In this document: piece by piece, positions 1-64,000 of the stretch
Numbering within the stretch: position 1 is the first letter of the stretch
How the letters are laid out: the number at the start of each line of letters is the position of its first letter
Assembly: GCF_003367375.1 (NCBI RefSeq)
Contig: NZ_CP031416.1
Coordinates: forward strand, 2,425,501 to 2,489,500
DNA length: 64,000 nt
Direction of reading: 5' to 3'
DNA from: Gallaecimonas mangrovi
GTDB taxonomy: Bacteria > Pseudomonadota > Gammaproteobacteria > Enterobacterales > Gallaecimonadaceae
Made by a program: the position numbers and the translations under genes
Notes under the pieces: model-generated
Seen by the model: the letters and a program-made list of their open reading frames with translations, nothing else
What the model was told of the DNA's origin: nothing
Databases searched by the model: none

Positions 1-445
1 AATCAATGCTATGGCGGTTATAAAAAAGCAGCGACAAATGGCCACCGGGGGTAACCCGCGCCATCACCGACGCCAAACCTTGCTGCTGCTCGCCAAGCCA
101 TTCCAGCACCGCATGAAACAGCACTAGCGGATATTGGCCGGTTAAATCTTGCAGCCGGGTTTGATGGCAATAAACGTCAACCCCCGTTTGGGTAAAACGC
201 GCCCTCGCCTGCTCCAGCATTTTCTCGGCCGGTTCCGCCATTTCTACCTGGTGTCCAAGTCCGGCTAAACAGGCACTCATCTCCCCGGTACCGCCGCCCA
301 CATCCAACACCTGTTGCGGTGTCGACAAAACCTCGGCCAAGTCACGCATCAACAGGTGTTGGCGCAGCGCGCCCTTGTAACTGTCGTAAATATTCCTGTC
401 GAATTTGGCCGCCAGGGTGCCATCAAACAGCCGGTCGCTTTTCAT
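1..445 (-). CDS. cmoM: tRNA 5-carboxymethoxyuridine methyltransferase CmoM-like (partial, 3' end outside window)
   Basis: SAM-dependent methyltransferase; about 148 residues are visible and the gene runs off the left edge. Motif I is readable around residues 44-52 (LDVGGGTGEM), followed by an acidic SAM-contact stretch (VEMAEPAEKML) and the conserved LFHAVLEWL segment near residue 115. In E. coli CmoM (formerly SmtA) methylates the cmo5U wobble base of certain tRNAs. The start ATG overlaps the stop of the upstream Nif3-family gene as ATGA, so the two are translationally coupled. CmoM rather than another small methyltransferase is inferred from the N-terminus (FDGTLAAKFDRNIY) and the LEWL motif. 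Confidence 0.75.
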   Translation of the reverse strand, partial: MKSDRLFDGTLAAKFDRNIYDSYKGALRQHLLMRDLAEVLSTPQQVLDVGGGTGEMSACLAGLGHQVEMAEPAEKMLEQARARFTQTGVDVYCHQTRLQDLTGQYPLVLFHAVLEWLGEQQQGLASVMARVTPGGHLSLLFYNRHSID

Positions 446-1197
446 ACAGGGTTAGGTACATCCACGAAGCGAACATCCAAATTAAAGTGGTCAGCCAAAT
501 GTTCACCCAGCGCCTTAATACCGCCGCGCTCGGTAGCATGGTGACCTGCCGCAAAATAATGAATGCCCCGCTCAGCAGCAATGTGGGTGGTGCGTTCCGA
601 CACCTCGCCGGAAATAAAGGCATCAACCCCGGCGTCTGCGGCCAGATCAAGATAATCCTGGGCGCCACCGGTACACCAAGCCACGGTTTCTATGCGCGAA
701 GGGCCGCCGGGTAGGTGCAGCGGCGCCCGCCCCAGTTTCGCTTCAATAAAGGCACAAAAATCCACCGCATTCATCGCTACCGGCAGTTTGCCTTTTAATA
801 CCAAGGCCCGGCCAAGCTCATCGTCAAGGCCGCTGTGTACCTCAATATCCAGCAGTCTCGCCAACTGGGCGTTATTGCCAAGGCCGGGATGCGCATCCAG
901 AGGTAAGTGATAGCCTGCAAGATTAATGTCGTGGGCCAACAGACTTTTAATGCGCTTAGCCTTCATACCGGTGATGGTTGGCGACTCGTTTTTCCAAAAA
1001 TAACCATGATGCACCAACAATAAATCAGCGCCCCAGGAAATAGCTTCATCAATCAGCGCTTGGCTGGCGGTAACGCCGGTCATCACCCGCGTGACTTCCT
1101 CAGCACCCTCAACCTGCAAGCCGTTTGGCGCATAATCTTTGAATAATCTGACACTTAGCAGGTCATCTAAATAGCTAAGTAAATGCTGACGTTCCAT
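442..1197 (-). CDS. Nif3-like dinuclear metal centre protein (YbgI family)
   Basis: 251 residues, full length for the Nif3/YbgI family of toroid-forming proteins with a dinuclear metal site. Metal-ligand motifs are visible: LLLVHHGYFWK near residue 60, LPLDAHPGLGNNAQLARLL near residue 100, and the C-terminal FAAGHHATERGG near residue 217. Family members are often labelled GTP cyclohydrolase I type 2, but the physiological substrate is not settled. The stop overlaps the cmoM start (ATGA). The upstream gene on the opposite strand begins at 1336, so the two diverge from the 1198-1335 region. Confidence 0.9.
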   Translation of the reverse strand: MERQHLLSYLDDLLSVRLFKDYAPNGLQVEGAEEVTRVMTGVTASQALIDEAISWGADLLLVHHGYFWKNESPTITGMKAKRIKSLLAHDINLAGYHLPLDAHPGLGNNAQLARLLDIEVHSGLDDELGRALVLKGKLPVAMNAVDFCAFIEAKLGRAPLHLPGGPSRIETVAWCTGGAQDYLDLAADAGVDAFISGEVSERTTHIAAERGIHYFAAGHHATERGGIKALGEHLADHFNLDVRFVDVPNPV

Positions 1198-1257
1198 TAT
1201 TCCTCCTTCTCTGCCGCCTAGGGTAAAGGAGCCAACCGGCAGAGAAAAGTCACTCGA

Positions 1258-1287
1258 TTAGACAGAGCTGAATAAAATCAGTATAAA
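1258..1287 (+). promoter_or_regulatory. Probable sigma70 promoter for the Ala/Lys-tailed small protein gene
   Basis: TTAGAC (1258-1263), an 18-base spacer and TATAAA (1282-1287), followed by a leader with AAAGGAAA just before the ATG at 1336. The -10 element is strong, the -35 moderate. Transcription start is not demonstrated. Confidence 0.5.
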
Positions 1288-1335
1288 ATTGCCGGGTTTT
1301 ATGAAGTCAAAACACGAAAACTAAAGGAAACGGCC

Positions 1336-1701
1336 ATGGCCACTTTGGATAAAGACCAGGTGTTGGCAGAGTTCACCGCTGCTTATAACGCCAAAAACGG
1401 TAAAGACCCCGAGATTGAGCAAAAAGGCAGTTGGTATGCCGTCGACGGTGGGAAAAGCCTGCGCCTGGCAGATATCGCTGCCCTGACCGCGGAGCTAAGT
1501 GGCGCTAAAGCCGCAGCACCTGCTGAAAAAGCAGCTGCCCCCAAAGCCGCCCCGAAAAAAGAAGCAGCCAAGCCTGTTGCTAAAAAAGCCAGCAAGCCCA
1601 AAGCGGCTGCTAGCAGTAATGGTGGAATGTACCCCAAAGCCTTCTGGGAAGATGCCCTAGAACAACGGGAACATCACTGCCGCCGCCCTCGGGGCTTTTA
1701 A
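1336..1701 (+). CDS. Small protein with H1-like Ala/Lys/Pro-rich tail, function unknown
   Basis: 121 residues. Residues 1-55 form a globular-looking segment (KDQVLAEFTAAYNAKNGK... SWYAVDGGKSLRLADIAAL). Residues 56-95 are almost entirely Ala, Lys and Pro and resemble histone-H1-like or AlgP-like disordered tails. The end (GMYPKAFWEDALEQREHHC) looks like a separate conserved motif. A good ribosome site (AAAGGAAA) precedes the ATG, a promoter is visible upstream and a strong terminator directly follows. I cannot assign a function; nucleic-acid binding through the basic tail is an inference. Confidence 0.75.
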   Translation: MATLDKDQVLAEFTAAYNAKNGKDPEIEQKGSWYAVDGGKSLRLADIAALTAELSGAKAAAPAEKAAAPKAAPKKEAAKPVAKKASKPKAAASSNGGMYPKAFWEDALEQREHHCRRPRGF

Positions 1702-1731
1702 AAAAACGCCGGCAACTGCCGGCGTTTTTTA
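1701..1731. terminator. Rho-independent terminator, bidirectional
   Basis: AACGCCGGC, AACT-type loop and GCCGGCGTT flanked by A6 on the left and T6 on the right. It ends the 1336 gene and can also serve the convergent gene ending at 1767. Confidence 0.85.
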
Positions 1732-1766
1732 TCACATCTGTCATCCCTTCAGGCACTCAATAGCAG

Positions 1767-2039
1767 CTACCAGCGGCTATCGTTTTCACAGGGAATACCG
1801 TCGTTATCGCCGTCCATCTTGGTGCCAGGACAATGAGCCAGATAAAAATTGGCTTCGGCCCGCGACCCCATTTGGCTGCAATAAACTTTACCCTCGCAGT
1901 GAAAGGTCGGTGGCGCTGGTAGCGCTTTTTTCGGTAAAGCCACCACGGTTTTTACCCGAGGCGGCTTTTTATGTTGATAGAAGTATTGAAAGGCCCCTAA
2001 ACCGGCCAATACCACTATCGCTAGCTGGGAAAATTTCAT
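1767..2039 (-). CDS. Excalibur calcium-binding domain protein, membrane-anchored or secreted
   Basis: 90 residues from the ATG at 2039. This start is chosen because AAGGATG lies just upstream; the longer open frame would run back through a terminator and into rluB. Residues 5-20 form a hydrophobic segment (signal anchor or signal peptide), then a basic/proline linker, then an excalibur domain: FHCEGKVYCSQM, EANFYLAHCPG and a DGDNDGIPCE calcium-loop-like end. Excalibur domains usually occur in extracytoplasmic proteins, often joined to nucleases; here the domain stands alone. The role is unknown. Confidence 0.8.
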   Translation of the reverse strand: MKFSQLAIVVLAGLGAFQYFYQHKKPPRVKTVVALPKKALPAPPTFHCEGKVYCSQMGSRAEANFYLAHCPGTKMDGDNDGIPCENDSRW

Positions 2040-2124
2040 GCACTTACATCCTTGTATAATGTCTGGCCTTAACATAGTGCAAAAACGCCGTTTTCGCGGC
2101 CATAGGCCTGCCATCAGTAAAATA

Positions 2125-2153
2125 AAAAAGCCCCGCATCAGCGGGGCTTTTTT
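2125..2153. terminator. Rho-independent terminator for rluB, bidirectional
   Basis: GCCCCGC / ATCA / GCGGGGC stem with A6 and T7 flanks. The rluB stop codon lies in the T tract. Confidence 0.85.
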
Positions 2154-3039
2154 ATTTGTCACTGGGTTTTCGCGCCCTTCGTGACTGCGTCTGAGTGCTT
2201 TCCCGGGCTCGGTCACGTTTAACGGCCCGGCGAATGCGCGCCGCACGCACATACGGGTTGTCCTTCGCTTCGGCACGTTCATCCAGCACCGAACGGGTTT
2301 CCGGTTCTAAGCCAACCAGCTTGCGAAGGTAGTTGATGTCGTCTTTGGTCAGCTCTTTCCAACCGCCCTGAGGCAGTTTACGGTCTAGCTCCATTTTGCC
2401 GTACTGGGTGCGAATAAGCCTTGAAACTTTCAGCTCTTGCGACTCCCACAAGCGCCGCACTTCACGGTTACGCCCTTCAGACAGCGTGACCGAAAACCAC
2501 TGGTTCATCCCCTCACCGCCGGTGCGTTTGATGCTGTTAAAGCTGGCAGGACCATCTTCAAGTTGCACGCCGCTGCGAAGGGTTTGCATGGTGGCTTCGT
2601 TCACTTCACCAAACACCCGCACCTGATACTCACGCTCAACCTGGTGGCTGGGGTGCATCAAGCGGTTCGCCAGCTCTCCGTCGGTAGTAAACAGCAGCAA
2701 ACCTGAGGTGTTGATATCCAGGCGGCCAACCGCAACCCAGCGCCCTTGCTTTAGGCGCGGCAGACGGTCAAATACCGTTGGCCGACCTTCGGGATCTTTA
2801 CGCGAACAAAGCTCACCTTCGGGCTTGTTGTACATCAGTACCCGGCAGATCACCTCTTCTTCACTGGCGATCGCGACCATGTGCCCATCGATACGCACGT
2901 CAGCAGTGCTATCAATACGGTCGCCCAAGGTGGCCACTTTACCGTTAACGCTAATACGGCCAGCGGCAATCAGGGTTTCAAGTTGACGGCGGGAACCATG
3001 GCCAGCACGGGCCAGGACTTTTTGCAGTTTTTCAGTCAT
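2152..3039 (-). CDS. rluB: 23S rRNA pseudouridine(2605) synthase
   Basis: 295 residues from the ATG at 3039; the open frame extends further upstream but the conserved N-terminus [18 protein letters not shown] fixes the start. An S4 RNA-binding domain occupies about residues 3-60. The catalytic aspartate is in [12 protein letters not shown] near residue 108. A basic Arg/Lys-rich C-terminal tail follows about residue 255. RluB rather than RluE/RluF is favoured by the tail and by the gene's place next to the scp genes and yciO. It is last in the minus-strand operon and ends in a strong terminator. Confidence 0.9.
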
Positions 3040-3085
3040 TAAGTTGCTCTTCGAGCCTCTCGGCTGGGTTAGGCCTGTCCAAAGA

Positions 3086-4180
3086 TCAGACTGGTGATTT
3101 ATCCACAAGCTTTGCAGCAAGTGCTTCAACAATTACGCTAGCGGGAATTTGACTCAATGTTCCGGGACTTTGCTCCGGATAAAGAACCGTTGGCTTCCCA
3201 CATAGTGGATCGCAATTTGCTCGCCACTGCTCATTCTGACGAAGTATAACGGTTGGACGCTCAGCCGCACATGATAAATGACCAATACCCGTGTCCGTAG
3301 TTAAAACAATATCCGCTGCATTTAGCCAGCCAACGGCATCGGCAATCGTTTCGGAAGATAAACTCGTAATTTTTGCCTTTAAATCTTTATTAAGCAGGCG
3401 TACACATTGTTCATACGCAACAATATGCCAACCATTTTTTAAAAACTCAATAACAAGCTCTGATATTTGCTCTTCTCCCATCGTATTGCCAGTTTGGCTA
3501 CCTACAGGATTAATTAAAACAACAGGGCCTGCATATTGAAAAGATTTTGGATTTTCATCCAAGTGCATCTTAAAGTCTAACGGATCACACTGTTTTATTC
3601 CAAAAGCACTCATTACGCTAGCCATTCGCCTCGCGTAATGAGGTTCTTTACCATTACCTACAACGCGATCTAAAAGCGCATTTATTTCAGTGTCGTGAAT
3701 ACCTTTTGTCTCACATGGAAGAGCCCAAATTTCTTTAGCAGGCAATTGCTGTAATCGAACTTGTACTAGTGTCTTAGCTCTTTCACCAATATAAAGAACG
3801 GTTTCCCATGGGCCTTTACCACAGAGATCTCGCCATTGCCGGTCTGCAAGTTTGCCTTTCGTATTTATCTCAGCAAAAATCAGTCGATTAAGCCCTGGAT
3901 AATCAGCAACCAAGCCAGCATTACGAGGGGAAACTAGCAAATCAATTTCTAAGTCAGGTCGATTATTTCTCAATGCCGCTAACAAAGGTAAAGTCATAGC
4001 TAAATCGCCAAGACCATGAAGCGGAATAATCAGTAATTTTCTTGAATTTGGAATAACTTGCTGAAGCCGCTGTTTGCGGGCTCGGCTTACCAGCCACAAC
4101 TTATTCCACTTTTTAATATATTTTCCCACGGAGAAACGTGGTGCATCAACGGGAACACTATTTTTCATACCCTGCGTCAT
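3086..4180 (-). CDS. Glycosyltransferase family 9 (heptosyltransferase-like)
   Basis: 364 residues with a GT9/heptosyltransferase fold. The donor-side N-terminus reads [22 protein letters not shown] (residues about 49-70). The C-terminal half has [10 protein letters not shown] and [19 protein letters not shown], the usual nucleotide-sugar-binding signature. The start at 4180 overlaps scpB by 23 bases and has GGAG 10 bases upstream; a second ATG at 4168 has no clear ribosome site. The gene is visibly richer in A+T than its neighbours and sits between scpB and rluB, which are usually adjacent, so it may have been acquired. A role in lipopolysaccharide or other surface glycan assembly is inferred from the family; acceptor unknown. 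Confidence 0.8.
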
Positions 4181-4739
4181 TAGAAACAGACTCCGTATTA
4201 ATATCAGGGCCAGAAATATCCATTAGCTCAGGTAAGTCGCTAACACCTTTTAAATTCATGTCGTCCAAAAACTGGCGGGTAGTGCCATAAAGTGATGGCC
4301 GCCCTGGTACTTCTTTGGTGCCAACCACTTTTATCCAGCCACGCTCTTCAAGGGTACGGATAATCTGCGTGCTAACCGCCACCCCGCGCACTTCTTCAAT
4401 TTCGCCGCGGGTAACCGGCTGACGATAGGCAACTAACGCCAAGGTTTCCAGTGTTGCCCTTGAATAGCGCGGTGCCCTTTCCACCCACAGTTTTGACAGC
4501 AATGGGCTGAGGGCGTCATCGGCTTGAAAGCGCCAGCCACTGGCCACTTCCACCAAATGAATGCCCCGAGGCCGGTAGTCTAATTCCAAGGCTTGCAGGG
4601 CTTTTACCAGTTTGGGACGCGTGATTGTATAGCCTTGCAATACACTGTCCAGTAAATCCTGCGCTGTCATTGGTCGCCCGGCAACAAATAAGGCTGCTTC
4701 AAGCACTTGCTTTAGCTGCTCGTCACTGATCTTCGCCAT
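4158..4739 (-). CDS. scpB: Segregation and condensation protein B
   Basis: 193 residues from the ATG at 4739, which has GGAG eight bases upstream; a further in-frame start at 4754 is less likely. Winged-helix motifs of ScpB are clear: EAALFVAGRPMTAQDLL at the N-terminus, LETLALVAYRQPVTRGEIEE near residue 95 and GTKEVPGRPSLYGTT near residue 140. ScpB dimers bind ScpA and an SMC protein to organise chromosomes. No smc gene is in this window. The gene overlaps scpA upstream by 17 bases and the glycosyltransferase downstream by 23. Confidence 0.93.
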   Translation of the reverse strand: MAKISDEQLKQVLEAALFVAGRPMTAQDLLDSVLQGYTITRPKLVKALQALELDYRPRGIHLVEVASGWRFQADDALSPLLSKLWVERAPRYSRATLETLALVAYRQPVTRGEIEEVRGVAVSTQIIRTLEERGWIKVVGTKEVPGRPSLYGTTRQFLDDMNLKGVSDLPELMDISGPDINTESVSNDAGYEK

Positions 4740-5547
4740 GGCGGATCTCCACACGAATAGGGCTTAACGGCTCGGGTTGAATAATGCGCACCGCCGCCAG
4801 CTTTTGTAACTCTAAAATAGCGACAAAGGTCACCACCACGCCGGCGCGCCCTTCTTCTGGCGTAAAAAGCGCTAAAAACGGTAAATGCTTGGCCTCAGCC
4901 AGGATCTCAAGCACCCACGCCATACGCTCACGGGTTGAAAGCTTTTCTTTGCTGACTTGGTGCTTTTCAAACATTGAAGCTCTTTTTAAAACCCCCGCCA
5001 GCGCCATCAGTAAATCGTCCATGTCCACTTCGGGTAACAGTTTGATTGGCGCGCAGCTGTCGCCAGTGTCGGCACTGGCAAGAAAAGTGTCACGGTCAAC
5101 CCGCGGCAAAGCATCAATGTCTTGGGCAGCTTGCTTGATGATTTCGTATTCTTGCAAACGGCGAATAAGTTCGGCCCTGGGGTCAATTTCTTCTTCGCCG
5201 TCTTCGCTGGTGCGCCTTGGCAATAAAAAGCGCGACTTGATTTCGGCCAGAATGGCGGCCATCACCAGGTATTCCGCCGCCAGCTCCAACTTCAGCTCCT
5301 GCATCAATTCCACATATTCCATGTATTGGGCGGTAATGCGGGCAATGGGCATATCAACAATGTCAATTTTGTCGCGGCGAATAAGGTAAAGCAGCAAATC
5401 GAGTGGGCCTTCGAAGGCTTCTAAAAACACTTCCAAGGCTTCAGGCGGGATATACAAGTCTTCGGGCAGCTCGGTAAAGGGCTGCCCGTGCACAAAGGCC
5501 AGCGGCAAAGGCTGCTGAACAGGTTGAGTTGGCGCGTCCTGGCTCAT
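4723..5547 (-). CDS. scpA: Segregation and condensation protein A (kleisin)
   Basis: 274 residues. The family signature FEGPLDLLLYLIRRDKIDI lies at residues about 44-62, followed by the helical ITAQYMEYV and AAEYLVMAAILAEIKSRFLLP segments. The C-terminal winged helix includes FLALFTPEEGR and VVTFVAILELQKL. ScpA bridges SMC heads and binds ScpB. The start overlaps the stop of yciO as ATGA, and the end overlaps scpB, giving tight coupling in the rnm-yciO-scpA-scpB unit. Confidence 0.94.
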   Translation of the reverse strand: MSQDAPTQPVQQPLPLAFVHGQPFTELPEDLYIPPEALEVFLEAFEGPLDLLLYLIRRDKIDIVDMPIARITAQYMEYVELMQELKLELAAEYLVMAAILAEIKSRFLLPRRTSEDGEEEIDPRAELIRRLQEYEIIKQAAQDIDALPRVDRDTFLASADTGDSCAPIKLLPEVDMDDLLMALAGVLKRASMFEKHQVSKEKLSTRERMAWVLEILAEAKHLPFLALFTPEEGRAGVVVTFVAILELQKLAAVRIIQPEPLSPIRVEIRHGEDQ

Positions 5548-6164
5548 TGAAAGGGTGTTACGTCTCCGGAACCTACCCTGACAATGTCAACGGCCTCTTC
5601 GCTCATGTCAATCACCGTGGTGGGCTTTTCGCCCAACACGCCACCATTGATAATGAGGTCCACCTGATTTTCCAGCCCAAAGCGAAAATCTTCTGGGTCG
5701 GCTTCGGTAAAATCATTACCCGGTAAAATCAGCGAGGTCGACATCATCGGTTCGCCCAAGGCTTCCAATAATGCCAAGGCAATGGCGTTATCCGGCACCC
5801 GCAGGCCAATGGTTTTGCGCTTCGGATTGAGCAAACGCTTTGGCACTTCCTTGGTCCCTTTCAAAATAAAGGTATAAGGCCCCGGGGTATTATTGCGCAG
5901 CAAACGAAAAGCCTGATTATCCACTCGCGCATACAAAGACAATTCCGACAAGTCTTTGCAAACCAAAGTGAAATGGTGATCGTCTTGCAAGCGGCGAATA
6001 CGTACTATGCGCTCCAACGCCCCCTTGTCACCCAAATGGCAACCCAAGGCATAGCCAGAATCGGTTGGGTAGATAATAACGCCACCACTGCGAATAATTG
6101 CCACCGCTTGGCTAATGAGCCGTGCTTGTGGATTTTCTGGGTGAACATAAAAAAATTGGCTCAT
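5544..6164 (-). CDS. yciO: YciO, Sua5/TsaC-related protein
   Basis: 206 residues from the ATG at 6164, chosen because GGGAG precedes it and it overlaps the rnm stop as ATGA. The YrdC-like fold is shown by GGVIIYPTDSGYALGCHLG near residue 28, TPGPYTFILKGT near residue 100 and TIGLRVPDN near residue 120. TsaC/Sua5 proteins make threonylcarbamoyl-AMP for the t6A tRNA modification; YciO is the paralogue whose exact role is less certain. The association with rnm and the trp genes matches E. coli. Confidence 0.9.
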   Translation of the reverse strand: MSQFFYVHPENPQARLISQAVAIIRSGGVIIYPTDSGYALGCHLGDKGALERIVRIRRLQDDHHFTLVCKDLSELSLYARVDNQAFRLLRNNTPGPYTFILKGTKEVPKRLLNPKRKTIGLRVPDNAIALALLEALGEPMMSTSLILPGNDFTEADPEDFRFGLENQVDLIINGGVLGEKPTTVIDMSEEAVDIVRVGSGDVTPFQ

Positions 6165-6988
6165 AAAGACTCCCTTTCCCAGACTGCGCGGCAATCGGCC
6201 GGCAGGTAAAGGTTGCGCCCAAGCTCCGAATAAGGGCTTGGATAATGAAAATCTGACCCTTGAGACCCCGCCAATTGGTGTTCTTTGGCCAGGTCGGCTA
6301 AAAAGCGCCGCTCATTTTGTGGTTGCTGGCACTGCGCCACTTCAATGGCCTGGCCTTGCATCGCAGCAAAATCAGCAATCAACTGGCGTAGCCATTTGCC
6401 GCTTAATCCATAACGGCCAGGATGGGCTAATACCGCCACACCACCCGCTTGGTTGATAGCAGCAATGGCCTGTTGCATCTCTGGCCACGGCGGCGGCACA
6501 TAGCCGGGGTTACCTCGGGTCATGTACTTTTTAAAGACCCCTTGCATGGAGCTAGCCTTGCCAAGCTCCAGCAGGTATTGCGCGAAGTGGGCGCGGGTTA
6601 AGGTGCCCTCTGCGGCATAGCGCCGGGCACCGGCTAATGCATCCGGGATGCGCGCCTTTTCCAAACGCCGGGCAATTTCTTCGCCCCGCTGTTCTCGCAG
6701 CAGCGCTTGCTGCTCAATCAGCGTAACCAAGGCATTGTTGGTGGGGTCAATCCACAAGCCTACTATATGTATCTCTTTGTTTTTCCAGCAAGTAGAAAAC
6801 TCAATACCCTCGATAATGGTCAGCTCAGTGCCACTGGCGGCTTGCTGGGCTTCGCTTAAGCCGGCAACAGAGTCATGGTCGGTAATGGCAAGATGCGTCA
6901 CCCGCCGCGCAATAGCGCGGTTAACGAGCTCTGTGGGGCTGAGGCGACCATCAGAAAAATGGGTATGGCTGTGAAGATCGTAATGCAT
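6161..6988 (-). CDS. rnm: PHP-domain 5'-3' exoribonuclease RNase AM (YciV)
   Basis: 275 residues with the PHP metal-binding motifs DLHSHTHFSDG (residues 4-14), AITDHDSVAG (near residue 35), EGIEFSTCW (near 62), LAHPGRYG (near 190) and GSDFHYP near the C-terminus. In E. coli this enzyme trims 5' ends of rRNA precursors and other short RNAs. It starts a minus-strand operon running through yciO, scpA and scpB and diverges from the trp operon; the intergenic region carries the trp promoter and first leader peptide. Confidence 0.9.
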   Translation of the reverse strand: MHYDLHSHTHFSDGRLSPTELVNRAIARRVTHLAITDHDSVAGLSEAQQAASGTELTIIEGIEFSTCWKNKEIHIVGLWIDPTNNALVTLIEQQALLREQRGEEIARRLEKARIPDALAGARRYAAEGTLTRAHFAQYLLELGKASSMQGVFKKYMTRGNPGYVPPPWPEMQQAIAAINQAGGVAVLAHPGRYGLSGKWLRQLIADFAAMQGQAIEVAQCQQPQNERRFLADLAKEHQLAGSQGSDFHYPSPYSELGRNLYLPADCRAVWERESL

Positions 6989-7014
6989 GGCGCCATTCTA
7001 CCTGAAATAAGCCG

Positions 7015-7043
7015 TTGACAACGGTAAAAAACCGCTTTAGTTT
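7015..7043 (+). promoter_or_regulatory. Probable promoter of the trp operon
   Basis: A perfect TTGACA (7015-7020) is followed after 17 bases by TAGTTT (7038-7043), a weak -10. The leader peptide starts 35 bases further on. I looked for a TrpR operator (CTAGTTAACTAG type) and did not find a convincing palindrome. Confidence 0.5.
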
Positions 7044-7077
7044 GAATGCAACTTTTAAGACGGCTGAGAACGACCTC

Positions 7078-7125
7078 ATGCAAAACCAAGCAATTAACCT
7101 CATCTGGTGGTGGCACAACCCATAA
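7078..7125 (+). CDS. trpL: trp operon leader peptide 1
   Basis: 15-codon reading frame MQNQAINLIWWWHNP ending in TAA, with three consecutive Trp codons (7105-7113). It is followed by the elements of classical attenuation. CACAACCC (7114-7121) can pair with GGGCTGTG (7128-7135), giving a 1:2 stem. GCGGGC (7126-7131) can pair with GCCCGC (7168-7173), giving a 2:3 antiterminator. GCCCGC also forms the terminator stem. The ribosome site is weak (TGAGAA). By analogy with E. coli trpL, stalling at the Trp run would favour the antiterminator. Confidence 0.85.
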   Translation: MQNQAINLIWWWHNP

Positions 7126-7163
7126 GCGGGCTGTGTGCTTGGTCGTATCCGTCAAAGCATTCT

Positions 7164-7191
7164 AAAGGCCCGCACTGAGCGGGCCTTTTTC
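7164..7191 (+). terminator. trp attenuator terminator 1
   Basis: GGCCCGC (7167-7173), five-base loop, GCGGGCC (7179-7185), then T5. It lies downstream of leader peptide 1 and upstream of a second complete leader/terminator unit. Confidence 0.85.
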
Positions 7192-7210
7192 GTATCAAGA
7201 GCATGAAAAT

Positions 7211-7276
7211 ATGAATACCTTTGCAAGCAGCATGAAACTTTGGTGGTGGTGGCATTCCTGGCGTCAGGCGGGCTAG
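7211..7276 (+). CDS. trp operon leader peptide 2 (tandem second leader)
   Basis: 21-codon frame beginning MNTFASSMKL and ending in TAG. It contains four consecutive Trp codons (7241-7252) and a fifth at 7259, all within the second half. AAGAG lies nine bases before the ATG; an internal ATG at 7232 is an alternative start. GCGGGCT (7268-7274) overlaps the end of the peptide and is perfectly complementary to AGCCCGC (7311-7317), the left arm of the second terminator, as expected for an antiterminator. A small CCTG/CAGG stem (7257-7267) could be the 1:2 structure. Confidence 0.85.
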   Translation: MNTFASSMKLWWWWHSWRQAG

Positions 7277-7309
7277 CTGCACTTTGCTGTATTGCATTAA
7301 AGATTGCTA

Positions 7310-7337
7310 AAGCCCGCCCTAAGAGCGGGCTTTTTTG
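7310..7337 (+). terminator. trp attenuator terminator 2
   Basis: AGCCCGC (7311-7317), seven-base loop, GCGGGCT (7325-7331), then T5. It lies 27 bases before the DAHP synthase start codon and would block the whole aro-trp operon. Confidence 0.85.
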
Positions 7338-7363
7338 TTTTTAAAATCAATGAGAAAAATCAC

Positions 7364-8377
7364 ATGATCATCGTACTGAAACCACAAGCAACCGAAGCTG
7401 ATGCCAAAGCCATTCTGGCCCGTATTGAGGCAAAAAACCTCAAGCCGCTTTACATGCCGGGCGTTGAGCGCATCGTGCTGGGCGCTATTGGTGACGAAAG
7501 AGTGCTGGCTGAGCTTAATATCGAAGCTGACCCCATTGTTGAAGAAGTCAAACCTATCCTCTCTAAATACAAGTTAGTGGCCCGCGAGCTTCACCCCCAC
7601 GATACCCAGGTTCCCCTTGGTAACACCCAGATCGGCGGCGAACGCTTTGTGGTGATTGCCGGCCCCTGCTCGGTGGAGTCTCGCGAACAGCTGATGGCGG
7701 TATCAAAAATGGTGCAGGCCAACGGCGCGGTAGGTATTCGTGGTGGCGCCTACAAGCCCCGCACCAGCCCTTACGCCTTCCAAGGTCTGGGGGTGGAAGG
7801 TTTGAAACTGCTAAAAGAAGTGAACCAGGAGCTGGGTATTCCCACGGTGTCGGAAGTGATTAGTCCTGAGGATGCCGAGATGATGGCGGGCTACGTTGAT
7901 ATGCTGCAAATCGGCGCCCGAAACATGTATAACTATCGCTTGTTGGAAGCGGTGGGCAAAACCGGCAAACCGGTGATGCTAAAACGCGGCCTTAGCGCCA
8001 CGATCGAAGAATTCTTGCTGGCCGCCGAATACATTCTTGCCCAGGGTAACCCCAATGTGGTGCTCTGTGAGCGTGGCATTCGCACCTTTGAAACCGCCAC
8101 CCGTAACACCTTGGATTTAAACGCAGTAGCGCTATTGAAACAAAAAACACACTTGCCGGTGGTGGTTGACCCTTCCCACGGCACTGGCATTCGCGATTTG
8201 GTTATTCCGCTGTCACGCGCCGCCGCGGCAGTGGGTGCTGATGGCATCATTGTTGAGTCGCATCTCAACCCCAAAGAAGCCCTATCCGATGGCCACCAAG
8301 CTCTGACTGAACCGCTTTTTGAACAGCTCATGCGCGAGCTCAAACCCTTTGTTGCCGCCGCCGGGAGAACACTGTGA
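7364..8377 (+). CDS. 3-deoxy-7-phosphoheptulonate synthase (type I-beta, regulatory N-domain)
   Basis: 337 residues from the ATG at 7364; the longer open frame is rejected because it would start inside the attenuator. Residues 1-70 form a ferredoxin/ACT-like regulatory domain. The catalytic barrel has VIAGPCSVES near residue 94, GGAYKPRTSPY near residue 126, GARNMYNYRLL near residue 185 and VDPSHGTG near residue 266. The enzyme condenses PEP and erythrose 4-phosphate, the first step of aromatic biosynthesis. It is the first structural gene of the trp operon and its TGA overlaps the trpE GTG start, so its level is tied to tryptophan supply. Not an AroG/F/H-type (I-alpha) enzyme. Confidence 0.92.
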   Translation: MIIVLKPQATEADAKAILARIEAKNLKPLYMPGVERIVLGAIGDERVLAELNIEADPIVEEVKPILSKYKLVARELHPHDTQVPLGNTQIGGERFVVIAGPCSVESREQLMAVSKMVQANGAVGIRGGAYKPRTSPYAFQGLGVEGLKLLKEVNQELGIPTVSEVISPEDAEMMAGYVDMLQIGARNMYNYRLLEAVGKTGKPVMLKRGLSATIEEFLLAAEYILAQGNPNVVLCERGIRTFETATRNTLDLNAVALLKQKTHLPVVVDPSHGTGIRDLVIPLSRAAAAVGADGIIVESHLNPKEALSDGHQALTEPLFEQLMRELKPFVAAAGRTL

Positions 8378-9888
8378 GCCCTGCCCTTCTTCGTTTGCGT
8401 CTGGGCACTTGCCCAGACCCTTTAAGTGCCTATAAAACCCTCGCTAACAAGCCCAATTCTTTATTGTTAGAGTCGGCAGAACCCAGCGCCGGCAACGCCA
8501 CACAAAGCCTTATCATCACCGATGCGGCGCTAAAAATTACCGCCCTTGGACGCGAGCTCACCGTTAAAGCCTTGAGTGCCAATGGCCAAACCTTGATGCC
8601 AAGGCTTTGTGAGCGCCTGGGCATGAACGCCAAACTAGACGGTGACACCTTAACGCTGTCGGTCCCCAAACCGGACCCGGAGCTAGACGAAGACTCACGC
8701 CTTAAAGCGCCATCGGTGTTCACCTTGGTACGCGAGCTGCTGACACTACTGCCCAAAGATACCGACATGCCTTTTTCCAGCATGGTGGCCGGTTTGTTCG
8801 GCTTCGATTTGGTGGCCAGCCTAGAAGACTTGCCGGATGTGAGTGGCGACGAAGAAGTGCCTGACTTGTGCCTGTATCTGGCAGAAACGGTGCTTTACCT
8901 TAATCACCGCAACCAAAGTGCCACCCTGTTGGCCCTAGCCCTTGAAGGCACCCAGTCGGCCGCTTATTTTGAGCTTTCTCGCCGCTTGGCCGATTACCAG
9001 CAAAAGCTTAATGCGCCATTGCCGTTACCCAACATAGCCGTTGACGGCCCGGCCACCCCGAAAGTGGTGCCGGAAGATGAGCAATTTAAAGAAAACGTGG
9101 CACTGCTTCGCGAACATATTCTGGCGGGCGACTGCTTTCAGGTGGTGCCATCACGGCGCTTTTTCGCGCCCTGCCCTGAGCCACTTATTACCTACCAGGC
9201 CCTTCGCAACCAAAACCCCAGCCCTTACATGTTCTTTTTAAACGCCGACAGCTTCACGCTGTTTGGTGCCAGCCCTGAAAGCGCGGTAACCGTTGACAGT
9301 CAAAGCCGCGAGTTAGCGGTTTACCCCATTGCCGGTACTCGCCCGCGCGGTGTCGATGCCGACGAAGATGGCCGTTTTGAACTAGAAATGCGCCTGGATG
9401 AAAAGGAACAAGCCGAGCATTTAATGCTGGTGGACTTGGCACGTAACGACGTGGCCCGGGTATCCGAACCTGCTACCCGCACCGTTACCGACCTTTTAAA
9501 AGTCGACCGCTATGAACGGGTCATGCACTTAGTGTCGCGGGTAAAAGGCACGCTTCGCCACGACCTCGATGCACTGCACGCCTATCAGTCAGCGCTGAAC
9601 ATGGGCACCCTGACCGGCGCCCCGAAAATCATGGCCACCCGCCTCATTCGCCAAGTAGAAGGCCGCCGCCGCGGCGCTTATGGCGGCGCTATTGGTTATG
9701 TCACGGCCCGTGGCGACATGGATACCGCCATTGTGATCCGCTCTGCGGTGGTCAAAAACGGCGAAGCCTGCGTACAAGCCGGTGGCGGCGTGGTGTTCGA
9801 CTCAACTCCGCAATTTGAAGCAGATGAAACCCGCCACAAGGCCGCCTCTGTGCTGCGCGCCCTGGGCGCCCGGGAGGTCAAAGCATGA
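8374..9888 (+). CDS. trpE: Anthranilate synthase component I
   Basis: 504 residues with a GTG start overlapping the previous stop (GTGA). The tryptophan feedback site is visible as NSLLLESAE near residue 28. The chorismate-binding domain carries PIAGTRPRG, the DLARNDVARVSEPATR segment, MGTLTGAPKIMA and the C-terminal IRSAVVKNGEACVQAGGGVV. TrpE converts chorismate to anthranilate using ammonia from TrpG. The stop overlaps the trpG start as ATGA. Length matches the enterobacterial enzyme. Confidence 0.96.
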   Translation: MSPALLRLRLGTCPDPLSAYKTLANKPNSLLLESAEPSAGNATQSLIITDAALKITALGRELTVKALSANGQTLMPRLCERLGMNAKLDGDTLTLSVPKPDPELDEDSRLKAPSVFTLVRELLTLLPKDTDMPFSSMVAGLFGFDLVASLEDLPDVSGDEEVPDLCLYLAETVLYLNHRNQSATLLALALEGTQSAAYFELSRRLADYQQKLNAPLPLPNIAVDGPATPKVVPEDEQFKENVALLREHILAGDCFQVVPSRRFFAPCPEPLITYQALRNQNPSPYMFFLNADSFTLFGASPESAVTVDSQSRELAVYPIAGTRPRGVDADEDGRFELEMRLDEKEQAEHLMLVDLARNDVARVSEPATRTVTDLLKVDRYERVMHLVSRVKGTLRHDLDALHAYQSALNMGTLTGAPKIMATRLIRQVEGRRRGAYGGAIGYVTARGDMDTAIVIRSAVVKNGEACVQAGGGVVFDSTPQFEADETRHKAASVLRALGAREVKA

Positions 9889-10463
9889 TAGTGCTGCTCG
9901 ATAACCTCGACTCTTTTACTTACAACCTGGTGGATGACTGCCGCCGCCTTGGCGAAGAAGTGGTGATTTACCGCAACAGTGTCTCGGTCGATACCGTCAT
10001 CAATAAGCTGGCCAGCGAACCGAATGCAGTGTTACTGCTCTCCCCCGGCCCGGGTAACCCACAATCGGCCGGCAATTTGCTCGCGGTGCTGGAAAAAGCC
10101 TTGGGCACCTATCCGGTATTGGGGGTTTGCCTTGGCCACCAAGCCTTGGTTGAAGCGACCGGTGGCAGCCTGAAACGTTCGCCGCTGCCGCGCCACGGCA
10201 AAGCCTTTCGCCTTAACATTACATCGCACCCGCTGTTTGCTGGCATGGGAGAAGCGCCAATGGTTGGCCGCTACCACAGCCTGGTGGCAGATACGGTGTC
10301 AGACAAACTCGACGTCATCGCTGATACCGAAGATCAGGTGATGGCGGTGGTGCATAAGTCGGCACCGGCAATTGGCTTGCAATTTCACCCCGAATCGCTG
10401 TTAACCCGTGACGGCCACAAACTGCTGGTTAACGCTTTGACATTATTGCGGGGTGAAGCGTGA
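9885..10463 (+). CDS. trpG: Anthranilate synthase component II (glutamine amidotransferase)
   Basis: 192 residues, a free-standing class I amidotransferase not fused to TrpD as it is in E. coli. Catalytic residues are the Cys in LGVCLGHQAL (near residue 83) and the His/Glu in LQFHPESLLT (near residue 170); the oxyanion motif is LLSPGPGNP near residue 50. It supplies ammonia to TrpE. Both ends overlap the neighbouring genes by four bases (ATGA upstream, GTGA downstream). Confidence 0.95.
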   Translation: MIVLLDNLDSFTYNLVDDCRRLGEEVVIYRNSVSVDTVINKLASEPNAVLLLSPGPGNPQSAGNLLAVLEKALGTYPVLGVCLGHQALVEATGGSLKRSPLPRHGKAFRLNITSHPLFAGMGEAPMVGRYHSLVADTVSDKLDVIADTEDQVMAVVHKSAPAIGLQFHPESLLTRDGHKLLVNALTLLRGEA

Positions 10464-11470
10464 GTCTGGAAAAACTCCTCAATGGCGAGCGCCTTAGCGC
10501 CGAGCAGTCGCAAGCTTTTTTTGCCGACATGGCTGCCGGCAATATGGACCCGCTGCATCTAGCCGCAGCCCTTGCCGCCATGAAAGTACGCGGCGAAACC
10601 AGTGCTGAGCTGCAAGGTTTGGCCCAGGCACTGTTAGCGGCCGGTAAGCCCTTTTCGCGGCCGCAAGGCGACTTAGTCGACTGCTGCGGTACCGGCGGCG
10701 ACGGAGCCAACACCTTGAATATTTCCACCACCGCCGCTTTTGTTGCGGCCAGCGCTGGCATCAAGGTGGTAAAACACGGCAACAAGGCGGTGTCGTCACA
10801 ATCCGGTAGTACCGATGTGCTGACCGCGCTGGGCATCACCGTTATGGTTGACCCGGCTCTGGCCCGGCAAACTCTTGATGAGGTCAACTTGTGCTTTTTG
10901 GCCGCACCGCAATATCACCCCGGCATCAAACACGCCATGCCGGTGCGCCAGGCCTTAAAAACCCGCACGCTTTTTAACCTGGTTGGCCCGTTGGTGAACC
11001 CGGCGCGCCCTAACTTCCAATTGATGGGGGTTTACGACCCAGCACTTTTGGAAACCATTGCCCGCACCCTAATGGCGCTGGGTGTTGAGCGCGGCATGGT
11101 GGTACACGGCAGCGGTCTCGATGAAATTGCCCTGCATGGCCCCACCCAAGTGGTGGAAATTCGTGACGGCGCCCTTATCGAATACCAATTAACGCCTGGC
11201 GACCTTGGCCTTAGAGACGCCAGCATCGAGCAACTGGCCGGCGGTGATGGCTCTTATAATGCCCAGCAATTGGAAAAACTGCTGGCAACGGCAGAGCCCG
11301 GCCCGTACTTTGACGCAGTAGCCGCCAATGCGGGTGCGCTTTTTTACATGGCAAACCTAACCCGCACCCTTAAAGAAGGGGTCGCCATGGCCGGTGATGT
11401 AATGAAAAGCGGCAAGGCCCATGCCACGCTTAATCAGTTAAAGGAGATGCTCCGTGGCCACGGTGCTTGA
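10460..11470 (+). CDS. trpD: Anthranilate phosphoribosyltransferase
   Basis: 336 residues with a GTG start coupled to trpG. The PRPP-binding loop CGTGGDGANTLNISTT lies near residue 75 and KHGNKAVSSQSGSTDVL near residue 105. GLDEIALHGPT and FNLVGPLVNPA are further family motifs. It attaches phosphoribose to anthranilate. The end overlaps trpCF by 17 bases. Confidence 0.95.
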   Translation: MSLEKLLNGERLSAEQSQAFFADMAAGNMDPLHLAAALAAMKVRGETSAELQGLAQALLAAGKPFSRPQGDLVDCCGTGGDGANTLNISTTAAFVAASAGIKVVKHGNKAVSSQSGSTDVLTALGITVMVDPALARQTLDEVNLCFLAAPQYHPGIKHAMPVRQALKTRTLFNLVGPLVNPARPNFQLMGVYDPALLETIARTLMALGVERGMVVHGSGLDEIALHGPTQVVEIRDGALIEYQLTPGDLGLRDASIEQLAGGDGSYNAQQLEKLLATAEPGPYFDAVAANAGALFYMANLTRTLKEGVAMAGDVMKSGKAHATLNQLKEMLRGHGA

Positions 11471-12803
11471 AGAAATCGTAGAACGCAAAAAAGCCGACTT
11501 GCCAGCACTAAAGGCCCAGTTTCCACGTGCTAGCACCATGACCCTGCCACTGTCGAAAAGGTCCCTCGAGCACAGCTTGCGTTTCGGCAGCGGCTTTATT
11601 CTGGAATGTAAAAAAGCCAGCCCCTCCAAGGGCCTTATTCGCCCGGACTTTGACCCCAAGGCCTTGGCTGGCATTTACCAGCAGTACGCTTCCGGTATTT
11701 CGGTATTAACCGACGAGCCCTATTTTCAAGGCCGCCCCGAATATCTGGCCGCTGTGGCGCAAAGTGTCACGGTGCCGGTGCTGATGAAAGACTTTTTTAT
11801 CGACCCTTTCCAGATACGCTTGGCACGCTATTTAGGGGCCGACGCCATTCTGTTAATGCTGTCGGTACTGGATGACAACACCTATTTGGCACTGGCAGAA
11901 GAAGCGAAAAAGCTGAACCTTGATATTTTGACCGAGGCGGCAACCGCTGAAGAGCGCGACCGGGCGGTGCGCCTTGGCGCCAGAATAATCGGCATTAATA
12001 ACCGCAACTTACATGACATGAGCATCGACCTGGGCCGCACCGAACAGTTGGCCAAAGGCATTCCTGAAGACCGTGTGGTTATCAGCGAATCGGGCATTAA
12101 AAGCCATCAGGACGTCAAACGGCTTAAAGGCACCGCCCAAGGCTTTTTGGTGGGCTCTGAACTGATGAACAAGGCCGATGTGAACCTCGCCTGCCGCCAG
12201 CTGATTTTGGGTGAACACAAAGTCTGTGGCCTTACCAAGGCGGCGGATGCCAAAGCCGCTTATGACGCTGGCGCCTGCTACGGCGGCCTTATTTTCGCGG
12301 CCAAAAGCCCAAGAGCGGTTACCGAGGCAGAAGCCGCCACCATTATGGCCGGCGCCAAGCTTGCCTATGTTGGCGTTTTTGTTGATACGGATATTGAACA
12401 AGTGGCCGCCATTAGCAACCGGCTGGGGCTTTTTGCGGTGCAGCTTCACGGCAATGAAGATGCCAGCTATGTAGCAGCGCTTCGCGACAAAACCCAGGCC
12501 CAGATCTGGAAGGCCTGCACCGTTGATGCCGTGCCTGACATGGCGGTTGACCGCCTGGTGGTCGACTCAACACAGCAAGGCCAATTTGGCGGCACAGGCG
12601 CCGTTTTCGACTGGTCAAAATTGGGCAACCAATTCACTGCCCCAGTGATGCTGGCAGGCGGCATAGGCCCTGACAATGTCCAAAGTGCACTCGGTGTGCC
12701 CGGCATTATCGGCCTTGATCTTAATTCCAAACTGGAATCGGCCCCGGGTATTAAAGACCCCGCCCTTATCCAGCAGACATTTCAGTTAATGAGGCAAGCA
12801 TGA
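11454..12803 (+). CDS. trpCF: Bifunctional indole-3-glycerol phosphate synthase / phosphoribosylanthranilate isomerase
   Basis: 449 residues; GTG start with AAGGAG seven bases upstream, inside the end of trpD. Residues 1-255 are the TrpC barrel ([44 protein letters not shown]). Residues 256-449 are the TrpF barrel ([50 protein letters not shown]). The fused arrangement is the usual gammaproteobacterial one. The stop overlaps trpB as ATGA. Confidence 0.95.
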
Positions 12804-13978
12804 GCCATTTTTCCCCTTATTTTGGCGAGTTCGGCGGTACCTTTGTACCGGAGATCTTGGTGCCGGCACTGGATCAGCTGACAGCAGCCTTTGAAAATGC
12901 CCTTGAAGACGACAGCTTTAAAGCCGAACTTGGCGCCCTTTTAAAGCACTATGCAGGCCGCCCCACGCCGCTTTATGAAGCCACGCACCTAAGCCCCAAT
13001 CCTTTGGTACGCATTTTCCTTAAACGCGAAGATTTGCTCCATGGCGGTGCCCATAAAACCAACCAGGTGTTGGCCCAGGCACTGCTCACCAAGCGGATGG
13101 GCAAAAACGAAATCATTGCCGAAACCGGTGCTGGCCAGCACGGTGTTGCCACCGCCATGGTAGCGGCAATGATGGGCATGAAAGCGCGCATTTACATGGG
13201 CGCCAAGGACTGCGAACGCCAACAGCCCAACGTTTATCGCATGAAGTTGATGGGGGCCGAGGTTATTCCGGTACATGCCGGCTCTGGCACCTTAAAAGAT
13301 GCTGTTAATGAAGCGCTTCGCGATTGGGCCGCCAATTACGATACCGCCCATTACCTGCTGGGCACCGCTGCTGGCCCGCACCCCTTCCCGCATTTGGTAC
13401 GGGAGTTTCAACGTATCATTGGCGCCGAGGCCAAAGCTCAGATGATTGAAGCCATTGGCCGCCTGCCCGACGCTGCCATTGCCTGCGTTGGTGGCGGCTC
13501 TAACGCCATTGGCCTTTTTGCCGATTTTATCGACGAAAAAGACGTGGAATTGATTGGGGTAGAACCCGGCGGCGAAGGCGTGGAAACCGGCAAGCACGGC
13601 GCCCCTATCTACATGGCCAAAGAAGGCATTTTGCACGGCATGAAAAGCTACCTGATGCAAGATGAAGACGGCCAGGTAGAAGAGTCGCACTCGATTTCAG
13701 CGGGGCTGGATTACCCGGCAGTGGGCCCACAACATGCCTACCTTGCCAAAACCGGCCGTGCCCAATATGTGCCCATTAACGACGACGAAGCCATTGAGGG
13801 CTTTAAAGCCTTATGCCGCTCTGAAGGGATAATTCCGGCGATTGAATCTTCCCACGCCTTGGCTTATGCCCTAAAACGCGCCAAAGCTGCCAGCAAAGAA
13901 GAGGTGTTGCTGGTGAATCTTTCTGGCCGCGGCGATAAAGATCTCAACACCATTATGAAGTTGGAGGGCCTGCTATGA
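12800..13978 (+). CDS. trpB: Tryptophan synthase beta chain
   Basis: 392 residues. The PLP-binding lysine is in [15 protein letters not shown] near residue 85; [12 protein letters not shown] follows near residue 110, and the phosphate-binding loop [10 protein letters not shown] lies near residue 230. The [17 protein letters not shown] and NLSGRGDKD motifs are present. It condenses indole with serine. Both ends overlap adjacent trp genes by four bases. Confidence 0.97.
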
Positions 13979-14757
13979 GCCTGTATCAATCCTTGTTTGA
14001 GCGCCTAAGAGCCAAAAAAGAAGGGGCTTTCATTCCCTTTTTGACCCTGGGCGACCCGGATTTAGACACCAGCTTCGAACTGCTTTGCACCTTGGTTGAA
14101 AATGGCGCTGATGCGTTAGAACTCGGCGTGCCGTTTTCCGACCCGGTAGCGGATGGCCCAACAATTCAGGCTGCCACTTTGCGTGCGCTTGCCAGTGGCA
14201 CCACCCCGAAAAAGGCCCTGGCCTTGGTGCGGCGTTTAAAAGACAAATATCCCGAGATACCGGTGGGGTTATTAACTTACGCCAACCTGGTGTTTGCCGC
14301 CGGTATTGACCAGTTCTACCTTGATGCCAAAGCCGCAGGTGTTGATTCCGTGTTGGTGGCCGATGTGCCCATCAAGGAGTCTGCGCCTTTTGTAAAAGCC
14401 GCCAAGGCCGCCAAGGTTGCACCGGTGATGATAGCGCCGCCCAATGCCTCAGAAGCCACCCTTAAAGCCGTTGCTCAGCTGAGTGAAGGCTACGTTTATT
14501 TGGTCTCGCGCGCCGGTGTTACCGGCACCGAAACCGCGGCTGGCAAACCGCTTGGCCATATTATTGACACCCTTAAACGCTATCAGTCAGCCCCTGTTGT
14601 ATTAGGTTTTGGCATTGCCGAGCCGGAGCAAGTGAAAGCGGCGCTTGCCGCCGGCTGCGCCGGTGCCATTAGTGGTAGCGCCGCGGTTAAGGCCGCAGAG
14701 CAAGGCCCCGAGCAGTTGGCAGCCTTTAGTGCCAGCATGAAAGCGGCTAGCCGCTAA
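13975..14757 (+). CDS. trpA: Tryptophan synthase alpha chain
   Basis: 260 residues. Signatures are [11 protein letters not shown] near residue 20 (substrate pocket), [18 protein letters not shown] (catalytic Glu and Asp region) near residue 48, and [14 protein letters not shown] near residue 170. It cleaves indole-3-glycerol phosphate to indole, which is channelled to TrpB. Last gene of the operon; a strong terminator follows within ten bases. Confidence 0.96.
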
Positions 14758-14764
14758 TACAAAT

Positions 14765-14790
14765 AAAAAAGGCCTTCGGGCCTTTTTTAA
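14765..14790 (+). terminator. Terminator of the trp operon
   Basis: AAAAAAGGCC / TTCG / GGCCTTTTTT: a stem with a stable UUCG tetraloop and long T tract directly after trpA. Confidence 0.85.
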
Positions 14791-14800
14791 TAGAGGCAAC

Positions 14801-15022
14801 ATGTTCGACAAAGCCACCCTGATTAAGCTTGCACAGACCCAGATGCCGTTTGGTAAGTATCAAGGCCGGCCGCTGATGAAGTTACCTGAAGAGTATCTTT
14901 TATGGTTTCAGCACAAGGGCTTTCCGGAAGGAAATCTAGGGGAGCTGATGGCGCTGGCGTTAGCGCTAAAGGTGGAAGGGTTGGATACTATTCTTGACCC
15001 TCTGGCTAAACCAAAACCATAA
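14801..15022 (+). CDS. DUF3820 family protein
   Basis: 73 residues. The family pattern is clear: MPFGKYQGRPLMKLPEEYLLWF (residues about 15-36) and FPEGNLGELMALALALKVEGL. GAGG lies just upstream of the ATG. DUF3820 proteins are small and widespread in gammaproteobacteria, sometimes labelled as quorum-sensing-regulated virulence factors; the function is not established. It lies between two terminators and is probably expressed on its own or by readthrough from trp. Confidence 0.85.
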   Translation: MFDKATLIKLAQTQMPFGKYQGRPLMKLPEEYLLWFQHKGFPEGNLGELMALALALKVEGLDTILDPLAKPKP

Positions 15023-15050
15023 AAAAGGGCGCCCTAGGGCGCCCTTTTTC
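15021..15050. terminator. Terminator between DUF3820 gene and cold-shock gene, bidirectional
   Basis: AAAAAAGGGCGCCC / TA / GGGCGCCCTTTTT, symmetric, serving both convergent genes. Confidence 0.85.
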
Positions 15051-15065
15051 TATCATTGTTGCGAC

Positions 15066-15278
15066 TTAGGCAACAACAACAACGTTAGCAGCTTGAGGAC
15101 CTTTTTGGCCTTGCTCAACGTTGAAAGTCACTTTTTGGCCTTCTTTCAGCACTTTGAAGCCAGTGCCTTGGATAGCGCGGAAGTGTACGAATACATCAGC
15201 ACCACCGTTTTCGGGAGTGATGAAGCCGTAGCCTTTTTCTTCGTTGAACCACTTAACGGTGCCGGTAGAGTTAGACAT
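15066..15278 (-). CDS. Cold-shock domain protein (CspA family)
   Basis: 70 residues from the ATG at 15278, where AGGAGA lies upstream; the longer frame to 15308 lacks support. A single cold-shock domain with RNP1 KGYGFITPE (residues about 16-24) and RNP2 DVFVHF (near residue 30), [12 protein letters not shown] at the start. These proteins bind single-stranded RNA or DNA and melt RNA structure. The 278-base region upstream to 15556 has no other gene and may contain a long leader, as is common for csp genes. Which csp paralogue, and whether cold-induced, cannot be told. Confidence 0.93.
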
Positions 15279-15556
15279 GTAATGTCTCCTGAAATTTACT
15301 GTGCGCAATGCGCGTTAAAACAAATTACTTATGATTACAAACAGTTAATGAAGCTTCAGGACAACATTACCGGGTAGAGCGAATGTGTAGAGAAGTATTC
15401 AAATCTTGACTGTTACATTAAGTAAGACCGCACTTTACGGCCGGTGCGAATATTAGCACAAGGGCCTCGCAGGTACAGGACTATTTTGCAATTATCTGCA
15501 CTTGTGCAAATTGCTGTTTATCAATGCCATTTCCCGCCAAGAAAACGTTTTTAGGC

Positions 15557-16648
15557 TCATCTTAGCAGCAGAGCTGCCGAATATTGCCGCCGCCCCAAGC
15601 GCGCCATGCGCGCAAAGCTATCAAGGGGCACCGGCATGGCAATGTTGTCGGTTACGCTTTGCACATCTTCAAGGTCCGGGTCGTGCAGATAAACAAAGCG
15701 CTGGTCCATCGCCACCACCAATACCCAGTGCGGCGCTTTTTCGTTGTGCATCTGGTAGGTGGAAATTAATACCAGAGCCAAGCCACCAGCCTCTAAGTGC
15801 CGGTGCAGGGCGTCTAACTCCATACGCTGATAAATCCGCTGAATGCCAGCCTTTTTGATGCGCTTGGAAAAATCTTCATGAACCACGCTAACAATGTGCT
15901 TTTTATCGCTACTGCGAACCCCTTCGATAAAAGGCACTTCTTTGTCAGAAACGCACAAGCTCACCTCAAGGCCATGGTCTGCGGCCACCAGGGCCAAGCC
16001 CTCCCCCGAGCAGCCACCGTGGCCGGAGGTCATAAAAATGGTGGTGGATGCCCGCCACAGGTTCAGCTCGTCACTGATACTGGGTTTGTGCTTTTTCTTC
16101 AGCGCTGACATCGCCATCAAAAGACAGGCGGGGCCGCAGGTAAACCGGGTTTGCTGTGGGTAAAACGGCACCTTTAAGCTGCCCTTGGGCAACTTGCCTT
16201 TAATACGTTTTTCCATGCGCAGGCCGTCACTACCGTCTTCGTAGTAACCCAGCAGTGGCGTGATGGTTTTAAAGCCGAATTTTTCATATAGGCCAATGGC
16301 AGCCTGGTTGTCTTCCTGGACTTCCAGACGAATGGCAATGGAGCCTTCGCTAATGGCGGCTTGTTCGATTTTTTCCATCAACAACTTGGCGACGCCACGG
16401 CCACGGGCCGCCGGATCAACCGCCAACGAATAAAGCCGTGCTAACGCCGTGCCTTTTTTTAACAGCAATACCGCCGCGCCCAATAATTTGGTTTTCTCTT
16501 CGGCCACCCATACCTGACCATGCGCCTCTTTTAATAGGTGGCGCCAGCGCCGACGGTCAAGGCGGTCATGGGTAAACGCTTTATTTTCCAGCGCGAAGAG
16601 GTCATCCAGGTCGGTAATACTCGCCAAGCGTACTTTCATTACACTCAC
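15557..16648 (-). CDS. Fusion of GNAT acetyltransferase and C39-like cysteine peptidase
   Basis: 363 residues with two domains. Residues 4-150 are a RimI-type GNAT domain: LYSLAVDPAARGRGVAKLLM carries the acetyl-CoA loop (near residue 72) and NQAAIGLYEKFGF the C-terminal signature. Residues 155-363 are a papain-like C39 peptidase: PQQTRFTCGPACLLMAM with Cys171, HWVLVVA with His307 and LHDPD with Asp323 give a complete catalytic set. It diverges from an RLAN/ATP-grasp ligase at 16790. I recall this fusion and an ATP-grasp ligase occurring side by side in other genomes. A joint role in making and trimming or acetylating a peptide or amide bond is inferred; substrates are unknown. Confidence 0.85.
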   Translation of the reverse strand: MSVMKVRLASITDLDDLFALENKAFTHDRLDRRRWRHLLKEAHGQVWVAEEKTKLLGAAVLLLKKGTALARLYSLAVDPAARGRGVAKLLMEKIEQAAISEGSIAIRLEVQEDNQAAIGLYEKFGFKTITPLLGYYEDGSDGLRMEKRIKGKLPKGSLKVPFYPQQTRFTCGPACLLMAMSALKKKHKPSISDELNLWRASTTIFMTSGHGGCSGEGLALVAADHGLEVSLCVSDKEVPFIEGVRSSDKKHIVSVVHEDFSKRIKKAGIQRIYQRMELDALHRHLEAGGLALVLISTYQMHNEKAPHWVLVVAMDQRFVYLHDPDLEDVQSVTDNIAMPVPLDSFARMARLGRRQYSAALLLR

Positions 16649-16699
16649 CCTTCATACAAGTGGCTGCACAATAGCCATAATTAACGCCAACTTACAGCG

Positions 16700-16731
16700 A
16701 AGGATATTTGTCTTTAGAACAAGAAATCCTT
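16700..16731. promoter_or_regulatory. Inverted repeat in the divergent promoter region
   Basis: AAGGAT (16700-16705) and ATCCTT (16726-16731) frame an inner TTGT/ACAA pair. A second small hairpin (GGGCGCA/TGCGCC) lies at about 16751-16769. Position between two divergent genes suggests an operator or shared control site; no regulator recognised. Confidence 0.3.
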
Positions 16732-16789
16732 GTTTGCGAGCCACTATGAATGGGCGCATTCTTTGCGCCATCCAACACAGGAGTGACCC

Positions 16790-18208
16790 ATGACCCGGCT
16801 TTATATCCTCCTCAAAGAGCAAAAACAGTGGGGAGGGCTCTACCCTTCTGATGATTTACTTACCGCCCGTGAGTACTTAAAACTGCCGCCCGTTAAAGGC
16901 ACCGATAAAGTGCAGGTATTGAACCTTACCGGCAGCTATCGCTATTTGGGCGAAGGCTACTATTGCTCTTTGCTGGCAGAAGCCCGCGGTCACAGAGTGC
17001 TGCCGTCGGTGGCAACCTTAAACGACTTGGCAAGCCGCGGCCTCTACGGCCCGGAAATCAAAACGCTGAAAACGCCAACCGACAACGACGTAACCTTTCG
17101 GGTGTTTTTTGGCCGCACCTTAGACCCGCACTTTGCAGAACTGGGCTTGCAGCTGTTTGACCGTTTCCCGGCGCCAATATTGGAAGCCACCTTAAAAGAC
17201 GGTGCTATCAGCAAGCTAAAACCCAAGGGGCTTTCTAACCTCAGCGATGAAGAAGAAACCCTGTTTGCCGAAGCGTTAGATGCGTTTTCTCATAAAATTT
17301 GGCGCGTTAAAAAGCCCAAACGCAAATACCGTTTTGACTTGGCGATGTTGGTAGACCCAGAAGAAAAGCTGCCGCCGTCAGATACCGGCGCCCTTAAGCG
17401 TTTTATTCGCGCGGGCCGTACCTTGGGCGTGCAGGTTGACCTTATTACCCATAAACAAGCGGCGCGCCTTGCCGAATACGACGGGCTTTTTATCCGCGAA
17501 ACCACCAGTATTCACGGCCCCAGTTTTCAAATGGCGCGCCGCGCCGAAAACTTAGGCCTGGCGGTAATAGACACCCCTGAAGCCATATTGCGCTGCACCA
17601 ACAAAATTTACCTGGCCGAGCGCTTGGAACAGGCCAAAGTGGCCATTCCCAAAACCCGTATCGTGCAGCGCGGTGACGAGGAAGCGCTGGCCGCGGCGGC
17701 GGCCGACTTAGGTTACCCACTGGTGATGAAGATCCCCGACGGTTCCTTTTCCCGCGGGGTGGTGAAAGCCCAGAGCATGGAAGATGTACACAAACATGCC
17801 GTCGGCTTTTTCAAGCAGTCGGCGCTGATCCTGCTGCAAGAGTATTGCTACACCGAATACGACTGGCGGGTTGGGGTTTTGAACAAAGAGCCGATTTTTG
17901 TCAGCAAATACTTTATGAGCCGTGGTCATTGGCAGATTTATAACCACTCAGGCAAAAAAACCCAGTCGGGTGGCTTTGAAACCCTGCCGGTAGCGGCGGC
18001 GCCGAAAAAAGTGATCGACACCGCCGTAAAGGCAGCCAACCTAATGGGCGATAGCCTCTTTGGTGTTGATTTAAAAGTGGTTAACGGCAAACCAGTGGTG
18101 ATAGAGGTTAACGACAACCCTAACGTCGATTCCGGGGTTGAAGACAAAATCTTGGGTGACCAGCTGTACTTAACCATCATGCAGGAATTGGTCAAACGCA
18201 TGAGTTGA
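16790..18208 (+). CDS. RimK-family ATP-grasp ligase with RLAN N-terminal domain
   Basis: 472 residues; AGGAG precedes the ATG. Residues 1-185 match the RLAN (RimK-like ATP-grasp N-terminal) type: LNLTGSYRYLGEGYYCSLLAEARGH is characteristic (read as two parts, LNLTGSYRYLGEGYY and CSLLAEARGH). Residues about 190-470 are an ATP-grasp ligase: LVMKIPDGSFSRGV (ATP lysine and glycine loop), ILLQEYCYTEYDWRVGVL, and VVIEVNDNPNVDSG with the metal-binding Glu and Asn. RimK-type enzymes add amino acids, often glutamate, to peptide or protein carboxylates; this one's substrate is unknown. It diverges from the acetyltransferase-peptidase fusion, its likely partner, and is followed by yciB after 33 bases. 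Confidence 0.85.
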   Translation: MTRLYILLKEQKQWGGLYPSDDLLTAREYLKLPPVKGTDKVQVLNLTGSYRYLGEGYYCSLLAEARGHRVLPSVATLNDLASRGLYGPEIKTLKTPTDNDVTFRVFFGRTLDPHFAELGLQLFDRFPAPILEATLKDGAISKLKPKGLSNLSDEEETLFAEALDAFSHKIWRVKKPKRKYRFDLAMLVDPEEKLPPSDTGALKRFIRAGRTLGVQVDLITHKQAARLAEYDGLFIRETTSIHGPSFQMARRAENLGLAVIDTPEAILRCTNKIYLAERLEQAKVAIPKTRIVQRGDEEALAAAAADLGYPLVMKIPDGSFSRGVVKAQSMEDVHKHAVGFFKQSALILLQEYCYTEYDWRVGVLNKEPIFVSKYFMSRGHWQIYNHSGKKTQSGGFETLPVAAAPKKVIDTAVKAANLMGDSLFGVDLKVVNGKPVVIEVNDNPNVDSGVEDKILGDQLYLTIMQELVKRMS

Positions 18209-18241
18209 TTTAGACTGGGCGGTAGTTCGTTGGAGGAATAC

Positions 18242-18775
18242 ATGGCTTTTCTCGACTATTTGCCGCTTATTATTTTTTTTGTTGTCTACAAACTCAGCAA
18301 TATCTACACCGCCACTTGGGCACTGATTGGTGCCAGCGCGCTGATGCTGGTGGTGGTCAAACTGGTTAAGAAATCCATATCCAAACAGCAATGGTGGCTT
18401 TTTGCCGCGGTGGTGGTGTTTGGCGGTATGACCCTGGCCTTCCATTCCGATCTCTTTATCAAGTGGAAGGTCACCGTGGTTTATGCAGCCTTTGCTGTTG
18501 CGCTTATCGGCGCCCAGTTTGGCGGCAAGAGCCTGATTAAATCGATGCTGGGTGAACAACTTAAATTACCAGAGCCGGTATGGCGCAAACTGACCTTTGG
18601 CTGGGGCGCCTTCTTTGCACTGATGTCCGTTATCAACTTGGTTGTGGCTTATCAGTTTTCCCAAAACACCTGGGTTAACTTCAAACTGTTTGGCACCACG
18701 GCCGCCACGCTAGTTGCTTGCCTCATTAGCGGCATGCTGATTTACCGGCACCTTCCCGACCAAGAAAAATCCTAA
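18242..18775 (+). CDS. yciB: Inner-membrane intracellular septation protein YciB
   Basis: 177 residues from the ATG at 18242, where GGAGG is correctly spaced; an upstream frame start at 18230 is rejected. About five hydrophobic membrane segments. The N-terminus MAFLDYLPLIIFFVVYK and the central WKVTVVYAAFAVALIG and WGAFFALMSVINLVVAY segments are typical. YciB (IspZ) affects cell envelope integrity and septation with other membrane proteins in E. coli. It belongs to the group of yci genes linked to trp in enterobacteria; yciC is not next to it here. Confidence 0.92.
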   Translation: MAFLDYLPLIIFFVVYKLSNIYTATWALIGASALMLVVVKLVKKSISKQQWWLFAAVVVFGGMTLAFHSDLFIKWKVTVVYAAFAVALIGAQFGGKSLIKSMLGEQLKLPEPVWRKLTFGWGAFFALMSVINLVVAYQFSQNTWVNFKLFGTTAATLVACLISGMLIYRHLPDQEKS

Positions 18776-18803
18776 AAAAAGCCGCCTTAAGGCGGCTTTT
18801 TTA
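18774..18803. terminator. Terminator between yciB and the chemoreceptor gene, bidirectional
   Basis: AAAAAAAGCCGCC / TTAA / GGCGGCTTTTTTA; the mcp stop codon lies in the T tract. Confidence 0.85.
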
Positions 18804-20810
18804 TAGCTTGAAGCGTCCCACCACCTGGCTTAACTGCTGCGCAGTGTGCTCAACGGCCTTGCCTTCATCGGCGCTGGTTTGGGCATGCACAGCGCTTTGC
18901 TTGGCCTTGGCATCAAGCTGGCTGAGGTTTTGGTTAATATCACTGACCACTTCCGATTGCTGCTCGGTTGCAGCGGCAATTTGGTCGGCTTTATTACTCA
19001 CCGTCGCCAAACGCATTTGAATTTGTGCAAAGGCCTGAGTGGCTTCTTCAACGGCCGCCAAGGTCCCTTCCACCTCAGAAAGACCACTTTCAATAGCATC
19101 CACCGTGCCTTTTACGCCGCTTTGCAGGCGCGTGATCATTTGCTGAATATTTTGTGTCGATTCTTGGGTGCGACCAGCCAGGGTGCGCACTTCGTCAGCG
19201 ACCACCGCAAAGCCACGGCCGGAGTCTCCGGCGCGGGCCGCTTCAATGGCGGCGTTGAGTGCCAGCAAATTGGTTTGCTCGGCAATGGAACCTATCACAT
19301 CCAGCACCGTGACAATATTTTGCGCTTCTTGTTCTAACAAGGACACGGCGTTAGAAGCATCGGTCATGGTGGAAGACAATGCCTGGGTTTGCTGCACCGA
19401 CTTACCGGCAAGGCTGGCACCATGCTCGGCATCTTCACTGGCGGCCCTGGCCTCTTTGGCAGAATCGGCAGCACTTTCTGCCACTTCTTGAATGGAAGCG
19501 GTGATCTGCTCGGTAGCAGTGACCAGTTGCTCCAGAGAGCGTACTTGTTCATTTACCAACGACAAGGTTTCGGTACCGGTGCCTTTGACTTGTTGGGCAT
19601 GGCTTTTCATTTCGGTGGCGACCGCCGCAACCGACTTCATTTGTTGCTGCAACTGGCCCATCAGCTCATTGAAATGCATTGCCAACCGGCCAAGCTCATC
19701 ATCGTTTTTTACATCGAGGCGCGCGGTTAAGTCGCCATCTCCCCGAGCAATGTCTCTAATGCGCTGCTGCAAATGGCTGGTAGTTCTCGTTACATAGGTT
19801 GGGATGTAGTAACCAATAATGACAAAAATAATCAGGATGATACCGGCTGCCCCCCAAAGCATCACCAGGTTGCGATTGGCCTTGTCATGAGCCACTTGGG
19901 TGCTGGCTTTAACCCGATTTTCTATCAGTTCGGTACTCTTGTTTAACAGCTCGCGAATTTGCTCAAAGTCGTCGGTTGAATCAATTTCGCTGATGCTTAT
20001 CTTGCCTGCTAGCTGCGTGTCTGCACCTTTAACCCACTGGGTAACCTTTTCATGAAAGCGTTTTACCAAGGCATCAACATCCGGCAATTTGGCGGCGGCG
20101 GCAGCAGTTTGAGAACGCGTTAACGCCTGCTGGATATTTTCGTCGCGCATCGCCAGCGCCGCCTTGGTCTCTTTGCCTTCAATGGTGCGAACTACCGCTT
20201 CTTGCTGGGCCACCAGCGCCTGATAAAAATCACGGTCGGCCTGGATGATACCGTCAATAGCGGGTATCAACCGAATCAACTCAGCACTGCTTTGGCCACT
20301 ATCGGCTGCGGCTTTTAAGGCATCGATATGATGCTCAATAAGCTCGGTGCTTTCGTCCATAAACTGGCGAATATGGTTGAAATCATCATGGGATTCGAGC
20401 TTGTCTAATGACTGTTGAGTACCCAGACTGGCCAAAGCACGTTGCTGCCATTGCCCGGCGTCGCTGGTGAATGAATCCACAAGCTCTTTAACCTTGGGCA
20501 GTTCCACCAGGGTGGACGCCTTTTGAGAACGTCGAACCGCTTGCTCGATGTTGTCTTTAAGGGTTTGCACCTGCTCGGCAATATCTTTGCCTTCCATTTT
20601 GCGCGCCACCGCTTGTTGGCGGGCCACCAAGGACTGATAAAAGTCACGGTCGGCTTGCAATACAGCATCAATAGCTGGAATAAGGTTACTGACTGTTTCA
20701 TCGGCACTGCGCTGCAGCGCCTTGGTCCCGAAATGGGCCAAGGCCGCCAAAATCAGCGTTAACACAGTTAAAACCAGTAAGGCCAAACGAATTTTATTAC
20801 TGAGTGACAT
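18801..20810 (-). CDS. Methyl-accepting chemotaxis protein with duplicated helical sensor
   Basis: 669 residues. A membrane segment at about 9-27, a periplasmic region to about 313, and a second membrane segment at about 316-336. A HAMP domain ([20 protein letters not shown]) follows, then a long coiled signalling domain. Its hairpin tip reads [20 protein letters not shown], with [18 protein letters not shown] after it, typical of MCPs. The sensor is an internal tandem duplication: [20 protein letters not shown] (residue 43) recurs as [20 protein letters not shown] (residue 181). Both copies end in a DDFxxIRxxxxxSTELIE helix. The ligand is unknown; no other chemotaxis gene is nearby. Confidence 0.93.
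19896..20684 (-). repeat. Tandem duplication of the chemoreceptor sensor module
   Basis: Two units of about 138-residue period: residues 43-170 (20301-20684) and 181-305 (19896-20270). They align along their whole length at protein level, including the starting LIPAID helix and the ending STELIE helix, but have diverged at DNA level. Confidence 0.75.
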
Positions 20811-21030
20811 AAGGTTCTCTTTGCACTAGCAGGGTTCAGTAACAACATAAGCAGTGCATTGAGTGTTGTAGACGAATGTGGCCATTTCAAATTTAGACAG
20901 TAAAAAAACGCCGCCACCTCGCTGATAAAAAAGCTTTTTTGGTTATCAAAAATGCAATTTCCGGCGGCATCCCCCTGATAAGGGCGCAACAGGGCATTTT
21001 CATCAAACCGTGATTGAGAAGTCATAAAAC

Positions 21031-21050
21031 TGTCACCGCTTACAGTGACA
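21031..21050. promoter_or_regulatory. Palindromic candidate operator TGTCAC-N8-GTGACA
   Basis: Six-base perfect arms (21031-21036 and 21045-21050) in the divergent mcp/yciI region. The arm overlaps the putative -35 of the minus-strand promoter. No regulator identified. Confidence 0.35.
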
Positions 21051-21109
21051 ATGCCTGCACTGACATTGCGATACAGTGTCTGTGCATCTCTGAGACATCC
21101 TGATATTTT

Positions 21110-21143
21110 GGCCCCAGGTATTATTTACCCGGGGCTTTTTTCT
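21110..21143 (+). terminator. Terminator-like hairpin upstream of yciI
   Basis: GCCCCAGGTA and TACCCGGGGC form a stem with one mismatch, followed by T6. It lies only about 25 bases before the yciI start, so it either ends an unrecognised short transcript or acts as a leader attenuator. Confidence 0.5.
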
Positions 21144-21167
21144 TTCCGGGACAAAAGGAGATAAATC

Positions 21168-21467
21168 GTGCTCTACAGTATTATCAGCGAAGACGTTGCC
21201 AACTCTCTGCCGCTGCGGATGCAAGCCCGCCCGGCACACTTAGCACGCTTGGAAGAATTAAAAGCCAAAGGTTTATTGGTAATAGCCGGGCCAAGCCCGG
21301 CTATTGATAGCGATAACCCGGGTGAAGCAGGCTTTACCGGTTCATTGGTGATAGCCGAGTTTGCAAGCCTTGACGATGCCAAGGCCTGGGCCGATGCCGA
21401 CCCTTATGTTGCTGCTGGCGTTTATGCCAAGGTCACCGTGAAGCCTTTTAAGAAGGTGCTGCCATAA
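21168..21467 (+). CDS. yciI: YciI family protein
   Basis: 99 residues with a GTG start; AAGGAG is well placed upstream. The ferredoxin-like YCII fold is indicated by [31 protein letters not shown] near residue 21-41 and [17 protein letters not shown] near residue 70, with conserved His and Asp residues. In E. coli yciI is in the same trp-linked group. Biochemical role is not firmly established. Confidence 0.9.
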
Positions 21468-21492
21468 CCGGTGGCGGTTAGGGTTTTAAAAG

Positions 21493-21523
21493 AAAAAACG
21501 CAGCCCGTTGGCTGCGTTTTTTT
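21493..21523. terminator. Terminator between yciI and the dehydrogenase gene, bidirectional
   Basis: AAAAAACGCAGCC / CGTT / GGCTGCGTTTTTTT. Confidence 0.85.
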
Positions 21524-21527
21524 ATGG

Positions 21528-22379
21528 CTACTGCAGCCTGACCAACAGGCTGGATGTATCCCAGCGACTGCCGCCAAGACGCTGCACGTCAGCGTAGAAC
21601 TGGTCAACCAAGGCGGTTAACGGCAGGGTGCTGCCGTTGCGGCGCGCTTCGGCAAGGGCAATTGATAGGTCTTTTCGCATCCAGTCGACAGCAAAACCAA
21701 AGTCATATTGGCCTTTATCCATGGTAAGGGCACGGTTTTCCATCTGCCAGCTTTGAGCGGCACCTTTGGAGATAACCTCCACCACATCAGCAACGTTAAG
21801 CCCGGCTTTTTGAGCAAAGTTAATGGCCTCAGACAGCCCTTGCACAATGCCGGCAATACAAATTTGGTTGACCATTTTACAAAGCTGGCCACTGCCCGCC
21901 TCGCCCAAGCGTTTTATCTGCTTGGCGTAGCTTTTAAGCACCGCTTCGGCGGCTTGATAGGTAACTTCATCACCACCGACCATAACGGTTAACTGGCCAT
22001 TTTCAGCCCCCGCCTGGCCGCCTGAAACCGGCGCGTCTAAAAAGCCAATGCCTTTATCGCTCAGCGCTTGATACAGCTCGCGCGCCACTTCAGCACTGGC
22101 GGTAGTGTGGTCAACCAATATCGCGCCAGCCTTCATGCCAGCCATGGCAGCAAAAGCAACAGCACGAACATCATCGTCATTACCCACACACATCATCACC
22201 AAGTCAGCGTCTTTTGCAGCTTCGCTAGGCGTGTCAGCAAATTTACCCGCAAACTCTTGGGCCCACTTTTCAGCTTTGGCTGTGGTGCGGTTATAAACAC
22301 AGACCTCAAACCCGGCTTTTTTAAGGTGCCCTGCCATCGGGTAACCCATCACCCCTAGCCCTAAAAACGCAACTTTCAT
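21528..22379 (-). CDS. NAD(P)-dependent beta-hydroxyacid dehydrogenase (3-hydroxyisobutyrate dehydrogenase family)
   Basis: 283 residues. The N-terminal dinucleotide fold begins AFLGLGVMGYPMAGHLKKAG. The substrate signature DAPVSGGQAGAENG is near residue 120 and the catalytic lysine lies in GSGQLCKMVNQI near residue 168. The family includes glyoxylate/succinic semialdehyde reductases, tartronate semialdehyde reductases and 3-hydroxyisobutyrate dehydrogenase. The clustered mmsB at 52482 is the better candidate for valine degradation, so this copy probably reduces another semialdehyde. Stands alone, facing yciI. Confidence 0.85.
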   Translation of the reverse strand: MKVAFLGLGVMGYPMAGHLKKAGFEVCVYNRTTAKAEKWAQEFAGKFADTPSEAAKDADLVMMCVGNDDDVRAVAFAAMAGMKAGAILVDHTTASAEVARELYQALSDKGIGFLDAPVSGGQAGAENGQLTVMVGGDEVTYQAAEAVLKSYAKQIKRLGEAGSGQLCKMVNQICIAGIVQGLSEAINFAQKAGLNVADVVEVISKGAAQSWQMENRALTMDKGQYDFGFAVDWMRKDLSIALAEARRNGSTLPLTALVDQFYADVQRLGGSRWDTSSLLVRLQ

Positions 22380-22583
22380 AACAGCTCCTTTGCTGCATAA
22401 GCTTCAGCATCAATGCTATTAGCTTGCCATATTTACGCCGGTAAATCTGGCCTTCACAAACCTCAATGGCTGGGTTTTTTAGCGCTTAAAATAGCAGCCT
22501 TATAAAAAGTGCGAATGATGCCAAAGTTGGCTCTTCCTCGCTTCTGATAAGATGGCTTTGAATTCGTATTGGCATTGTTAGAC

Positions 22584-22937
22584 ATGATGAAGCTTGTAAG
22601 GGCATTGGCGATTATTTTTGCCTGCCTCTATTTGGGCAAAGGTCTGTGCGCCCTGACCCACCTGCCTATTCCGGGCAGTATCATTGGTATGTTGATTCTT
22701 TTTACGCTGCTCAGCTCAAAGCGCTTGCCTGCCCAATGGGTAGTCCCCGCCGCAACGCCGCTTATTCGCCACATGACCTTGTTGTTTATTCCCGCCGGTG
22801 TTGGATTGATGAACTATCTAGACGTATTAGAGCACCACGCTTTAGTGCTGGTGGGATCTTGTATCGTATCGACCTGTTTCATCATTTTGGCGGTGGGCAC
22901 CCTTTATCAAAAACGGGGACCCAAAGGCCATGATTGA
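22584..22937 (+). CDS. CidA/LrgA family membrane protein
   Basis: 117 residues from the ATG at 22584; a TTG 15 bases upstream and an ATG at 22587 are alternatives, and no strong ribosome site is visible. Four hydrophobic segments with the family motifs LPIPGSIIGMLILF (residues about 29-42) and LFIPAGVGLMNYLD. CidA/LrgA proteins act with an LrgB/CidB partner and have been described as holin-like or as pyruvate/overflow-metabolite transporters. It overlaps the lrgB-type gene by eight bases. Confidence 0.85.
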   Translation: MMKLVRALAIIFACLYLGKGLCALTHLPIPGSIIGMLILFTLLSSKRLPAQWVVPAATPLIRHMTLLFIPAGVGLMNYLDVLEHHALVLVGSCIVSTCFIILAVGTLYQKRGPKGHD

Positions 22938-23622
22938 AGCGCTTGCCTTACTGGCCTTCACCTTGGTGCTGTATTGGTTGCTAAGAGAGCTACAAATACG
23001 CGCCAAGAGCCCTCTGCTTAACCCGGTGCTGCTGGCCATTATTATTTTGGTACCGCTACTGATTTATTTAAAAATTCCCTATCAGCAGTACATGAAAGGT
23101 GGCCAGGTAATTAACTTCTTTTTAGAGCCGGCAGTGGTTGCCTTGGCTTATCCGCTTTATCAGCAATTAGAGCTTATTCGCGCCCAGTGGAAGGCGCTGC
23201 TGTTAACCTGTCTTGCGGCAGTTTTACTGGCCATGGGCTCGGTGTTACTGCTGGGCTGGGGGTTAGGTGGTAACCGGCAAGTGTTACTGTCGCTGGCGCC
23301 TAAAGCGGTAACAACCCCCATTGCCATGGGGGTAAGTGACCGCATCGGCGGTATTCCTTCTCTGACTGCGGTTCTGGTCTTGGTGGCAGGCTTTACCGGC
23401 GCCTTGGTGGGGCCGACACTGCTTAATTTAGCCAGAGTGAAAAGCCCACAGGCCAGAGGCCTTGCCATGGGAGCGGCTTCCCATGCGGTGGGCACCGCCA
23501 GAATGGTTGAAGAATCTGCCGAAGCGGCCGCCTTTTCCGGCTTAGCATTGAGTCTTTGTGGCATTATTACCGCCATCGTGGCGCCTTTAGTGGTGCCTTG
23601 GATAACGGAGTTAATGGTATGA
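22930..23622 (+). CDS. LrgB/CidB family membrane protein
   Basis: 230 residues with about six membrane segments. Family motifs are PKAVTTPIAMGVSDRIGGIP near residue 123 and GLAMGAASHAVGTARMVEE near residue 178. It partners with the preceding CidA/LrgA-type gene and overlaps the following ldhA as ATGA, so the three genes form one unit. That arrangement suggests handling of pyruvate or lactate, which would fit the proposed transport role of Lrg/Cid proteins, but this is inference. Confidence 0.9.
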   Translation: MIEALALLAFTLVLYWLLRELQIRAKSPLLNPVLLAIIILVPLLIYLKIPYQQYMKGGQVINFFLEPAVVALAYPLYQQLELIRAQWKALLLTCLAAVLLAMGSVLLLGWGLGGNRQVLLSLAPKAVTTPIAMGVSDRIGGIPSLTAVLVLVAGFTGALVGPTLLNLARVKSPQARGLAMGAASHAVGTARMVEESAEAAAFSGLALSLCGIITAIVAPLVVPWITELMV

Positions 23623-24611
23623 AAGTCACTGTTTTTTCTTCAAAACCATACGACGTTGCGTCACTAAGCCAAGTGCCTGACACCATCGATTGGCATTTTC
23701 TTGAACCCAGGCTCGATAGCGATACCGCCAAGCTGGCCAAAGGCAGCGAAGCCATTGTTGCCTTTGTGAACGACGACCTCAGTGCGCCCGTGCTCACCGA
23801 ACTTAAATCGCAAGGCATTAAAATGGTCGCGCTACGTTGCGCCGGCTTTAACAATATCGACTTGGAAGCGGCCAATACCTTAGGGCTTAGGGTGGCCAGG
23901 GTACCGGCATACAGCCCCGAAGCCGTTGCCGAACATGCTGTCGCCCTGACCATGATGCTAAATAGGCGCTTGCACCGCGCCTACAACCGGGTGCGGGAAA
24001 ATAACTTCAGCCTTGATGGTTTGCTGGGGTTTAACCTGCACGGCAAAACTGTCGCCATTATTGGCACCGGCGCCATAGGCCGGGCGACAGCGCGTATTTT
24101 TAAGGGGTTTGGCTGCAAACTGGTGGCATACGATCTCTACCCTAACACCGCCTTTAACGATGACATTGGCGGCCAGTACCTGCCTTTTGAGCAAGCGATA
24201 ACCCAGGCTGACATTGTCAGCCTGCATTGCCCGCTAACCCCAGACACTTACCACCTGATTGATGCCGGCAGCTTGGCCAAAATGAAAAAAGGCGCCATGC
24301 TCATCAACACCAGCCGGGGCGCACTACTGGATACCCAAGCGGCGATTGACGCCTTAAAATCTGGGCAATTAGGTTACCTTGGCTTAGATGTCTATGAGCA
24401 AGAAGGGGATTTATTCTTTGAGGATTTATCTAACCGCATCATTCCAGATGACGTGTTTCAGCGCCTACTGACCTTCCCCAACGTGGTGATAACCGGCCAT
24501 CAAGGGTATTTCACACAAGAAGCACTAAGTGCCATCGCCCAAACCACTGTCGATAACCTCAATGCCTTTCATCAAGGGCAGCTAAGCGGCAACGAACTGA
24601 CCAAGGCCTGA
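23619..24611 (+). CDS. ldhA: D-lactate dehydrogenase (fermentative, 2-hydroxyacid dehydrogenase family)
   Basis: 330 residues from the ATG at 23619, which overlaps the lrgB stop and has GGAG upstream; the open frame itself begins earlier inside lrgB. The Rossmann motif is IGTGAIGRATARIFKGFGC near residue 150. The catalytic set is seen in VALRCAGFNNID (Arg), INTSRGALLDT and ITGHQGYFTQEA (His). It reduces pyruvate to D-lactate with NADH. Co-transcription with an LrgA/LrgB-type pair is unusual in my experience. Confidence 0.92.
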   Translation: MKVTVFSSKPYDVASLSQVPDTIDWHFLEPRLDSDTAKLAKGSEAIVAFVNDDLSAPVLTELKSQGIKMVALRCAGFNNIDLEAANTLGLRVARVPAYSPEAVAEHAVALTMMLNRRLHRAYNRVRENNFSLDGLLGFNLHGKTVAIIGTGAIGRATARIFKGFGCKLVAYDLYPNTAFNDDIGGQYLPFEQAITQADIVSLHCPLTPDTYHLIDAGSLAKMKKGAMLINTSRGALLDTQAAIDALKSGQLGYLGLDVYEQEGDLFFEDLSNRIIPDDVFQRLLTFPNVVITGHQGYFTQEALSAIAQTTVDNLNAFHQGQLSGNELTKA

Positions 24612-24615
24612 CTGA

Positions 24616-25493
24616 ATGAACAACGCGTTATTGGCAGACTCACTGCCGCTGATCCCAACACCACTGCAACCGCTCGCCAGCGCTTGGCTAAAACAGCAGC
24701 CCTTTATTGCCCAACTTAGCCCAGAGCAAGTCAGGCACTGGTGCGCCCTAAGTGGCCTTGCACCTGACCAGCTCATGCTCGCGTTGCTGCCTTTGGCGCG
24801 CTGCTTTGCGAATGCCCCCATTTCTCACTTTTTTGTCGGCGCCATTGTCGAGGGCAGCAGCGGTATTTGGTATCTAGGAGCCAATCAAGAGTACGCACCG
24901 GCGCCACTGGGTATGACCATTCATGCCGAACAGTGCGCCATTACCCACGCTCGCCAGAGCGGCGAAACCAAACTGACCAGCCTTGCGGTCAATTACAGCC
25001 CTTGTGGCCATTGCCGCCAGTTTATGAGTGAGCTGTCTGAAGATTTGAGCCTGCGGGTATTATTGCCCGGCAAGCCGGTAAAGACCTTGGCCGACTATTT
25101 ACCGGAAGCCTTTGGCCCGTGGGACTTGGCAGTAAAAGAACGGCCCTTAGCCATTGAAGATAAACATTTTAATGCGCCTGAAAGCGAAGCCTTGGTAACA
25201 GCTGCGGTGCATGCAGCCAGTATCAGCCATGCCCCCTATACCCAAACCTTTGCGGGGGTAGCCATGCGTGTGGGCGATGCAATCGTTACCGGCAGTTACA
25301 TCGAAAATGCCGCCTACAACCCAAGCCTGCCCCCTTGCAAGCGGCGCTCATTATGTTAGCCGTCAAAGGCTTACCCCTAACCGCTCAGCAGATTGTGGTT
25401 GCACAAAAAAAGGGGCGGGTTGATTTAAGCTCGGGGGTTATTGAGCTCGCCAACGCCTTGGCGCTACCGGTTCCCAAGCTGGTGGAACTGTAA
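24616..25493 (+). pseudogene. cdd: Cytidine deaminase, frameshifted near the C-terminus
   Basis: The open frame from 24616 gives 247 residues and stops at 25359. It matches the long E. coli-type Cdd: zinc site TIHAEQCAITHA and NYSPCGHCRQFMSE, then ADYLPEAFGPWDL and the degenerate second domain (YTQTFAGVAMRVGDAIVTGS, ENAAYNPSLPP). After a run of five C (25330-25334) the frame is lost. The expected continuation LQAALIMLAVKGLPLTAQ is readable one frame over and ends in TAA at 25491-25493. Adding one base restores a protein of about 292 residues, the normal length. Either a real recent mutation or a homopolymer sequencing error. Confidence 0.88.
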
Positions 25494-25582
25494 ACCTAAG
25501 CCGATTGACACTGAAAAAGCATTGTTGATGCCTTGCCAGTTTTGGCATCCTTGGGCCATTACGTTTTGTTAACTGATGGCCC

Positions 25583-26623
25583 ATGTCCTTACCTTTTGTG
25601 ATTAAAGCCGGTACCACCGCCCGCGCCAAACTGCTCAAAGACGGCTTCTTGCCTGAGCTGTTTTCCGCCATGCTGGGCGCCTCAGGTGGCCCCAAATGGT
25701 TTGTGTTATCAGGGCTTGACCAATGGCTCGCCGCTGACTTTTTACCCCAAACGGCCCCGCTTAAACTGTTAGGCAGCTCGGTTGGAGGCTGGCGCATGGC
25801 CGCCCATGCCACCGCCAACCCCGTGGCCGCAATAACCCGCTTTCGCGATTTTTATCACCACCTAAGCTATGCCGACGGTGCCACGCCTAAGCATATTTCA
25901 GATTCATCCCGGGCCATGGTTAAAACCCTTTTGGCAGAAAATGGCGCCAAACACATTCTGCAAAGCCGTCATCAACTGCATTTAGTCACGGCAGGCTGCC
26001 GTGGCCTGTTACAAAGTGAACGCAAGGCGCCGCAAATGCTTGGCCTTGGTGTGGCAGCCCTTGGCAATATGCTCAGTCGCAAGAGTCTGGGGGCATTTTT
26101 TAGCCGCAGTATTTTTCATACCGGCCAGTATCAACCCTGGCTTGGCACCCATGACTTACCGACCGAGATGGTAAGCTTGACCGAGCAAAACTTGCCCCAA
26201 GCCCTGGAAGCCACCGGTGCCATTCCTTTGGTACTGGAAGGGGTTAGCGTTGAAGGCAGTCGCTACCCTTTGCACCGCGACGGCGGCATTATCGATTACC
26301 ACTTTGATTTACCTATTAACACTGATGGCCTGGTGCTGTACCCGCATTTTTACGATAAGGCCATTCCCGGCTGGTTTGATAAAAGCCTTAAGTGGCGTAA
26401 GGCCAGCGCCGCCCACTACGACAAGGTGGTGATGATAGCGCCATCCCCCTCGTTGGTTGCCGGTTTGCCATACCAAAAATTAAGCGATCGCAAAGACTTC
26501 GAGAACTTTGACGACAAAACCCGTATCCAATATTGGCAACAGGTAATTGATGCAGGAAACCATTTAGCTGAAAGCTTTGCGTCAGCCGTCAAAAACGGCC
26601 AATGGCAACAAGCACTGCTGTAA
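25583..26623 (+). CDS. Patatin-like phospholipase family protein
   Basis: 346 residues. The oxyanion segment GASGGPKW (residues about 32-39), the nucleophile elbow GSSVGGW (Ser near residue 65) and the catalytic Asp in DGGIIDYHFDLP near residue 232 match the patatin Ser-Asp dyad. No signal peptide or membrane segment, so probably cytoplasmic. It differs from the RssA-like patatin at 47334. Substrate unknown; a lipid acyl hydrolase by family. The start at 25583 lacks a clear ribosome site. Confidence 0.8.
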   Translation: MSLPFVIKAGTTARAKLLKDGFLPELFSAMLGASGGPKWFVLSGLDQWLAADFLPQTAPLKLLGSSVGGWRMAAHATANPVAAITRFRDFYHHLSYADGATPKHISDSSRAMVKTLLAENGAKHILQSRHQLHLVTAGCRGLLQSERKAPQMLGLGVAALGNMLSRKSLGAFFSRSIFHTGQYQPWLGTHDLPTEMVSLTEQNLPQALEATGAIPLVLEGVSVEGSRYPLHRDGGIIDYHFDLPINTDGLVLYPHFYDKAIPGWFDKSLKWRKASAAHYDKVVMIAPSPSLVAGLPYQKLSDRKDFENFDDKTRIQYWQQVIDAGNHLAESFASAVKNGQWQQALL

Positions 26624-26684
26624 AGCTGTGGTATTCTCTCGCGCCATAATAATGATTCGACCCTACATAGGAGCTCAGTGAAGG

Positions 26685-27437
26685 ATGCGACGTCCACTGG
26701 TTATGGGAAACTGGAAGCTTAACGGCAGTAAAGCGTCCGTTGAAAAGCTACTGGCCGAGCTCAACGCCGCCACCCAAGGTATCAACACCGTTGATATCGC
26801 TGTCTGCCCACCCGCCCTTTATATCGGCCAAGCCGAACAGCTGTTAGCCAACAGCGCCATTGCCCTTGGCGCCCAAAATATCGACGTCAATCGCCAAGGT
26901 GCTTTTACCGGTGAACTGGCCGCCGACATGCTCACCGAATTTAGTGTGAAGTATGTGTTGGTTGGCCACTCCGAACGCCGCGCTATGCACCATGAAAACG
27001 ACGATGTGGTAGCCAGAAAATTTGAAGCCGTTAAAGAAGCCGGCTTAGTGCCTGTGCTTTGTGTTGGGGAAACCCAAACCGAGCGCCACAACGGTGAAAC
27101 CAAAGATGTGATAGGCCACCAATTACATGCTGTTATCAAGCGCTGTGGCCGTAATAGCTTCGATAACGCCGTGGTTGCCTACGAGCCGGTATGGGCTATT
27201 GGTTCTGGCCAAGCCGCCAGCCCGGTTGACGCGCAAAAAGTACACGAATTTATTCGCGCGCAAGTCGCGGCGCAAAGTAAAGACAGCGCCGCCGCACTGC
27301 CTATTTTATATGGCGGCTCGGTAAAGGCCGCCAATGCCAAGGCGCTTTTTAGCATGGACGATGTTGACGGGGCCTTGGTCGGCGGCGCCTCGCTCGATGC
27401 TGACGAGTTCACCAACATCATTAAAGCCGCTTGTTAA
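26685..27437 (+). CDS. tpiA: Triose-phosphate isomerase
   Basis: 250 residues. The start MRRPLVMGNWKLNGS contains the substrate-binding Asn and Lys. The catalytic His is in VGHSERR near residue 93 and the catalytic Glu in AYEPVWAIGSGQ near residue 165, with loop 6 present. LYGGSVKAANA and ALVGGASLDADEF complete the phosphate site. Interconverts DHAP and glyceraldehyde 3-phosphate in glycolysis. Flanked by a terminator downstream and apparently monocistronic. Confidence 0.97.
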   Translation: MRRPLVMGNWKLNGSKASVEKLLAELNAATQGINTVDIAVCPPALYIGQAEQLLANSAIALGAQNIDVNRQGAFTGELAADMLTEFSVKYVLVGHSERRAMHHENDDVVARKFEAVKEAGLVPVLCVGETQTERHNGETKDVIGHQLHAVIKRCGRNSFDNAVVAYEPVWAIGSGQAASPVDAQKVHEFIRAQVAAQSKDSAAALPILYGGSVKAANAKALFSMDDVDGALVGGASLDADEFTNIIKAAC

Positions 27438-27464
27438 AAAAACCGCCCAAGGGCGGTTTTTTTA
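27436..27464 (+). terminator. Terminator of tpiA
   Basis: AAAAAAACCGCCC / AA / GGGCGGTTTTTTT directly after the stop. Confidence 0.85.
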
Positions 27465-27557
27465 ACCACAAATCTTGCCTCTCAATGCGCTGCTGTCTAG
27501 TATCCCCTGGCTTTTGACTTCACTACACCTCACTAAAAAATAACAAAGGAACACAGC

Positions 27558-28490
27558 ATGGCTTCCATTCCCCATATCGACATGAGTCGTTATGACCAGG
27601 ACTTTGATGCCTTTGTCCAAGATATCGGTAACGGCTACGCCTCTTTCGGCTTTGTGGCATTAACCGACCATGGCATTAGCGATGACATCATCCACGGTGC
27701 CCTGGACATTAGCCGCGAACTTTTTGCCCTGCCAGCAGAAACAAAAAACAAATATCACCTGGCAGGTAAAGGTGGCGCCCGAGGCTACACCCCCTTTGGC
27801 ACCGAAATCGCCAAAGACGCCAAACATGTCGACTTAAAAGAGTTTTGGCACGTTGGCCGAGAACTGAAAGGCACATCGCCACATGCGCAGTTACTGCCGA
27901 ATATTTGGCCAGAAGAAGTACCCGCCTTTAAACCGCGTATGCTGGCGTTATATGAAGCGCTAGATACGCTAGGTAACAAGGTATTGGATGCACTGGCCGT
28001 GTATTTAAAACAGCCACGTGATTTTTTCCGCGACAAGGTTAACTTGGGTAATTCTATTCTTCGGCCCCTGCATTACCCACCTATCGTCGATGAAGGTACA
28101 CCGTCGGTGCGGGCAGCAGCGCACGAAGATATTAACGTGCTGACCTTGCTGGTAGGCTCTCGCGAGCCAGGCTTGGAAGTGCTAGCCAAAGATGGCAGCT
28201 GGATAGAAGTCTCCATTATTGAAGGCGCCATTATTTGTAACATCGGTGATATGCTGCAGCGCATGACCAACGGCGTGCTGCCATCAACGACCCACCGTGT
28301 GGTGAACCCGCCGCTGCCTTATTCGGCCAGTTCTCGCTACTCCATTCCCTTCTTCCTGCATTTCAATTCCGATGTACTGATAGATGCACTGGATAGTTGT
28401 GTTAGCGACAGCAATCCCAAAAAGGAAGCAGCCATCACTGCCGATGACTACCTAATGCAACGGCTTAGAGAGATAGGCCTGATTAAATGA
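27558..28490 (+). CDS. 2-oxoglutarate/Fe(II)-dependent dioxygenase of the isopenicillin N synthase family
   Basis: 310 residues. The N-terminal DIOX_N part contains FGFVALTDHGI near residue 35. The iron ligands are His and Asp in AAHEDINVLTLLV (near residue 193) and His in STTHRVVNPP (near residue 250). The 2-oxoglutarate-binding Arg is in SRYSIPFFLH. Family members oxidise amino acids, gibberellins or other small molecules; bacterial relatives are largely uncharacterised. AAAGGA precedes the ATG. Monocistronic between two terminators. Confidence 0.87.
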   Translation: MASIPHIDMSRYDQDFDAFVQDIGNGYASFGFVALTDHGISDDIIHGALDISRELFALPAETKNKYHLAGKGGARGYTPFGTEIAKDAKHVDLKEFWHVGRELKGTSPHAQLLPNIWPEEVPAFKPRMLALYEALDTLGNKVLDALAVYLKQPRDFFRDKVNLGNSILRPLHYPPIVDEGTPSVRAAAHEDINVLTLLVGSREPGLEVLAKDGSWIEVSIIEGAIICNIGDMLQRMTNGVLPSTTHRVVNPPLPYSASSRYSIPFFLHFNSDVLIDALDSCVSDSNPKKEAAITADDYLMQRLREIGLIK

Positions 28491-28516
28491 AAAAAGGCGC
28501 CCAGAGCGCCTTTTTT
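28490..28516 (+). terminator. Terminator after the dioxygenase gene
   Basis: AAAAAAGGCGC / CCAGA / GCGCCTTTTTT. Confidence 0.8.
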
Positions 28517-28902
28517 ATTTTTGATTGCAAAAAATGCACCTCGGCATTGTGTTTTTCCATTTTTAATCTGCCCACAAAGCGCTTACAGATGTAGACCCAC
28601 AATTTTCTGTTTAAAAAAACACCGGCAACGACCAACACCAAGTTAGTTAAGGTATTGCTGAATCTAAAAAACATAGAAAAACAAATTAGAAGCTGAATGG
28701 AATGGCAAATTTCACCGGTTTAAAGCCGTAAAACTAATAACGCCATTAGGCTGCGGTTAACCCTATTTCAGAATCTAAGAAACCGCTTAATGACGCTTAA
28801 ACCCCTGCCCTGTCTACGTTGTCGCAATCTTAATTTATTGCCTACACTTTTTATCGCAGCCTGTTTTGGGTTGCCTTAAATACCTTTTTGCAGGGAGAGA
28901 TT
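28517..28902. other. 386-base AT-rich intergenic region upstream of the OmpA-family gene
   Basis: No convincing gene; the minus-strand open frame here starts and ends in AT-rich sequence and runs into the terminator. A candidate promoter is TTGTCG (28819-28824), 18 bases, TACACT (28843-28848), about 55 bases before the OmpA-family start. Otherwise nothing recognised. Confidence 0.5.
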
Positions 28903-29970
28903 ATGAAAAAGGTTAGCGCTTTTCGCTTATCTGCTGCTGCCACTTTAATGGTAATTGCTTTTGGTTCTCAGGCTGCTGATGTATCAAAAGATGACTTGTC
29001 AGGTCGCTTTTATCTGGGTGGCTATTTGGGTGCTATGGATCTTGATCAAGATCGCATGGTAGAAAAAGGTTCGGATACTTTTAAACCTGATACCGGATTT
29101 AAAAGCTTTACCCCTGGTCTCGAGTTTGGTTACCGGATCAACCCTATCTGGGAAGTCAGAGGTTATTATGACTACCTTCAGGCCGATTTGAAAAACCATA
29201 GCCCGTCTGGCTATGGCGATTCTTACGGTGCCGATGTGCTCTTTAATATCACCGATCATTTTTACACCGGTCTGGGTATTAATCGCACCAAGGTTGAACA
29301 ACTGGAAGACACCTTTGGCCGCTTAACCATTGGTTACCGTACCTTCTTGACTGAGCACACCGCCTTTCGTGCCGAAGTGGCGGCTCAGCAGAATGACAGT
29401 AACTTTACCGATTACGTAGCCAATGTCGGTTTCCAATACTTCTTCGGTTCGGCCCCCCACGATGAGCCAGCTCCGCCGCCGCCAGCTCCAGCGCCCGTCG
29501 TTGACTCAGACGGTGACGGCGTACCCGACAACCAAGATGCCTGCCCCGGTACGCCCGCTAACTACCAAGTAGATGAGCGCGGCTGTACCAAGTACGAAAC
29601 ACAAACGGTGACCGAGAAACTGCTGGTTAACTTTGGTATTAACTCCGATAAAGTTAAACCAGAGTACTACCCGGAAATAGAGAAAGTAGCCAAGTTCATG
29701 AAGGACTTCCCGCAGCTGGACGTCGTGATTGAAGGCCATACCGATGATACCGGTGCTGCCAGCTATAACTTGAAGCTGTCTGAGCGCCGCGCTAAATCCG
29801 TGGGCGATGTCTTAGCTTCACAATTTGGCATCGACAAGTCACGTATCAAAACCGTAGGCTATGGTGAAAGCCAACCGGCAGTTGAAGGCACCAGTAAGGA
29901 AGCCCGCGCTGCCAACCGTCGCATTGAAGCCAAGTTGTCAGCAACCAAACAGGTTCCTGATACGAAATAA
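28903..29970 (+). CDS. OmpA-family outer membrane protein
   Basis: 355 residues from the ATG at 28903 with GGGAGAGA upstream. Signal peptide of about 25 residues ending FGSQA-AD. Residues 30-190 form an eight-strand beta-barrel-like domain (GRFYLGGYLGAMDLD, VGFQYFFGS). A Pro-rich hinge follows, then a TSP3-type calcium motif DSDGDGVPDNQDACPGTP. Residues about 225-350 are the peptidoglycan-binding OmpA domain (IEGHTDDTGAASYNLKLSERRA, read as IEGHTDDTGA and YNLKLSERRA). Codon choice is cleaner than in neighbours, suggesting high expression. Likely tethers outer membrane to peptidoglycan. Confidence 0.92.
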   Translation: MKKVSAFRLSAAATLMVIAFGSQAADVSKDDLSGRFYLGGYLGAMDLDQDRMVEKGSDTFKPDTGFKSFTPGLEFGYRINPIWEVRGYYDYLQADLKNHSPSGYGDSYGADVLFNITDHFYTGLGINRTKVEQLEDTFGRLTIGYRTFLTEHTAFRAEVAAQQNDSNFTDYVANVGFQYFFGSAPHDEPAPPPPAPAPVVDSDGDGVPDNQDACPGTPANYQVDERGCTKYETQTVTEKLLVNFGINSDKVKPEYYPEIEKVAKFMKDFPQLDVVIEGHTDDTGAASYNLKLSERRAKSVGDVLASQFGIDKSRIKTVGYGESQPAVEGTSKEARAANRRIEAKLSATKQVPDTK

Positions 29971-29988
29971 CCGGCTTTAGTACGATCA

Positions 29989-30014
29989 GGGGAGCCGCTG
30001 GCTCCCCTTTTTTT
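29989..30014 (+). terminator. Terminator of the OmpA-family gene
   Basis: GGGGAGCC / GCT / GGCTCCCC followed by T7. Confidence 0.85.
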
Positions 30015-30027
30015 ATAGGAAAAAAGT

Positions 30028-30654
30028 ATGTTTAAACCGTTGCGCTGGTTGCTGCAGGGCTTTTTAATCACAGCACCCGTGCTATTGACCATTTACGTGG
30101 TTTGGGCGCTGTATCGCTACTTTTACAACCGCCTGTTTGAACCCATTGCCGAAATATTGCACGGCCTTACCGGCGCCACATTGCCGCAATGGCTTATCGC
30201 GCCAATAGGCTTAGTACTGACGCTGGTGTTCATCATGCTTATCGGCATGCTGGCAGGTAACATTATTGGTCGGCAAGTCTTTAGCCTGATTGATAAAATC
30301 ATGGAGCGCCTTCCCCTAGTAAAGGTACTTTACGGTGCCATTAAAGACTTATTAGGGGCGATAACCGGTCAGGACAAGCGTTTTAACAAACCGGTGCTGG
30401 TTAAGCTCAACAGTGAAATAGAGGTAATAGGCTTTGTTACCCGCGACAGCCTTGAAGAGCTGGGGCTCGAAAATAAGGTCGCCGTCTACTTGCCACAGTC
30501 TTTTAATTTTGCCGGCAATCTGGTGTTAGTTGATAAAGACAAAGTCACGCCATTGGCAATGTCTGCCGCTGAAGTATTGCCATTGGTGGTAGCAGGCGGG
30601 GTATCTAAACCCCATGATGGTAGCAGAAAAGCGAATAAAGCCTCAGGCGGTTAA
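30028..30654 (+). CDS. DUF502 family membrane protein
   Basis: 208 residues. Two hydrophobic segments (about 8-30 and 58-82) precede the family motif LPLVKVLYGAIKDLLGAITG near residue 92, and a soluble domain with IGFVTRDSLEELG and AVYLPQSFNFAGNLVLVD follows. Function unknown. The gene lies just after the OmpA-family terminator and overlaps the convergent gene by 12 bases. Confidence 0.85.
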   Translation: MFKPLRWLLQGFLITAPVLLTIYVVWALYRYFYNRLFEPIAEILHGLTGATLPQWLIAPIGLVLTLVFIMLIGMLAGNIIGRQVFSLIDKIMERLPLVKVLYGAIKDLLGAITGQDKRFNKPVLVKLNSEIEVIGFVTRDSLEELGLENKVAVYLPQSFNFAGNLVLVDKDKVTPLAMSAAEVLPLVVAGGVSKPHDGSRKANKASGG

Positions 30655-31155
30655 ATCTAGCCCCAAACTGGCTTTCGGCGTGGATAGTGCTTGGTAGTTG
30701 TTAAGGTTACCTTGCGCTTCTTGTTGTTGCTGCGAAGCGATGGCAGCTCGGGCTTCACTGATCATCTGTTGGGCCTGGGCGGCCACTTGCCGGTCTTGGC
30801 TTGAAGGTTCTGCCGGCGCCAAAGCCGCTTTAAGAATGGTTTGTGCTTTTTCTAACGTCGCTTGTGGGTCTCCACTGACCTTGGACGTATCAATACTCAC
30901 CTCACCGCCAACAGCGTAACGGTTACCGTCGGCACCGCGTTGGTAGTCAAGGCTCATGCCCTGGGCCAGATGCCCTGCCGCATTTTGATGCGCCTGCTCG
31001 TGGGCTCTTACTTCCTGATCCAAAGAGCGTAATTTAGCCAAAGCCTGTAATTGTTCAGCGTCAAGCTCACCTGCAGAGGTAACCTGCAAAGGGTTAGTAC
31101 TCTGGGTTGGGGTGCTTGATGTTGGCGTAAATGATGTCTGCACTTGGCACTGCAT
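30643..31155 (-). CDS. SprA-related / CJM1_0395-type putative metalloprotease
   Basis: 170 residues. A low-complexity Thr/Ser/Pro/Gln N-terminus is followed by [20 protein letters not shown], with the HExxH-like HEQAH zinc motif near residue 53. [18 protein letters not shown] comes next and an Ala/Gln-rich helix ends the protein. The core matches the bacterial SprA-related family of putative metalloproteases. No signal peptide is obvious. Whether it is an active protease is not known. Confidence 0.78.
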
Positions 31156-31248
31156 CTTTTAACAAAGGCTTCACATAAAGATAATCGCCCTTGCACCCCC
31201 TCGCCACTAGTGTTACCTCTTTTGTGTGCCGGAACGAAGGAGTGCAGT

Positions 31249-31857
31249 TTGTCCAGCCATCTATTTGCCCAATTAGCGAGGTTGCGGCTCATTCGCCGCT
31301 GGCCATTAATGTATAACGTCCAATCCGAAAATGTGGCAGAGCACAGTCTGCAAGTGGCGATGGTTGCCCATGCCTTAGCCCTCATAAAAAACCACTGCTT
31401 TGATGGCAAAGTTGACCCAAATCGCGTTGCTACTCTAGCGCTTTTTCACGACGCCTCAGAAGTGCTGACCGGCGACTTACCGACGCCGGTGAAGTACTAC
31501 AATCCGGCCATTGCCGATGAATACAAGAAAATTGAAGCTGTTGCAGAAGAACGCTTAGTGAATATGGCGCCAGAAGCGCTAAGAGCGGCTTACCAACAAC
31601 TCTTTATGGTGGGGCAAGATGAGCAAGAGCTGCACAGTATCGTCAAAGATGCTGACACCTTGTGTGCGTATCTCAAGTGTCTGCAAGAGCTCAATATGGG
31701 CAACCACGAATTTACACAGGCCAAAAGTCGCCTCGAGGCCATGATCAATAAACGCATGAACCCATCTGTGCGCTATTTCCTTGAAGAATTCGTACCCAGT
31801 TTTTCGCTTTCCCTGGATGACATTGCCGATGACCCTGAGCACCACCTGGTTAAATAG
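31249..31857 (+). CDS. yfbR: 5'-deoxynucleotidase YfbR
   Basis: 202 residues from a TTG start at 31249, chosen because AAGGAG lies six bases upstream and the protein then starts, as E. coli YfbR does, just before [13 protein letters not shown]. The ATG of the longer frame lacks support. HD-domain metal ligands are in [14 protein letters not shown] and [20 protein letters not shown]. YfbR removes phosphate from deoxynucleoside 5'-monophosphates. The end overlaps the dGTPase gene by about 29 bases. Confidence 0.9.
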
Positions 31858-33142
31858 AGCAAGTGACAACCCAAACCAGCGCCCGAATGACCAACGCAGC
31901 CCCTTTCAGCGGGATAAAGCCAGGGTGTTACATTCGGCAGCGTTTCGCCGCTTACAGGCAAAAACCCAAGTGCTGGGAGTAGGCCAGAGCGACTTTTACC
32001 GTACTCGCCTCACCCATTCTTTGGAGGCGGCACAAATCGGCACCGGTATTCTTGCCCAGCTCAAACAAAAGTTTCCCGCCCAGCAAGACATCTTTGCCGA
32101 GGATGCGTTAATTGAAGCGCTGTGTTTAGCACACGACATTGGCCATCCGCCCTTTGGGCACGGCGGTGAGGTGGCGCTTAATTTTATGATGCGCGATGCC
32201 GGCGGTTTTGAAGGCAACGGCCAAACGCTGCGTATTCTTGCCAAACTCGAACCTTACACCGAAGGCAACGGCATGGACCTGTGCCGCCGTAGTCTCTTGG
32301 GCGTGCTCAAATACCCGGTAAAACAAAGCCAGGTGCGCGGCCCGCTGCCGTTAGTGCCTGCCAACCCAAGGCAGCTAAAAGTAAGCGACTGGTACCCCGC
32401 CAAGGCCATTTACGACGAAGATAGCGACACCCTCGATTGGGTACTGGCACCACTTTGCCAGGAAGACCAAGCGCAATTCACCCGCTTTGCAGCCCTCACG
32501 CCACACGGCAAAGCCCTTTTTAAATCTTTAGATTGTTCAATCATGGAGCTGGGTGATGACATCGCTTATGCCATCCATGACATGGAAGATGCCATTGTCA
32601 TGGGGTTGGTGGGTCGCGATGCTTGGCAGCAAGATGTGGCTTCCCCGTTAGCTGCCTTAGATGTGCCCAATTTCGGTAGTGATCTCAACGTATTAGCGGA
32701 TGACCTTTTTTCCGGTCAACACCACCTTCGTAAAAAAGCCATTGGGGCCATGGTAAATGGCCTTATCACCGCCACAACCTTGGTCGATATACCCGGTTTT
32801 AGCCAACCGCTGCTGGCTTTTAATGCAGGCCTGCCAGAGCACTACCATCTGGCTTTAAAGATATTTAAAGATTTCGTTTATAACCGCGTGGTCACCAAGC
32901 CAGAACTGCAACTGTTGGAATACAAGGGCCAACAAATGGTGATGGCACTGTTTGAAGCGTTGGCATCCGATCCCGCGCGTTTGCTGCCAGAAAATACCCG
33001 GCGGCGCTGGCAAGCGGCAGGCCAAAGCCCCAGAGTCATCGCCGACTATATTGCTGGCATGACCGATGAATACGCTGGCAGGCTCTACGGCACCTTGTTT
33101 TTGCCAAAAGTCGGCACTGTCTTTGAGCGCCAGCCCCATTAA
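31829..33142 (+). CDS. dgt: dGTPase-like HD-domain deoxynucleotide triphosphohydrolase
   Basis: 437 residues if translation begins at the ATG at 31829; in-frame ATGs at 31781 and 31817 are alternatives and no ribosome site decides. Motifs: [31 protein letters not shown] (first His), [17 protein letters not shown] (HD pair), [19 protein letters not shown]. Such enzymes release triphosphate from dNTPs. Translational overlap with yfbR joins two dNTP/dNMP-degrading enzymes. A dGTPase of a related family from Shewanella has been described as an antiphage factor; whether this one acts that way is unknown. Confidence 0.9.
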
Positions 33143-33166
33143 AAAAGCGCCCCTAGGGGCGCTTTT
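33141..33166. terminator. Terminator between dgt and the small lipoprotein gene, bidirectional
   Basis: AAAAAAGCGCCCC / TA / GGGGCGCTTTT. Confidence 0.8.
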
Positions 33167-33320
33167 AGCAATTTCCTTTTTTGGCTTGTCCCGGTGGGCA
33201 ATGGCCGCCTTGAGCCCCCACTTCCACTTGCGGCGCCTTTACCCGCACCTCAGGCCCTCTGAGTACACAACCACTGACCAGCGTCAGGGTGGTTAAAACC
33301 AATAGCAAGCGTACCAGCAT
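33165..33320 (-). CDS. Small lipoprotein, 51 residues
   Basis: The frame MLVRLLLVLTTLTLVSGC gives a short signal with lipobox LVSGC at residue 18. A Val/Pro-rich linker and a C-terminal HCPPGQAKKGNC follow, with two further cysteines. GAGGAGAC lies just upstream of the ATG. After processing the mature lipoprotein would have only 34 residues. Function unknown. Confidence 0.8.
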   Translation of the reverse strand: MLVRLLLVLTTLTLVSGCVLRGPEVRVKAPQVEVGAQGGHCPPGQAKKGNC

Positions 33321-33378
33321 GGGGTCTCCTCATTATCTACTTGTTAGTAAATTGTAGGAGATGTACTTCAACTTACCC

Positions 33379-34020
33379 TTAACTGCCAAGGATAGGGAAT
33401 AATCCCTTAACGCCTTTGGCCATGAATTCCACCGCCAGCGCCATCATAATCAGGCCCATTACCCGGGTGATAAGGTTGATACCGGTAGTCCCCAGCCAGC
33501 GAGCCAGCACCGGCGCGCACAGAAATACCCCCCAGGTCACCAAGCCCAGTAAACCAATGGCAATGCCTAAGGCGCTTTTATCAACCAGTGAGTGATGCGC
33601 CTGGGTGAAAACAATCACAGTGGTAATGGCCGCAGGGCCTGCAATCAGTGGCAGCGCTAATGGCACCAACGTCACCGAGTCCATGTGCGCCGCTTCCCGG
33701 CCTTCTTCGGTGGTGCGGCGGGTTTCGCCTAATTTACCTTGCAACATCGACAGCGCCGTAAAGCTCAGTAGCACGCCGCCGGCAACCTGGAATGAAGACA
33801 CGGAAATAGAAAAGAAATCCAACAAGCCTTCACCTAGCAGCAGTACCACCCATAAAATAATCGCCGAGGCTAACGATGCCATCATTGCAGTGCGGCGCCG
33901 TTCAGCAATTTGCTGATCAGAGGTCAGCCCGATAAAAACCGGCAGCAACCCAAAAGGGTTGATAATGGCCAGCATGGCCACAAAAAACTGGGTATAAATG
34001 CTGTAGTCCACCGCCGGCAC
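33379..34020 (-). CDS. MarC family integral membrane protein
   Basis: 213 residues with about six membrane segments. Signature regions are FVAMLAIINPFGLLPVFIGL at the N-terminus and VTLVPLALPLIAGPAAITTV near residue 115. GLIMMALAVEFMAKGVKGLF lies at the end. MarC proteins are conserved inner-membrane proteins once linked to multiple antibiotic resistance, but their substrate is not established. Apparently monocistronic. Confidence 0.9.
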   Translation of the reverse strand: MPAVDYSIYTQFFVAMLAIINPFGLLPVFIGLTSDQQIAERRRTAMMASLASAIILWVVLLLGEGLLDFFSISVSSFQVAGGVLLSFTALSMLQGKLGETRRTTEEGREAAHMDSVTLVPLALPLIAGPAAITTVIVFTQAHHSLVDKSALGIAIGLLGLVTWGVFLCAPVLARWLGTTGINLITRVMGLIMMALAVEFMAKGVKGLFPILGS

Positions 34021-34267
34021 CTCCTCTTATACGACCTTTAGTGGCGCAGAGTCTAAACACTGTATTCGCTGGCGACTAACGAGATATTTTGGCCCGCCAG
34101 CATTAGATTTTTTTATCTAATAACCGCAGCCACAACCACAGCCGATTGCGCTAAAGTACCGCCGATGGTTGCCTAGTGAATTGCCCGGCAGTTTTACTTA
34201 TTAAAACAACGAGTTCACTAATAACGCAGCGCCATTTCAGGGGCTGTTTATAGAAAGGAAAAAACGC

Positions 34268-34708
34268 ATGTCTCAAACCTGTCCGTGCGGCAGCGGCCAA
34301 CGCTACGAGAATTGTTGTGGGTTATTGCACAGTGGCCAAGCTGCCAGTAACGCAAAGGTGTTAATGCAAGCCAGATATTGCGCCCATGTAGTCAATAAAC
34401 CCGGCTTTATTCTCGACAGCTGGCATCCAGAAACACGGCCTGACTTGGCCGATATCGAGCCCTTTATTCAGCTCGATTGGTATGACTTGCAGATCCTAGA
34501 CCACCAGCCTGGCGATAAAGAAAGTACCGTTACCTTTCTTGCACGCTACCACAGTGGTGAAAAACTGGCGTTTCACTTAGAGAAGAGCCTTTTTATAAAA
34601 GACCATGGCCAATGGCGCTTTCATTCCGGCACCTACCCTGAGCCCGAGCGTAACGCCCCCTGCCCTTGCGGCTCTGGACGAAAGTATAAGGTTTGTTGTC
34701 GCGGTTAA
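34268..34708 (+). CDS. ychJ: YchJ family SEC-C motif protein
   Basis: 146 residues. Two Cys-rich SEC-C zinc motifs frame the protein: CPCGSGQRYENCCG at residues 5-18 and CPCGSGRKYKVCCRG at the end. The central NTF2-like segment contains ARYCAHV and HLEKSLFIKDHGQWRFHSGT. AGAAAGGAA precedes the ATG. Function unknown; the zinc motif resembles that at the SecA C-terminus. Confidence 0.92.
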   Translation: MSQTCPCGSGQRYENCCGLLHSGQAASNAKVLMQARYCAHVVNKPGFILDSWHPETRPDLADIEPFIQLDWYDLQILDHQPGDKESTVTFLARYHSGEKLAFHLEKSLFIKDHGQWRFHSGTYPEPERNAPCPCGSGRKYKVCCRG

Positions 34709-34769
34709 TTGTTAACCTATCCCCAGGCGTTATGCCTAATTAATGATAAGCAGAAAAAGGAAATGCGTT

Positions 34770-36053
34770 ATGGGGTGGTTAGTTAAAGGTGCTGTGCGCC
34801 TAGTCGAGAGGTATCTGCCCGATCCTTTCGTGTTGGTGCTATTACTCACCATGTTTGTTTTAGCGTTGTCTATCGGCGTACAAGGTATGGCGCCAATGGA
34901 TGCCGTGAATGCCTGGGGCAAAGGTTTTTGGAACCTATTGACCTTCGCCATGCAAATGGCGCTGATTTTGGTATTGGGCCATTTGGTTGCCTCTACACCG
35001 CTGGTTAGAAAAGCGCTAGGCGCCTTGGCGAGAAAACTACCTGGGCCAAAAAGCGCTATTGTGGCGGTGACCTTAGTAGCGCTGCTGGCGTCTTGGCTGA
35101 ACTGGGGTTTTGGGTTGGTGGTTGGTGCTTTTTTCGCCCGCGCTATCGCCCGTGAAATTGCCATTGATTACAAGTTGCTGGTGGCCTCTGCTTATTCCGG
35201 CTTCTTGATATGGCACGCCGGTCTTTCTGGCTCCATTCCGCTGACCATTAACACGCCCGGCCACTTTGCCGAAAAACAAATCGGTTTGGTGCCTACCAGT
35301 GAAACCATTTTTGCGCCTTTTAATCTGGCGTTAGTGGCCATTTTACTGGTGGTGATGCCGCTATTAAACATGCTGATGCTGGATAGAAACAGCAAACTTG
35401 GCAAAGTAAAAAGCGAAGATGAAATTGCCCCTGTGGCCGGCCACGGCCCGATGCTCAACCACCGCTGGCCAATGTATCTGGGCGGCGCCCTGATTTTGGT
35501 GTGGCTGGTACCTTACTTCTTCGGTGGTGGTGGTCTAAACCTTAATGTGCTTAACCTGCTGTTTTTAATGCTGGCAATGGTGCTGTTTGGCAGTGCATCA
35601 AAATTTTTAGGTGCTTTGCCGCAAGCGGTATCAAGCGCGGGCGGTATTCTCATTCAATTCCCTTTTTACGCTGGCATCATGGCGCTAATGCAAAGCTCCG
35701 GCCTCGCCACCCGGCTGGCTGAATTTTTTGTCCATGTATCCACCCCTGCCACATTGCCGCTGTGGAGCTTTTTATCGGCGGGGCTGATTAACCTCTTTGT
35801 TCCCTCCGGTGGTGGTCAATGGGCAGTACAAGCCCCGGTAATGCTGCCTGCCGCGCAAATGCTGCATGTCGATGTGGCCAAAGTGGCAATGTCGGTAGCT
35901 TGGGGTGATGCCTGGACTAACCTGTTGCAACCGTTCTGGGCGCTGCCGGTACTGGCTATTGCCGGCCTTGGGGCTCGCGACATTATGGGCTATTGCTTGG
36001 TGCAACTTGTTGTCTCTGGCGCCATTATTGGCCTTGGTCTGACCTTCTTGTAA
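34770..36053 (+). CDS. Short-chain fatty acid transporter (AtoE family)
   Basis: 427 residues from the ATG at 34770 (AAAGGA eight bases upstream); the frame opens at 34743. About eleven membrane segments. The N-terminal LVERYLPDPFVLVLLLTMFV and the conserved LLASWLNWGFGLVVGAFFAR, FLIWHAGLSGSIPLTINTPGH and INLFVPSGGGQWAVQAPVM regions match the AtoE family. It likely imports short-chain fatty acids. No ato enzymes are beside it. Confidence 0.88.
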   Translation: MGWLVKGAVRLVERYLPDPFVLVLLLTMFVLALSIGVQGMAPMDAVNAWGKGFWNLLTFAMQMALILVLGHLVASTPLVRKALGALARKLPGPKSAIVAVTLVALLASWLNWGFGLVVGAFFARAIAREIAIDYKLLVASAYSGFLIWHAGLSGSIPLTINTPGHFAEKQIGLVPTSETIFAPFNLALVAILLVVMPLLNMLMLDRNSKLGKVKSEDEIAPVAGHGPMLNHRWPMYLGGALILVWLVPYFFGGGGLNLNVLNLLFLMLAMVLFGSASKFLGALPQAVSSAGGILIQFPFYAGIMALMQSSGLATRLAEFFVHVSTPATLPLWSFLSAGLINLFVPSGGGQWAVQAPVMLPAAQMLHVDVAKVAMSVAWGDAWTNLLQPFWALPVLAIAGLGARDIMGYCLVQLVVSGAIIGLGLTFL

Positions 36054-36079
36054 AAAAGGCCGCTTAAGCGGCCTTTTTC
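36052..36079. terminator. Terminator between atoE-type gene and metA, bidirectional
   Basis: AAAAAAGGCCGC / TTAA / GCGGCCTTTTT. Confidence 0.85.
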
Positions 36080-36080
36080 T

Positions 36081-37037
36081 TCAAAGCGGTGTTGCCGATT
36101 TTGCTACCGGCTCATCTTTGGGTGGCATCTGGCGCAGATCAAAGGGTGTTATCTGATACACGCAATAATTAATCCAGTTGCTGTATAGCAAGTTTGCATG
36201 GCTACGCCAGCGCGCCCTTGGGGTTTGGCTGGCATCATCTTGCGGATAATAGTTGTGTGGCAATGCCGGGTTAATACCCGCTTGCAGGTCACGTTTATAT
36301 TCTTGATCTAAAGTGTCGAAATCGTATTCAGGATGTCCGGTCACAAAAACCTGACGCAGATCTTTGGTTGCCGCCAAATACACACCGGCCTCAGGGTGAT
36401 CCGCCAAAATTTGCAGGTCGGTGTTATCAGCAATGGTGGCCGAGTCAAACTCGGCATAGCGGCTCAGCGGCGCCAGAAAAAAGTCGTCAAAACCTCTAAC
36501 CAAGGGGTTATCACGGCACTGCGTATGTTGCTCGTAAACGCCGGAGAGCTTATGGCCCATGGTGACTTTAGGCAGGTTATAAAGGTAATTCAGTGCCGCC
36601 TGAGCTGCCCAGCATAAAAACAAGGTAGAGGTAACGTGGCTACGAGACCATTCGATAATGGCGCGCACTTCATCCCAATAATAAACCTCATCAAAGGGCA
36701 CCTGCCCAAGCGGCGCACCGGTAACGATTAAGCCGTCAAAATTTAAGTCTTTAATATCATCAAAATCGCGGTAGAAGCGTTCCAGATGCGAGCTAGGGGT
36801 GTTGTTAGATTGGCGATGGTCAATACGCAGCAGCTTCACATTGACCTGCAACGGCGTATTGGCCAGCAGCCGCAAGATCTGGTTTTCGGTGTCGATTTTC
36901 TTCGGCATTAAATTTAGGAGCACCACTTCCATCGGACGGATGTCCTGATGGGTTGCACGGGTTTCATCCATCACAAAGATGTTTTCTTTGCGCAGCACTT
37001 CAGCAGCAGGAAGTGCGTCGGGGATACAAAGCGGCAT
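36081..37037 (-). CDS. metA: Homoserine O-succinyltransferase
   Basis: 318 residues from the ATG at 37037 ([19 protein letters not shown]), preceded by GGAGA; an upstream ATG at 37049 is rejected. Catalytic Cys lies in [14 protein letters not shown] near residue 142, Glu/His in [14 protein letters not shown] near residue 230; [16 protein letters not shown] is a further signature. It activates homoserine for methionine synthesis. Four tandem met boxes upstream indicate MetJ repression. Confidence 0.95.
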
Positions 37038-37060
37038 GGGGTTCTCCAAATATACAACCC

Positions 37061-37092
37061 GGATATTTAAACGTCTAAACGTCTAAATGTCC
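37061..37092 (-). promoter_or_regulatory. MetJ operator: four tandem met boxes upstream of metA
   Basis: Read on the minus strand, four consecutive 8-base units: GGACATTT, AGACGTTT, AGACGTTT, AAATATCC. The two central units differ from the met-box consensus AGACGTCT at one position each. They overlap a plausible promoter, TGGACA and TTAAAT about 17 bases apart, so MetJ with S-adenosylmethionine would block transcription. Confidence 0.85.
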
Positions 37093-37100
37093 ACTTATCC

Positions 37101-37140
37101 CCTAAAGAAAAAGGCACCCGAAGGTGCCTTTTTCTTTAGG
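37101..37140. terminator. Terminator between metA promoter and pdxH: perfect 18-bp stem
   Basis: CCTAAAGAAAAAGGCACC, CGAA loop, and its exact reverse complement. The pdxH stop codon lies inside the right arm. It ends pdxH transcription and insulates the metA promoter. Confidence 0.85.
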
Positions 37141-37774
37141 GTTGCAACCATTGCAGTTGCCACTTGTTGTCGGTTCGCTGGTAACGCACCCGGTGATGCA
37201 GGCGATTCTCTCTTCCCGCCCAAAATTCCATTTGGCTTGGCTGCAAAACATAGCCGCCCCAATGCGGTGGGCAAGGGACTTCATCCGGGAACCGGCTTTC
37301 AGCCTCAGCCAACTGCCCGTCGAGTACCGAAGCATCACTGATAGGCTCGGATTGGTGTGATGCCCAGGCGCCCAGTTTTGAGCCTCGCGGCCGCGAAGCA
37401 AAATAGTGCTCGGAGTCCGAGCGAGGCAATTTCGTTACCAGGCCTTGTACCCGCACTTGCCTGGCAAGATGTGGCCAATAAAAATTAAGGCTGGCCCTGG
37501 GGTCGGCAGCTAATTCTGAGCCTTTGTGGGATTGGTAGTTGGTGAAAAACTGCAATCCTTGTTCACTTATCCCTTTTAGCAGCACGATACGGCTTTGCGG
37601 GAAACCGTCCAGGCCACTGGTACACAGGGTCATGGCATTCACTTCAAGCCAGTCGACAGGGGCGCTGTCTTTGGCCTCAATAAACCACAACTCGAACTGT
37701 TTTATCGGGTCGGGGTCCAGTTCCTCAAGGGGGGCATGGCGAAACACCCGGCGCATGGCATCAATGCTCATCAC
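37136..37774 (-). CDS. pdxH: Pyridoxamine 5'-phosphate oxidase
   Basis: 212 residues. FMN-binding motifs SRIVLLKGIS and FFTNYQSHKGSELAADP lie near residues 60-95. YFASRPRGSKLGAWASHQS is near residue 130 and the C-terminal RYQRTDNKWQLQWLQP is typical. It makes pyridoxal phosphate. Upstream is the convergent-free gap to 37879; no operon partner. Confidence 0.94.
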   Translation of the reverse strand: MMSIDAMRRVFRHAPLEELDPDPIKQFELWFIEAKDSAPVDWLEVNAMTLCTSGLDGFPQSRIVLLKGISEQGLQFFTNYQSHKGSELAADPRASLNFYWPHLARQVRVQGLVTKLPRSDSEHYFASRPRGSKLGAWASHQSEPISDASVLDGQLAEAESRFPDEVPCPPHWGGYVLQPSQMEFWAGRENRLHHRVRYQRTDNKWQLQWLQP

Positions 37775-37878
37775 GGCTCCAATTAAAAAATGCAGTTCTA
37801 AGAATGCGTTATCTTAATGCAGCAAAGCTTGCAGCACATCAAGGATGGACGACAAAGACGGTAAATATCAGCGCCGGT

Positions 37879-38364
37879 TTATAGCGAAGCTTGCTGGCGC
37901 AGACGGGACAGCACATCACCCAGATCGGCGTTGGTAGTAAGTGAGGTGCGCTCTGGCATCGCCTTCCCCTTCGCTTGCCAGGCAATTTTCGGGTCAAGGT
38001 CAGCCAGAATATCTTCATTAATAAAGTGGGCGTCTTCTGTGCGGTCAAGTTGCGGCTCGGGGTCAAGGCAGTCAAAAAGGCGCGCAGCAATCATACCTTG
38101 CTGATGAAATACGTTGCTGAGTGCCATGGAACGCGCGGGGGTACGCTCATCTGCGCCCCATGGCCGTTTCGGGCCAATATCAAAAGCGCCTTCAGCTAGG
38201 CCTTTGCTAATGTCCGGCCCAGCAAGCCCTGGTTTTTCCAACAGATCATTACCCAGCATGGCAAGCAGCAGGGCAAAATCTGAGCGCTGACCACTGGCCA
38301 CCGCCGACGCCAGTCGGGGGGCTACAGTCAACTCATCTTGGAAAGACAGACCTTTGGTTTGCAC
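37879..38364 (-). CDS. Conserved hypothetical protein (possibly VC2046/SO_2500 family)
   Basis: 161 residues, soluble, no recognised domain. Notable segments are ASAVASGQRSDFALLLAML near residue 20 and ARSMALSNVFHQQGMIAARL near residue 77. The pattern resembles a small family of Vibrio/Shewanella hypothetical proteins that I remember only loosely. Function unknown. It lies upstream of pdxH on the same strand and diverges from the tRNA genes. Confidence 0.7.
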   Translation of the reverse strand: MQTKGLSFQDELTVAPRLASAVASGQRSDFALLLAMLGNDLLEKPGLAGPDISKGLAEGAFDIGPKRPWGADERTPARSMALSNVFHQQGMIAARLFDCLDPEPQLDRTEDAHFINEDILADLDPKIAWQAKGKAMPERTSLTTNADLGDVLSRLRQQASL

Positions 38365-38435
38365 AGAAAATCATCGATTAACAGGCTTAGCAACTGTATC
38401 GGCCGCTAAACCGAGATTTTTAGCAAATTTCTCCC

Positions 38436-38463
38436 TTTACATCAGATCGTATTTTGGTAGTAT
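38436..38463 (+). promoter_or_regulatory. Promoter of the tRNA-Tyr pair
   Basis: TTTACA (38436-38441), 16 bases, TAGTAT (38458-38463), followed by the GC-rich discriminator GGCGGCGC typical of stringently controlled stable-RNA promoters, about 15 bases before the first tRNA. Confidence 0.65.
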
Positions 38464-38477
38464 GGCGGCGCATCGGC

Positions 38478-38561
38478 GGTGGGGTTCCCGAGTGGCCAAA
38501 GGGATCAGACTGTAAATCTGACGGCTCAGCCTTCGAAGGTTCGAATCCTTCCCCACCACCA
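38478..38561 (+). tRNA. tRNA-Tyr (anticodon GTA), copy 1
   Basis: 84 bases including encoded CCA. Acceptor arms GGTGGGG and CCCCACC pair; anticodon GTA at 38512-38514 in GACTGTAAATC; a long variable arm as expected for a class II tRNA; T loop GGTTCGAATCC. Confidence 0.95.
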
Positions 38562-38611
38562 TCCTATTACAACGAAAGTGGCAACAACGCGGCTTTCTAT
38601 ATGCGAACTCC

Positions 38612-38695
38612 GGTGGGGTTCCCGAGTGGCCAAAGGGATCAGACTGTAAATCTGACGGCTCAGCCTTCGAAGGTTCGAATCCTTCCCCACCACCA
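38612..38695 (+). tRNA. tRNA-Tyr (anticodon GTA), copy 2
   Basis: Identical in sequence to the first copy, 50 bases downstream; anticodon at 38646-38648, encoded CCA. Same transcript is likely, ended by the hairpin that follows. Confidence 0.95.
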
Positions 38696-38700
38696 TATAT

Positions 38701-38727
38701 CAGCCGCCTTTGGGCGGCTTTTTTTTT
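38701..38727 (+). terminator. Terminator of the tRNA-Tyr operon
   Basis: AGCCGCC / TTTG-type loop / GGCGGCT followed by T8. Confidence 0.8.
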
Positions 38728-38769
38728 GGGTTATACTGCCCGCCCTTTTACGATTAAGGCCGTTGTTAA

Positions 38770-39498
38770 GTGGAACTTCAGGAACTCACCGATCAGTTGA
38801 TTGCCCGCTACCAGGAAGGTCTGGAAATGTGGCAGTACAACCACGAAACCGAGGCGGGTCAATTTACCGACAGCTTTTTGGTCCATCGTGACTGGGAAAC
38901 CCTGACCACCACCGAACCTGGCAGTTGGTTAGCTTGCCTGGTGTATTGCCTGGAAGTGGCTGCCGTTGTCCGTTTGGCTAATGAACTGCCTGGCATTAAT
39001 ACCCTGCCAGACTCCATGCAGTTAGAAGTGGCTTCGATGATCAGCGAATCGGAAATGACCACGGCTCTGATCCGCGCCCTACCCCAAGGCTTTGGCAGCG
39101 ATCACCCCAAAGCCGATGAGCTGCGAGAGTTTATTCCAGATGAAGCCCGCGACATGCTCGACTCGCTGGTCAATTTGGCCGACAGCGCCCCTGAGCCTCA
39201 TCAGCATGACGGCGACTCCTTCATTTGTTTGATGGACACCTTGCAAACCGGCGCTGTTGATTTTGCCGTGCACTATGTCAGTGAACACACCAACATGATG
39301 CAACCAAGCCTGGGAGCAACCGCCATTATTCAAGACATGCTGGTGGAAATGACGGTGCTGGATATTGACTACGTTACGCAGCGCCTGATGACCTTCATTC
39401 AGCGGTTCTGCAATCCACTACTGACCGCCCAGCGTTTGGAAATGCTGGTAGAGATGATGGCCAAGCCAACGCGCGCGCCAATGGGCCGGCTGCATTGA
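38770..39498 (+). CDS. Conserved hypothetical protein, 242 residues
   Basis: GTG start with TAAGG about ten bases upstream. Acidic, mostly helical, soluble; no recognised domain. Segments such as MWQYNHETEAGQFTDSFLVH near residue 20 and SFICLMDTLQTGAVDFAVHY near residue 152 look structured. It follows the tRNA terminator and precedes a small lipoprotein gene on the same strand. I do not recognise it. Confidence 0.7.
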   Translation: MELQELTDQLIARYQEGLEMWQYNHETEAGQFTDSFLVHRDWETLTTTEPGSWLACLVYCLEVAAVVRLANELPGINTLPDSMQLEVASMISESEMTTALIRALPQGFGSDHPKADELREFIPDEARDMLDSLVNLADSAPEPHQHDGDSFICLMDTLQTGAVDFAVHYVSEHTNMMQPSLGATAIIQDMLVEMTVLDIDYVTQRLMTFIQRFCNPLLTAQRLEMLVEMMAKPTRAPMGRLH

Positions 39499-39557
39499 TT
39501 TATTGGCGTCCCTGATTAAAAGTCAAATAACAGCAATGACTTTTGTTAAGGGACACC

Positions 39558-39857
39558 ATGAAAGCTTGGACAGCACTAACCCTCAGCTCGACCTTGTTGC
39601 TTGGCGCCTGCGCCGCGCCAACTCCCGACCCTTGCCAACAAATTGTCCAAATGAGTGACCAGGCCCGGCGCTGCGATCAGATGCGCCGCAATATGGATAA
39701 CTTGAAAAAGAATCCGCAACTCTATAATGCCGCCCAGCAACGTTACCAAGAAGAATGCGTTAACTTTCTTTATTACCGCGAAAACTTCTCAGAGCAGCAG
39801 TTGAAATGTTTAAGCGATAAGAACAAAACGCAGGACACTCGCACCCAAAAGGACTAA
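39558..39857 (+). CDS. Small lipoprotein, function unknown
   Basis: 99 residues from the ATG at 39558 (AAGGGA upstream). Signal peptide with lipobox LLGAC at residues 14-18. The mature part is highly charged, rich in Gln and Arg, with four further cysteines (DPCQQ, RRCDQM, EECVNF, LKCLSD) that could form disulfides. No known domain. Confidence 0.75.
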   Translation: MKAWTALTLSSTLLLGACAAPTPDPCQQIVQMSDQARRCDQMRRNMDNLKKNPQLYNAAQQRYQEECVNFLYYRENFSEQQLKCLSDKNKTQDTRTQKD

Positions 39858-39894
39858 CTGATAATCTGCGGGCATCATAAGGAGGAAGCTATCC

Positions 39895-40275
39895 ATGACT
39901 CAGACCGTCATCAATACCCATGATGCCCCCGCCGCCATCGGCCCCTACGTTCAAGCGCGCCGCGTCGGCCCTTTCCTTTATACTTCCGGCCAAATTCCCA
40001 TTGACCCGAAAACCGGTGAAGTGGTTGCAGGTATTGAAGCCCAGACCCAGCAAGCCTTAGAGAATGTCTTAGCGATTTTAAAAGCGGCGGGCTTTGATAA
40101 AGACCATGTTGTGAAAACCACGGTGTTTGTGAAGGACTTAGGCGACTTTGCCACCGTAAATGGCCTTTACGAAAGTTTCTTTGGAGACCACAAACCCGCA
40201 CGTAGCTGTGTGGAAGTCGCCAGGCTCCCCAAAGACGTACTGATTGAAATAGAAGCCATCGCTTACGGCGAATAA
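39895..40275 (+). CDS. ridA: RidA family enamine/imine deaminase
   Basis: 126 residues with a strong AAGGAGGA ribosome site. Family signatures: [34 protein letters not shown] and the C-terminal [20 protein letters not shown] containing the substrate-binding Arg (near residue 104) and Glu. It hydrolyses reactive 2-aminoacrylate-type intermediates from PLP enzymes. Confidence 0.94.
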
Positions 40276-40300
40276 AAGCGCGGCAGCCGCCGCGCTTTTT
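40274..40300 (+). terminator. Terminator of ridA
   Basis: AAAAGCGCGGC / AGCC / GCCGCGCTTTTT. Confidence 0.85.
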
Positions 40301-40364
40301 CTGCGAAGGCCTTGTTGGCCGTCCGTGATACCATAATCTCATCATTTAGCTACTAAGCCAGACC

Positions 40365-41174
40365 ATGAAAATCATTTCTTTTAATATCAATGGCCTGAGA
40401 GCCCGACTTCACCAGTTGCAAGCCCTTATCGACAAGCATCAACCCGACATTATCGGGTTGCAGGAAACCAAGGTGCATGATGACCAGTTTCCGCTAGAAG
40501 ATGTGCGCGCCATGGGGTACGAAGTGAATTTCCATGGCCAAAAAGGCCACTACGGTGTGGCGCTGTTGTCAAAGCAGGTGCCCAAGGCGGTACAAAAAGG
40601 CTTTCCCAGCGATGACGAAGACGCGCAGCGGCGCATGATCATCGGCCGTTTTACCTTGGCTGATGGCTCCCCCCTTACCGTACTTAACGGCTATTTTCCC
40701 CAGGGTGAAAACCGTAGCCACGAAACCAAATTTCCGGCCAAAGAAAAATTCTATGCCGACCTAATGCACTACCTGCAAACCGAGCATAAGCCGGACGAAG
40801 CATTGGTGGTTATTGGCGACATGAACATCTCTTGCACCGATTTGGATATCGGTATTGGTGACGCCAACGCCAAACGCTGGCTGCGTGAAGGTAAATGTTC
40901 GTTCTTGCCTGAAGAGCGGCAATGGATGGACAAACTGCTAGGCTGGGGCCTGGTTGACACCTTCCGGGTACAACACCCTGAAGTGAGCGACCAGTACTCT
41001 TGGTTTGATTACCGCTCCAAAGGTTTTGATGATAACCGCGGCTTGCGGATTGATTTGGTGCTGGCCACTCAGCCCTTGGCAGAAAAAGCGGTGGAAACCG
41101 GCATTGACTATGAGCTGCGCGGCATTGAAAAGCCGTCGGACCATGCGCCAATCTGGACAACCTTTGACGCCTGA
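40365..41174 (+). CDS. xthA: Exodeoxyribonuclease III
   Basis: 269 residues. Endonuclease/exonuclease/phosphatase fold with the metal Glu in [15 protein letters not shown] (residue about 34), [13 protein letters not shown] (near residue 150), [11 protein letters not shown] and the catalytic KPSDHAPIW at the end. Removes 3' blocking groups and cleaves at abasic sites in base excision repair. Length matches E. coli XthA. Confidence 0.95.
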
Positions 41175-41183
41175 CAATGCACG

Positions 41184-41210
41184 AAAGCCGGTCCTTGACC
41201 GGCTTTTTTT
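41184..41210 (+). terminator. Terminator of xthA
   Basis: AAAGCCGGTC / CTT / GACCGGCTTTTTTT. Confidence 0.85.
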
Positions 41211-41225
41211 ACGCCCGGAACTGCA

Positions 41226-41699
41226 ATGAAAACAGAGTACAACAACGCCATGGACATGCTCACCCTACTCATTGTTATTACCCTGGTAGCAGGTGCCATG
41301 ATGCCAGTGCAGGCTGGCATTAACGCCCAGCTTGCTGCCAACACCCAAGGGGCCATTTGGGCCGCCTTTATCAGCTTTGGGGTCGGCACCTTGGTACTGG
41401 GCGCTTATCTGCTGCTCACCCGCCAACCTTTCCCCACCTTAAACTCGTTAACCACTTTACCTTGGTGGCAATGGACCGGTGGCATCTTAGGTGCGTTTTT
41501 TGTTGCGGTTGCGGCCTTTGCCGCCCCCAAACTGGGCGCTGCTGCCTTTATTGGTTTTTTAGTGGCCGGGCAAATGTTGGCTTCCTTGCTGTTAGATAAC
41601 CAAGGCTGGCTTGGTTACCTGCAAAAAGAAGTGAACCTCTACCGCCTTATCGGCGCATTGATGGTGATTGGTGGCGTGGTGCTTATCCGCCGCCATTAG
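41226..41699 (+). CDS. DMT-type membrane transporter, DUF606/YdcZ family
   Basis: 157 residues with five hydrophobic segments. MMPVQAGINAQLAANTQGAIWAAF (read as MMPVQAGINAQL and GAIWAAFISFGVG) and GGILGAFFVAVAAFAAPKLG match the YdcZ type, a half-length member of the drug/metabolite transporter superfamily. ATGs at 41226, 41250 and 41256 are possible starts; GGAA favours the first. Overlaps the convergent gene by 17 bases. Confidence 0.85.
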   Translation: MKTEYNNAMDMLTLLIVITLVAGAMMPVQAGINAQLAANTQGAIWAAFISFGVGTLVLGAYLLLTRQPFPTLNSLTTLPWWQWTGGILGAFFVAVAAFAAPKLGAAAFIGFLVAGQMLASLLLDNQGWLGYLQKEVNLYRLIGALMVIGGVVLIRRH

Positions 41700-42042
41700 G
41701 GCGGGTATCAGCATGGGAACAGAGATAAAGCCAAAGCAGGTTTTTCTGCTCTGACCAAAAGGCTTTACCGTGCTCAAGGGGGGCTTTAAAAAAAGGCGCG
41801 GCATCAACGCTTTTAAAATCCACCGGAATATCGGTAATAACCCGCCCCAAGGCCGGGCAGCCCATTAATTCAAACAATAATGGATCAGGCGAGCCAAGAC
41901 TTTGCAGATAATGCTCAGGCAGTGCCTTAAGGCCAAGCTCAGCAAAAAGAAACCAGCCCTGGGAGCCGTTATCGGCAAGATACGTGGTAAAAACGGGGGC
42001 CAAATCGCCCATGTTGAGGTAACGAGACAGAACCTTTGACAT
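41683..42042 (-). CDS. Hypothetical protein, 119 residues
   Basis: Strong ribosome site AAGGAGGG five bases from the ATG supports translation. Soluble, no recognised domain. It begins MSKVLSRYLNMGDLAPVF and is rich in Leu, Phe and Pro. The 3' end overlaps the convergent YdcZ-type gene. I do not recognise it. Confidence 0.65.
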   Translation of the reverse strand: MSKVLSRYLNMGDLAPVFTTYLADNGSQGWFLFAELGLKALPEHYLQSLGSPDPLLFELMGCPALGRVITDIPVDFKSVDAAPFFKAPLEHGKAFWSEQKNLLWLYLCSHADTRPNGGG

Positions 42043-42083
42043 AAACCCTCCTTGGTTTAGGCAAGTGTGCCGAATTTAGGGCC

Positions 42084-42113
42084 ATAAAAAAACCCGCCTT
42101 TAGGCGGGTTTTC
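42084..42113 (-). terminator. Terminator of maeA
   Basis: On the minus strand, AACCCGCCT / AA / AGGCGGGTT followed by T7. Confidence 0.85.
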
Positions 42114-42118
42114 AATAC

Positions 42119-43810
42119 TTAGAACGAGGTACGACGATAGTTGCGGTAGCGCGGTAACCAGAAGTTTTTCTCGATAGCGGCAATCAGGGCTTCGTCAGAC
42201 GTGGTCAGTGCCACATCGTCTTCCTGAGCTTGTTTGGCAACGGCCAAGGCAATGAATTTGCTCACTTCTTGAATATCGGTTAGCGGCGGCAGTACCGGCC
42301 CTTTACCTTCATTTGCCAAGGGAGAGCACTCGGCCAGGGCGCGAGAAGCCGCCATCAGCATGTTGTCGGTCACGCGTTTGGCTTTTGAGGCAATAACCCC
42401 AAGGCCGATACCGGGGAAAATATAAGCGTTGTTGCACTGGGCAATCGCCACTTTTTTATCCCCAACCAAGGCTGGCGAGAACGGGCTGCCGGTGGCCACC
42501 ATGGCTTTACCGTCGGTCCAGTTCAGCACTTCTTGCGGTGTGGCTTCCACACGCGAGGTGGGGTTAGACAGCGGCATCACAAATGGCCGCTCGCAGCCCG
42601 CGTGCATGGTTTTAATGACTTCTTCGGTAAAGAGGCCACGCTGACCGGAAACACCAATAAGCACGGTCGGCTTGGCGTTTTTAATCACTTCCAGCAGCGA
42701 AATGTTTTCGCCTTCGGTTTGCCAGTCTTTTAGCAGTTCAACGTTCTGGGCCAGTTTTTTCTGGAAGTTGGCCAGATTGGGCATGTCGCTGGTCAAAAGG
42801 CCCCAACGGTCAACCATTAATACCCGGGCACGGGCCTCGGCTTCGGAAAGACCTTCGGTTTGCATGGCAGCAATGATTTGCTCAGCAATACCACAACCGG
42901 CAGAACCTGCCCCCAAGAACACCACTTTTTGGTCTTTAAGCTGCTCGCCTTTGGCTTTACCTGCAGCCCAAAGCGTGCCGACGGTAACAGCGGCAGTGCC
43001 TTGAATATCATCGTTAAAGCAGCAGATATCGTCTTTGTAACGCTCCAACAGTGGCATGGCGTTAGCTTGGGCGAAGTCTTCAAACTGCAGCAATGCGTTC
43101 GGCCAGCGGCGTTTTACCGCTTGGATGAAGGTTTCAACAAAGGCGTAGTATTCATCACCTGAAATGCGGTTTTGGCGACGGCCCATATACATGGGGTCAT
43201 CCAGCAAATCGGGGTTATTGGTACCCACGTCCAGCACCACCGGCAAGGTGTAGGCAGGGCTGATACCGCCACAGGCGGTATAAAGCGACAGCTTACCAAT
43301 AGGAATACCCATGCCGCCGATGCCTTGGTCACCCAGGCCCAGAATGCGCTCGCCATCGGTCACAACAATCACTTTTACGTTTTGCTTGGTAGCATTTTGC
43401 AAAATGTCGTCGATATGATCTTTATCTTCGTAGGAAATGAACAGACCACGGTGAGTACGGTAAATTTTGGAGAATTCCTGACAAGCCTGGCCGACAGTGG
43501 GGGTGTAAATGATCGGCATCACTTCGTCGAGGTGCTCTTCAAGCAAACGATAAAACAAGGTTTCGTTATTGTCTTGAATAGAGCGCAGATAAACGTGTTT
43601 ATCTAAGTCTGAGGTACAGGCACAAAACTGTGCATAGGCCCGGTCACGCTGCTCTTCGATGGTTTCAACATACTGCGGTACCAACCCCAGCAAGTTAAAT
43701 TGAATACGTTCTTTTTGGGTAAAGGCGCTGCCTTTATTTAATAGCGGCGACTCCAGCAGTGCTGGACCTGCATACGGAATATAAAGTGGACGTTTGGGAC
43801 TTTTGCTCAT
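42119..43810 (-). CDS. maeA: NAD-dependent malic enzyme
   Basis: 563 residues, close to E. coli MaeA (565). N-terminal malic domain with [17 protein letters not shown] and [13 protein letters not shown]; catalytic region [20 protein letters not shown] near residue 150; metal ligands in [13 protein letters not shown] near residue 255; NAD-binding [17 protein letters not shown] near residue 285. It decarboxylates malate to pyruvate. The start is three bases from the yciA stop, so yciA-maeA are probably co-transcribed. Confidence 0.95.
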
Positions 43811-43813
43811 TGA

Positions 43814-44212
43814 TTAATCCTTCGGCACTGGACGAGGGCGACCAGCATCGTCGATGGCCACATAGGTGTAGGTTGCTTCAGTAACAACGTATCGCTCGGT
43901 ATCTCCGGCACGTAACAGAGGTTTTATCCACACTTCGAGTTTTATGGTCATGGATGTTCTACCGATGCGGGTACATTCACCGTACACACACACTACATCA
44001 CCCACCTTCACCGGTTGGTGAAAGGTCATGCCTTCAACAGCAACTGTGGCAATGCGGCCCTTGGCTATTTCGGTAGCCAGCATGCCACCGCCAAGATCCA
44101 TTTGAGACATTAACCAGCCGCCGAAGATGTCACCGTTTTGGTTGGTGTCGGCAGGCATGGTTTGGGTACGGATGATGAGGTCCCCAGTGGGGTGTCTTTT
44201 GGTATCGGTCAT
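43814..44212 (-). CDS. yciA: Acyl-CoA thioesterase YciA
   Basis: 132 residues, hot-dog fold. TMPADTNQNGDIFGGWLMSQMD (read as TMPADTNQNGDIFGG) carries the catalytic Asn/Asp region; AVEGMTFHQPVKVGDVV follows near residue 57. YciA hydrolyses short- and medium-chain acyl-CoAs. Another member of the trp-linked yci set, here placed before maeA. Ribosome site GAGGAG upstream. Confidence 0.92.
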   Translation of the reverse strand: MTDTKRHPTGDLIIRTQTMPADTNQNGDIFGGWLMSQMDLGGGMLATEIAKGRIATVAVEGMTFHQPVKVGDVVCVYGECTRIGRTSMTIKLEVWIKPLLRAGDTERYVVTEATYTYVAIDDAGRPRPVPKD

Positions 44213-44275
44213 ACTGCAACGCTCCTCGCAAAGAGGCTGTTAACTATACCGATATCAATAGCTTTTGACTATGTT

Positions 44276-44707
44276 TCAGTCGCCATGACCAAAGGCTTTA
44301 TCAGACTTGCTAAAGGCTTGTTCCATGGCAAAGGCCAATTCTAAATAACGCGCGCCTTCTACCTTTACATCGGGTTTGATGCCTTGGTCCTTCATGCGAT
44401 CGGTAAGCTGGGCCAGCCAGTGGCGATCGCCAGGGGAAAGTGGCTTTCTCGCTTCTTTACCGAGCCATAAAAGGCCCTGCAAGGGTAATCCCAACAACAA
44501 TAACGCCATCACCCCTTGCAGCGGGCTAAGCACGTGGTCGTTAAGTGTAAAGCTGATAAACAGCCAGGCAAAGGTCATTCCAGGCAGGTAGTAAAGCAGG
44601 CCTCGGGCCATTAATACGGTTTGGGTCAGTGGAAACCGCGCCATCAATTTACGACGCACAGGCCAGTGCCTTAGCAAACGGTAACCGTCATGAACCAGAT
44701 CCCACAT
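44276..44707 (-). CDS. yfbV: YfbV (UPF0208/DUF412) membrane protein
   Basis: 143 residues from the ATG at 44707 with GGAGA just upstream; the frame opens at 44725. The signature MWDLVHDGYRLLRHWPVRRK starts the protein, then two membrane segments (about 35-55 and 65-85), then RYLELAFAMEQAFSKSDKA. In E. coli yfbV diverges from ackA-pta; here it diverges from pta with no ackA. Linked to macrodomain/chromosome organisation in E. coli, mechanism uncertain. Confidence 0.9.
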   Translation of the reverse strand: MWDLVHDGYRLLRHWPVRRKLMARFPLTQTVLMARGLLYYLPGMTFAWLFISFTLNDHVLSPLQGVMALLLLGLPLQGLLWLGKEARKPLSPGDRHWLAQLTDRMKDQGIKPDVKVEGARYLELAFAMEQAFSKSDKAFGHGD

Positions 44708-44993
44708 GGGCGTCTCCCGATACAACCAGATACGTTACACCTATTCTGGACTAAAAAATCCAGCCTCGACAGTAACGGCAGTTTAAAGCGTGCGCCAAAC
44801 AACACAAGTGACGATCGATTTTAGATACAGCTAACGTTAAACGGCACTTAACGGCGAGGGCCCGACGGATGTCCAATAGCCAAAAGGCTTCTACTATGGC
44901 AAATAGACCAAGGTCACATTTTTACCGTTCGAGAAAACGGCAGGCCACCGCCAAATAAAGAGAAACGTCAGCAGCGCATTACAAGGAAAAGCG

Positions 44994-46991
44994 ATGAGCG
45001 AAACGCTGTTACTGGTGCCTTTGTGTAAACGGGTTGCCATGACCTCAATTAGTTTGGGCCTTATTCACGGCATTCAGCGCCGGGGCATTAGTGTCAATGT
45101 CACCAAGCTCATTGACCGCGTTCAGCAAAACCCAGGCAGGGGCTTGCGTATTTTGTCGAGAGTGGCAGACAGCGCCCAGGCTTTTGTCGTAGATGAAGAA
45201 ACACTCATCCCCGAGCAGCTAACAGCCCTTGCCCCCCATAAAGACCACGTCAGTTTAGTAGTGGGGTTACCTGCAACAGCTACGGCGCCTCACCCCTACA
45301 ACATCAAGCTGGCCCAGCAAGGGGGAGCCAAACTTATTTTGCTGGCTGACAGTCACGCAGACCTTCAGCAGCTTGAAACCGCCATTGGCCAGCTTCCCGG
45401 CGCAAGCATCAAAGGGGTTGTTATCAACCAAAAACCGCTGACACAAAGCGCCCCCGGGGCTGATGTGCTGTGGGCAACAAACGCCAACCCAACCAAGAGC
45501 CGCGAAACACTAAAACTAACAGTCCCCACTCTCGCCACCCTGCCCTGGTCTAACCGCGCGCTGGCACCTCGCACCTGTGACCTTGCACATCATCTAGGCG
45601 CCCTGCCACTTAATAGCGGCGACTGGCAGCAAAGGCGAATAAGCGCCATTACCGTTGCCGAGCAATCCATCGTTGATGAAATAGCGCACCTAAGCCCTGG
45701 CACCTTAGTGATCATTCCAGCTCACCGCTCCGACCTTATATTAACGGCCTGTCTGGCTGCCAAAAACGGCCTTCTGTTAGCGGGGCTTTTGCTGACCGGC
45801 CAGCATCAGCCCGAACCGGCCATAATGGCATTGTGCGAAGGCGCTTTTGACGATGGATTGCCGATGCTGTTTATTGAAGCGGGGGTCAGCGAAATAAAAA
45901 CGCAACTGGCGTCGTTATCGTTGCACCTAGAAGCCGATGACCACCAGCGCCAAGACTGGATAATGCACGAAATAGCCGAGCTGCTGCCTATTGACGATTT
46001 AATCGCTCCTATCGATGCCGCTGATTACAAACAATCACCCGAGGCCTTTCGTTATCAGCTCGCGCAAAGGGCGCAGCAACAGCCCTGCCGCATTTTATTT
46101 CCTGAAGGTGAAAACCCGCGCATTATTGGTGCAGCGGCAGAGGCCGCAAGACGCCAATTGGCGCAATGTCTTTTGCTGGGAGACCCTCATCACATTCGCC
46201 GGCAGGCACACAATCTTGGGATCAGCCTCAGTAGTCAAATTCACATTATTGCGCCTGACGCTCTGAGAGAGCGTTATGTCTTACCGATGTTGGCACTCAG
46301 GCAACATAAAGGCTTAGAAGAGGTGATGGTAAGGGAACAGCTTCAAGACAATAACGCCCTGGCAGCAATGATGTTGGTGCGAAACGAAGCGGATGGCATT
46401 GTCAGTGGTGCCCAAAGCACCACACTTGAGACCCTGCGCCCTGCTTTGCAGTTAGTGAGAACGGCACCAACGCAGTCATTGGTATCCAGTGCCTTTTTAA
46501 TGCTACTGGCGGACCATGCATTGATTTACGGTGACTGCGCCATAAATCCCTCGCCCAATGCCGAACAGCTGGCCCAAATAGCGCTCCAATGCGCGGCCAG
46601 TGCACGCATGCTGGGTATGGCACCGCGCCTGGCGATGATTGCAACGCCTCATACCCACGCCAAGGTGGTAGAAGCGATAGCCTTGATACGCACAAAAGCG
46701 GCAACTCTTGCCATTGAAGGCCCCATTGCTTACGACATGGCAATCATTGAATCACTGGCCAGAGCTAAAGCGCCCGGGACCCCTATTGCAGGCCAGGCGA
46801 ATGTTTTTGTGTTCCCCGATCTCAATACCGGATACAGCACATTACAAACCATTCAACGTTCGGCTCAGCAACAAACCATAGGGCCCATTACCCAAGGCTT
46901 AGCCAAGCCCGTGAACGACCTCGCTAGGGATGCCAGTGTTGATGACATTGTGCAAATGATTATTTTGACAGTACTGCAGGCGAGCTATTAA
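44994..46991 (+). CDS. pta: Phosphate acetyltransferase-like protein, divergent
   Basis: 665 residues against 714 in E. coli Pta. The order is the same: N-terminal P-loop-like domain (1-190), central DRTGG domain (205-320) and C-terminal PTA domain (335-665). The last has FRYQLAQRA, ILFPEGENPRI, ADGIVSGAQSTT, VYGDC-like IYGDCAINP, FVFPDLNTG and KPVNDLARDASVDDIV. Two losses stand out against the recalled E. coli sequence. The N-terminal PTGTSVGLTS motif is PLCKRVAMTS here. The Ser/Thr/Gly loop after PRVAML (STGTSGAGS) is replaced by IATPHTHAK, about six residues shorter. AAGGA ribosome site. No ackA is adjacent. It may be inactive or altered. Confidence 0.85.
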   Translation: MSETLLLVPLCKRVAMTSISLGLIHGIQRRGISVNVTKLIDRVQQNPGRGLRILSRVADSAQAFVVDEETLIPEQLTALAPHKDHVSLVVGLPATATAPHPYNIKLAQQGGAKLILLADSHADLQQLETAIGQLPGASIKGVVINQKPLTQSAPGADVLWATNANPTKSRETLKLTVPTLATLPWSNRALAPRTCDLAHHLGALPLNSGDWQQRRISAITVAEQSIVDEIAHLSPGTLVIIPAHRSDLILTACLAAKNGLLLAGLLLTGQHQPEPAIMALCEGAFDDGLPMLFIEAGVSEIKTQLASLSLHLEADDHQRQDWIMHEIAELLPIDDLIAPIDAADYKQSPEAFRYQLAQRAQQQPCRILFPEGENPRIIGAAAEAARRQLAQCLLLGDPHHIRRQAHNLGISLSSQIHIIAPDALRERYVLPMLALRQHKGLEEVMVREQLQDNNALAAMMLVRNEADGIVSGAQSTTLETLRPALQLVRTAPTQSLVSSAFLMLLADHALIYGDCAINPSPNAEQLAQIALQCAASARMLGMAPRLAMIATPHTHAKVVEAIALIRTKAATLAIEGPIAYDMAIIESLARAKAPGTPIAGQANVFVFPDLNTGYSTLQTIQRSAQQQTIGPITQGLAKPVNDLARDASVDDIVQMIILTVLQASY

Positions 46992-47020
46992 CAGTGAGAT
47001 GGACGAAGAGGTAGAAAAAG

Positions 47021-47047
47021 AAAAGGCCAGCAGATGCTGGCCTTTTT
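47021..47047 (+). terminator. Terminator of pta
   Basis: GGCCAGC / AGAT / GCTGGCC followed by T5. Confidence 0.8.
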
Positions 47048-47261
47048 GTCGTGTACTTTAACGGTGCGGCCACTACCCGCACCAAAGTACCCCGTTTTGC
47101 TGCTTGCTTTCGTCTTACAATCTTTCACCTACTCGAAATAGGCATTCTTATTTTTTCCCTTTGGTATAGCCCCTTGGCAATCCTTTACCAAGTCTTCTCC
47201 CCCAACGAGAATTCTTTGCTTAGAAGCTTGCGCCTCGAGCTTGGGGCTAATAATAAGCAGT

Positions 47262-47279
47262 CTTTACGCTTGCGTAAAG
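47262..47279. repeat. Perfect palindrome CTTTACGC-TT-GCGTAAAG
   Basis: Eight-base perfect arms around TT. It resembles the TTTACGTAAA core near liuR at 59525 but is not upstream of a gene on either strand: it lies between two converging genes. Confidence 0.5.
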
Positions 47280-47333
47280 TGAAAAATGAAACTTTTTTAA
47301 TGGTCAGACCACAAAATAACCTTTGCGTAAACT

Positions 47334-48368
47334 TTAATCTTTATTCTTTGGTTCATCAATCAGTTCCGAATTGGCTTCATCTAGCAGGGTTTCATCACTC
47401 AGGTCGTCCAACTGTTCAGGAGTGTCGTCGACAGCTTCTTCTTCGGTGTCTTCGGCATCAGGTGACTGAGGGTGGATCCCCAAATAAGCCAACTCAGCCA
47501 GCAAGAACTTCGACATCCGTTCAACGCATGCCTCGCCTTCGGCAATGGCTTCTTCGGCCCGATAGAATTCCATAATATTGATGTCGGAAACTCGGGGTTT
47601 TAGCTCAAGCTCGGGAGGGTCCCCCGCCATACGGGCACGGGTGATACGCTCTTGCATAATGTCGATAGCGCCGCTCATTACGCTCCACATCGACGGCAAG
47701 GCAGGATCTTTATCCTTTACACTGCGCTCGGGCCTAATACGGCTTAGCCACTGGCGAATAACGCCCTCTTCTTCTTCCTCTTCTTCTTCCACATTAAATT
47801 TGTGGTGCTGCTCGCCAGCCAAGTTCACCGCGATCACCACATCGGCTCCCATTGCTCTTGCTAGCGAAACCGGTACCGGGTTGACCACTGCACCATCAAT
47901 CAACAAATGGTCGTTACGGTAAATAGGCACAAAGATCCCTGGCATGGCGCAGGAGGCCCTGACGGCAGAAATCATGTCGCCATCTTGCATCCACAGTTCT
48001 CGGCCAGTATTAAGATCCGTTGCTACCACGCCAAAGGGGAGCTTTGTTTCAGAAAAGTCTTTTTGTTTCATGCCATTGGCAATCACATTAAATACTTTGT
48101 CACCGGAAAACAGGCCGCGACCACTGAACGTGGGGTCTAATAACGACATCACCTGCAGCTTGGTAAAGCCCCTAACCCATTGTTCCAGGCGCCCCAAATT
48201 ACCACCGGCGTGAGCCGCACCTACCAAGGCACCAATTGAGCAGCCGCTGATAAGGTCGGGTTTTATGCCAATTTTTGCCAGGCCATTTAAGATGCCAATG
48301 TGGGCCCATCCCTTAGCAGCACCACTTCCCAGTGCAATGCCTAACCTTGGCCGATGCTTTGTGACCAT
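47334..48368 (-). CDS. RssA-like patatin-family phospholipase
   Basis: 344 residues. Oxyanion GSGAAKGWAHIG (residues about 14-25), nucleophile GCSIGALVGAA (Ser near residue 44), catalytic Asp in LLIDGAVVNPVPV near residue 157. A run of eight glutamates sits near residue 195 and the C-terminal 45 residues are strongly acidic; both are outside the catalytic core. No signal peptide. Patatin-type acyl hydrolase; physiological substrate unknown. E. coli RssA is shorter. Confidence 0.88.
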   Translation of the reverse strand: MVTKHRPRLGIALGSGAAKGWAHIGILNGLAKIGIKPDLISGCSIGALVGAAHAGGNLGRLEQWVRGFTKLQVMSLLDPTFSGRGLFSGDKVFNVIANGMKQKDFSETKLPFGVVATDLNTGRELWMQDGDMISAVRASCAMPGIFVPIYRNDHLLIDGAVVNPVPVSLARAMGADVVIAVNLAGEQHHKFNVEEEEEEEEGVIRQWLSRIRPERSVKDKDPALPSMWSVMSGAIDIMQERITRARMAGDPPELELKPRVSDINIMEFYRAEEAIAEGEACVERMSKFLLAELAYLGIHPQSPDAEDTEEEAVDDTPEQLDDLSDETLLDEANSELIDEPKNKD

Positions 48369-48570
48369 TATCCTCTCCCAAAACGATGCCGTGCTGTTGC
48401 CACTAATTTATCAGCTGGCCACTGCAGACCCAACAGACAGTTGTATGTTGCCAGATAAGATAACGGTAATCGCTTATATGAATGGTGACCCAAACCACAC
48501 CCCTCTTCAGACCACGCTTTAATCAACATCACCTAATATTAAAAAAGGCTAACCAGTATTGGAGAAGATC

Positions 48571-48732
48571 ATGAAAGAGCAACAATACCAAGGGCCAGAG
48601 AGACGCAAAGAAGACCGCCGCAAAGGCCGCGAACGCCGAGAAGAAATGCGCTGGGAACCCGATAAAGATGATCGACGTCAAGGACCTGGTCGACGTTTTT
48701 GCGATAAACATGAAAGTTTGTGGCGTAGTTAG
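48571..48732 (+). CDS. Small highly charged protein, 53 residues
   Basis: GGAG lies six bases before the ATG. The sequence is dominated by Arg/Glu/Asp: GPERRKEDRRKGRERREEM and DDRRQGPGRRF, a repeated xxRR pattern with GPxRR at both ends. A basic/acidic disordered or coiled peptide; function unknown. Composition and ribosome site argue that it is translated. Confidence 0.65.
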   Translation: MKEQQYQGPERRKEDRRKGRERREEMRWEPDKDDRRQGPGRRFCDKHESLWRS

Positions 48733-48796
48733 GGCTTGTTTTTAGGCCGCGAAAATCGGATAACGTAAACATAGGTTTTATGAAGGTCTCCTTCCG

Positions 48797-49096
48797 ATGG
48801 GTACGCTATCACCACTGCTGCGAAAAGTTGCCTGGGTATTTCTTCTTGCCCAGTTGACCTTGCTCAGCCTGAGCGAAGCGGTTGCCCAATCGCAGCAGAC
48901 CGAATACCACCACAGTTTGATTCAAGACAGCAGCGCCCTGTCTGACCTTTACCCCGCCGCCCACAATTTATTTGTGCCAACAGCAGGGAATGTCGCCACG
49001 CATCGCTTGGGCTATCACGACACTTCAGTGCCAACCGCCAGAGCGCAATGCTGCCTCCCGCCATCAAGAGCCTCACCTGAACTGCGTCTTCCATAA
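48797..49096 (+). CDS. Small secreted protein, function unknown
   Basis: 99 residues. A signal peptide (KVAWVFLLAQLTLLSLSEAVA, here cited as VAWVFLLAQLTLLSL) ends near AVAQ-SQQ at about residue 31. The mature part has no domain I know and two adjacent Cys near the end (AQCCLPPS). The ribosome site is only fair (AAGG). It precedes the CBS-domain gene by 36 bases. Confidence 0.55.
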   Translation: MGTLSPLLRKVAWVFLLAQLTLLSLSEAVAQSQQTEYHHSLIQDSSALSDLYPAAHNLFVPTAGNVATHRLGYHDTSVPTARAQCCLPPSRASPELRLP

Positions 49097-49132
49097 AAAC
49101 GTAAAAATAATTTCAGTTCAGTAGAGGTATTT

Positions 49133-49711
49133 ATGAATAACTTTAGCGCTATTCCAACTGTCGCTATGACCGACGTCGAGCACTTTGTAGACGCCGAATA
49201 TCCAGCTCAGCTTAGCTTGGAAAGCCCTGCCGCTTGGATCACCACTGACTTTGCACGCCGCGCGCCATTGGTGATTGAGCACGACGTAAAAATTGACGAT
49301 GCGCTTTATATGATGAAAAAAGCCCACGTCAAAGCCAAACTGGTGGTGGATGCCAATAACCGCTTTATGGGGATTGTCAGCGCATCTGACCTGCAAAGTC
49401 ACAAGGTGTTGATGCATGCCACCAATAAAGCCATTCATCGCAGCGAAGTGTCTGTCGGTGACGTTATGACCGACAAAGCCCACCTGCATGGTTTTGCTTA
49501 CCAAGAGCTGCAAAGCGCCACCATCGGTGACGTGCTTTACACCCTGCAAGAGCTGGGTGAACAGCACATTTTGTTATTGGATAAAACCTTGCATAACTTG
49601 CGCGGTATGATTTCTGCCGCCGACATCGCCCGTGCCCTGCATATCCCCCTTGATATCACTCAACGAGCCTACAGTTTTGCTGAAGTCTTCCATGTGCTGA
49701 AATCCGCCTGA
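49133..49711 (+). CDS. CBS-domain pair protein
   Basis: 192 residues. Two CBS motifs: residues about 45-95 (PLVIEHDVKIDDALYMMKKA, VVDANNRFMGIVSASDLQSH) and about 110-170 (VGDVMTDKAHLHGFAY, TIGDVLYTLQELGEQHILLL, LRGMISAADIARAL). Such pairs bind adenine nucleotides as regulatory modules. No catalytic domain, so it probably acts on a partner protein. AGAGG ribosome site upstream. Confidence 0.87.
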   Translation: MNNFSAIPTVAMTDVEHFVDAEYPAQLSLESPAAWITTDFARRAPLVIEHDVKIDDALYMMKKAHVKAKLVVDANNRFMGIVSASDLQSHKVLMHATNKAIHRSEVSVGDVMTDKAHLHGFAYQELQSATIGDVLYTLQELGEQHILLLDKTLHNLRGMISAADIARALHIPLDITQRAYSFAEVFHVLKSA

Positions 49712-49731
49712 TTAAAGCGAATTGCAACGCC

Positions 49732-49760
49732 AAACCGGCCCTCACTAGGCCGGTTTTTTT
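49732..49760 (+). terminator. Terminator of the CBS-domain gene
   Basis: AAACCGGCC / CTCACTA / GGCCGGTTTTTTT. Confidence 0.8.
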
Positions 49761-49841
49761 ATACTTAGCAACAACAGTCAATCTTCTTCTCATTGCTCTA
49801 AAAGGCGAAAAGCGACTCACCCGCATTGTCTTTTTAAGCAC

Positions 49842-49872
49842 AAAAAAAAGCCGGCCCAAGGCCGGCTTTTTC
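49842..49872. terminator. Terminator of putP (minus strand), probably bidirectional
   Basis: AGCCGGCC / CAA / GGCCGGCT with A8 on the left and T5 on the right. Confidence 0.8.
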
Positions 49873-49883
49873 AACACCTAATG

Positions 49884-51407
49884 TTAGGCATGCTCATCAA
49901 TGATTTGTTTCATTTCATCATAGTGGCCATGCATCGAATCAGATGGTTCAGGGCTCAACATACTAACGATGTAAATCGCCAAGGTGCTCAGTATAAAGCC
50001 CGGTACCATGGCGTAAAGCCAGGCATTAAGCGCTACACCATGAACAGTGACAGGGCCGTAGATCCAGAACAGCACCACTGCCGCGCCAACAATCATACCG
50101 GCCAAAGCGCCCCTTAAGGTCATGCGGCGCCAGTAAAGGCTCAAAATAACCACAGGACCAAAGGCGGCACCAAAGCCTGCCCAGGCGTTACTCACTAAGT
50201 CCAAAATGCTGTTATCGGGGTTCCAGGCCAGCGCAATGGCAACGATTGATACCAGCAGTACCGATATCCGGCCAACGGTTACCAATTCCTTCTGGCTAGC
50301 GTCGCGGCGCAGGAAGGCTTTATAGAAATCTTCGGTCAGCGAACTGGAGGTAACTAACAGCTGTGAGGAAATGGTGCTCATGATGGCTGCCAGAATGGCC
50401 GCCAGCAAGAAGCCACCGATCAGCGGATTAAACAAGAACTGCGAAAAGACAATAAAGATGGTTTCAGGGTCTTGCAGTGTCATCTGGGTTTTTGCCACAT
50501 AGGCAATCCCCACAAACCCGGTGGCCATGGCGCCAATAATAGAAACCACCATCCAGCTGATACCAATACGGCGAGCCACTTTGACATCTTTAACGCTACG
50601 AATTGCCATAAAGCGCACAATGATATGTGGCTGGCCGAAGTAGCCCAGGCCCCATGCCAGTAGTGAGATAACCCCAACCACCGTCACGTCCTGTAAGGTG
50701 CCGTGCTTGGCAGCATCTTTAAAGAAATCCAGGTAAAGCGGGTTCAGTGCTTGCACCTTGTCGACCGTGGTCCCTACCCCGCCCAAATCAGATAACGCCA
50801 CAATCGGCACCATCACCAGGGCAATAAACATGATGCAGCCCTGCACGAAGTCGGTCATGGATACCGCTAAAAAGCCCCCGAACAGGGTATAAGCACAGAC
50901 CACAGCAGCCGTCACAATAAGGCCGGTGCTGTAAGACATACCAAAGGAGCTATCGAACAGCTTGCCGCCGGCAACCAAAGAGGCCGAGGTATAGAGCGTA
51001 AAGAAGATGATGATAACCAAAGACGAGATCAGGCGCAGAATGCGCTTGTGGTCATCAAAGCGGTTACCAAAGAAATCGGGAATGGTTATGGAGTTATGCG
51101 CTACTTCGGTGTAAGTACGCAGTCGCGGTGCCACCACCACATAGTTGAGATAAGCACCAATGGTCAGGCCCACTGCAATCCATAATTGGGAAATACCTGA
51201 CGCATAAATTGCCCCCGGCAAGCCCATCAGCATCCAGCCACTCATGTCAGATGCACCGGCTGAAAGCGCCGTTACCGCTGGCCCTAGCCCGCGTCCACCC
51301 AGCATGTAACCTGATACGTCGTCCGTCGATTTTTTATAGGCATATAACCCAATGCCCAGCATGGCGAGAAAATAAATCGCCAGCGAAATAAGCGTGCCTG
51401 TTTCCAC
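49884..51407 (-). CDS. putP: Sodium/proline symporter
   Basis: 507 residues from a GTG at 51407 with AGGAG six bases upstream; the open frame extends further without a ribosome site. Thirteen or so membrane segments of the SSS family. LGGRGLGPAVTALSAGASDMSGWMLMGLPGA (as LGGRGLGPAVTALSAGASDM and SGWMLMGLPGA) is the PutP sodium/proline-site region; FFTLYTSASLVAGGKLF and AAILAAIMSTISSQLLVTSS are also typical. Imports proline. No putA is nearby. Confidence 0.93.
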   Translation of the reverse strand: METGTLISLAIYFLAMLGIGLYAYKKSTDDVSGYMLGGRGLGPAVTALSAGASDMSGWMLMGLPGAIYASGISQLWIAVGLTIGAYLNYVVVAPRLRTYTEVAHNSITIPDFFGNRFDDHKRILRLISSLVIIIFFTLYTSASLVAGGKLFDSSFGMSYSTGLIVTAAVVCAYTLFGGFLAVSMTDFVQGCIMFIALVMVPIVALSDLGGVGTTVDKVQALNPLYLDFFKDAAKHGTLQDVTVVGVISLLAWGLGYFGQPHIIVRFMAIRSVKDVKVARRIGISWMVVSIIGAMATGFVGIAYVAKTQMTLQDPETIFIVFSQFLFNPLIGGFLLAAILAAIMSTISSQLLVTSSSLTEDFYKAFLRRDASQKELVTVGRISVLLVSIVAIALAWNPDNSILDLVSNAWAGFGAAFGPVVILSLYWRRMTLRGALAGMIVGAAVVLFWIYGPVTVHGVALNAWLYAMVPGFILSTLAIYIVSMLSPEPSDSMHGHYDEMKQIIDEHA

Positions 51408-51508
51408 TCTGCACTCCTGTTTCTTTTCTAAGTAAGTGTGACGCGGGTAGCCACCGAAAAAGAAAAAACGTCGGTGCCCTAACGCACATTTCATTCGAGT
51501 TCAAACGA

Positions 51509-51525
51509 TTACCATAACATGGTAA
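51509..51525. promoter_or_regulatory. Palindromic candidate operator upstream of putP
   Basis: TTACCAT-AAC-ATGGTAA, perfect seven-base arms, about 100 bases upstream of the putP start codon. Regulator unknown. Confidence 0.35.
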
Positions 51526-51642
51526 AAGAAAAATATCTTGTTCGGTTCCGCCGCATTCTGTGTAACTTCAATAGCTGCGCTTTAGAAACAACATAAATAA
51601 CGGCTTTAGAGGCGCAAAAATGACAACAAAAGCCGTTTGAAC

Positions 51643-51676
51643 AATAAAAAACCCTGACCCAATAAAGTGTCAGGGT
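51643..51676 (-). terminator. Terminator of the valine/isoleucine degradation operon
   Basis: On the minus strand ACCCTGAC, ten-base loop, GTCAGGGT, then T6. Confidence 0.75.
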
Positions 51677-51720
51677 AGATAAACCGCTAACCGTTAGCCG
51701 TTATGGCCTACCAAAGACCA

Positions 51721-52479
51721 TTAAATGCGGATGCCTCCGTCAATTTCCAGTACCCGAGCGGTGAAATAGTCATTTTCAAAGATGAATTTCACGCATTGCG
51801 CCATTTCTTCTGCTGATCCCATTCGTTTTAGTGGAATGGCTTGTTCCATACGTGCAATGGCTTCAGGTTTCATCTGTTCGGTCATCGCTGTTTTAACTAC
51901 CCCAGGGGCAATGGCACCGGTACGAATACCAAAACGCGCCAGCTCTTTACCCCAAGTAACCGCCATGGTCGCCACTGCCGCTTTTGATGCCGAATAATTG
52001 GTTTGGCCGATGTTGCCCGCCCGGGAGACACTGGAAATATTAATGATCACCCCGGCCGACTGGCTTGCCACCATGGCACTGGCCGCTTCACGGCCGCAAA
52101 GAAAAGTGCCAACCACATTGACATCAAGCACCGACTGAAACTGCGCCAGGCTCATTTTGTTTACCTGGCCGTCTTTCACTTTTAGCAGCATGCCATCGCG
52201 CATAATGCCGGCATTGTTAATCAAGCCATTGAGAACACCAAAATCGCTCACAATGGCGCTAAAGGTCTTTTCAACTTGCTGCTCATTGGTGATGTCACAG
52301 CCATAAGCGCGGCCCTGGCTGCCGGCCTTTTCCACCAAAGACAAGGTGGCGTTTAAAGCCTCACTGTTCACATCTATCAGTGCCAGCTTAGCGCCTTGAG
52401 CGGCGAGCATTTCGGCCATGGCTTGGCCCAAGCCACCACCAGCACCGGTTATGGCTATAACGGCGTTATTCAACTTCAT
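51721..52479 (-). CDS. Short-chain dehydrogenase, probable 3-hydroxy-2-methylbutyryl-CoA dehydrogenase
   Basis: 252 residues. NAD site ITGAGGGLGQAMAEMLA at the N-terminus; NNAGI near residue 90; catalytic Ser in INISSVSRAG and Tyr/Lys in NYSASKAAV near residue 160. Last gene of the branched-chain operon. The position after mmsB matches the Shewanella order, where this SDR is thought to oxidise the isoleucine-derived 2-methyl-3-hydroxybutyryl-CoA; a FabG-like role is the alternative. Confidence 0.85.
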   Translation of the reverse strand: MKLNNAVIAITGAGGGLGQAMAEMLAAQGAKLALIDVNSEALNATLSLVEKAGSQGRAYGCDITNEQQVEKTFSAIVSDFGVLNGLINNAGIMRDGMLLKVKDGQVNKMSLAQFQSVLDVNVVGTFLCGREAASAMVASQSAGVIINISSVSRAGNIGQTNYSASKAAVATMAVTWGKELARFGIRTGAIAPGVVKTAMTEQMKPEAIARMEQAIPLKRMGSAEEMAQCVKFIFENDYFTARVLEIDGGIRI

Positions 52480-52481
52480 GG

Positions 52482-53357
52482 TTATCCCTCAAACAGTGCC
52501 AGCAGCGACGAAAAGTCCTTGCCGGCGTTACCTTTCTTGTTGTGCATTTGATAAAGCGCCCGCGCCAAACCGCCCATAGGCACCGAGGCCGATACGGCTC
52601 CTGCCGCCGCCATTGCCAGCTCTAAATCTTTGATCATCAATTGGCTAGTAAAGCCGCCCTGATAACCATTGGACGCCGGGGTGTTGTCCATCACACCGGG
52701 CACCGGGTTGTATTTTTCCAGTACCCAGTTGCCGCCGGAGCTGACTTTCATAATGTCTGACAACACAGCAGCGTTAAGGCCGTGTGCCATACCCAGCGTT
52801 AAAGCTTCACAGGTCCCCGCCATTAATACTGACAACAGCATGTTATTGCAGATCTTGGCCACCTGGCCGGCGCCGCTGCCACCGGCATGAAAAACGTTGC
52901 CGCCCATGGCGCCAAGAACGCCTTGGGCGCGACTAAAGGCATGCTCGCTGCCCCCCACAATAAAGGTCAAAGTGCCTGCGGCGGCGCCAGCAGTGCCGCC
53001 AGAAACCGGCGCATCAACAAAGTCCAGGCTTAACGTTTCGGCCTCTTGGTGCACGCGGCAAGCGGTAGCAGCATCAATGGTGGAAGAATCAATCACCAAG
53101 GTGCCTTTTTCTAACCGCGACAATAGGCCCGTTTCGCCCAGGTAGATACTGGCCACCTGCTGGCCGGTTTGAAGCATGGTAATAACCACCGGGCACTGGC
53201 TGGCCGTATCAAGGGTGCCCGCTTGCGCGCCGGCACTAACCACCTCGGCAACCGCGCTGGCGTTAAGGTCAATGGCAACCACCTCATGCCCTGCTTTAAG
53301 CAGGTTACGCGCCATCGGCGCCCCCATGTTGCCAAGGCCGATAAAGGCGACTTTCAT
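52482..53357 (-). CDS. mmsB: 3-hydroxyisobutyrate dehydrogenase
   Basis: 291 residues. AFIGLGNMGAPMARNLLKAGH is the dinucleotide site (as GLGNMGAPMARNLLKAGH); DAPVSGGTAGAAAGTL lies near residue 117; the catalytic Lys is in GAGQVAKICNNMLL near residue 168; GGNWVLEKYNPVPGV is typical of valine-pathway enzymes. It oxidises 3-hydroxyisobutyrate to methylmalonate semialdehyde, between the hydrolase and MmsA encoded in the same operon. Confidence 0.93.
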   Translation of the reverse strand: MKVAFIGLGNMGAPMARNLLKAGHEVVAIDLNASAVAEVVSAGAQAGTLDTASQCPVVITMLQTGQQVASIYLGETGLLSRLEKGTLVIDSSTIDAATACRVHQEAETLSLDFVDAPVSGGTAGAAAGTLTFIVGGSEHAFSRAQGVLGAMGGNVFHAGGSGAGQVAKICNNMLLSVLMAGTCEALTLGMAHGLNAAVLSDIMKVSSGGNWVLEKYNPVPGVMDNTPASNGYQGGFTSQLMIKDLELAMAAAGAVSASVPMGGLARALYQMHNKKGNAGKDFSSLLALFEG

Positions 53358-53366
53358 AAGCGCTCC

Positions 53367-54479
53367 TTAGATATCATCAAGGGGGTGCTGCAGCCCCCAG
53401 GGACTCTCGAAAAAGTGGTTAACGACGGTTGGGTCAACCTCACTGACGTGCCGATAGCGCCACTGTGGTTTTTTATCTTTGTCTACCAACAGCGCTCTAA
53501 CGCCTTCTTGAAATTCGCCAAATTCCCCACACCGATACGACAGCCCCGCTTCCATGCGAAACACCTCGCCCAGGCCCATGGTTTTGCCGCGTTTTAGCTG
53601 CTCAAACAGCACGGCAGCCGACAACGGCGAGCCATGGCTAAAGGTGCTTTGGGCTTTCACCAGCCAACTGTCGTCGGTTTTTAAGGCGGCAATACGCTCG
53701 GCAATAACCGCTAAATCATCGCCGTCACAGAGTGCATCGATACGGTCCTGGTGGCCTTTTATCTGGCCGCGAGGCAGTTTGACTCTGGCGGGCTGTTCAA
53801 GGGTTTTAAGAGCATGTGAGAGCTTTTCGTGGTTAAGCCGTAAGGTATCGCCCCAATTAACATGACAAAGGGCATCAAAAAGCCGCTCTTTGTCATCGGC
53901 GGCAATAAAATGGTCGGCCAAACCGACATAAAGTGCGTCAGCCGCGTTGATATTGGCGCCGGTCAGCCCCAAAAAAAGCCCGGCTTTACCTGGCATGCGC
54001 GACAAGAAAAAGCTGCCGCCAACATCGGGATAAAGACCGATGGTAATTTCCGGCATGGCAATACGCGCCGTTTCAGTAACCACGCGGTGTGAAGCGCCGC
54101 TCATAAGGCCAAGGCCACCGCCCATAATGATGCCGTGGCCCCACACCAATACCGGTTTATTAAGGCAATGAATTTGGTAATCGAGCCGGTATTCTTTTAA
54201 AAAGAACGGTGCCACCGCTTCACCACCATCGCCGCTTTCTTTCATGGCGTGATAAAGCGCTACCACATCGCCACCAGCGCAAAAGGCTTTGTCGCCAGCG
54301 CCTTCCAATACCACCAACGCAATATGCGGGTTTTGCTCCCAAGCCGTTAGCTTTGGCGCTAATTGGTCAATCATGGCCAGCGACAAAGCATTCAACGACT
54401 TTTCGCTGTTAAGCCGAGCGATGCCTATAGCTTTGCCATTGGCGGTGGCACGTTCTTCAAATTGCACATAATCGGTCAT
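53367..54479 (-). CDS. 3-hydroxyisobutyryl-CoA hydrolase
   Basis: 370 residues, longer than simple enoyl-CoA hydratases and of the HIBCH type. AGDKAFCAGGDVVALYHAMK near residue 62, GHGIIMGGGLGLMSGASHRV near residue 115, MPEITIGLYPDVGGSFFLSR near residue 142 (catalytic Glu and Asp). The C-terminal domain includes FREGV-like EFQEGVRALLVDKDKKPQW. It removes CoA from 3-hydroxyisobutyryl-CoA in valine breakdown. Overlaps the upstream hydratase by four bases. Confidence 0.92.
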   Translation of the reverse strand: MTDYVQFEERATANGKAIGIARLNSEKSLNALSLAMIDQLAPKLTAWEQNPHIALVVLEGAGDKAFCAGGDVVALYHAMKESGDGGEAVAPFFLKEYRLDYQIHCLNKPVLVWGHGIIMGGGLGLMSGASHRVVTETARIAMPEITIGLYPDVGGSFFLSRMPGKAGLFLGLTGANINAADALYVGLADHFIAADDKERLFDALCHVNWGDTLRLNHEKLSHALKTLEQPARVKLPRGQIKGHQDRIDALCDGDDLAVIAERIAALKTDDSWLVKAQSTFSHGSPLSAAVLFEQLKRGKTMGLGEVFRMEAGLSYRCGEFGEFQEGVRALLVDKDKKPQWRYRHVSEVDPTVVNHFFESPWGLQHPLDDI

Positions 54480-55252
54480 GTTCTATGCCATTTGGGTTGT
54501 CTTTTTTCTAAAAAGGCCTGTACGCCTTCCCGTGGGTAAGGACCGTCAAAAAGCTTGATGAAATATTCACGCTCTTTGGCGAGCCCTTGGGAAATAGACC
54601 CATGACGGCAGTTTTGAATCAGCTTTTTACAAAAGGCCAGAGATTGCGGGCTTTGCTGCGCGGTTTGCTCGGCTAGCCGCAGCGCCGCAGTCATGCCCTC
54701 ACCGGCGCCAACAACCTCTTCAACCAGGCCAATTTTCTCGGCCAAAGTGGCATCAACCTGCTCACCACAAAGGATAATGCGCTTGGCCCAACCTTCGCCC
54801 ACAAGATGGGTTAAATTTTGGGTACCGCCGGCGCAAGGCAGTAGCCCAACCTTGGCTTCCGGCAAAGCCATCAGCGCCTTGGGCTCGGCAATGCGTAAAT
54901 CGCAAGCCAGCGCCACTTCTAAACCGCCGCCCATGGCATAGCCATTAATCACCGCGATAGAAAGGCCACGAAAGCCTGATAACGCTTCAAAAGCGCGGCC
55001 AAATAAGTGGGCCATTTGCGTAGCCGTTGCTTTATCAGCATCGGCAAAGCTGTTGAGGTCAGCACCCGCACTAAAGAATTTGTCGCTGGCAGAGCGCACT
55101 ATCAGGGTGCAAACCTCGGTTTTGGCGTTGAGATCTTCGATAATGGCGGCCAGTTCAGTCAGGCTTTCTGCCGTCCAGGTATTGGCAGGCAGGTTGTTTA
55201 ACGTCAGCACGGCACTGTGGCCGCTAACCTGTAAATCTAAAGGCGCTTTCAT
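54476..55252 (-). CDS. Enoyl-CoA hydratase (methacrylyl/tiglyl-CoA hydratase by context)
   Basis: 258 residues of the crotonase fold. Oxyanion motifs SDKFFSAGADLNSFADADK near residue 56 and VINGYAMGGGLEVALACDLRI near residue 103; LPEAKVGLLPCAGGTQNL near residue 128 carries the catalytic Glu region. Hydrates the methacrylyl-CoA formed by the upstream dehydrogenase; specificity is inferred from the operon. Confidence 0.9.
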   Translation of the reverse strand: MKAPLDLQVSGHSAVLTLNNLPANTWTAESLTELAAIIEDLNAKTEVCTLIVRSASDKFFSAGADLNSFADADKATATQMAHLFGRAFEALSGFRGLSIAVINGYAMGGGLEVALACDLRIAEPKALMALPEAKVGLLPCAGGTQNLTHLVGEGWAKRIILCGEQVDATLAEKIGLVEEVVGAGEGMTAALRLAEQTAQQSPQSLAFCKKLIQNCRHGSISQGLAKEREYFIKLFDGPYPREGVQAFLEKRQPKWHRT

Positions 55253-55261
55253 CTGGCCTCC

Positions 55262-56419
55262 TTACAAAATGGCACTGGCATGCTCAGCCAGCAGCCGGCG
55301 GGCAATAATAAGGCGCATGATTTCATTGGTACCTTCCAAGATCTGGTGCACCCGCACGTCACGCAGGTGGCGCTCTAATGGGTATTCTTGGATATAGCCA
55401 TAGCCACCATGAAGCTGCAGCGCCTGGTTACACACCTCGAACCCCACATCGGTGGCAAAACGTTTGGCCATAGCGCAATACGCGGTGCGCTCTGGGTCTT
55501 TCACATCCAGCTTATAAGCGGCTAGGCGCACTAACTGCCGGGCGGCAACCAGTTCGGTAGCCATGTCAGCCAGCTTAAATTGCAGTGCTTGAAAAGCCGC
55601 CAACGGCTTACCAAATTGCTGACGTTGGTGCAGGTATTGCGTTGCGGTATTGAGCGCTTGTTGGGCCGTGCCAACCGAACAGGTGGCAATATTAATGCGG
55701 CCACCATCAAGCCCCATCATGGCGAATTTAAAGCCCTCGCCTTCTTCACCGAGGCGAAAATGCTTAGGCACCCGCACCCTATCGAAGGTCACCATGCGAG
55801 TGGGTTGGGCGTTCCAGCCCATTTTCGACTCGGCCTTGCCATAACTGATGCCCGGGCTATTGGCGGGCACCACAAAGGCACTAATACCAGCAGGGCCCGC
55901 TTCACCGGTTCGGGCCATCACCACCAGTAGTTGCGTGCTGCCCGCGCCACTGATAAACACCTTGGCACCGGTTAGCAGATAATCACTACCATCCGCTTGG
56001 GCTTTGGTTTGCAAATTGGCAGCATCGGAGCCAGCGCCGGGTTCGGTTAAGCAGTAGGAAGCCAGTTTTTTACCGGTCACCAAGTCAGGACAGAACTGGG
56101 CTACGGCCTCAGGGCTGCCAAAACGTGCCACCATCCAAGTTGCCATATTGTGGATCGTCATATAGGCAGTGGTGCTGGTACAGCCCATGGCCAACTGTTC
56201 AAAGACAATGCTGGCATCAAGCCGGTTAAGCCCCAGACCACCGGCCGCCTCTGGCGTGTAAAGGCTTAAAAAGCCCATGTCGCCCGCTTGGCGAATCACT
56301 TCAACCGGGAAGTAATGTTCTTTATCCCAACGTGCGGCATTGGGGGCCAGCTCACTTTCGGCGAATTGGCGAGCACTGTCTTCAAAGGCAAGTTGGTCGT
56401 CGGTTAAATGAAAGTTCAC
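55262..56419 (-). CDS. Acyl-CoA dehydrogenase (isobutyryl/2-methylbutyryl-CoA dehydrogenase by context)
   Basis: 385 residues. FAD-contact YCLTEPGAGSDAANLQTKA near residue 127; LHGGYGYIQEYPLERHLRD near residue 338; catalytic Glu in HQILEGTNEIMRLII near residue 365. Oxidises the branched acyl-CoA to methacrylyl-CoA or tiglyl-CoA. It differs from LiuA at 60015, where this position is not Glu. Confidence 0.92.
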   Translation of the reverse strand: MNFHLTDDQLAFEDSARQFAESELAPNAARWDKEHYFPVEVIRQAGDMGFLSLYTPEAAGGLGLNRLDASIVFEQLAMGCTSTTAYMTIHNMATWMVARFGSPEAVAQFCPDLVTGKKLASYCLTEPGAGSDAANLQTKAQADGSDYLLTGAKVFISGAGSTQLLVVMARTGEAGPAGISAFVVPANSPGISYGKAESKMGWNAQPTRMVTFDRVRVPKHFRLGEEGEGFKFAMMGLDGGRINIATCSVGTAQQALNTATQYLHQRQQFGKPLAAFQALQFKLADMATELVAARQLVRLAAYKLDVKDPERTAYCAMAKRFATDVGFEVCNQALQLHGGYGYIQEYPLERHLRDVRVHQILEGTNEIMRLIIARRLLAEHASAIL

Positions 56420-56431
56420 AGCATGGCCTCG

Positions 56432-57922
56432 TTAGTCCAGGTGAATGGTCATATTGGGGCCAGCGGGGATATCACCCTCAAACCAGCGGGCAGTAACGGT
56501 TTTGGTTTCGGTATAAAACCGCACCGCCTGTTTACCATAGGCATGCTGGTCGCCATAAAAAGAGCCTTTCCAGCCGGTAAAACTAAAAAAGGGCAACGGC
56601 ACCGGAATTGGCACATTAATACCCACCTGGCCAACACTGATTTCGTGCTGATACTTGCGGGCCGCGGCGCCACTGGCGGTAAAAATAGAGGTGCCATTGC
56701 CGTAAGGGTTGGCATTCACCAGAGCGATGGCACTGGCTAAGCTGTCGGCATTAACCAAGCACAGTACCGGGCCAAAAATTTCTTCGCGGTATATGCGCAT
56801 CTCGGGGGTGACTTCACTAAAAAGTGTTGGCCCCAGCCAGTTCCCGTTTTCATAGCCTTCGACGCTAAAGTCGCTGCCATCGAGCAGGCAGTTGGCACCT
56901 TCTTCCTTGCCAGCAGCGATCAGCGCTTGTACTCGCGCTTTGGCTTTTGGCGAAATAAGCGGGCCGAAAGCTGCATCTTTATCGTTCCACAGACCAGGCC
57001 GAACCTTGGCAAGAGCGGCTTTGATGTCGTCAACCCAAGCCTGGCTCTCCCCGACCAGCACCACCACCGAGATGGCCATGCAGCGCTGCCCTGCCGCCCC
57101 AACCGAGGCACCGACAATGTTATTGATGACCTGATCTTTGTTGGCATCGGGCATCACCACCATGTGGTTTTTGGCACCAGCAAAGGCTTGCACCCGTTTT
57201 AAGTGTTGGGTGCCTTGTTGGTAAATGTACTGGCCAACCGGCACCGAACCGACAAAAGACAAGGCTTTTACCTCGGGGTGCTGTAGCAGAAAGTCCACTT
57301 GCTCTTTACCGCCATGCACCACTTGCAACACCCCTTTAGGGGCGCCGGCTTCAACAAAAAGCTCCACCAGACGCGTCGGCGTCAGCGGGTCTTGTTCCGA
57401 GGGTTTGAGGATAAAGGTATTGCCGCAAGCGATGGCCAGCGGAAACATCCACAGCGGGATCATCGCCGGGAAATTAAAAGGCGTAATGCCGGCGCAAACC
57501 CCCAATGGCTGGGTCAGGCTGTAGCAATCAATGCTACGCGCCACGTTTTCCACCGTCTCGCCCATCATCAAACTGGCGATATTGGCGGCGTGTTCTACGA
57601 CTTCGATACCCCGCCAAACATCGCCTTTGGCGTCATCAAAGGTTTTGCCGGTCTCAAGGGAGAGAGTTTCGGCTATCTCATTCTGGTGGGCTTTAAGCAG
57701 ATGCTGATAGCGCAGCATTACCCGCGCCCGCTCTGACACCGGAACGTCCTTCCAGATTAAAAAGGCCGCTTTGGCGCTCGCCACTGCCGCTTGCATCTCA
57801 CCCTGGGTGGCACAAGGCACCTTGGCAATAACACTGTTATCGGCCGGGTTAGTCACATCAATAAACTGCTGGCTTTGGCTGGCAACAAACTGGCCATCAA
57901 TAAAAAGCGGCAGGGTTTTCAT
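56432..57922 (-). CDS. mmsA: Methylmalonate-semialdehyde dehydrogenase (CoA-acylating)
   Basis: 496 residues. Aldehyde dehydrogenase fold: [20 protein letters not shown] near residue 135, [13 protein letters not shown] near residue 228, catalytic Cys in [19 protein letters not shown] near residue 283, EIFGPVLCL near residue 385. The CoA-dependent subgroup is indicated by the GQRCMA motif. Converts methylmalonate semialdehyde to propionyl-CoA, CO2 and NADH. Confidence 0.94.
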
Positions 57923-57930
57923 AAAGGTCC

Positions 57931-59103
57931 TTACATCAATTCAATGGCCACGGCAGTCGCTTCGCCACCACCGATACAAAGTGACGCCACACCTTTTTTC
58001 AGGTTTCTGGCTTTTAGGGCATGAATAAGTGTGACCAACAGCCGGGCACCGGTGCAGCCAATAGGATGGCCAAGGGCGCAAGCGCCGCCATTCACATTCA
58101 CCTTGTTGTGATCAAGCCCTAGCTCTTGCATGGCGAGCATTGTCACCATGGCAAAGGCCTCGTTAATTTCATAAAGGTCAACATCCTGCTGCTGCCAGCC
58201 CACTTTCGCTAACAGCAGCTGAATGGCCCCGACCGGGGCAATGGTGAACTCACTGGGGTGCTGCGCATGCTGGGTATGTCCAACAATGCGCGCCAAAGGC
58301 GTTAAACCGCGCTTTATAGCGGCGTCTTCATCCATTAGCACTAGCGCCGCCGCCCCATCAGAAATAGAAGAGGCGTTGGCCGCAGTAATAGAGCCATCCT
58401 TACTAAAGGCCGGTTTTAGAGCAGGAATTTTGTCAATAACGGCATTGCCGGGCTGTTCGTCCTGGTCAACCACGTAGTCGCCCTTGCGGCTTTTAACCTC
58501 AACCGGGGTTATTTCGGCTTTAAAGGCGCCGTTAGCGATAGCCGCTTTAGCACGGCTTAACGATTCAATGGCAAAACGGTCCATATCCTGGCGACTAAGG
58601 CCGTATTGGTCAGCCGTTTCTTGCGCAAAAGCGCCCATTAATCTGCCACTGTAAGCATCTTCAAGACCGTCGAGAAACATGTGATCTTTGAGCTCACCAT
58701 GACCCATGCGCAGCCCCGCCCGCGCTTTGGGCAGTAAGTAAGGCGCATTGGTCATCGACTCCATGCCCCCGGCCACCACCACCTCGGCACTGCCGGCTTT
58801 AATAAGGTCATGCCCCAGCATGACGGCCTTCATGCCAGAGCCGCAGACCTTGCTCACCGTGGTGGCACCACAGCTATCGGGCAATCCACCATACCGACTG
58901 GCTTGACGGGCAGGCGCCTGGCCGATGCCTGCCGGTAATACGCAGCCCATCAGCGTTTCGGTGACCTCTTCGGGTTTAACCCGAGCACGCCCTAGAGCCG
59001 CTTTAATGGCTGCGGCGCCTAACTTCGGCGCCGAAATTTCGCTCAGGCTTCCTTGAAATGCTCCCATGGCGGTACGAGCAGCACCGACAATAACAATGCT
59101 CAT
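57931..59103 (-). CDS. Acetyl-CoA C-acyltransferase (thiolase)
   Basis: 390 residues. Acyl-binding Cys in [18 protein letters not shown] near residue 88; [12 protein letters not shown] and [20 protein letters not shown] (His near residue 348); deprotonating Cys in [16 protein letters not shown] near residue 378. Probably cleaves 2-methylacetoacetyl-CoA from isoleucine, or acetoacetyl-CoA from the leucine branch. First gene of the minus-strand operon, facing liuR. Confidence 0.92.
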
Positions 59104-59141
59104 AGCGACTCCTCAGTGTCTTTTCCTCAGCCTACTTTATG

Positions 59142-59159
59142 GTTTACGTTAACGTCAAC
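59142..59159 (-). promoter_or_regulatory. Candidate LiuR operator/promoter for the thiolase-mmsA operon
   Basis: GTTTACGTTAACGTCAAC: palindromic with a perfect ACGTTAACGT core. On the minus strand TTGACG begins within it and TAGGCT follows after 18 bases, so the palindrome lies between -35 and -10 elements, as expected for a MerR-type regulator. Confidence 0.6.
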
Positions 59160-59518
59160 CTGTTGAGCGTAAGGCAAGCGGGGAAAGACCAGAGCAGCGC
59201 TGATGAAAACAACAGCACTGGTGAGATATTTTCATTATCCGGCTGAATAGAAGTCACGCTTTTGACCTTTTCGTCAGGGAACGTCGCCGTTAAAGTAAGG
59301 GCTAGACTAAGGTCGAATACAAAAAAGCCTGAAAACTGTGAAAGAGGTAGCCAAATCGGTGGTGTAAGCCGCTATACAAAGTGGCGCCTTTATGTCTTCA
59401 TGGTAGAGCTGGTGGGCAACAGCTGCCGACCGGCCACAAACAAAAGCTTGTTTTTTGTATTTGATAAAGCCAATGTTGACAGTAGCTTGCGTGTAAGTTT
59501 CCCCCGAAAACTTCAAGC

Positions 59519-59547
59519 TTTACCTTTACGTAAACTTCCATTAAGGT
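59519..59547 (+). promoter_or_regulatory. Candidate LiuR operator/promoter for liuR-liuABCD
   Basis: TTTACC (59519-59524), a 17-base spacer with the perfect palindrome TTTACGTAAA (59525-59534), then TAAGGT (59542-59547). The site lies 14 bases before the liuR ATG, consistent with autoregulation. Confidence 0.55.
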
Positions 59548-59560
59548 AGTAACATCGACG

Positions 59561-59974
59561 ATGAGCCAAGACACCATGTCCAATAACATCACGTACAGTA
59601 TCAGTGAGCTGGCCAAAGAATTTGATATCACCACCAGGTCGATTCGATTCTATGAAGACCAAGGCCTACTCACCCCGGAGCGTAAAGGGCAAACCCGGAT
59701 CTATAACCGCCAGGACAGAGTGCGTTTGAAGCTCACCTTGCGCGGTAAACGCTTGGGCTTTTCTCTTGCCGAGATCCGTAAGCTGTTTGATTTGTATGAT
59801 GCGGATAAGTCATCCATCACTCAGCTCAGTACCATGCTTGAATTGGTGTCTGAGAAAAAAGCCGCTCTCGAGCAGCAGATGGAAGACATTAAAGTGGTGC
59901 TTATGGAACTGACGTCGGCAGAAACTCGCTGCCGTAGCGCCTTGGACGAAATTAACCAAAAGAAAAAGGCGTAA
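59561..59974 (+). CDS. liuR: MerR-family regulator of branched-chain degradation, LiuR
   Basis: 137 residues from 59561; an ATG at 59576 is an alternative start. Winged helix YSISELAKEFDITTRSIRFYEDQGLL is clear (as SISELAKEFDITTRSIRFYE), RIYNRQDRVRLKLTLRGKRLG follows, and a C-terminal coiled helix (ELVSEKKAALEQQMEDIK) gives the dimer. LiuR is known to control leucine/isovalerate degradation genes in many gammaproteobacteria, here consistent with its place just before liuA. Confidence 0.9.
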   Translation: MSQDTMSNNITYSISELAKEFDITTRSIRFYEDQGLLTPERKGQTRIYNRQDRVRLKLTLRGKRLGFSLAEIRKLFDLYDADKSSITQLSTMLELVSEKKAALEQQMEDIKVVLMELTSAETRCRSALDEINQKKKA

Positions 59975-60014
59975 TAACGGCAGCTAACCAGCACGCATCT
60001 CGGGGGAGACGCTG

Positions 60015-61184
60015 ATGATTAGCCAGTTTAAAAGCCTGAACTTCGGTTTGGGCGACACAGCGGACATGCTCCGCGACCACGTCAACGCCTTCGCACGCGA
60101 CGTCATAGCACCGCGCGCAGCCGACATTGATAAAAGCAATCAATTTCCCAATGAGCTTTGGCCTCGCTTCGGCGAGCTGGGGCTGTTGGGTGTAACGGTG
60201 AGCGAGCAATACGGCGGCGCCGCCATGGGCTACTTAGAGCACGTGGTAGTGATGGAGGAACTCTCTCGCGCCAGCGCCTCGGTGGGCCTCTCTTACGGCG
60301 CCCATTCCAACCTTTGCGTCAACCAAATTGCCCGCAATGGCAATGCGGCGCAAAAACAACAATACCTCCCCAAACTCATTAGTGGTGAACATATCGGCGC
60401 CTTGGCCATGTCAGAGCCCAATGCCGGCTCCGATGTGGTGTCAATGGGCCTAAGCGCCCGCGATAATGGCGATCATTTTCTGCTTAACGGCAGCAAAATG
60501 TGGATAACCAATGGCCCTGATGCGCATACCTTTGTGGTGTATGCCAAAACCGCCCCAGAGCTTGGCGCAAAAGGCATTAGCGCTTTTATTGTTGAGCGTG
60601 GCTTTGCCGGTTTTAGCCAGGCGCAAAAACTCGACAAACTAGGGATGCGCGGCTCCAACACCTGCGAGCTGGTGTTTAGCGATTGCCCGGTTCCCAAAGA
60701 AAACTTGCTGGGTGAACTCAATCAAGGGGTCAAGGTGCTGATGAGCGGCCTGGATTACGAGCGGGTGGTACTGGCCGGCGGTCCCCTTGGCATTATGCAA
60801 GCCTGTCTGGACGCCGTAGTGCCTTATGTCCACGACCGCCAGCAATTTGGCCAAGCCATTGGTAACTTCCAGTTAGTTCAAGGCAAATTGGCCGATATGT
60901 ACACCCGTATGAATGCTGCCCGCGCCTATGTATACACCGTTGCTCGCGCCTGCGACCGCGGCGAAACCACTCGTAAAGACGCTGCCGGTGCCATCCTTTA
61001 CAGTGCCGAAATGGCCACCCAAATGGCCCTGGATGCCATTCAATTGCTGGGTGGCAACGGTTATATCAATGAATTTCCCACCGGCAGGTTACTGCGCGAT
61101 GCCAAGCTTTATGAAATAGGCGCTGGCACCTCAGAAATACGCCGCATGCTGATTGGCCGAGAGCTTTTTAGCGAATCCTGTTGA
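60015..61184 (+). CDS. liuA: Isovaleryl-CoA dehydrogenase
   Basis: 389 residues. [20 protein letters not shown] near residue 134 is the FAD/substrate signature. The base-position motif at the C-terminus reads [19 protein letters not shown], with GAGT instead of EGTN. The catalytic Glu is instead in [16 protein letters not shown] near residue 248. That arrangement is the mark of isovaleryl-CoA dehydrogenases. First enzyme of the leucine-derived acyl-CoA route. Confidence 0.95.
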
Positions 61185-61229
61185 GTCTGACGCAGGCGGC
61201 TTATCGCCGCCTCAACGAGAGGCTTGCCG

Positions 61230-62834
61230 ATGATACTGTCATCCAAAATCCACCCTCACAGTGACGACTTCATCCAAAAGGATGCAGCCATGCGTGCCTT
61301 GGTGGACGACTTAAAAGACAAAATAGCCACCCTAAGCCAGGGCGGCGGCGAAAATGCCTGCCTGCGACACAAGAGCCGCGGCAAGCTATTGGCCCGCGAA
61401 CGCATTGACTTGTTACTCGACCCCGGCGCCGCTTTTTTAGAAATTGGCCAGTTAGCCGCCTTCAATGTGTATGAGGATTATGTTCCCTGCGCAGGGGTGG
61501 TGGCCGGTATTGGCCGGGTCAGTGGTGTCGAATGCATGATTGTGGCCAATGATGCCACCGTCAAAGGCGGCACTTACTACCCGTTGACGGTGAAAAAGCA
61601 CCTGCGCGCCCAGGAAGTGGCCATGCGCTGTCGGCTGCCCTGTTTGTACCTGGTTGACTCGGGCGGCGCCTTTTTGCCCCGCCAGGACGAGGTTTTTCCA
61701 GACCGGGACCATTTTGGCCGCATTTTCTTTAATCAGGCACAAATGTCAGCCAAGGGCGTGCCGCAAATTGCGGTCGTTATGGGCCTTTGTACCGCCGGTG
61801 GCGCTTACGTGCCAGCCATGGCGGACGAGTCCATTATTGTAAAAAACCAAGGCACCATTTTTCTCGCCGGGCCGCCGCTGGTAAAGGCCGCTACCGGTGA
61901 AGAAGTTAGCGCCGAAGCGTTAGGCGGCGCCGATGTGCATTGCAAAGTCAGCGGCGTGGCTGACCATTATGCCCAAGATGATGCCCATGCCTTGGCACTG
62001 GCTCGCGAAGCAATTGCCAACTTAAATTGGCAAAAGCCACAGCAACTGGCCCTTAGAGCGCCCAAACCACCGCGTTTTAGTAGTGAAGAACTGTACGGCA
62101 TTGTCGGCACCGATCTTAAAAAGCCGTTTGATGTCAAAGAAGTCATTGCCCGCTTGGTGGATGATTCCCAGTTCCATGAATTTAAAGCGCTCTATGGCCC
62201 AACTTTGGTGTGCGGCTTTGCCCATATTCAGGGGTATCCGGTTGGCATTGTTGCCAATAACGGCATTTTATTTAGCGAGAGCGCACAAAAAGGCGCGCAT
62301 TTTATTGAGCTTTGTTGCCAACGTAAGGTGCCTTTGGTGTTCTTACAAAACATCACCGGTTTTATGGTTGGCCAAAAATACGAAGCGGAAGGCATCGCCA
62401 AACACGGCGCCAAAATGGTGGCCGCAGTGAGCTGCGCCAGTGTACCGAAATTTACGTTAGTAATTGGTGGCTCCTATGGCGCCGGTAACTACGGTATGTG
62501 TGGCCGCGCCTACGACCCTACATTAATGTGGATGTGGCCAAACGCCCGCATTTCGGTGATGGGCGGTGAGCAGGCCGCTGGCGTATTGGCAACGGTTAGC
62601 CGTGAAAATTTGGCTAAACGCGGGCAAAGCTGGAGCGATGAAGAGGAAAAAGCCTTCAAGGCACCTATCATCGAGAAGTACGAGCAGCAGGGGCACCCTT
62701 ATTATGCCTCCGCCAGGCTTTGGGATGACGGCGTAATTGACCCGGCCCAAAGTCGCGAGGTGCTGGCGCTAGCCCTGGCTGCTTCCCTCAACGCACAGAT
62801 AAACGACACCCATTTTGGCGTGTTTCGAATGTAA
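61230..62834 (+). CDS. liuB: Methylcrotonyl-CoA carboxylase, beta (carboxyltransferase) subunit
   Basis: 534 residues from the ATG at 61230; a TTG six bases upstream is rejected. [20 protein letters not shown] near residue 50; [18 protein letters not shown] near residue 140; [20 protein letters not shown] near residue 178; the C-terminal [20 protein letters not shown] and [20 protein letters not shown] are typical. It transfers CO2 from biotin to 3-methylcrotonyl-CoA with LiuD. Confidence 0.94.
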
Positions 62835-62844
62835 AGGAGTAAAC

Positions 62845-63639
62845 ATGGATTGGTTAGTCACCGATATCGACGAACGCGGCGTTGCCACCCTTTGTCTTAA
62901 TCGGCCGGAAAAACACAATGTTTTCGACGAAGTGTTGATCGCCGAATTAGTACAAGCGCTGTCGGAGCTGGCCGAAGATCCCAAGCTAAAGCTGCTGGTT
63001 TTAAAAGCAGAAGGTAAACACTTTTCTGCCGGTGCCGACCTCAATTGGATGCAGCGCCAGGTCACCCAAAGCTATGACCAAAACCTGGCCGAAGCCGAGT
63101 CACTGGCCGAGCTGATGATGAGCCTGGATAGCTTCCCCCACCCTACCCTTTGCCGGGTGCAAGGTAGCGCCTTTGGCGGCGCTTTGGGCCTTATTGCCTG
63201 TTGTGATATCGCCATCGCCAGTGACAACGCGCAGTTTTGCCTGTCAGAAGTCAAACTGGGCCTGGTACCAGCGGTGATTAGCCCTTATATGGTGCATACC
63301 ATCGGCTATCGCCAAACGCGCCGTTATGCCCTAACTGCCGAACGTTTTGACGCTGCCAAAGCCGCTGAGTTGGGCCTTATACATGAAGCGGTGCCAAACG
63401 CCAGCCTGGATGACACCCTAGAACAGTTCATCAGCCAGCTATTAGCCAATGGCCCCGATGCCATGAGCGCCTGTAAGCAGCTGTTAGCCCATGTTGATGC
63501 CCATCCCCTAGATGACGAGCTGCGCCACTTTACCGCCAACGAAATCGCCCGCATCCGTATCAGCCCCGAAGGCCAGGAAGGGCTGAAAGCCTTCTTTGAT
63601 AAGCGGCCTCCGGGCTGGCAGGGAAAACGTCGTGTTTAA
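62845..63639 (+). CDS. liuC: Methylglutaconyl-CoA hydratase
   Basis: 264 residues from the ATG at 62845, with AAAGGAG upstream. Crotonase fold: AEGKHFSAGADLNWMQR near residue 55, VQGSAFGGALGLIACCDIAIA near residue 100, SEVKLGLVPAVISPYMV near residue 133. It hydrates 3-methylglutaconyl-CoA to HMG-CoA. The last eight bases overlap the liuD start. Confidence 0.93.
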   Translation: MDWLVTDIDERGVATLCLNRPEKHNVFDEVLIAELVQALSELAEDPKLKLLVLKAEGKHFSAGADLNWMQRQVTQSYDQNLAEAESLAELMMSLDSFPHPTLCRVQGSAFGGALGLIACCDIAIASDNAQFCLSEVKLGLVPAVISPYMVHTIGYRQTRRYALTAERFDAAKAAELGLIHEAVPNASLDDTLEQFISQLLANGPDAMSACKQLLAHVDAHPLDDELRHFTANEIARIRISPEGQEGLKAFFDKRPPGWQGKRRV

Positions 63640-64000
63640 ACGCCTGTTAATTGCTAACCGTGGTGAAATTGCCTGCCGTGTTATGCGCACGGCCCAAGCC
63701 ATGGGTATTTACTGCATCGCCGTCTATGCCGATGCCGATAAAGACGCTTTACATGTACAAATGGCTGACGAAGCCTGGCACCTTGGGCCAAGCCCGGCGG
63801 CCGAGTCCTACCTCAATAGCGACAAAATTTTAGCTGTCGCCAAAAAAAGCCACGCCGACGCCGTGCACCCCGGCTACGGTTTTTTATCTGAAAACAGCCG
63901 TTTTGCCGACGCTTGCGCCGAGGCAGGCATCACCTTTATTGGCCCGCCGGTCGCGGCCATCGATGCCATGGGCTCAAAGTCAGCCGCCAAAGCCATTATG
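63632..64000 (+). CDS. liuD: Methylcrotonyl-CoA carboxylase, alpha (biotin) subunit, partial
   Basis: 123 codons visible from a GTG at 63632 to the window edge. The biotin carboxylase N-terminus is unmistakable: FKRLLIANRGEIACRVMRTA, VYADADKDALHVQMADEAW, YLNSDKILAVAKKSHADAVH and HPGYGFLSENSRFADACAEA. The ATP-grasp core, biotinyl domain and the rest lie outside the window. Overlap with liuC indicates coupling. Confidence 0.92.
   Translation, partial: MFKRLLIANRGEIACRVMRTAQAMGIYCIAVYADADKDALHVQMADEAWHLGPSPAAESYLNSDKILAVAKKSHADAVHPGYGFLSENSRFADACAEAGITFIGPPVAAIDAMGSKSAAKAIM

Follow-up and report, generated by a model that had tools for sequence, protein, structure and literature searches.

A divergent RLAN ATP-grasp ligase and GNAT–DUF3335 gene pair as a candidate module for small-peptide synthesis and turnover

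The stretch of Gallaecimonas mangrovi DNA analysed here (64,000 nucleotides, the window) holds two divergent genes that bring together a ligase-type, an acetyltransferase-type and a peptidase-type domain. The question raised by this locus is whether the two genes belong to one pathway and, if so, what that pathway may act upon. Both open reading frames are complete and lie exactly where the initial annotation had placed them. The features are:

15557 to 16648, minus strand: fusion of a GNAT N-acetyltransferase with a DUF3335/papain-like C39-type peptidase, 363 aa when translation starts at GTG 16648
16193 to 16642, minus strand: GNAT domain, about residues 3–152 (Pfam and structure comparison)
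15563 to 16171, minus strand: DUF3335 peptidase domain, residues 160–362 of 363 (Pfam)
16136 to 16138, minus strand: Cys171 codon, predicted catalytic nucleophile
15728 to 15730, minus strand: His307 codon, predicted catalytic
15680 to 15682, minus strand: Asp323 codon, predicted catalytic
16649 to 16789, no strand: divergent intergenic region, 141 bases between the listed starts (open reading frame list)
16790 to 18208, plus strand: RLAN and RimK-type ATP-grasp ligase, 472 aa (open reading frame list and Pfam)
16865 to 17275, plus strand: RLAN domain, residues 26–162 (Pfam)
17321 to 18205, plus strand: pre-ATP-grasp and ATP-grasp domains, residues 178–472 (structure comparison)

Domains and catalytic residues of the two proteins

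The fusion of an acetyltransferase with a C39-like peptidase, read initially from the letters, is borne out by Pfam matches to GNAT (PF00583, E 6.9e-22) and to DUF3335 'Peptidase_C39 like' (PF11814, E 7.2e-77, 257.9 bits against a cut-off of 25). The triad residues named at the outset, Cys171, His307 and Asp323, numbered from the GTG at 16648, are in place and are kept in 53/53 aligned domains, the window's own included. The same holds for Gln165, a likely oxyanion residue six codons ahead of Cys171. With its score above the cut-off and the triad and glutamine intact, the domain belongs to the DUF3335 family, and this half is a predicted papain-like peptidase. An alternative start at ATG 16639, three codons downstream of the GTG, looks better placed because AAGG lies nine bases ahead of it; residue numbers of the fusion protein would then shift by –3.

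The nearest structures to the GNAT half are those of Ard1 (Z 23.6, rmsd 1.4 over 147) and RimI (Z 22.9, rmsd 3.1 over 148), with NatA, NatC and Naa60 as further neighbours. Alignments show that it shares with Ard1 and RimI a YY segment towards the end of the domain; in 39 fused GNATs Y136 does not vary. By fold the GNAT half, a predicted acetyltransferase, falls in the N-terminal acetyltransferase group; it scores 70.3 bits against the cut-off of 86.4 for the RimI equivalog TIGR01575.

The structure matches listed for the fusion protein are taken up by the GNAT half rather than the DUF3335 half. The bacteriocin C39 leader peptidase model PF03412 gave no match at E 0.001 in the P0001 query. When the DUF3335 profile was compared with PDB sequences, weak matches appeared to a C39 protease (E 0.0089) and to chains containing the N-terminal domain of Butirosin biosynthesis protein H (E 0.016). 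A papain-like fold is compatible with both hydrolase and transferase chemistry. The C39-like half could thus be an acyl- or peptidyl-transferase resembling phytochelatin synthase or BtrH, in which case the fusion would build rather than trim its product. We regard this as rather unlikely: the butirosin-type match speaks for it, but this match and that to the C39 protease are both too weak to decide, and the relevant part of PMC10318531 classes DUF3335 near Guanylate_cyc_2 (PF09778) while leaving its role open.

The facing gene is, as first described, an RLAN and RimK-like ATP-grasp ligase: RLAN (PF14401, E 7.7e-38, 129.9 bits) and RimK ATP-grasp (PF08443, E 7.4e-9, 35.9 bits) both exceed their gathering scores of 25 and 21. 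The ATP-grasp residues K272, K314, R360, D427, E439 and N441 are intact and do not vary in two alignments, one of 17 and one of 51 sequences, both of which include the window's ligase. The structural alignments (VIA) cover residues 178–472, for which the nearest structures are RimK (Z 26.8), LysX (26.6) and ArgX (25.7), and the Foldseek matches listed are ATP-grasp enzymes. RimK, LysX and ArgX attach amino acids to carboxylates. The protein scores below the curated RimK cut-offs (TIGR00768, 82.3 vs 143.4 bits; NF007764, 43 vs 331 bits). A strand and helix order together with a recurring segment hinted that RLAN is a duplicated pre-ATP-grasp domain, but hhalign of sub-alignments did not support this. 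The genome has one RLAN gene and one DUF3335 gene, as well as three further genes with a RimK ATP-grasp domain match, two of them strong. No assayed RLAN ligase appeared among the papers listed by searches of the open-licence literature.

A promoter scan of 16500–16900 gave no sigma-70-like match, and a tRNA scan of one locus found no tRNA. The RLAN gene of one related locus (L267) may, by gene order, be P. aeruginosa PA1345. Ahead of this ATP-binding gene, a CpxR motif is reported in part of PMC12802237, as a motif only and not from DAP-seq.

Linkage and variable composition of the locus

Co-occurrence was followed in two whole-genome samples, from the window's class and phylum, which overlap by 6 positive genomes. 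RLAN is found in 81/369 genomes of the class sample and 72/398 of the phylum sample. Among genomes with DUF3335, 56 of 57 and 57 of 58, respectively, have RLAN, and where both genes occur they are nearly always adjacent in both samples. The single exceptions are G211 and G429. The class count leaves out five weak or partial DUF3335 matches (G062, G074, G107, G174 and G349); with these retained it becomes 59/62. In the phylum survey the best match per genome was used, there being three extra DUF3335 matches in G596 and G669. None of 14 control genomes has RLAN, and one of them, Methanosarcina acetivorans, has DUF3335. Co-occurrence no better than chance, named at the outset as what would refute the link, is not what the samples show; the Fisher tests ignore phylogeny. 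The pairing of the RLAN ligase with GNAT–DUF3335 is not a chance one, and the suggestion that the two genes belong together holds.

Among the best 80 named relatives of the ligase, records from Pseudomonas, Marinobacter, the Halomonas group and Dyella are numerous, and the locus is patchily distributed across families. Patchiness could point to resistance or detoxification, with the GNAT and peptidase inactivating an imported peptide and the ligase conjugating it, and several GNAT antibiotic-acetyltransferase models do match weakly. All these matches are far under their cut-offs, however, and relatives on plasmids are scarce: among 72,556 records there were 31 and 12, all at <60% identity. We consider a detoxification role improbable.

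The three-part set of ligase, peptidase and acetyltransferase proposed initially survives in part. The link between ligase and GNAT stands, but the peptidase is not a fixed member. In the class survey a GNAT alone, without a C39 domain, adjoins the ligase in 8/81 RLAN genomes, two of them doubtful: G208 because its RLAN frame is broken, and G349 because its ligase sits on a long branch and its GNAT match is weak. In the phylum survey the same arrangement is found in all 13 newly added RLAN genomes without DUF3335. A distinct GNAT subfamily adjoins 17/18 ligases examined at loci that lack the C39 domain; across 7 genomes, scores are 146–215 bits for the partner GNAT and 45–74 bits for the next GNAT, with a profile that includes the window's own GNAT. 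No GNAT lies in the stretch examined beside the G592 ligase, one P. aeruginosa plasmid ligase or the ligase of L202. The usual constant unit is the RLAN ligase plus this one GNAT subfamily with its N-terminal-acetyltransferase fold. Since GNAT-only loci exist in both surveys, ligase and acetyltransferase form the core and trimming is optional.

Other peptidases recur around this core. M14-type genes (PF00246 or DUF2817) lie near 10/53 linked GNAT–C39 loci in the class survey. The M14, DUF2817, DUF155, C39b, GCS2 and FGase (N-formylglutamate-amidohydrolase-family) genes were counted with profiles built from observed neighbour clusters, and more distant members would therefore go uncounted. An M20 (ArgE-like) gene adjoins the pair in several loci, with one representative checked by Pfam; no functional weight is given to it.

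Fifteen rows form one sister clade, B (SH-aLRT 100), in quick, midpoint-drawn trees, the second of which omits the contig-edge rows L120 and L123. Here a GCS2 ligase, an FGase and a separate C39-type peptidase replace the GNAT. The GCS2 and FGase genes, named by homology with one Pfam-checked representative each, adjoin the ligase in 13/15 loci, and hhalign identifies the separate peptidase as a homologue of DUF3335 (95.7%, E 8.8e-9). GCS2 and N-formylglutamate amidohydrolase are families of small amino-acid chemistry, which would favour a small-molecule reading of the pair.

Possible substrates and products

In view of the above, we tentatively favour, with a probability of roughly 0.45, a module that makes and turns over a small N-acetylated peptide, similar in logic to the system for the osmolyte NAGGN. 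In the order of steps that we infer, the RLAN ATP-grasp enzyme would spend ATP on linking an amino acid to the carboxylate of a second amino acid or of a short peptide, a small molecule rather than a protein; the GNAT half would acetylate the alpha-amine of substrate or product as a cap; and the DUF3335 half could cleave the product or act on it as a transpeptidase. Co-occurrence and linkage in two samples argue for this module, as do the persistence of the GNAT beside the ligase without the C39 domain, the structural closeness of the ligase to RimK, LysX and ArgX, the GCS2 and FGase genes and DUF3335-homologous peptidase of clade B, the M14-type genes near some GNAT–C39 loci and, by analogy, the NAGGN precedent (PMC8070244, the part cited here). 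Points against it are the likeness of the GNAT to enzymes that act on protein N-termini, the naming of GCS2 and FGase by homology, the ligases without a nearby GNAT and the genomes with DUF3335 but no RLAN. An unsystematic look at the loci also turned up no osmolyte genes linked with the two genes.

The small-peptide module also gains from the search for a precursor peptide. ATP-grasp enzymes and C39-type peptidases are both found in peptide natural-product systems, and a graspetide-like ribosomal peptide encoded nearby could account for their presence here. Clustering of 3,517 open reading frames of 20–90 codons within 2.5 kb of 68 loci gave, in the six widest clusters checked, no recurrent free-standing short frame fit for a dedicated precursor: the widest has members at 6 loci and overlaps a bigger adjacent frame on the opposite strand, and the other five also overlap larger frames. 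No ABC transporter was noticed when the frames listed for 11000–23000 were read by eye. Maturation of such a peptide is disfavoured and appears very improbable.

The main rival is modification of protein ends. In this scenario the ligase adds amino acids at the C-terminal end of some housekeeping protein or peptide, the GNAT acetylates an N-terminus, and peptidases of the C39 and M14 types undo the tag, in a cycle resembling that of RimK/RimB or tubulin glutamylation. The solved structures nearest to the two enzymes, RimK, LysX and ArgX for the ligase and Ard1, RimI, NatA, NatC and Naa60 for the GNAT, belong to proteins that work on protein ends; the shared YY segment and invariant Y136 agree with this, and M14 carboxypeptidases adjoin some loci. 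Given the resemblance of the GNAT to acetyltransferases of protein N-termini, protein or peptide ends would suit it no less well than free amino acids. Reversal of RimK action by RimB is described in part of PMC12239564. Against this, the sister clade employs the small-molecule families GCS2 and FGase, both proteins score under the curated RimK and RimI cut-offs, and the genome already has two other strongly matching RimK-domain genes. We consider a protein substrate unlikely, though it is the strongest competitor of the small-peptide module.

The small-peptide module can be extended, with somewhat less confidence, to a possible unrecognised pathway for N-acetyl-capped peptides that has the GNAT and RLAN ligase as its core. 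Papain-type and M14-type peptidases would be interchangeable, and clade B would make a related product in which GCS2 and a deacylase replace the cap. Were an abundant N-acetyl peptide to be the product of the module, this would add a widespread metabolite and would jointly explain RLAN, DUF3335 and DUF2817, three domain families without an assigned role. The GNAT and ligase, as the usual constant pair, are the first targets for assay.

Comparison with known systems

The NAA/NAAG pathway follows a similar logic with other ligase and peptidase families. NAGGN, an N-acetylated dipeptide, resembles the proposed product in that acetylation and peptide-bond formation are combined in a system (Ngg/AsnO plus a peptidase) whose operon includes a peptidase gene; it differs in that Ngg has both activities in one protein and in its ligase and peptidase families, as far as the relevant part of PMC8070244 describes them. 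The NAGGN synthetase model TIGR03103 (cut-off 569 bits) scored 33.8 bits in the P0001 query, and the window's genome has no gene over the cut-off. RimK/RimB and RloABC likewise pair a RimK-type ligase with a peptidase, but this is a retropepsin, and the part of PMC12239564 cited mentions no GNAT gene.

The LysX/ArgX–LysW carrier system has, together with RimK, the ATP-grasp folds closest to the ligase, whereas no LysW-like small carrier recurs among the clustered short frames near the pair. RimI and Ard1 have the fold and YY segment of the GNAT half, which differs by scoring under the RimI cut-off and by being fused to DUF3335 or paired with the RLAN ligase. The fusion itself is already in print: part of PMC10318531 states, citing the amidoligase survey, that DUF3335 is frequently fused to GNAT domains. 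What is added here is the anatomy of the locus. The 2009 amidoligase survey by Iyer et al. reportedly covered the same domain families and predicted that associations of ATP-grasp enzymes, peptidases and acetyltransferases make small peptides. Compared with what that survey reportedly contains, linkage is here counted on whole genomes, and the GNAT emerges as the usual constant partner; the C39 domain is not always present, and some loci also have M14-type peptidases.

The divergent pair and its distribution

The two genes under study are transcribed divergently, and 141 bases separate their starts in the window:

15557-16648, minus strand, GNAT acetyltransferase domain followed by DUF3335, a C39-like peptidase domain according to Pfam (DUF3335 E 7.2e-77)
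16790-18208, plus strand, RLAN domain followed by a RimK-type ATP-grasp ligase domain (RLAN E 7.7e-38)

The initial annotation had described an acetyltransferase-C39 fusion next to an RLAN-ATP-grasp ligase, with Cys171, His307 and Asp323 of the peptidase in place. Both genes are indeed found there with Pfam matches to these domains, and the three residues, together with Gln165, occur in all 53 aligned DUF3335 domains and are predicted to be catalytic. A second conserved peptidase segment (HGGC in the window) contains His210 and Cys213, each kept in 51 of the 53 domains. In the ligase, K272, K314, R360, D427, E439 and N441 are conserved among relatives and predicted to be catalytic. Judging from translations, we take the upstream ORFs to be tryptophan-pathway genes and a cold-shock-like gene; the downstream ORFs presumably encode a membrane protein and a chemotaxis-receptor-like protein. 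Two tandem tRNA-Tyr genes, 50 bases apart, lie elsewhere in the window (38477-38694).

The proposed association of the two genes was borne out by surveys of the class and the phylum, where RLAN is present in 56 of 57 and 57 of 58 genomes with DUF3335, respectively (Fisher p = 3e-45 and 1e-53, in a test that ignores shared ancestry). In the class sample of 369 genomes DUF3335 was detected in 62, or 57 after five weak or partial matches were left out (with them, 59 of 62 have RLAN), RLAN in 81, and both in 56; the 57 DUF3335 genomes are spread over 41 families. The phylum sample of 398 genomes gave 58, 72 and 57. DUF3335 without RLAN was found in G211, G429 and the control genome of Methanosarcina acetivorans, and RLAN in none of the 14 control genomes. 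Both domains lie on one contig, with matches at most 2.7 kb apart, in 53 of the 56 class genomes (different contigs in three), and at most 5 kb apart in 55 of the 57 phylum genomes, the others being G428 (2.1 Mb) and G592 (different contigs). The pair is likewise present and divergent in all four further genomes sampled from this genus. Orientation and gene order change among genomes, which suggests that the pair has re-formed repeatedly and is not a single frozen operon.

Arrangement of linked DUF3335 and RLAN genes (class, n=53; phylum, n=55)
Same strand, DUF3335 first: 42; 28
Divergent, as in the window: 8; 19
RLAN first: 2; 5
Convergent: 1; 3

A mostly constant acetyltransferase and a variable peptidase

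Of the 81 class genomes with RLAN, 53 have the GNAT-C39 fusion by the ligase, 8 a GNAT alone (including G208, with a broken ligase frame, and G349, a weak match), 16 the partners of a sister clade of ligases, clade B, and 4 no partner in the stretch read, two of these (L120, L123) stopping near a contig edge beside the ligase. In this split 79 genomes were classified together and two contig-end loci (L100, L134) were added from separate readings. Partners were also examined for 18 phylum-survey ligases without adjoining DUF3335, namely those of 13 of the 15 DUF3335-less genomes, the second copies of three genomes and the ligases of G428 and G592. A GNAT-only gene lies near 17, and no GNAT near the G592 ligase within the stretch read; the remaining two DUF3335-less genomes (G328, G422) are GNAT-only. 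The best 80 named relatives, from 587 scan-confirmed candidate stretches, comprise 42 GNAT-C39 loci, 33 with GNAT only and 5 with neither, four of the latter no more than 840 bases away from an end of the available DNA. The partner is one specific GNAT subfamily: in seven genomes it reaches 146-215 bits, and the second-ranking GNAT 45-74 bits.

A quick tree of the ligases (103 rows) requires nine changes of the GNAT-only label, five of them forced by well-supported branches; on it G766, with GNAT only, is a close sister of G034, which has GNAT-C39. The pattern is consistent with several losses of the C39 domain while the GNAT stayed, although gains may also have occurred, the tree being unrooted. 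In three genomes of one family (G469, G473, G547) there are two RLAN ligases, of which one adjoins GNAT-C39 and the other a lone GNAT. In G428 (L284, L285) GNAT-C39, DUF2817 and DUF155 genes lie together, and the distant RLAN ligase has its own GNAT-only neighbour. A Pseudomonas aeruginosa plasmid (L267, NZ_CP133752.1 33474-44931) carries an RLAN ligase with glutamate/aspartate transporter genes and pagP, and no GNAT in the 11 kb read.

Sister clade B and additional peptidases

Fifteen RLAN ligases form clade B (support 100). At 13 of their loci (e.g. L087, L139, L146) a separate C39-type peptidase, GCS2 and an N-formylglutamate-amidohydrolase-family gene occur, with one representative per family checked against Pfam; L101 has the peptidase only and L124 GCS2 only. 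Profile alignment shows this peptidase to be homologous to DUF3335 (hhalign probability 95.7%, E 8.8e-9), with the TCGP segment aligned as well as the regions of the His and the Asp. Both clades therefore draw, where a peptidase is present, on relatives of one papain-type domain, and differ in the capping partner.

A metallopeptidase-type gene lies within 5 kb of 10 of the 53 linked class GNAT-C39 loci (a PF00246 zinc-carboxypeptidase cluster in six, DUF2817 in four) and of 0/7 GNAT-only and 0/15 clade B loci in the same classification; in the named set DUF2817 accompanies 14/42 GNAT-C39 and 0/33 GNAT-only loci, both comparisons being uncorrected for phylogeny. The class loci with adjoining DUF2817 are L084, L098, L114 and L132. 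H76, E79, H228 and E301 are invariant among 12 DUF2817 proteins, in segments that resemble the M14 zinc and catalytic motifs, which suggests that DUF2817, a domain of unknown function, has a metallopeptidase role. Its profile weakly matches 4oko, Rapid Encystment Phenotype Protein 34 KDa (E 0.0011). A DUF155 (RMND1/Sif2-Sif3) gene occurs near 8 of 87 RLAN loci, in both ligase clades (L099, L130, L132, L141, L145, L149, L076, L137). In part of the class, genes that we presume in some cases to be ArgE-like M20 or ArgA-like flank the pair (e.g. L088, L090, L106, L151, L152), which may reflect shared chromosomal order, not function.

Possible reactions and comparison with known systems

Over residues 182-472 the modelled ligase (mean pLDDT 83.8) resembles RimK (Z 26.8, rmsd 2.7, 273 aligned), LysX (26.6, 2.3, 267) and ArgX (25.7, 2.6, 268), matches with Z at most 1 apart counting as tied. 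The fusion model (pLDDT 90.7; residues 2-154) matches Ard1 (23.6, 1.4, 147) and RimI (22.9, 3.1, 148), followed by NatC, NatA and Naa60. Characterised homologues of ligase and GNAT work on protein or peptide ends, the strongest point for a reading in which both enzymes modify such ends. We nevertheless favour the synthesis and turnover of a small N-acetylated peptide, because clade B couples the same ligase with small-molecule amino-acid enzyme families and because no recurrent precursor peptide was found near the pair among 3,517 short ORFs at 68 loci; the widest cluster spans six loci and overlaps a larger ORF on the opposite strand. In such a pathway the RLAN ligase would form the peptide bond, the GNAT would cap the amine, and C39 and M14 enzymes would turn the product over. 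Given what the homologues do, we put the probability of this best explanation at only about 0.45.

Frequent fusion of DUF3335 to GNAT domains is stated in PMC10318531, which cites a 2009 survey (Iyer et al.). That survey reportedly proposed small-peptide synthesis as the role of such combinations of ATP-grasp, GNAT and peptidase. The pair belongs to this already catalogued kind; literature searches limited to open-licence papers listed neither an assay of that kind nor a paper on RLAN or DUF3335 function, and the useful addition here is the survey of its modular make-up. The nearest worked-out logic is that of the osmolyte NAGGN, for which PMC8070244 describes a synthetase, Ngg, that acetylates glutamine and also makes the peptide bond, with a peptidase in the operon. 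A profile search gave no NAGGN synthetase above the cut-off in the window genome, and the protein families of the pair differ from those of NAGGN, so the proposed pathway may work like that of NAGGN but is not the same system.
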